The notes under the pieces are model-generated. The model made no database searches. It was not told where the DNA came from and saw nothing but the letters and a program-made list of their open reading frames with translations. Made by a program: the position numbers and the translations under genes. From Solobacterium sp. (GTDB taxonomy: Bacteria; Bacillota_I; Bacilli_A; Erysipelotrichales; Erysipelotrichaceae), in contig JAEEYJ010000173.1 of NCBI GenBank assembly GCA_016291725.1, positions 1-20,748 on the forward strand: DNA of 20,748 bases, in the 5' to 3' direction. Each line of letters begins with the position of its first letter. Position 1 is the first letter of the stretch. Shown here one piece after another: positions 1 through 20,748 of the stretch.

Positions 1-897
1 GAAGCCGGTGCTGAGCGTTCCGTCACGTACCATTGTCTCCACGATCTTCGTGCCCGTACGCTTCATCAGCTCCTTCACCAGTGCCAGCCGGTGCTCATAC
101 AGATCACAGGCTGTGATATGCCCCTGGTTGTCCATGTACATCGCCATTTGCTGCGTTTTGGTTCCTGGCGCTGCACATACATCCAGTACACTCATACCCG
201 GCTCCAGCGCCATCCAGGAAGGAATCATCGCCGAAGACCGGTCCTGGATCAGGACTTTGCCTTCTTTGAATTCTTCTGTGTCGCTGAGAACTCCATCATA
301 CAGGAAAGACACTTCATTGACAAAACGGAATCTTTCCGGATCCAGCTCTGTACGCCTTGTTTTGAGCATGTTGATTCTCCCGTAGACATCCGGCCGTTCC
401 TGACTGCTGTCAGCCAGCTGAAGCGCTGCCTCTTCTCCGTAATGGGCTTCCCATAGCTTCAGAATCCACAGGGGAATGCTGAAGTTGATTGATGTTCTGA
501 CCAGCACATCGGAGTCGGTACTGTATTTCAGTACTTTGGTTCCTGCCGCGATCATCTTCCTGAGGACAGCGTTGACGAATTTTGTATCCTTCGGTGCTGC
601 GAGCGCAGCCGCTTCATTGAGCACAGCGTAATCCGGAATCCTGTCCAGGAAATACAGTTGGTACGCACTCATGTTCAGCAGATTCTCCGTCCGTACAGAA
701 GTCTGTTTCTGTACATATTCCTTCCATTGATATTCCAGCAGGGTACGGTTGCGCAGCGTACCGTATACAAGCTCGGAAACCAAGGCTTTGTCCTTATCAT
801 TGAAATAACCCGGCATACTGCGCATGATCAGGGAAGCATATCCATGTTCACTCATCACACGGTTCAGCACATCCAGTGCATACTGTCTTGCATTCAT
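1..897 (-). CDS. rsmB: 16S rRNA (cytosine-C5)-methyltransferase RsmB, partial (C-terminus off window)
   Basis: The minus frame from the ATG at 897 stays open to base 1 and gives 299 residues, the first two thirds of an RsmB/Sun protein (family about 430-450 aa). Residues 1-125 form the NusB-like RNA-binding domain (starts MNARQYALDVL, later VSELVYGTLRNR and FVNAVLRKM). The SAM-dependent methyltransferase domain follows, with motif I as DVCAAPGTKT near 239-248 (the family usually has GGKT) and the acidic ribose-binding stretch ITACDLYEHR near 261-270. The family methylates C967 of 16S rRNA in the cytosol. The catalytic cysteines would lie beyond the left edge, so activity cannot be judged. The start overlaps the priA stop by four bases (ATGA), which suggests translational coupling within a priA-rsmB operon. 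The family assignment is firm. Confidence 0.93.
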   Translation of the reverse strand, partial: MNARQYALDVLNRVMSEHGYASLIMRSMPGYFNDKDKALVSELVYGTLRNRTLLEYQWKEYVQKQTSVRTENLLNMSAYQLYFLDRIPDYAVLNEAAALAAPKDTKFVNAVLRKMIAAGTKVLKYSTDSDVLVRTSINFSIPLWILKLWEAHYGEEAALQLADSSQERPDVYGRINMLKTRRTELDPERFRFVNEVSFLYDGVLSDTEEFKEGKVLIQDRSSAMIPSWMALEPGMSVLDVCAAPGTKTQQMAMYMDNQGHITACDLYEHRLALVKELMKRTGTKIVETMVRDGTLSTGF

Positions 898-3062
898 ACC
901 TGCTCCAGTGCCAGCGGTTCCACATTGACCCTGACATTCATATTGATGCAATCATCGGAAAAAAGCACACCGCGAAGAATGCTGCGCATAGATTCCAGAT
1001 CCTTGCCCTTTACCAGAAGCCTGCTGCGGTACCTGTCCTTGACTTTGGGCAGATCCAGCGGACCGATGGTTTTCAGCTGTTCACCAAGCAGTTTCTGCAG
1101 AATATCCATGGACCGTTCCGTTTCCTTTTCGCTCTTCGCACTGACGGTAAGCGAGATGAAGTAGGTATACGGAGGATATTGTCCGGCATGACGGAACTGC
1201 ATTTCGTACGCAAAGAACTTCTCATAGTCCTGGGCAAGTACACATTGTACAGCATAGTGATCCGGATCAAATACCTGATAGATGACTTCTCCGGCATCTT
1301 CAGCGCGTCCGCTCCTGCCGCCTGCCTGCATCAGAAGATCGAATGTCATTTCACAGCTGCGGTAATCCGTACGCATCAATCCTTCATCCGCATTGATGAC
1401 ACCGACCAGCGTGACATCCGGATAGTCCAGTCCCTTGGCGATCATCTGTGTACCAAGGAGTATATCCGCTTCGTGCCTGCCGAAACGTTCCAGAATCCGT
1501 GCATGGCTGTTCTTGGCAGATGTAGTATCCGCGTCCATACGCAGTACTCTTGCCTGCGGAAAGAAGTGATGGATTTCCTGCTCCAGCCTCTCTGTGCCGA
1601 ATCCATAGGTTGTAAATCCAGCAGTGGACCCGCAGTGCGGACACACCCGCGGTACTCTTGCTGTATAGCCGCAGGTATGGCATTTCATGGCGTTTTCGGT
1701 TCTGTGGTAGCTCATAGCGACATCGCAGTGCGGGCAGATCAGTGCTTCACCGCATTCACGGCATTTCATCACGGAATGGTATCCCCTGCGGTTCAGCAGC
1801 AGAATAACCTGCCTGTTGCTGTCCAGTCTTTCCTGGATGCTGTCGATCAATGCATCGGACAGCAGCGCAGAACGCTTGTGCTGCTTTTCATCGCGCATAT
1901 TCACAGTATGCATCAACGGCTGTGTACGGTTGATCCGTTCATGCAGAACAATCAGCCTGTAGATTCCTTTATAGGCTCTCGCATAGCTTTCCAGCGACGG
2001 CGTTGCACTGCCGAGTATGACCTTGCATTGATGGTACTGTGCCCGCCATACAGCGATGTCACGGCAATGGTAGGCCGGCTGGACATCCTGTTTGTATGAT
2101 GCATCATGTTCCTCATCCATAACAATCAGGCCCAGATCCGTGAACGGGAGGAATACTGCACTGCGGGTACCAACGACAATCGATGTCCTGCCGTTCATCA
2201 CCTTACGGTACTGTTCATACTTTTCCTGCGGATTGAGTGCGCTGTGGTAGATGGCCAGATCATCCCCGAAACGCTGGGTAACCCGGTTGATCATCAATGG
2301 TGTCAATCCGATCTCCGGCACAAGAAAAAGCACCTGCTTGCCGCTGCGTATGACTTCTTCCGCCAGCCGCAGATAGACCTCCGTCTTGCCGGATCCGGTT
2401 ACGCCGTGCACAAGATATACGGTCTCTTTACCGGCATTGATATCCTGTACGGCTCTCTGCTGTTCTTCGTTCAGTTTGTGCGGTGATTGATTGAGCAATA
2501 GTTTATGGGCTGCAGCTTCCCGCTCCCTTTCTGCTACTACCACTGCACCTTTCACTACAAGAGAATGTGCCTGATTCGGCCATTTTCTGCGCAGATCGCT
2601 GTACAGTACTGTACCGTTGGCACGGACATACTCCCAGGCTTCCAGTTCCTTCGGCGTCAGTCTGACTTCCTCATCACTGAGATGTACCGTCTTTTCCATG
2701 ACAACACTGCCCCTGTGCGTTGATGGCTTTACACGTGAAGGCAGCATCGCCTGGAAGCAGGAGACTGTTGATGACAGTGTAGCATCGTGCATGTACAGTG
2801 CAAGGTCATGAAGTTCAGGCGTAATCAACGGTGACGCGTCCAGTACTCCATCAATATGACGGATCGCCATTCCGGCCTCTGCTGATGCCATCGCTGCATC
2901 ACCATCATAAAAGACAGAAGATTCTACGAATCCGATCAGACGCCTGCCGTTGAATACAAGCTCAACACGGACGCCCTGCCGGAGTTCTTCTTCGTACCAA
3001 TAGGTATATGTACGGTCAAGTGCCCTGACCGGATGTTCAATCCAGACCGATATTAAAAACAT
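894..3062 (-). CDS. priA: Primosomal replication restart helicase PriA
   Basis: This 722-aa protein is the superfamily 2 DNA helicase that recognises stalled forks and reloads the replisome. An N-terminal 3'-DNA-binding region (1-110) opens with SVWIEHPVRALDRTYTYW. The helicase core has Walker A GVTGSGKT at 220-227, DEEH at 316-319 and GSATPS near 351-356. Eight cysteines in four CxxC pairs (434/437, 443/446, 461/464, 474/477) form the two-zinc module. Motif VI reads QAGGRSGR where many PriA proteins have QVAGRAGR, a mild variation. Length is normal for Gram-positive PriA. The ATG at 3062 has only a weak upstream AGGG, but the conserved N-terminus supports it. It is divergent from proC across a 70-bp gap and is the first visible gene of an operon with rsmB. 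Confidence 0.97.
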   Translation of the reverse strand: MFLISVWIEHPVRALDRTYTYWYEEELRQGVRVELVFNGRRLIGFVESSVFYDGDAAMASAEAGMAIRHIDGVLDASPLITPELHDLALYMHDATLSSTVSCFQAMLPSRVKPSTHRGSVVMEKTVHLSDEEVRLTPKELEAWEYVRANGTVLYSDLRRKWPNQAHSLVVKGAVVVAEREREAAAHKLLLNQSPHKLNEEQQRAVQDINAGKETVYLVHGVTGSGKTEVYLRLAEEVIRSGKQVLFLVPEIGLTPLMINRVTQRFGDDLAIYHSALNPQEKYEQYRKVMNGRTSIVVGTRSAVFLPFTDLGLIVMDEEHDASYKQDVQPAYHCRDIAVWRAQYHQCKVILGSATPSLESYARAYKGIYRLIVLHERINRTQPLMHTVNMRDEKQHKRSALLSDALIDSIQERLDSNRQVILLLNRRGYHSVMKCRECGEALICPHCDVAMSYHRTENAMKCHTCGYTARVPRVCPHCGSTAGFTTYGFGTERLEQEIHHFFPQARVLRMDADTTSAKNSHARILERFGRHEADILLGTQMIAKGLDYPDVTLVGVINADEGLMRTDYRSCEMTFDLLMQAGGRSGRAEDAGEVIYQVFDPDHYAVQCVLAQDYEKFFAYEMQFRHAGQYPPYTYFISLTVSAKSEKETERSMDILQKLLGEQLKTIGPLDLPKVKDRYRSRLLVKGKDLESMRSILRGVLFSDDCINMNVRVNVEPLALEQV

Positions 3063-3075
3063 AGGAAGCCCTGTT

Positions 3076-3110
3076 ATCCTATTGTACTTTATAATAGGTA
3101 TGTGTGATAG
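3076..3110. promoter_or_regulatory. Short divergent promoter region between priA and proC
   Basis: Only 70 bp separate the two divergent starts. On the plus strand a perfect TATAAT lies at 3090-3095 but has no good -35 at 17 bp. On the minus strand TACAAT (3086-3081) could serve priA, also without a clear -35. CCTATT at 3078-3083 and AATAGG at 3093-3098 form an inverted repeat with 9 bp between the arms, around the plus-strand -10. Assignment of the actual start sites is uncertain. Confidence 0.35.
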
Positions 3111-3132
3111 ACAAAAAACAGGAGGTCATCCC

Positions 3133-3936
3133 ATGAAAGAATACCGTCTCGGTGTGATCGGATTCGGTCACATGTCCACCGCCATCGTCAAAGGAGCATT
3201 GAATGCGGGTGTCATCCAAGCCGATGAGATCCTGATCTATGACCCTTCCGCCCCGAGAATCCAGGAAGCACGGACATTAGGCCTGAAGGCTGCGGGAACA
3301 GCTGCTGAAACGGCTGAAGCATGCCGGTATGTCCTGCTGGCTGTACGCCCGCAGAACATGCAGGAAGTTATGGATGACCTGGCCGGTATTCCGATCCATG
3401 CTGTACTGTCGATTGTAACAGGCTGGAGCATCGCTGCGATGAAGCAGTACCTGAACACATCATCCTTGATGCGCATCATGCCCAACACACCGATGCAGGT
3501 CAGCAAAGGTGCTGCGTTCATGGCAGCCATGCCCGGCACTTCTCCGGAAACAGAAGTGTTCGCGCATGACCTGCTCAGCCCGCTCGGTATCCTGCAGAAC
3601 GTGGACGAGGAACTCATCAACAAGTCTGTCACGGTTCACGGATCTACACCGGCCTACTTCTATTACCTTGTCAACGTATTGATCAAGGACGCAGTCAGGC
3701 AGGGTTTTGATGAAGAAACTGCCCGGGACTTCATTACCGAGACCATGATCGGATCAGGCGAACTGCTCAAGGCTGCCCGTACCAAACCGGTGCAGAAATT
3801 CATCGATGAGGTCTGCTCCCCCGGCGGAACAACCATCGAAGCCGTCGGGATTCTGCGCAACCGCGGGCTGGATGCGATTGTCGAGGAAGCAAACGATCGC
3901 TGCATCGCCCGGGCACTGGAGCTAGGCAAGCACTGA
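3133..3936 (+). CDS. proC: Pyrroline-5-carboxylate reductase ProC
   Basis: The 267-aa protein catalyses the last step of proline synthesis, NAD(P)H-dependent reduction of pyrroline-5-carboxylate to proline in the cytosol. It begins with a Rossmann dinucleotide motif, GVIGFGHMSTAI at residues 7-18, followed by VLLAVRPQ, RIMPNTP in mid-protein and the C-terminal substrate-site signature VCSPGGTTIEA, all typical of ProC. Length matches the family (about 270). An earlier in-frame ATG at 3082 would add 17 unrelated residues; the ATG at 3133 is chosen because AGGAGG at 3120-3125 sits 7 bp before it and the Rossmann motif follows directly. It is monocistronic, divergent from priA and convergent with the suf operon. 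No proA or proB is nearby. Confidence 0.96.
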   Translation: MKEYRLGVIGFGHMSTAIVKGALNAGVIQADEILIYDPSAPRIQEARTLGLKAAGTAAETAEACRYVLLAVRPQNMQEVMDDLAGIPIHAVLSIVTGWSIAAMKQYLNTSSLMRIMPNTPMQVSKGAAFMAAMPGTSPETEVFAHDLLSPLGILQNVDEELINKSVTVHGSTPAYFYYLVNVLIKDAVRQGFDEETARDFITETMIGSGELLKAARTKPVQKFIDEVCSPGGTTIEAVGILRNRGLDAIVEEANDRCIARALELGKH

Positions 3937-3945
3937 GGCATAAAG

Positions 3946-3975
3946 AAAACGGTATCTTCTGGGATACCGTTTTTT
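3946..3975. terminator. Bidirectional intrinsic terminator between proC and sufB
   Basis: ACGGTATC (3949-3956) pairs with GATACCGT (3963-3970) around a 6-nt loop. T3970-3975 follow on the plus strand and A3946-3949 precede, giving a T-run on the minus strand. The hairpin begins just downstream of the proC stop and directly after the sufB stop, so it can serve both convergent units. Confidence 0.9.
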
Positions 3976-5415
3976 CTATCCTACCGACCCTGTCATATCC
4001 AGCTTCATCAGCTGGTTCAGTTCAACAGCGTATTCCATAGGCAGCTCCCGGGTAAACGGCTCCAGGAAACCCATGACGATCATTTCCGTTGCCTGGCTTT
4101 CACTCAGTCCGCGGCTCATCAGATAGTACAGTTCTTCTTCACTGATCTTTGATACTTTCGCTTCATGCTCTATGGTGGAAGTATTGTTCGCACCGGCATT
4201 GTTCGGAATGGTATCACTGGAGGACATTTCATCCAGGATGAGCGTATCGCACTCAATATGCGACCGTGAGAAGTCCGCCTTCGGACCATGGTAGATCCAG
4301 TCGCGGAAGTTGGCTTTGCCGCCTCTTCGCGACACTGACTTGGAAATGATGGATGACTGGGTATGCGGGGCTAGATGGATCATCTTGGCACCGGAATCCT
4401 GGACCTGGTCTTCCGATGCGACCGCTACGGATATTGTCATTCCCCTGGCATATTCCCCGGCCAGGATACAGGCAGGATACTTCATCGTAATGTGGGATCC
4501 GATATTGCCGTCAATCCACTCCATTGCACCGCGGGCATCCACCTTCGCCCGCTTGGTTGTCAGGTTCAGGACATTCTTTGACCAGTTCTGCACTGTGGAG
4601 TAACGGGCTTTGGCACCTTCATGGACGAAGATCTCAACGATGGCCGCATGCAGGGAATCCCGCATGTATACCGGCGCGGTGCAGCCTTCTACATAGTGAA
4701 CATCCGCTCCTTCATCCGCAATGATCAAAGTGCGCTCAAACTGGCCCATTCCTTCGGAATTGATGCGGAAATAGGACTGCAGCGGTTTCTCCAGCTTTAC
4801 TCCGGGCGGAACATAGATGAAGCTTCCCCCTGACCATACAGCCGTATTCAGCGCAGCAAACTTGTTGTCACTGGCCGGTACAATGGTTCCGAAGTACTTC
4901 CGGAACAGATCCGGAAAGGAACGAAGCGCTGTATCGGTATCCAGGAAGATCACACCTTTTTCCTGTACCTCATCCAGCATATTGTGATAGACCACTTCCG
5001 ACTCATACTGGGTGGTGACACCGGCGAGGAATTTGCGTTCCGCTTCGGGAATACCGAGACGATCAAACGTATTCTTGATGGTATCCGGCACTTCATCCCA
5101 GTTATCGGATACTTTCCGGTCTGTAGGACGGATATAGTAGATGTAGTCATCGAAGTCAATGCTGGAGAGGTCCGGCCCCCACTTCGGCATATCCATGGAC
5201 ATAAAGGTATGGTAGGCATTGACACGGATTTCCGTCATCCACTCCGGTTCATTCTTGATCCGGGAGATTTCCCTTACCTTCTCTTCCGTAAGACCTTTTC
5301 CTGTATTGTACACAGACGTGTCTTCATCCTGGAAACCGTACTGGTAATTGTCCTGCGAGGATACTGCCTGCAAATCTTCAGAATTCAGTTCCAGTTTCTC
5401 TTCTGTTTCAGCCAT
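3976..5415 (-). CDS. sufB: Fe-S cluster scaffold subunit SufB
   Basis: This 479-aa protein is the scaffold core of the SufBCD complex, on which Fe-S clusters are assembled with sulfur relayed from SufS/SufU. The beta-helix region contains [21 protein letters not shown] and YVEGCTAP. Conserved C-terminal elements are IECDTL with Cys389 (equivalent by position to the essential E. coli Cys405), [22 protein letters not shown] with His417/Glu418, and [19 protein letters not shown]. Length is normal for SufB. The frame is open upstream to 5502, but that extension is sufU sequence in another frame; the ATG at 5415 is chosen because GAGGA precedes it and MAETEE begins a family-like N-terminus. It overlaps the sufU end by 8 bp, indicating coupling, and is the last gene of the suf operon. 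Confidence 0.97.
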
Positions 5416-5863
5416 TGCTTTCCTCGCTTTCCTTGATGATCTGATCGATTGCCCGCCAGCCGATGGTCGCGCACTTGATCCGGTTGGCCTGCTTGTATAC
5501 ATTCTTCATCGCCACGGCTTCTTCCAGCAGGTCTGCATTGTATTCCAGGCCGTCAACCATGCTGAAATAGTTTGCGATGATCTCCTTCGCTTCTTCCGTT
5601 GTTTTGCCGCGCAGAAGCTCTGTCATGATGCTGGTGCTGGCTGTACTGATCGTACAGGCTATGCCGTCGAAGCGGATATCCTCGATGACACCGTCATTGA
5701 TCTTCGCTTCCACGGTAATGTCATCAATGCAGCTGGCACTCGCCATATGGCGGGAACGGTACGCTGTGGACGACACAAGACTGTGATTGTGCGGGTATTT
5801 GTAGTGATCCATAATGATTTCCCGCAGGATCATCGGATCATTCAGTAAATCCTGGTTTTCCAT
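5408..5863 (-). CDS. sufU: Sulfur-relay protein SufU
   Basis: The 151-aa protein belongs to the IscU-like SufU family of Gram-positive bacteria, a zinc protein that accepts persulfide from SufS and passes it to SufBCD. The expected ligands are all present: Cys45 and Asp47 (SASCIDD), Cys70 (GIACTIS) and Cys131 (RIKCATIGW). The insert that separates SufU from classic IscU is present around [14 protein letters not shown]. The ATG at 5863 has GAGGAG five bases upstream. It lies 9 bp after sufS and overlaps sufB by 8 bp. Known biochemistry in Bacillus pairs SufU with SufS, matching the gene order here. Confidence 0.96.
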
Positions 5864-5872
5864 ACAGACTCC

Positions 5873-7093
5873 TCAGAAGAAGATCGAGACAGCGTTTTCC
5901 AGCGTGACTTCCTTGACCGCTTCAACGAAACGGTCCACTTCTTCGAATGTATTGTAGAAGTACAGAGAGGCACGGACGGTGGAATTGGTGCCGATGATGC
6001 CATCCAGGATCTTGGCACAATGGTTGCCGCTGCGTACGGCAATGCCCTTGGTTGCCAGGAAGTTGGCTGTATCCTGGGCAAATACATCCTTGACATTGAA
6101 CGTGACCACACCTGCAGTACTGTCCGGATTGTACAGTGTAATCGTATCGATCTCCTTCATGCGGCCGCGGAAATAATCCCCAAGTTCCTTTTCATACGCA
6201 TGGATATTATCCATGCCGATCTTCATCAGGTATTCTGCCGCAGCGCCCAGACCGATGACACCTTCAATGTTGGGAGTGCCGTATTCAAATTTCATCGGCG
6301 GCTCCTGCAGCAGCATCTTTCCATCTGCGTAGAAACGGGCATTCATATCACCGCCGTAAATCATCGGGTCGATCTTCTCCAGCAGTTCATACCTGCCCCA
6401 CAGAACACCGGTTCCGCCCGGACCGCACATCTTGTGTCCGCTGAAACCGAGGAAATCGATATCCAGATCTTTCACATCTGTCTTCATATGCGGAACCGAT
6501 TGCGCACCGTCCACGATCATCAGAGCACCGTGTTCATGCGCAATGCGGGCCATTTCCTTGACCGGCTGTACAGCAGCCAGTACATTGGTCTGCTGCGCTA
6601 CACAGACTGCCCTGACGCCGTCGTGCATCGCTTTTTCAAAGTCCTCTACTGATACAACGCCCTGTACATCGGTCGGGATGTACTCTACCTTGACGCCGAA
6701 ATCACGCTGCACCTTGAACCAGGGCATGATATTGGACGCATGCTCGTTCTGGGTTGTCAGAATGACATCTCCCGGGTTCATGAACGCCTTGGCGGCGCCG
6801 AAAATGATCTCGTTCATGGATGCACTGACATTGTGCGTAAACGCTACTTCCTGCGGACTGCAGTTCAGGAAACGGGCAAAGATATCGCGTGTACCGTCAT
6901 ACAGTTCATCGTTCAGCCTGGCAATCGGATAGTCTCCTCTGTGTACATTGGAAGTATGTCTGGCATAGAAGTCCACAACGGCATCAATGACCGGCTTCGG
7001 CTTCAGTGTAGAGGCACCATTATCGAAATAGATCAGATCAGGATTGTTTTCAAACATCGGAAAATCTTTCCGGATAGCTGCAATGTCTAACAT
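5873..7093 (-). CDS. sufS: Group II cysteine desulfurase SufS
   Basis: This 406-aa PLP enzyme converts cysteine to alanine and a protein-bound persulfide, supplying sulfur for Fe-S assembly. Features seen: DNGASTLKP near 24-32, NEHASNIMPW around 116-125 where the conserved cofactor-site His is expected, DGAQSVPH (195-202), the PLP-binding lysine in FSGHKMCGPGG (Lys221), GGDMN (248-251), and the persulfide cysteine in RSGNHCAK (Cys359), where the family more often has RxGHHCAQ. The short catalytic-loop form fits group II (SufS) rather than IscS/NifS. Length matches B. subtilis SufS. Its ATG overlaps the sufD stop by 7 bp, so translation is probably coupled. Function is firm. Confidence 0.97.
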   Translation of the reverse strand: MLDIAAIRKDFPMFENNPDLIYFDNGASTLKPKPVIDAVVDFYARHTSNVHRGDYPIARLNDELYDGTRDIFARFLNCSPQEVAFTHNVSASMNEIIFGAAKAFMNPGDVILTTQNEHASNIMPWFKVQRDFGVKVEYIPTDVQGVVSVEDFEKAMHDGVRAVCVAQQTNVLAAVQPVKEMARIAHEHGALMIVDGAQSVPHMKTDVKDLDIDFLGFSGHKMCGPGGTGVLWGRYELLEKIDPMIYGGDMNARFYADGKMLLQEPPMKFEYGTPNIEGVIGLGAAAEYLMKIGMDNIHAYEKELGDYFRGRMKEIDTITLYNPDSTAGVVTFNVKDVFAQDTANFLATKGIAVRSGNHCAKILDGIIGTNSTVRASLYFYNTFEEVDRFVEAVKEVTLENAVSIFF

Positions 7094-7890
7094 AGGGCTG
7101 CGATTTTTTCCTCCAGTTCCTTCTTCAGCGTTTCCTTCAAACGCTCATCATTGATCGTATCCGTGATCGGCATCAGGTAGCCTGTGCTGATCAGTCTCAT
7201 GCATTCGTTGATGTCCAGGCCTCTGCTCTGCAGATAGTAGAGCTGCTCTTCGTCTACCCGGCCGACGCTGGCAGCGTGGGACGCCTTAACATCATTGTCA
7301 TCGATCAGAAGCGCCGGTACGATCGAAGCGTACATCGTATCATCAAAGCACAGTGCACGCGATGTCTGATGGGATTCGGATACATGCGCTCCTCTTTCGA
7401 TGATGCCGGCCGCATCCATCACGAACCGTCCCCCTTCCAGAATGACGGCATAGTTCTTCATATCACCGTTGGTATGGGGAGCCCTGGAAGCCACGGATGC
7501 ATGGAATTCCTTTCTCGCTGCTGCAAGCGTAGCACTGCTCATGAGCGCTTCCGCTCCTGGCTCAAGCAGGTCGATCTTCGTATGCCGCAGCGTATCTCCT
7601 CTGACAATCTCTCCGTAAGCAATATGCAGATGCGTATCCCTCCGTACATTGTGCAGTTCATGGAATTCTGTGCCTGTTTCCGATTCGTTCCATACCAGGC
7701 AGGCAATACTGCCTCCTCCGCAGGATTCCGTAGTCAGGTTCAGCTTCGGTGCCCGGATGATCTTCAGGAATATTTCACTCTCCTTAGAGAACTCCAGCTG
7801 CAGATCAATCTCCTTATCCGCATCCACTGTATATTCACTGTATCCGGCAGGCACAATGATTTTTCTGCTGCTGTTAATCAGATCCATCAT
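7087..7890 (-). CDS. sufD: Fe-S assembly protein SufD (short form)
   Basis: At 267 aa this is much shorter than typical SufD proteins (about 420-440 aa). The C-terminal half is clearly SufB/SufD-like: KASHAASVGRVDEEQLYYLQSRGLD, whose His matches the position of the functionally important E. coli SufD His360, then a helical tail. The N-terminal part keeps a beta-helix pattern (TLRHTKIDLLEPGAEALMSS) but the usual N-terminal helical domain is missing. There is no room for it upstream, because the sufC stop lies 3 bp before the ATG at 7890; a second ATG follows immediately (7887). SufD pairs with SufB in the SufBC2D complex. It overlaps sufS by 7 bp. Position between sufC and sufS supports SufD over a second SufB. 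Confidence 0.9.
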   Translation of the reverse strand: MMDLINSSRKIIVPAGYSEYTVDADKEIDLQLEFSKESEIFLKIIRAPKLNLTTESCGGGSIACLVWNESETGTEFHELHNVRRDTHLHIAYGEIVRGDTLRHTKIDLLEPGAEALMSSATLAAARKEFHASVASRAPHTNGDMKNYAVILEGGRFVMDAAGIIERGAHVSESHQTSRALCFDDTMYASIVPALLIDDNDVKASHAASVGRVDEEQLYYLQSRGLDINECMRLISTGYLMPITDTINDERLKETLKKELEEKIAALC

Positions 7891-7893
7891 TGA

Positions 7894-8700
7894 CTACCCC
7901 AGCCGGATATTCAGATCCGGACGCTTCTTCTCTTCTTCCGCCGCTGCCGGCAGGACATTGTACTCCCTGTAGATCCAGTCATAGCCTTCTGTATCGATCC
8001 TTGCGGCCAGCTCCGGTCCGCCTTCCGCTACAATACGGCCGTCCACAAGGATGTGGGTATACTGCGGATTCACAAACTCCAGGAAACGCTCATAGTGGGA
8101 AACAACAATCAGGCTCATTCCCGTTTCCTTCTGGGTCCGGTTAACGGTATCTGCAACGATCCGCAGAGCATCGACATCAAGACCGGAGTCAATCTCGTCC
8201 AGCATGGCCAGGCTCGGCTTCAGCATCATCATCTGCAGGATTTCATTGCGCTTCTTCTCACCGCCGGAGAAACCTTCGTTCAGAAAACGGTGGGCAATGT
8301 CATCCCGCAGCTCCAGCTGCTTGATGTTCTTCTGCATACCCTTTACGAATTCAAACAGGGAGATCGGCTTTTCCCTGCGGGCATTGATCGCGGCTTTCAG
8401 AAAATCGCTGTTGGTTACGCCCGGGATCTCCTGCGGATACTGCATGCCGAGGAACAGTCCCAGGCGGCTGCGGGCATCGACAGGAAGCGCAAGCACATCC
8501 TGGCCGTCATACTCAATCGTTCCTTCCGTTACAGTATACTTCGGATGGCCCATAACAGCTGCCAGCAGAGTAGACTTGCCGTTGCCGTTCGGTCCCATCA
8601 ATGCATGGACCTCATTTTCACGCACAGTAAGGTCCACACCTTTCAGTATTTCCTTCCCTTCAATGGAAACATGAAGGTTTTTTATTACCAGTTCTTTCAT
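7894..8700 (-). CDS. sufC: Fe-S assembly ATPase SufC
   Basis: The 268-aa cytosolic ABC-type ATPase drives conformational change of SufBCD during cluster assembly. Motifs in order are Walker A GPNGNGKST (36-44), Q-loop region GMQYPQEIPGV (85-95), ABC signature FSGGEKKR (144-151), Walker B LAMLDEIDSGLD (164-175) and H-loop VVSHYERFL (199-207). EIDSGLD and QYPQEI are characteristic of SufC as opposed to transporter ATPases, and no permease is nearby. A 20-residue charged tail (AAAEEEKKRPDLNI) extends beyond the usual end. The ATG at 8700 has AAAGGTG upstream at suitable spacing. It is the first gene of the suf operon, with a promoter just upstream. Confidence 0.97.
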   Translation of the reverse strand: MKELVIKNLHVSIEGKEILKGVDLTVRENEVHALMGPNGNGKSTLLAAVMGHPKYTVTEGTIEYDGQDVLALPVDARSRLGLFLGMQYPQEIPGVTNSDFLKAAINARREKPISLFEFVKGMQKNIKQLELRDDIAHRFLNEGFSGGEKKRNEILQMMMLKPSLAMLDEIDSGLDVDALRIVADTVNRTQKETGMSLIVVSHYERFLEFVNPQYTHILVDGRIVAEGGPELAARIDTEGYDWIYREYNVLPAAAEEEKKRPDLNIRLG

Positions 8701-8724
8701 CTTTTCACACCTTTCATCTTTAGA

Positions 8725-8753
8725 ATCATATCACTTTTCTTGATTTCAATCAA
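8725..8753 (-). promoter_or_regulatory. suf operon promoter with palindrome over the -35
   Basis: Reading the minus strand, TTGATT (8753-8748) and TATGAT (8730-8725) are separated by exactly 17 bp, and TG one base before the -10 makes it an extended -10. The spacing to the sufC ATG at 8700 leaves a short leader of roughly 20 nt. The -35 lies inside the 14-bp palindrome listed separately. This is a good sigma-A type promoter by sequence; it has not been mapped experimentally. Confidence 0.75.
8740..8753. repeat. Perfect 14-bp palindrome TTGATTTCAATCAA, candidate suf operator
   Basis: Arms TTGATT and AATCAA are perfect inverted repeats around TC, and the left arm on the minus strand is the -35 hexamer of the suf promoter. 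A repressor bound here would block RNA polymerase. No regulator gene such as an Rrf2/IscR or SufR homologue lies in this window, so the cognate protein is unknown. Confidence 0.5.
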
Positions 8754-8802
8754 AAAAAACACGATTATTAAGTATTCTTCATAAAAGATTCAGACAACAA
8801 AA

Positions 8803-8831
8803 TTGCAAACCGGTTTACTTTTTCCTATAAT
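8803..8831 (+). promoter_or_regulatory. Promoter of the foldase-HIT operon
   Basis: TTGCAA (8803-8808) and a perfect TATAAT (8826-8831) are 17 bp apart, 25 bp upstream of the start codon at 8856. This is a good vegetative promoter by sequence. The -10 is embedded in a perfect inverted repeat (listed separately), which points to possible regulation. Confidence 0.75.
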
Positions 8832-8837
8832 AGGAAA
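8821..8837. repeat. Perfect inverted repeat TTTCCTA-TAA-TAGGAAA over the -10
   Basis: Two 7-bp arms with a 3-bp centre form a 17-bp inverted repeat that fully contains the -10 hexamer of the foldase operon promoter. This placement is typical of operators; chance is possible because part of the symmetry comes from the TATAAT consensus itself. Confidence 0.5.
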
Positions 8838-8855
8838 GCATTTCAGGGAGGAACT

Positions 8856-9857
8856 ATGGGAAACTTTATCAAAAAGAATATCTTCCTCTGCATCATTGTC
8901 GCTTTGCTGGCGGGTATCAGTATCTTCTACATCTACGATACAAATACCGGAAAACTGCCGGGCAAGCGGAGCGGTGCAGAGGATGTCGTCTATGAAATCA
9001 ACGGGGAAGACATCACCGCGGAACAGTTCTATGAACAGATGTATAAAAACGGCGGCGAACAGATTGTCGCTGAGCTCTTCGGCAGAACAGTTGTCGATCA
9101 GGCCATTGAAACAACGTCTGAGCTGGAAGCCTGGGCACAGAACCAGGCTGCAGCTGTAGAGCAGAACTACAAGTACAGCTACGGTGCATCCTACAAGGAT
9201 GTCATCGGCCAGGCACTGATTCAGGCCGGCTACAGCGGATACGAAGATCTGCAGCAGTATATGCTGGATTACCGCAAGCGCATTCTGCTTAGTGAGAAAT
9301 ATGCTGAAGAGCACTTCGATGAACTGAAGATACGCAGCATCTCCTACCTTCTGATCATGGAGGGTGAGAACACCGAAGACCGCAAGGCGGCCGTCGATGC
9401 AGCGTTTGCAGAAGGAAAATCCTTTGCGGATGCAGCAAAGGAATTCTCTGAAGACACTTCCACATCCTACAACGGTGGTGTACTGGGTGTCATCGACATC
9501 AATACAAACAATCTGGATGCAGCATTTCTAACAGCTGCGCTGGAGCTTGAGGAAGGCATGACCAGCCCGTGGGTGCATTCCGAACAGTTCGGCTGGTTCC
9601 GCATCCACAACAATGCATCTACACCTGAGACACTGAAAGAAGCAGCAGTCCAGCAGGCACTTGCAGAAGCCGGGCTTGGCGAAGAAGACCGTGACCGGAT
9701 TTCCGTCAACCCCTATGAAACACTGGTATCCCAGTATGACACATCCCTGACCGGGAAAGCGATCCTGGAAACAGCCGAAGCGCTGGGCACGGATTTCGGC
9801 GGGGATGATGCACTGAAAGCAGTGATTCTGAAATACTATGGCGCAGAGGAAGAGTAA
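8856..9857 (+). CDS. Membrane-anchored parvulin/SurA-like foldase (peptidyl-prolyl isomerase family)
   Basis: The 333-aa protein has one N-terminal hydrophobic segment (about residues 8-27) after a short basic start, so it is probably anchored in the membrane with the bulk outside. A SurA-N-like helical chaperone region (about 45-155) is followed by a parvulin-type rotamase domain (about 158-254), recognised by FADAAKEFSEDTSTSYNGGVLGVID and QFGWFRIHN. The two usual parvulin histidines appear replaced: ISYLLI stands where SHILV is expected, and FGWFRI where FGYHII is expected. Chaperone activity is therefore safer than isomerase activity. The family includes PrsA, a secreted-protein foldase, but this one has no lipobox. 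GGGAGG lies before the ATG at 8856. It is first in an operon with a lipoprotein relative and a HIT gene. Confidence 0.85.
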   Translation: MGNFIKKNIFLCIIVALLAGISIFYIYDTNTGKLPGKRSGAEDVVYEINGEDITAEQFYEQMYKNGGEQIVAELFGRTVVDQAIETTSELEAWAQNQAAAVEQNYKYSYGASYKDVIGQALIQAGYSGYEDLQQYMLDYRKRILLSEKYAEEHFDELKIRSISYLLIMEGENTEDRKAAVDAAFAEGKSFADAAKEFSEDTSTSYNGGVLGVIDINTNNLDAAFLTAALELEEGMTSPWVHSEQFGWFRIHNNASTPETLKEAAVQQALAEAGLGEEDRDRISVNPYETLVSQYDTSLTGKAILETAEALGTDFGGDDALKAVILKYYGAEEE

Positions 9858-9867
9858 GGTGAGCAGT

Positions 9868-10746
9868 ATGAAGATGAACAGAACAATAAGCGTTCTGCTG
9901 TGTGCAGTCCTTCTCTCTGCCTGCAGTGACGCATCCGCATCCATCAAGGACAAGGACACCCCGGTCATCAAAGTCGGCGATACAGCCATTACAAAGGGCC
10001 AGGTCTACGAAAAGCTCCTGTCCTCCTACGGCGCTCCTGCCGTTATGCAGTACATTACGGAGGTCATCTGTGACAACGAAGTCGAAGTCACGGATGAGAT
10101 GAAGAAAACAGCGGAAGACAACCTGGAATACTACAAGAGCATTCTGGGCCCCTACTTTGAGGAATACATGACTGAACAAGGAATGGATGAAGAATCATTC
10201 CTGAAGCAGCAGATCCTCATGCAGCAGAATGACAGACTGCCTTCCCAGTATATCGAAGAGAACTACACTGAACTGGCGGAAAAGTACAAGCCGATTCTCG
10301 GTACAATCCTGTCATTCGAGACCATGGAGAATGCCAATGCTGCGGCATCCGCTCTGAAGGACGGGTCCATGAACGTAGAAGAAGCCATCAAAGCCTATGG
10401 ATCCACCTCAACCGGTGAAAGTGAACTGATTACGATTGATTCCCGCAATTATGACGCTGAAGCGATTGCAGTTCTCCGGGCTGCAGAGCCGGATGACGGC
10501 TGGGTTCCTGTGCAGTCCACATCCGGTACTGCGTATGTACTCCGGGTCGAGGAAAAGGACTACGATGCATTGAAGGAGCAGGCCATGACTGCCTTTGCGT
10601 CCATCAGTGATGTACAGTCGGCTGCTATGAAGTTCTTCTGCGAGAAATACGGGTTCAAGGTCTACGACATCAGCCTGATCTCCGACATTTACAAGAATTA
10701 TCCATATATTCTGAATCAGAGCATTCCGTCATCCCTGACGGACTAA
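9868..10746 (+). CDS. PrsA/SurA-N-like lipoprotein, probable extracytoplasmic chaperone
   Basis: The 292-aa protein starts with a lipoprotein signal peptide: MKMNRT, a hydrophobic stretch, then lipobox LSAC with Cys19. The mature part begins with a SurA-N-like pattern (VIKVGDTAITKGQVYEKLL, then a helical region to about 150). The following stretch could be a degenerate rotamase (FETMENANAAASAL ... AYVLRVEEKDYD), but no parvulin catalytic signature remains, so isomerase activity is doubtful. The frame is open to 9838; the ATG at 9868 is preferred because AAGGTGAG lies 4 bases before it and the signal peptide follows directly. It starts 10 bp after the upstream parvulin-like gene, likely its diverged tandem relative. 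Partner or client proteins cannot be told from sequence. Confidence 0.78.
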   Translation: MKMNRTISVLLCAVLLSACSDASASIKDKDTPVIKVGDTAITKGQVYEKLLSSYGAPAVMQYITEVICDNEVEVTDEMKKTAEDNLEYYKSILGPYFEEYMTEQGMDEESFLKQQILMQQNDRLPSQYIEENYTELAEKYKPILGTILSFETMENANAAASALKDGSMNVEEAIKAYGSTSTGESELITIDSRNYDAEAIAVLRAAEPDDGWVPVQSTSGTAYVLRVEEKDYDALKEQAMTAFASISDVQSAAMKFFCEKYGFKVYDISLISDIYKNYPYILNQSIPSSLTD

Positions 10747-10760
10747 AGGAGGAAATCAAT

Positions 10761-11150
10761 ATGTGCATCTTCTGTGACATCATCAAAGGTGATATCCCTT
10801 CCAGAACAGTATACGAGAGCGATACGGTCAAAGCCATCTTCGACATCGCGCCTCTGTCCAAAGGACATACCATCGTACTCGCCAAGCAGCATGTAACCAG
10901 CCTGCTGGAAGCGGATGAGGACTACGCTGCTGCTGTTATGAAGGAAACAGCCGCGCTGGCAAAGCTCATTGTGGCAAAGACAGGCGCTGATGGCTGCAAC
11001 ATTCTGGTAAACAGCCATGAAGCAGCCGGACAGACCGTGGATCATATGCATTTCCATATCATCCCCCGCTACAAGGGTGACGATGTAGTCGAACTGCACA
11101 GAATGCCGGCGGATGATCCGGACGAAGTATTCCGTCTGATCACAGAATAA
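10761..11150 (+). CDS. hit: HIT family nucleotide-binding hydrolase
   Basis: The 129-aa cytosolic protein has the histidine triad HMHFHIIPR (His95, His97, His99) that hydrolyses phosphoramidate-type bonds on nucleotides. Cys2 and Cys5 (CIFC) with His44 and His95 form the structural zinc site found in the Gram-positive Hint branch. IPSRTVYESD, GHTIVLAKQHV and NSHEAAGQTVDH are typical. Length is normal. AAAGGAGG precedes the ATG at 10761, which starts 14 bp after the lipoprotein stop, so it is the last gene of the foldase operon. In Bacillus a hit gene also lies near prsA, and the arrangement here fits that known neighbourhood. The physiological substrate is unknown. Confidence 0.93.
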   Translation: MCIFCDIIKGDIPSRTVYESDTVKAIFDIAPLSKGHTIVLAKQHVTSLLEADEDYAAAVMKETAALAKLIVAKTGADGCNILVNSHEAAGQTVDHMHFHIIPRYKGDDVVELHRMPADDPDEVFRLITE

Positions 11151-11154
11151 AACA

Positions 11155-11180
11155 GGGAGACTCGGGTCTCCCTTTTCTTT
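11155..11180. terminator. Bidirectional terminator between hit and gatD
   Basis: GGGAGAC (11155-11161) pairs with GTCTCCC (11166-11172) around TCGG, followed by TTTTCTTT. On the minus strand the hairpin is followed by TGTTTTATT, so it can also end the murT-gatD operon. It begins 4 bp after the hit stop codon, and its T-tract reaches the gatD stop. Confidence 0.88.
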
Positions 11181-11922
11181 ATCCGTCCGGCTGTACACCC
11201 AATCGTTTGAGCATTGCGTTCCTGGCTTTGTTTTCCAGCGTATCGTCCAGCGGAGCGAGTTCATCTGTACCGTATTTCCGGCGAAGCGCGCGTTTGATCA
11301 GTATATCCGCGATCCGGGGATTCTTCGGCAGCAGCGGCCCGTGCATATACGTACCGATCACATTGTCCGTCACAAAGCCTTCATAGCCCGAATCGGCCGT
11401 ATTGCCGTGTCCTGACAGTGTTCTGCCCAGCGGTGAAGCTACATTCCTTGTCTGCCCGCCGTGGTTCTCGAATCCAACTGCCTTGAATGATTCCCCATCA
11501 ATGGTTACTTCTACAGCAATGTTGCCGATGCAGCGGTTGTTCCGGTCTGTTGTCGCTTCTGTATAGTAATCATACAGTCCCAGACCATCCAGTCTGATCC
11601 CGTCCTGATCAAGATAATACTGCCCGAACAGTTGGTATCCACCGCAGATCAGCAGATACTGCGTACCTTTGCCAAAGCTGTACGCAATGTCATCCTTCAG
11701 ACCGAGCAGGTCCTCGTACAGCAGATTCTGCTCATGATCTGCACCGCCTCCCATGAAAACAATATCGTAATCAGAGCACTTTTTATCGTCTCCGAGCCGA
11801 TAGGTATCCACTGTGCAGTCAATGCCCCGCCTGGCGCATCTCTCCTTCAGCACCTGGATGTTTCCCCTGTCTCCGTACAGATCCATCAGATTGTCGAAGA
11901 GCCACAATATCTTCAGTTCCAT
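11179..11922 (-). CDS. gatD: Lipid II isoglutaminyl synthase, glutaminase subunit GatD
   Basis: The 247-aa cobyric-acid-synthase-type class I glutamine amidotransferase supplies ammonia to MurT, which amidates the alpha-carboxyl of D-Glu in peptidoglycan stem peptides. The nucleophile is Cys93 in LLICGGYQLFGQYY and the catalytic His194 in GTYMHGPLLPKNP. The start MELKILWLFDNLMDLYGDRGNI and FMGGGADHEQ are typical of GatD. Length matches the family. The ATG overlaps the murT stop by one base (TAATG), strongly suggesting coupled translation of the 1:1 complex. It is the last gene of the operon beginning with the glycosyltransferase-RecX fusion. The amidation lowers cell wall charge and is important for crosslinking in several Gram-positives (family knowledge). 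Confidence 0.96.
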   Translation of the reverse strand: MELKILWLFDNLMDLYGDRGNIQVLKERCARRGIDCTVDTYRLGDDKKCSDYDIVFMGGGADHEQNLLYEDLLGLKDDIAYSFGKGTQYLLICGGYQLFGQYYLDQDGIRLDGLGLYDYYTEATTDRNNRCIGNIAVEVTIDGESFKAVGFENHGGQTRNVASPLGRTLSGHGNTADSGYEGFVTDNVIGTYMHGPLLPKNPRIADILIKRALRRKYGTDELAPLDDTLENKARNAMLKRLGVQPDG

Positions 11923-13229
11923 TACCGTTTCTCCATCTTCTTCAGAATCGCCCTGGTGCTGTGCAGCGCAGAGTACGTGGACATCAGCCAGCTTTCCATA
12001 CCGGCTTCATTCAGATAATCTGCCGCATCCTTCGGATTCTCCTTGATGACCAGCTTGTCCTCAAAGCCATCGTACTTCAGCCGCAGTGCGATATCATATG
12101 CCCGGGTACCGGAACAGATGATTTCATGTACGGCGGAATCCCGTAGATGCTCAAAGTGGCAGTCCCAGATCCACGAGACATCCGTACCGTCCACGTCATT
12201 GTCATTCAGGATAATGCAGATGTTCTTCTCTTCTTCGTGCGCCATGATTTCCTTCAGCACTTCATTGGCGCCGGTCGGATTCTTGATCAGGTTCACTGTG
12301 CACGGCGCAGTCAGCCTGAACACTTCATTCCGTCCTTCGTTGAGCCGGTAGGTGCGGAATACACGGTCTGCACATTCCGGATCGATCCCCAGCGCTTTCA
12401 TCACGGTCAGTACTGCGGCACAGTTGTATACCGCATAAATCGCATTGATGAACGAACGGTATTCTTTTCCGGCGCTCGTAAAGGTGCCTTTATCATAGTC
12501 AATGCTGTCAACAAAGACTACCGGTTCTATGGTACCGTAACCGTCTGTATCGCACACAAAACGTCCGATATGCGAATACTGTTGATACAGATAACGCAAC
12601 GGTCTGCCGCACCGCGGGCAGAATGTACCTTCCTTCGCTTCATCGAACTGGTTGCTGGTACTGTTCTCACCGACAGAGAAGATATGAATTCTGGCCTTCT
12701 TGGCATAATCCGCAATGCGCAGGACATTCGGATCATCCCCGTTCAGAATCAGATCCCCTTCGAAGTCTTCCGTCACTTCAATCAGCCGGCGGATGATCGT
12801 TTCGATCTCACCTGCTCTGTCCAATTGATCACGGAAGAAATTATTGATGACGAGTACTGTCGGCTGCAGGGTCCTGAACTGTCTGTAGACCGTAAGTTCA
12901 TCCACTTCCAGTACAACGGCGTCTGCCTGGATCCGGTAGCTGAGATCACTCCCGGCAGCGAGCGTTGACGCAATGCCGATGTTCAGATTATCGCCGCGGT
13001 GATTGTTGATGACGGTCTTTCCGGAAGCCCGCAGGGATTCCGCAATCAGATTCGCTGTCGTTGTCTTGCCGTTCGTACCGGTCACAACAATGACCTGTTC
13101 GGGCATGATGAAACGCTCCAGGAAATGCTTGTCCAGCTTCAGGCCAACATATCCCGGAAAGGATCCACCGTGTCCGCGGGCAGATAATACAGCATGCAGT
13201 GCTTTCACTATTCCCAATCGTATACCCAT
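11922..13229 (-). CDS. murT: Lipid II isoglutaminyl synthase, Mur-ligase-like subunit MurT
   Basis: The 435-aa protein activates lipid II D-Glu with ATP and, with GatD ammonia, makes D-isoglutamine. The Mur ligase ATP loop is TGTNGKTTTAN (50-60). A zinc ribbon insert follows: Cys204/Cys207 (FCPRCGR), but the second pair reads Cys226-x-x-Asp229 (FVCDTDG) where MurT normally has CxxC. The DUF1727 C-terminal domain carries KNPTGANEVL (317-325) and the conserved acidic motif LNDNDVDGTDVSWIWD (341-356). Length is normal. The ATG at 13229 has AGGTG five bases before it, overlapping the yhaM stop region; the gap to yhaM is 8 bp. Assignment is firm because GatD follows directly. Confidence 0.95.
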   Translation of the reverse strand: MGIRLGIVKALHAVLSARGHGGSFPGYVGLKLDKHFLERFIMPEQVIVVTGTNGKTTTANLIAESLRASGKTVINNHRGDNLNIGIASTLAAGSDLSYRIQADAVVLEVDELTVYRQFRTLQPTVLVINNFFRDQLDRAGEIETIIRRLIEVTEDFEGDLILNGDDPNVLRIADYAKKARIHIFSVGENSTSNQFDEAKEGTFCPRCGRPLRYLYQQYSHIGRFVCDTDGYGTIEPVVFVDSIDYDKGTFTSAGKEYRSFINAIYAVYNCAAVLTVMKALGIDPECADRVFRTYRLNEGRNEVFRLTAPCTVNLIKNPTGANEVLKEIMAHEEEKNICIILNDNDVDGTDVSWIWDCHFEHLRDSAVHEIICSGTRAYDIALRLKYDGFEDKLVIKENPKDAADYLNEAGMESWLMSTYSALHSTRAILKKMEKR

Positions 13230-13237
13230 ACCATCAC

Positions 13238-14173
13238 CTACATCTTCGGTTTATAGAACTGCCTGTTCTCCAGCGCGAACAGCTTTACAGTCCACTGCCC
13301 TGCTTCCAATCCATCAAATGCCTGCTTCAGCGTATTGAGCCGCGCATCGAGATTATCTATCAGGTTGAGCACTTCCGCTTCCATGAGAACCGGTACGACA
13401 GGAGAGCCGAATTCCATCTTGCCGTGATGACTGAGCACCATATGCCTCAAGCACAGTGTCTCTTCCCTGCCGCCCAGACCGAGCCTGTCCGCTTCTTCAA
13501 CAAGCCAGCCGTGGCAGATGGATATGTGCCCGGTCAGACGTCCTTCCAGAGAGTATTCTGCGCTTACCAGTCCGCCCAGTTCAGCTGTTTTTCCCATATC
13601 GTGGATCAATGTACCTGCCATGAGCAGATCACGGTTCAGTTGGGGATATTGCCTGCAGATGACCTCTGCTGTCTGTGCCATGCCGAGTGTATGCTCCGCC
13701 AGTCCTCCCATATAGCCATGATGGATGCGGGAAGCTGCCGGGTAGGCAAAGAAGCGTTCCTGGGTTCTTGCCAGCATAGCAAGCACCAGTCTGCGCAGCG
13801 TCACATTCTGGATGCTGTCCGCAAGACTGTAGATCTCTTCGCGCATTTTCTGTGCGCCGATGGAGGAAGCCGGGATATACTCCGCCATCTCTTCTTCCGT
13901 GACATCCGCTCTGTCGATCCGGTTCACCCGCATCTGTAGTGCACGATTGTACAGAATGACATCCACTGCAGCATCAACAACCTTGCCGGCCTCTGCCTTG
14001 GCTTCATCTTCCGGCTTAACATCCCAGAACTTGGCATCCATGGATCCACTGCTGTCCTGGAACACCAGGTTCAGGTACGGTGCTCCTTTGGAAGTTGTAC
14101 CCTTGGTACAGCTTTTGATCAGATATCTGCCGACCAGACGGTCTTTTTCCTTCAAATCCTTAATTTTCGTCAT
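13238..14173 (-). CDS. yhaM: 3'-5' exonuclease YhaM (OB fold plus HD domain)
   Basis: The 311-aa protein matches YhaM, a Mn-dependent 3'-5' exonuclease of Gram-positive bacteria acting on RNA and single-stranded DNA. Residues 1-90 form an OB-fold nucleic-acid-binding domain (LVFQDSSGSMDAKFWDV). The HD domain contains GGLAEHTLGMAQ (His161), LIHDMGK (His191-Asp192) and SHHGKMEFGSP, the expected metal-binding pattern. The frame can be extended to a TTG at 14197, but the ATG at 14173 gives the family-like start MTKIKDLKEKD and has GGAG upstream. It overlaps the end of the glycosyltransferase-RecX gene by 14 bp and lies 8 bp before murT. Length is close to B. subtilis YhaM (314 aa). Confidence 0.93.
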   Translation of the reverse strand: MTKIKDLKEKDRLVGRYLIKSCTKGTTSKGAPYLNLVFQDSSGSMDAKFWDVKPEDEAKAEAGKVVDAAVDVILYNRALQMRVNRIDRADVTEEEMAEYIPASSIGAQKMREEIYSLADSIQNVTLRRLVLAMLARTQERFFAYPAASRIHHGYMGGLAEHTLGMAQTAEVICRQYPQLNRDLLMAGTLIHDMGKTAELGGLVSAEYSLEGRLTGHISICHGWLVEEADRLGLGGREETLCLRHMVLSHHGKMEFGSPVVPVLMEAEVLNLIDNLDARLNTLKQAFDGLEAGQWTVKLFALENRQFYKPKM

Positions 14174-16145
14174 ATTCCGGCCACTCCGTTTCTTCAAGTA
14201 TACGATGAATATCTTCGCTTCTGAAACCCTGCGTCATACAGTAACGGAACACAGCGCGTTTCAATGCGTCTCCTGACTGCTTCTTCTGCAGACGCTTCAT
14301 TGCTTTTGCTATGCATTTGCGGAGGTATTCATCCTGGTTCTCTTCGTCTTCCTGCAGATCGAGCTGCTCGACAGTGTCCTTTGCAGTTGACAGATCGAAG
14401 CCTTTCGCTACCATGCGCTCTATGATCTTCTGCTTTTTGCGGATCAGCGATTGATCGTGGATGGACGCAGAGGCCTTTTCGGCAAACGCTTTTGCGTACA
14501 GTTCGTCGTTCTCCGTTGCGAGGACATCCTCGATCACTTCCTGGGATATTCCTTTCCGCCGCAGATTCCTGAGAATCTTCTCACGTCCTGTCAGGGACGC
14601 TCTCAGACTGTTTACAGCATTCTCACAGTACTGACGGTCATTGATCAGCCCTTTCTCCTCAAGAGTGTCCAGAATCCGGTTCATTTCCACCGGTGTGCAC
14701 TCTGTATGCGTACGCATCCAGTCGAACAGTTCATACCGGGATCTGTCCTTGACCGACAGTCTGCGCAGGCAGGCCTGATAGGCCTTTACGTACTGTTCCC
14801 TGTTCCTCAGATCCTCGACATGCTTCTTCGTTAAGGTACGTCCGGCTTTCAGCCCTTCCTTCACGTAGTCATCCAGAGTAACGGATACCGTTCCCTTAGC
14901 ACCCTTTTTATCCTCCAGGGTCAGGATTACCGTATCGCTTCTGATATTGACAGCTGTGATCCTGGACGTATTCTCATAGAGCCATATGGCTTCTCTGTAC
15001 ACTTCCAGCACATCCCGGCAGAAGGATTCCTTGCTGTAGGGTGCCGCGCATTCTGTGCACCAGGAAGCGATCCGTGCCCTTTCCTGCACATCAGTGGACG
15101 CAAAACGCACCACAGCTTCCGCAAGCTCATCCGGGCTGCTGAAGTACCAGCCGCTCCTGCCTTCCTTCACCAACGCAGCGAGCGCTTCATCGCGGCGCAC
15201 CAGGATCGGAATGCCGGATGCCAGCGCTTCTATGAACGTGATGCCCTGCGTTTCGGATAATGAGGCTGAGATGAACGCGTCTGACGCAGCATAGTAGTGA
15301 TGGATGGTATCAATCGGCCGGCTTCCTGCCAGTACAATCGCAGGCATTCCTTCGGCTTTGGCTTTCATGCGCTCATAATCCGGACCATCGCCTACGATCA
15401 GAAGCCGGATATCTTCCCGCTTCGCCGAAGCCAGCGCAAAGCCGTCAATGATCATCTCCACCGACTTTTCTTCCGCGATCCGTCCGACATAGACAAAGAC
15501 CGTATCCGTTTCATGGAAACCGAATTCCTTTCTCAGTTCCGCACTGATTGTTCTGTCCTGGTTCTCCGGGCGGAATTTCTGCAGGTCCAGACCGGTCGGA
15601 ATGACATTGATCTTCGTATGTACATGATAGCGTTCCAGAAGCTCCTTGGTCTTTTCGCTCGGTGCAATGACTTCAATCGAGGAGTCCCCGTAGATCCTCG
15701 ACAGCCTGGCTACCAGTTTCTTTGCATATTCGTCAAACGTCCTGGAATCAAAGAAATTAGCGTAGTGTGTATAGTCTTCATAGGTCGTGTGATACGTACT
15801 GATCAAAGGGATTTCCAGCATCCGGGCGCAGAAGCGGGCAAAGATGCCTACACCGAATTCAGTCTGTACATGGATGACATCCAGATCGAGCTCCTTGATC
15901 AGATTGAATGCATGGGCATGGATCGGCGTTGTCACCGCATAGCCGTACAGTGCCTTTATGGTCATGCCGGCAAGGTGCAGGACGGTATGTTCTTCATTCC
16001 ATTCCGCAAGACCGAGTCCGTGCTTCGGCGCAACTACAAAAACATCGTGGCCTGCCCTTCTCAGCTCCGTGAACAGAATGAATGTACTGTTCGCAACCCC
16101 GTTGATATCCGGTACATAGGTATCTGTAAACAATCCGATCCGCAT
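14160..16145 (-). CDS. Fusion protein: GT4 glycolipid-type glycosyltransferase plus full-length RecX
   Basis: One uninterrupted 661-aa frame holds two proteins usually made separately. Residues 1-394 are a GT-B glycosyltransferase of family 4: MRIGLFTDTYVPDINGVA, HVQTEFGVG, STYHTTYEDYTHY, and the E-x7-E motif Glu298/Glu306 in SETQGITFIEA. This set resembles bacterial diacylglycerol glucosyltransferases (CpoA, alMGS), so it probably adds sugar to a membrane glycolipid. Residues 395-661 resemble a complete RecX (B. subtilis RecX about 264 aa): the beta-rich N-terminus ITAVNIRSDTVILTLEDK, VKAYQACLRRLSVKDRSRYEL, and three-helix repeats such as NRILDTLEEKGLINDRQY and ILRNLRRKGISQEVIEDVL. RecX modulates RecA filaments. 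The ATG at 16145 follows GGGAGG at 7 bp; an ATG at 16172 is less likely. It leads the operon with yhaM, murT and gatD. Confidence 0.88.
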   Translation of the reverse strand: MRIGLFTDTYVPDINGVANSTFILFTELRRAGHDVFVVAPKHGLGLAEWNEEHTVLHLAGMTIKALYGYAVTTPIHAHAFNLIKELDLDVIHVQTEFGVGIFARFCARMLEIPLISTYHTTYEDYTHYANFFDSRTFDEYAKKLVARLSRIYGDSSIEVIAPSEKTKELLERYHVHTKINVIPTGLDLQKFRPENQDRTISAELRKEFGFHETDTVFVYVGRIAEEKSVEMIIDGFALASAKREDIRLLIVGDGPDYERMKAKAEGMPAIVLAGSRPIDTIHHYYAASDAFISASLSETQGITFIEALASGIPILVRRDEALAALVKEGRSGWYFSSPDELAEAVVRFASTDVQERARIASWCTECAAPYSKESFCRDVLEVYREAIWLYENTSRITAVNIRSDTVILTLEDKKGAKGTVSVTLDDYVKEGLKAGRTLTKKHVEDLRNREQYVKAYQACLRRLSVKDRSRYELFDWMRTHTECTPVEMNRILDTLEEKGLINDRQYCENAVNSLRASLTGREKILRNLRRKGISQEVIEDVLATENDELYAKAFAEKASASIHDQSLIRKKQKIIERMVAKGFDLSTAKDTVEQLDLQEDEENQDEYLRKCIAKAMKRLQKKQSGDALKRAVFRYCMTQGFRSEDIHRILEETEWPEYDEN

Positions 16146-16170
16146 TCCTAGCCTCCCGTACAGCTTTATC

Positions 16171-16233
16171 ATTATACCTCATTTGCCTGCCCTGATTCTT
16201 CCGTATTCTGCAGCAGACGATGAAAAAGTATAT
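16171..16233 (-). promoter_or_regulatory. Candidate promoters for the glycosyltransferase-RecX operon
   Basis: On the minus strand an extended -10, TGATATACT with hexamer 16233-16228, lies about 80 bp before the start codon, and a perfect TATAAT lies at 16176-16171, about 25 bp before it. Neither has a convincing -35 at 16-18 bp. The downstream TATAAT would place the start site very close to the GGGAGG ribosome binding site. Which is used cannot be decided from sequence. Confidence 0.35.
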
Positions 16234-16284
16234 CAGACAAACCTGTCCTGCCGTGATCGAAACAGCAGAAACCAACGGATCCAC

Positions 16285-16310
16285 CGTCTGAAGCAGACGC
16301 CGAATATGAT
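16285..16310 (+). promoter_or_regulatory. Candidate -10 and hairpin upstream of the dipeptidase
   Basis: TATGAT at 16305-16310 is a plausible -10, 28 bp before the ATG at 16339, but no -35 consensus lies 17 bp upstream. That position instead holds an inverted repeat, CGTCTG (16285-16290) AAG CAGACG (16294-16299). An activator-dependent promoter would look like this, but the evidence is thin. Confidence 0.3.
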
Positions 16311-16338
16311 AGTATTTCCCTAACAGAAGGAGAAAAGT

Positions 16339-17778
16339 ATGGAATTCGATCTGACTAAAAGAATCAACTACTACTTCAACGAACTGGCAATGATTCCCCG
16401 GGCATCCCGCAATGAAAAGGCAGCCAGCGATTATATCGTTGCGTTTGCCAAAGCGCACAACCTGCCCTGGAAACAGGACCATGTCTGGAATGTTCTCGTG
16501 GATAAACCTGCTTCCCCGGGCTATGAAAACGCGGAACCTGTCATTCTTCAGGCACACCTGGATATGGTCTGTGAGAAGACGGCGGATGCGGACCACAACT
16601 TCGATACCGACCCGCTGAACCTGTACGTCGATGAGGAAGGCTGGCTGCGCGCCAAGGGTACAACCCTGGGCTGTGACGATGGATACGGCGTGGCGTACAT
16701 GCTGGCGATTCTGGAAGACGATACACTGGCTCATCCTCCGCTGGAATGCATGTTCACCACGATGGAAGAGATCGGACTTCTCGGCGCAAGAGAGCTGAAG
16801 GAAGAAGACCTGCATGGAAAAAGGCTGATCAACCTGGACGGCGGCGGAGAGGTTATTACGACGGTCAGCTGTGCCGGCGGCGCAACAATGGTTGTCAGAA
16901 AGGATCTGGCCTATACAGCCAATGAAGACCCTGGCTACCTGCTTGGAATCCGTGGACTGACAGGCGGTCATTCCGGCGGAAACATCCACCTGGAGAAAGG
17001 CAACGCAATCACCCTGGCAGCACGCGTGCTGTATGAACTGAAAAAGAACGGCATTGATCTGACCATCTCTGACTGCAACGGCGGTCAGAAATTCAACGCG
17101 ATTCCCCGTGAAGCGACTGTCATCTTCACATCACCGGACGATCCGGCAAAGATCAAATCCTGCGTGGACCGGATGGAAGCCTGCATCAAGGAAGAGCTTG
17201 AATTCAGTGACGGTGGATTCTTCATTGAATTCAAGGATGCCGGTACACCTGAGAAAAAACTGGACCGGACCATGAGCGACCGGATCATCGATTACTTCTT
17301 CCTCGTGCCGGATGGCTTCCAGCACCGTTCCATGGTGATTGACGGCCTGACAACCGCGTCCTTGAATATGGGCACCTTCTTCATCGAGGACGGCAAGCTC
17401 GAATGCCGCAACCTGATCCGTACCGCCATCGCATCCCAGACGGATGAACTGTTCGACAAAGCGCAGCGCCTCGGTGAAATCTGCGGGCTGGACGTTGTAC
17501 TGGAAGATCGTTTCCCTGGCTGGAATTATTCCAAAGTCTCCCCGCTGCGTGAGAAACTGAAGGAAGTACTGGCTGCCAGAGGTACAGAAATCACCGAGGA
17601 AGCAACCCACGGTGGTCTGGAAGTCAGTTTCTTCAAGGGACTGGTTCCCGATCTGGACATCATTACCTACGGACCGGTCGCCTATGGTGCACATACACCG
17701 GAAGAGCGTCTGGACCTGGCTTCCTTTGCCCGGGCATACGATAATCTCTGTGCATTGCTTGCAGCGCTGACAGAGTAA
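16339..17778 (+). CDS. pepD: PepD-like aminoacyl-histidine dipeptidase (peptidase family M20)
   Basis: The 479-aa cytosolic di-zinc peptidase is of the Xaa-His dipeptidase branch of M20. Metal and catalytic motifs seen: QAHLDMVCEK (His73, Asp75), GTTLGCDDGYG (Asp113/Asp114), TMEEIGLLGA (Glu143/Glu144), INLDGGGE (Asp167) and GAHTPEERL (His452). GLTGGHSGGNI marks the dimerisation domain. The stretch LDGGGE replaces the LDSE/LDTE-type sequence of E. coli PepD; the metal-binding Asp itself is kept. Length fits PepD (about 485). AAGGAG precedes the ATG at a good distance. It is monocistronic, divergent from the glycosyltransferase-RecX operon and ended by its own terminator. Exact dipeptide preference cannot be read from sequence. 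Confidence 0.92.
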   Translation: MEFDLTKRINYYFNELAMIPRASRNEKAASDYIVAFAKAHNLPWKQDHVWNVLVDKPASPGYENAEPVILQAHLDMVCEKTADADHNFDTDPLNLYVDEEGWLRAKGTTLGCDDGYGVAYMLAILEDDTLAHPPLECMFTTMEEIGLLGARELKEEDLHGKRLINLDGGGEVITTVSCAGGATMVVRKDLAYTANEDPGYLLGIRGLTGGHSGGNIHLEKGNAITLAARVLYELKKNGIDLTISDCNGGQKFNAIPREATVIFTSPDDPAKIKSCVDRMEACIKEELEFSDGGFFIEFKDAGTPEKKLDRTMSDRIIDYFFLVPDGFQHRSMVIDGLTTASLNMGTFFIEDGKLECRNLIRTAIASQTDELFDKAQRLGEICGLDVVLEDRFPGWNYSKVSPLREKLKEVLAARGTEITEEATHGGLEVSFFKGLVPDLDIITYGPVAYGAHTPEERLDLASFARAYDNLCALLAALTE

Positions 17779-17782
17779 AAAC

Positions 17783-17808
17783 AAGAGGAGTCAATCTCCT
17801 CTTTTTTT
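17783..17808 (+). terminator. Intrinsic terminator after the dipeptidase
   Basis: AAGAGGAG (17783-17790) pairs with CTCCTCTT (17796-17803) around TCAAT, and an uninterrupted T-run covers 17802-17808. It begins 5 bp after the stop codon. Confidence 0.92.
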
Positions 17809-17816
17809 GATATACT
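17788..17816 (+). promoter_or_regulatory. Candidate extended -10 promoter of the DUF1846 gene
   Basis: TGATATACT (hexamer TATACT at 17811-17816) is an extended -10, 23 bp before the ATG at 17839. The weak -35 GAGTCA at 17788-17793 lies in the terminator hairpin of the preceding gene, and the TG of the extended -10 begins at the last T of the terminator T-run. Confidence 0.5.
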
Positions 17817-17838
17817 GAATCGCAGGGGGTTTCTGTTT

Positions 17839-19326
17839 ATGTTAAGAAAGGCATTTGATTCAGAGAAGTACCTGGCACTGCAGCGTGACAAAATCCTGGA
17901 GCGGATCAACATGTTCGAAGGCAAGCTCTATCTTGAATTCGGCGGCAAGATCTTTGAAGATTTCCACGCTGCAAGAGTACTGCCGGGCTATGAACCCAAT
18001 AACAAGATCAAGCTCCTGACCGAAATGGGCGACAAAGTGGAAATGATCATCTGCATCAATGCCCGCAATATTGAACAGAACAAAGTCCGCGCTGACCTGG
18101 GCATCAGCTATGACGATGAGGTCTACCGCCTCATCGATGCCTTCCGTTCCCTCAGCCTGTACGTCGGTGCAGTTGTCATCACCCAGTATAACGGACAGTC
18201 CAGTGTGGATCCTTTCCGCCGTAAGCTGGCTGAATCCGGTATCCGCAGCTACCTGCACTATCCGATTCCCGGCTATCCCGCTGATGTAGACTTCATCGTC
18301 TCCAAGGAAGGCCTTGGCAAGAACGAATATGTCGAAACCAGCCGCAAGCTGATCGTCGTAACCGCACCGGGACCCGGTTCCGGAAAGATGGCAACCTGCA
18401 TCTCCCAGATGTACCATGACCAGCTGCATGGAATCAAATCCGGATACGCTAAGTTTGAAACCTTCCCGGTCTGGAACCTGCCGCTGAGGCATCCTGTCAA
18501 TCTGGCCTATGAAGCGGCAACGGCAGACCTGAACGATGTCAATATGATTGATCCCTTCCATCTGGAAGCCTACGGTACAACAGCGGTCAATTACAACCGT
18601 GACGTAGATATCTTCCCGGTACTGAACCGGATGATTGAACGGATCATGTCGGTATCCCCGTACAAATCACCTACAGATATGGGTGTCAACCTGGTCGGTT
18701 TCTGCATCACCGATGATGATGCCGCTGTTGAAGCAGCGAAAAGAGAAATCATCAGGCGCTATTATAACGCACTCGTAGACCTGCGCTCCCAGCGGGTCAA
18801 TGAAAATACCGTCAGCAAAATCCAGCTGCTGATGAATGACCTTGGCATATCCCCCAATGACCGCGCTGCGGCTGTAGCAGCCAGGAACAAAGCCGAACTG
18901 ACCGGTGCTCCCGCACTGGCTCTGGAACTGACGGACGGCCGGATCATCACCGGCAAGACTTCTTCCCTCTTCGGTCCATCAGCTGCGGTCATCGTCAACG
19001 CCATCAAAGCACTGGCGCATATCGACAAGCAGACTTTGCTGATTGATCCGGAGTACGTCATACCGATCCAGCATCTGAAGATCAACAATCTGGGTAATCA
19101 CAATCCTCGGCTGCATTCCGATGAGCTGCTCATCGCACTGGCCCTGACAGCCCAGACCAATCCGAACACAGCGCTTGCCATGAGCAAGCTCTCAGACCTG
19201 CAGGGAGCGGAAGGTCATTCCACGGTAATCCTGCCGGAGGAAGATGCTTCAGTATTCCGGAAGCTGGGCGTCAACATCACCTGCGATCCGGTATACCAGC
19301 AGAAAAAGATGTATCACAGAAAATAA
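17839..19326 (+). CDS. DUF1846 / UPF0371 family protein of unknown function
   Basis: The 495-aa protein is a full-length member of the DUF1846 (UPF0371) family found in many Gram-positive bacteria. Recognisable stretches are the start [47 protein letters not shown] (31-51), a glycine-rich loop [13 protein letters not shown] (175-187) that resembles a nucleotide-binding loop, [25 protein letters not shown], and [25 protein letters not shown]. No signal peptide or membrane segment is seen, so it should be cytosolic. No biochemical function is firmly known to me. The ATG follows a GGGGG ribosome binding site. It is monocistronic, flanked by terminators on both sides, and convergent with lplA, so the context does not suggest a pathway. 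Confidence 0.92.
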
Positions 19327-19327
19327 A

Positions 19328-19353
19328 AAACGGTTCATTGAACCGTTTCTTTT
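19328..19353. terminator. Bidirectional terminator overlapping the lplA 3' end
   Basis: AAACGGTTC (19328-19336) pairs with GAACCGTTT (19340-19348) around ATT. TTTCTTTT follows on the plus strand for the DUF1846 gene, and TTTTTTATTT on the minus strand for lplA. The last codons and the stop codon of lplA (19335-19337) form part of the hairpin. Confidence 0.88.
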
Positions 19354-20222
19354 ATGATCCTGCCGATCCTGTCTTCATCAAACAGTATTCCTGTCAGCTG
19401 CTCTTCCAGCGCCGATGTATCTACCACCTGAAGATCATCCGTGGATACAGAGACCTGTTCGATCCTGCCGGAGTGCACATCCGCACTCACACGGTACAGA
19501 GAACCGTGGATACGGTACTCTAGGAGTACATCGAACTTCGGCGACTGCTCCAGCAGCCATTTTTCCGAAGCCAGCACCGTACGCAGATCCTGCGCAGCCT
19601 CCCCCGGCCACGGTATTTCTTCCGAAGGGAACAGCTGCAGGAAGCGCTGGATCATTCCCTCCACTGTCAGTTCACTGGAGAGTGCATTCAGATTCATCAC
19701 TCTGCTGCGCACTGAATCAATGCCATGCGACTGCATCTTCAGCACAGACGGCGTGAGTACCCGTTCCAGCTTGTCCAGGTCAACATTAATCATTAATGTT
19801 CCGTGGTACAGGTGAACGCCCTCATCCATCAATGACGCGGTTCCTGAGAATTTCCTGTCACCGATCAGAAGATCATTCCGTTCATTCCGCAGTGCGGGAA
19901 TGCCGAAGGACTGCAGAGTGTCCTGGATCATCCTGATGATTGTTACCGGACTGTCTTCCTGCGTAATCCAGGTGTAGTTGAGATTCCCCCGGTCCTGCCA
20001 TACCGCACCTCCGCCGGTATACCGACGGCACAGGACAGCCTGTTCTTCCTTCAAGGCTGTATGATCGGTTTCCAGCCAGGCGTTCTGATTGCGACCGATT
20101 ACAGCACAGGGATCATTCACCCAGAGGAACACCAGTTCCTCTCCGCTGTAATGATCGAACAGGTACCGTTCCACTGCGATATTCAGATACGGATCATGGA
20201 CCGGGGAAACCAGGTGTTTCAT
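19335..20222 (-). CDS. lplA: Lipoate-protein ligase LplA
   Basis: The 295-aa cytosolic enzyme activates lipoate with ATP and attaches it to lysines of E2 and GcvH-type proteins. Motifs: start MKHLVSPVHDPYLNIAVERYL, CRRYTGGGAVWQDRGNLNYTW (65-85), the catalytic-type lysine in GDRKFSG (Lys124), and YHGTLMINVDLDKLERVL (139-156). The C-terminal accessory domain is present but short, so the protein is smaller than E. coli or Listeria LplA (about 330-338). The frame is open to 20267, inside the upstream gene; the ATG at 20222 is chosen because it gives the family N-terminus. It starts one base after the dihydrolipoamide dehydrogenase stop with no strong ribosome binding site, suggesting coupled translation. 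Its stop lies in the terminator hairpin. Confidence 0.93.
   Translation of the reverse strand: MKHLVSPVHDPYLNIAVERYLFDHYSGEELVFLWVNDPCAVIGRNQNAWLETDHTALKEEQAVLCRRYTGGGAVWQDRGNLNYTWITQEDSPVTIIRMIQDTLQSFGIPALRNERNDLLIGDRKFSGTASLMDEGVHLYHGTLMINVDLDKLERVLTPSVLKMQSHGIDSVRSRVMNLNALSSELTVEGMIQRFLQLFPSEEIPWPGEAAQDLRTVLASEKWLLEQSPKFDVLLEYRIHGSLYRVSADVHSGRIEQVSVSTDDLQVVDTSALEEQLTGILFDEDRIGRIIKETVQ
19782..19800. repeat. Perfect 19-bp palindrome inside lplA
   Basis: AACATTAAT and ATTAATGTT are perfect inverted arms around a single C. They encode the conserved TLMINV part of the lplA active-site region, so coding constraint explains some of it, but the choice of TTA for leucine is unusual in a gene that mostly uses CTG. 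Confidence 0.5.
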
Positions 20223-20223
20223 A

Positions 20224-20748
20224 TTATTGGTGCAGTGTGCCGATTCCAAGGCCCATCGCTGCTTCATGCAGCGCTTCTCCGGTAGTCGGGTGAGCGAAGA
20301 TGGTTTCCCTCAGTTCCTCATCACTGAGACCGTTCTGAATGGCTACCGTAGCCGCAGCGATGATGACAGACGCATCCGGACCGATCACTGAACAGCCGAT
20401 CAGCTTATTGTTCTCATCCTTGATCAGCTTGACATAGCCTTCCGTCTCATGCAGTGAGACGGCCTTACCGTTTCCGGCAAAATCGAATCTGCCGACTGTA
20501 AAGGGTTTCCCTGCTGCTTTGAGCTCATCTTCACCGAAGCCCACACTGGCCACTTCCGGTGAAGTGAAAACAGCACTGGGTACGTTCCTTCTGTCAAACG
20601 TTTTGTCTTCGCCGAAGATATTGTCAACGGCAACCATGCCCTGATGGCTGGCGGCGTGTGCCAGCTGGATCAGGTTGTTGACGTCGCCGATTGCGTAGAT
20701 GTGTTCAACATTTGTGCGCATGTGCTCATCAACATGGATGCCGCGGCC
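20224..20748 (-). CDS. lpdA: Dihydrolipoamide dehydrogenase (E3), C-terminal part, N-terminus off window
   Basis: The frame is open to the right edge and gives the last 174 residues of a pyridine nucleotide-disulfide oxidoreductase. It starts in the end of the FAD/NAD region (GRGIHVDEHMRTNVEHIYAIGDV, with the flavin-contacting GD) and continues with the dimerisation domain: PSAVFTSPEVASVGF, GYVKLIKDENNKLIGCSVIGP, and the active-site His-Glu pair in FAHPTTGE, where lipoamide dehydrogenases usually have HAHPTLSE. The family reoxidises dihydrolipoyl groups of 2-oxoacid dehydrogenase complexes with NAD. The lipoate ligase directly downstream supports the E3 role over glutathione- or mercury-type relatives. 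The redox CxxxxC motif lies outside the window. Confidence 0.92.
   Translation of the reverse strand, partial: GRGIHVDEHMRTNVEHIYAIGDVNNLIQLAHAASHQGMVAVDNIFGEDKTFDRRNVPSAVFTSPEVASVGFGEDELKAAGKPFTVGRFDFAGNGKAVSLHETEGYVKLIKDENNKLIGCSVIGPDASVIIAAATVAIQNGLSDEELRETIFAHPTTGEALHEAAMGLGIGTLHQ

Follow-up and report, generated by a model that had tools for sequence, protein, structure and literature searches.

The window analysed in this study is a stretch of 20,748 nucleotides from a contig of Solobacterium sp., and its minus strand carries at 14160..16145 a gene in which a GT4 glycosyltransferase and a RecX protein share one reading frame. The frame runs from 16145 to 14160 (stop included) and comprises 661 codons with no internal stop, beginning with MRIGLFTD and ending with YDEN; the plus strand of the same interval is interrupted by stops. 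An ATG at 16172 also lies in the open frame and would give a protein of 670 aa, and inspection of the sequence places GGGAGG 6 bases ahead of the ATG at 16145. The first-pass annotation had described a stop-free frame of 661 codons, with no strand given, in which a complete GT4 enzyme and a complete RecX meet at the junction YENTSR-ITAVNIR. Our analysis bears this description out: the frame lies on the minus strand, the junction reads as described and all Pfam domains of both parts score over their gathering cut-offs.

The glycosyltransferase half (residues 1-391; 14973..16145, minus strand) contains Glyco_transf_4 at residues 14-189 (PF13439, 95.1 bits against a cut-off of 28.5) and Glycos_transf_1 at residues 203-358 (PF00534, 90.4 bits against 26.4; whole-protein scores throughout). 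It has the GT-B fold, and Glu298 and Glu306 (15228..15254, minus strand), both invariant in 71 aligned fusions, form what we take to be the EX7E motif, so that the fold and the motif by which GT4 enzymes are recognized are both present. The best curated match of residues 1-388 is Mgs, the GT4 enzyme alpha-monoglucosyldiacylglycerol synthase (NF049988), with 245.2 bits, under the equivalog cut-off of 400. The fusion resembles Mgs in its GT4 domains and in the glycolipid genes found nearby in relatives, and differs from it in the score and in carrying a RecX half. We name Mgs as the nearest relative only, and the predicted product of this half is monoglucosyl-diacylglycerol, made at the membrane.

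The RecX half (residues 393-661; 14163..14969, minus strand) includes the N-terminal strands and three helix modules at residues 455-650 (14196..14783, minus strand), namely RecX_HTH1 at 455-477 (PF21982, 37.8 bits), RecX_HTH2 at 502-542 (PF02631, 36.4 bits) and RecX_HTH3 at 605-650 (PF21981, 33.4 bits), each against a cut-off of 26. Its structural model has a pLDDT of 96.6, and the six Foldseek matches at E <0.001 are all RecX chains. The doubt whether the C-terminal part is RecX at all is thus settled by both the profile search and the fold. Compared with RecX of the Bacillus and lactobacillus type (NF010733; PDB 3d5l, 3e3v), that of the fusion is not free-standing, has no separate start at the joint and scores lower, residues 405-654 reaching 140.6 bits, under the equivalog cut-off of 240. 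Both halves therefore belong to the right families, yet fall under the naming cut-offs. The RecX half is predicted to restrain RecA filaments, RecA being its putative target. It is also more variable than the glycosyltransferase half, with a mean majority fraction of 0.48 vs 0.60.

The joint (residues 386-405; 14931..14990, minus strand), where the last glycosyltransferase helix passes into the first RecX strand, was characterized by indels, by the model and by a scan for start codons. The structure prediction that had been proposed as a check returned a GT-B fold and a RecX fold joined without a linker, and each half matches crystal structures of its own family. In the model, helix 372-391 runs almost straight into strand 394-402, with no loop in between. 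No indels occur at residues 372-403 in 116 fusions. We dropped this as proof of an interface after a control with equally variable windows, of which 46/143 carry indels in two sequences or fewer, so that the indel-free joint is not extreme.

A gene for a YhaM-type exoribonuclease (13238..14197, minus strand; NF010007, 316.8 bits, below the cut-off of 460) overlaps the end of the fusion, its likely start being the ATG at 14173 in the same frame. Such a gene follows the fusion directly in all 20 fused loci that were mapped (L197-L216). A second glycosyltransferase gene lies upstream in 15 of them, and two of the other five loci stop at a contig edge. In L214 this second enzyme is IagA/BgsA (481.7 bits against a cut-off of 460), with an LPG_synthase_TM gene in between. 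In relatives, the glycosyltransferase half thus sits amid glycolipid genes and the RecX half next to yhaM. In the window, the gene upstream of the fusion is a divergent dipeptidase gene, so the fusion is not beside IagA/BgsA here, and the window's incomplete genome holds no IagA/BgsA match over the cut-off.

SOS control was considered and set aside, as no site agreeing with GAACNNNNGTTC at a tolerance of one mismatch lies in the stretch that separates the fusion from the upstream gene. Over the whole window this motif, with the same tolerance, occurs 16 times vs 7.8 expected, and none of 100 shuffles reached 16. Searches of the window found no Rfam families or tRNAs, and a promoter and terminator scan stayed near chance. 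At 8856-10746, the window also holds two adjacent genes with peptidyl-prolyl isomerase matches, the second of which is under its cut-off.

Distribution and conservation of the fusion

Within the family, 145 genomes from 59 genera were sampled, including the window's own, and the genome list was checked for duplicates. A single match from residue 1 to at least residue 604 was obtained in 117 of them. Eleven of these matches had been counted with a stop codon; five, read as loci (L006, L010, L011, L015, L021), are one fused frame each, and the other six are open frames of 652-711 aa. The remaining 28 genomes comprise, among others, split or partial cases, three in which the match is interrupted in frame or by the end of a contig (G116, G117, G142) and two without a match (G016, G055). 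From the loci, 116 distinct fused proteins were read, and 114 of these measure 654-671 aa. As a side observation, G016 and G055 are nominally near-complete members of the family in which neither the fusion nor RecA was matched, possibly a data problem. The genome G112, which has 10% contamination, contains two equal-scoring copies of the fusion (C1:2816118 and C1:2929749) separated by about 114 kb.

In a wider sample of the class (296 genomes), a full match was present in 27 of the 29 listed genomes of this family (f1) and in all 13 of a second family of the same order (f2). In the other families of that sample none of the matches listed extended over both halves, 41 genomes without a match being outside the listing. 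The phylum sample (295 genomes) likewise contained, among the matches listed, none over both halves outside f1 and f2; its matches come from genomes of the same class only, and Bacillus, lactobacilli and clostridia lie outside the genome survey. The fusion is present in most sampled members of Erysipelotrichales, and the search for a lineage restriction of the two-domain architecture, which had been proposed as a check, shows it confined in our samples to this one order. Many of the sampled members are animal gut bacteria. Named records with the fusion include Holdemania filiformis, H. massiliensis, Bulleidia extructa, Anaerorhabdus furcosa and Lactimicrobium massiliense, so that cultured strains are among them.

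A protein database search with the RecX part yielded three relatives of 661, 664 and 662 aa, with 96, 60 and 33% identity over that part, and because it gave only these three, the distribution rests on the genome samples. The closest of them (P0002) has the same length as the window's fusion, is 96% identical over the RecX part and represents 27 member sequences. Together with the 117 family genomes, this disposes of chance as an explanation and of the concern that a sequencing or assembly error had hidden a stop or frameshift.

Five long frames outside the order (586-677 aa; G462, G300, G318, G285, G309) looked at first like a second fusion, which the inspection of three of them, in G462, G309 and G300, did not bear out. 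Those of G462 (L157) and G309 (L159) are extended at the N-terminus and contain no RecX, and that of G300 (L158) has no RecX match. L157:120-1907, from one genus of the outgroup family f8, is a GT4 enzyme whose extra N-terminal part resembles an alpha/beta hydrolase, and L159:241-1920 is one whose extra N-terminal part resembles a zinc-dependent phospholipase C; G300, G318 and G285 also have long GT4 frames.

Both halves of the fusion are under purifying selection. In 24 non-overlapping pairs of fused genes (74-98% identical), dN/dS was at most 0.178 for the glycosyltransferase half (22 pairs with a value) and at most 0.150 for the RecX half (23 pairs with a value), with dS saturated in several pairs; between the window's fusion and L057 it was 0.061 and 0.055, respectively. 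The window's genome, a fragmented assembly of 218 contigs that is 80.9% complete, has one RecX_HTH2 match over the cut-off, and this lies inside the fusion. RecX_HTH2 was found in 68 of 118 genomes of the order, chiefly in frames close to 660 aa long, and in 26 of these 68 over the cut-off. As only 68 of 118 genomes were hit, the short model is insensitive and the lack of a second RecX is weakly supported for the order. RecA was found in 114 of the 118 genomes, including that of the window (C37, 466 bits).

Probable origin from overlapping genes and later history

The same three genes in the same order are found outside the order in unfused form. Of the 20 outgroup loci that were mapped (L177-L196), 12 contain glycosyltransferase, recX and yhaM as consecutive genes, recX of L185 and L192 being assigned by Pfam. 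An unassigned 209-aa frame takes the place of recX in L186, the next gene in L187 encodes triosephosphate isomerase, and the other six loci had no recX match. All 11 loci from the outgroup families f8 and f19 have recX as a separate gene in the +1 frame, which extends without a stop across the final glycosyltransferase codons. Nine of these loci have a GTG 22 nt ahead of the glycosyltransferase stop, with GAGGT or GGAGGT, which derives from Glu-Val codons, 8 nt before it. The exceptions are L181, with an ATG at -28, and L177, whose only ATG is at -49 and lacks a ribosome site. Programmed frameshifting in the outgroup pairs was set aside because in 9 of 11 loci the GTG and its ribosome site account for the expression of recX. 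In contrast to these pairs, the fused genes have no conserved start for RecX at the joint.

Among the meanings that the first-pass annotation had considered, a simple operon fusion is supported as the origin by these separate, overlapping genes. We posit that the ancestor had two overlapping genes that were already co-translated, and that these were joined once, by a merging of frames. A net loss of one base (or a gain of two) in the overlap would yield a fusion of about the observed length, and the own start of recX would have been lost after the merge. Both modules would have kept their own work, now in a 1:1 ratio. This order of events is put together from present-day sequences and probably reflects the ancestral one. 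Frame transitions and translationally coupled pairs, as treated in the relevant sections of PMC3711429, likewise involve an overlap of stop and start between neighbours and allow for homologues that are fused in another genome; recX or a glycosyltransferase is never mentioned in the main text of that paper.

A quick tree was built from 102 glycosyltransferases (71 sequences representing the 116 fused ones, 7 split, 4 glycosyltransferase-only and 20 outgroup). It places all fused and split sequences on one side of a branch with an SH-aLRT of 92. The fused label requires five changes on this tree, at least three of which are forced by its starred branches. The split sequences are nested in four places, i.e., L162/L164, L160, L165 and, within the window's genus, L173-L175. 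Their recX is again in the +1 frame in 6 of 7 cases; L175, where the two genes overlap by ATGA, uses the +2 frame. A lone frameshift in a draft assembly may be an error; L173 and L174 agree with each other and come from two genomes. According to the tree, the fusion likely arose once and was apparently reversed on several later occasions. Two of the glycosyltransferase-only sequences, L166 and L167, fall among the outgroup and may represent another enzyme.

Other genomes have kept RecX and lost the enzyme half. In L170, L171 and L172, recX begins near fusion residue 376-397 with no glycosyltransferase half ahead of it, and the same is true for L218 (G205). Two further frames, L168:2261-3418 (385 aa; G125, an assembly of one contig) and L169:1796-3118 (440 aa, G015), start with MRIG like the glycosyltransferase and run into RecX, without the second glycosyltransferase half including EX7E. 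Against a profile of the glycosyltransferase N-half, the N-terminal parts of these remnants scored 34.7 bits for G015 (P0126) and a weak 9.6 bits for G125 (P0125, model positions 1-62), the best of 400 shuffles reaching 4.0 bits. With hhalign, only the last glycosyltransferase helix and RecX were aligned.

With respect to the surrounding pathway, IagA/BgsA had no match at 1e-20 in G125, G140, G026 and G115 and 75.7 bits in G015. Six of the seven fused genomes in the same comparison passed its cut-off (G043 fails). The enzyme half was likely lost when its pathway was lost, with RecX retained, but the scores of the split genomes, which also lie under the cut-off (G103 149.5, G032 143.5, G122 141.3 and G064 96.2 bits), argue against a simple link. 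Without a start of its own, RecX in the fusion could be read only from the glycosyltransferase start, and decay of the enzyme would then have to preserve the frame, barring the emergence of a new start for recX. The sequences fit this constraint, in that two genomes have RecX after a shrunken in-frame remnant and others have a separate recX start.

Readings of the joined gene

We know of no link between envelope glycolipid synthesis and the control of RecA. According to our analysis, the locus is best read as an ancient, single, frame-merging fusion of an overlapping pair through a net one-base change, in which GT4 and RecX likely act independently of each other in fixed one-to-one amounts; we give this reading a probability of about two in three. 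That the gene was split again, and that the enzyme was lost while RecX was kept, suggests that RecX does not need the glycosyltransferase half, and the two activities are presumably independent. The joined form has persisted for long, a hint of selection for joining that independence does not explain.

Such selection would have a reason if the glycosyltransferase half held RecX at the anionic-lipid membrane and RecA filaments were dismantled there, in line with the membrane recruitment that had been raised for this gene before. We regard this as unlikely, since split pairs and RecX without a glycosyltransferase exist and the remnants may persist only for their start codon. Consistent with it are the retention of the fusion in 117 of 145 family genomes and the N-terminal piece ahead of RecX in the two lineages that lack the second glycosyltransferase half. 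Related glycolipid synthases are membrane-associated and in need of anionic lipids (PMC9692976), and bundles of RecA are described as interacting with the inner membrane's anionic phospholipids (PMC6363387). RecX of B. subtilis co-localizes with RecA threads and, in some of the competent cells, lies at a pole (PMC3527212). By analogy, these three sources make a putative recruitment of RecX to the membrane more plausible. RecX would then be a membrane protein in Erysipelotrichales, situated at anionic-lipid patches, and the control of recombination would be tied to glycolipid synthesis; the loss of the start would have locked the halves together, and the stub of a dead enzyme would have been kept in two lineages. 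We consider this extended scenario doubtful as well.

It is improbable that two products are made, with a free RecX arising in addition, either from an internal start or from cleavage close to the joint. An internal start would have a precedent in the outgroup, where recX starts within the glycosyltransferase gene, and windows starting at residues 400-412 contain a start codon with a ribosome site in 13-16% of the fused genes vs a background of 7.9% (mean; sd 4.0, maximum 17.2%). Yet at residues 385-405 this combination is found in only 4 of 116 fused genes, on which grounds an internal RecX start at the joint was rejected, and the window's fusion has no start codon there. The later starts would remove part of the first RecX strands, and the modelled joint offers no loop. 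A shortened RecX may be made in some species from starts slightly downstream of the joint; in general, we infer that the fusion is translated as a single chain.

That the RecX half has ceased to act on RecA and instead regulates or stabilizes the glycosyltransferase is very improbable, since for all its greater variability and its score under the curated naming cut-off the RecX fold is intact, RecA is present and RecX is retained in genomes without the glycosyltransferase half.

Two housekeeping functions reside in one gene across most sampled members of an order. If RecX is made only in fused form, both its quantity and its location would depend on lipid synthesis and not on DNA damage. In addition, the course of a natural gene fusion can be followed at this locus with unusual completeness, from an overlap containing an internal start through the merging of frames and the loss of the start to splitting and in-frame decay. 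We found no description of the GT4-RecX architecture in the openly licensed literature. A study of Erysipelotrichia genomes (PMC3749518) has no mention of fusion, fused, recX or glycosyl, and the RecX passages of PMC11676981 concern other RecX proteins. Both domains belong to families already known, and the fused protein is present in databases under either name. Of 7999 scored candidates in the protein database, 1930 matched at E 1e-100 or better, and among the best 120 of these 1930 the fused proteins are labelled either RecX regulator or glycosyltransferase, depending on the record. This is a warning for annotation, as a fused protein may be named after one half or the other.
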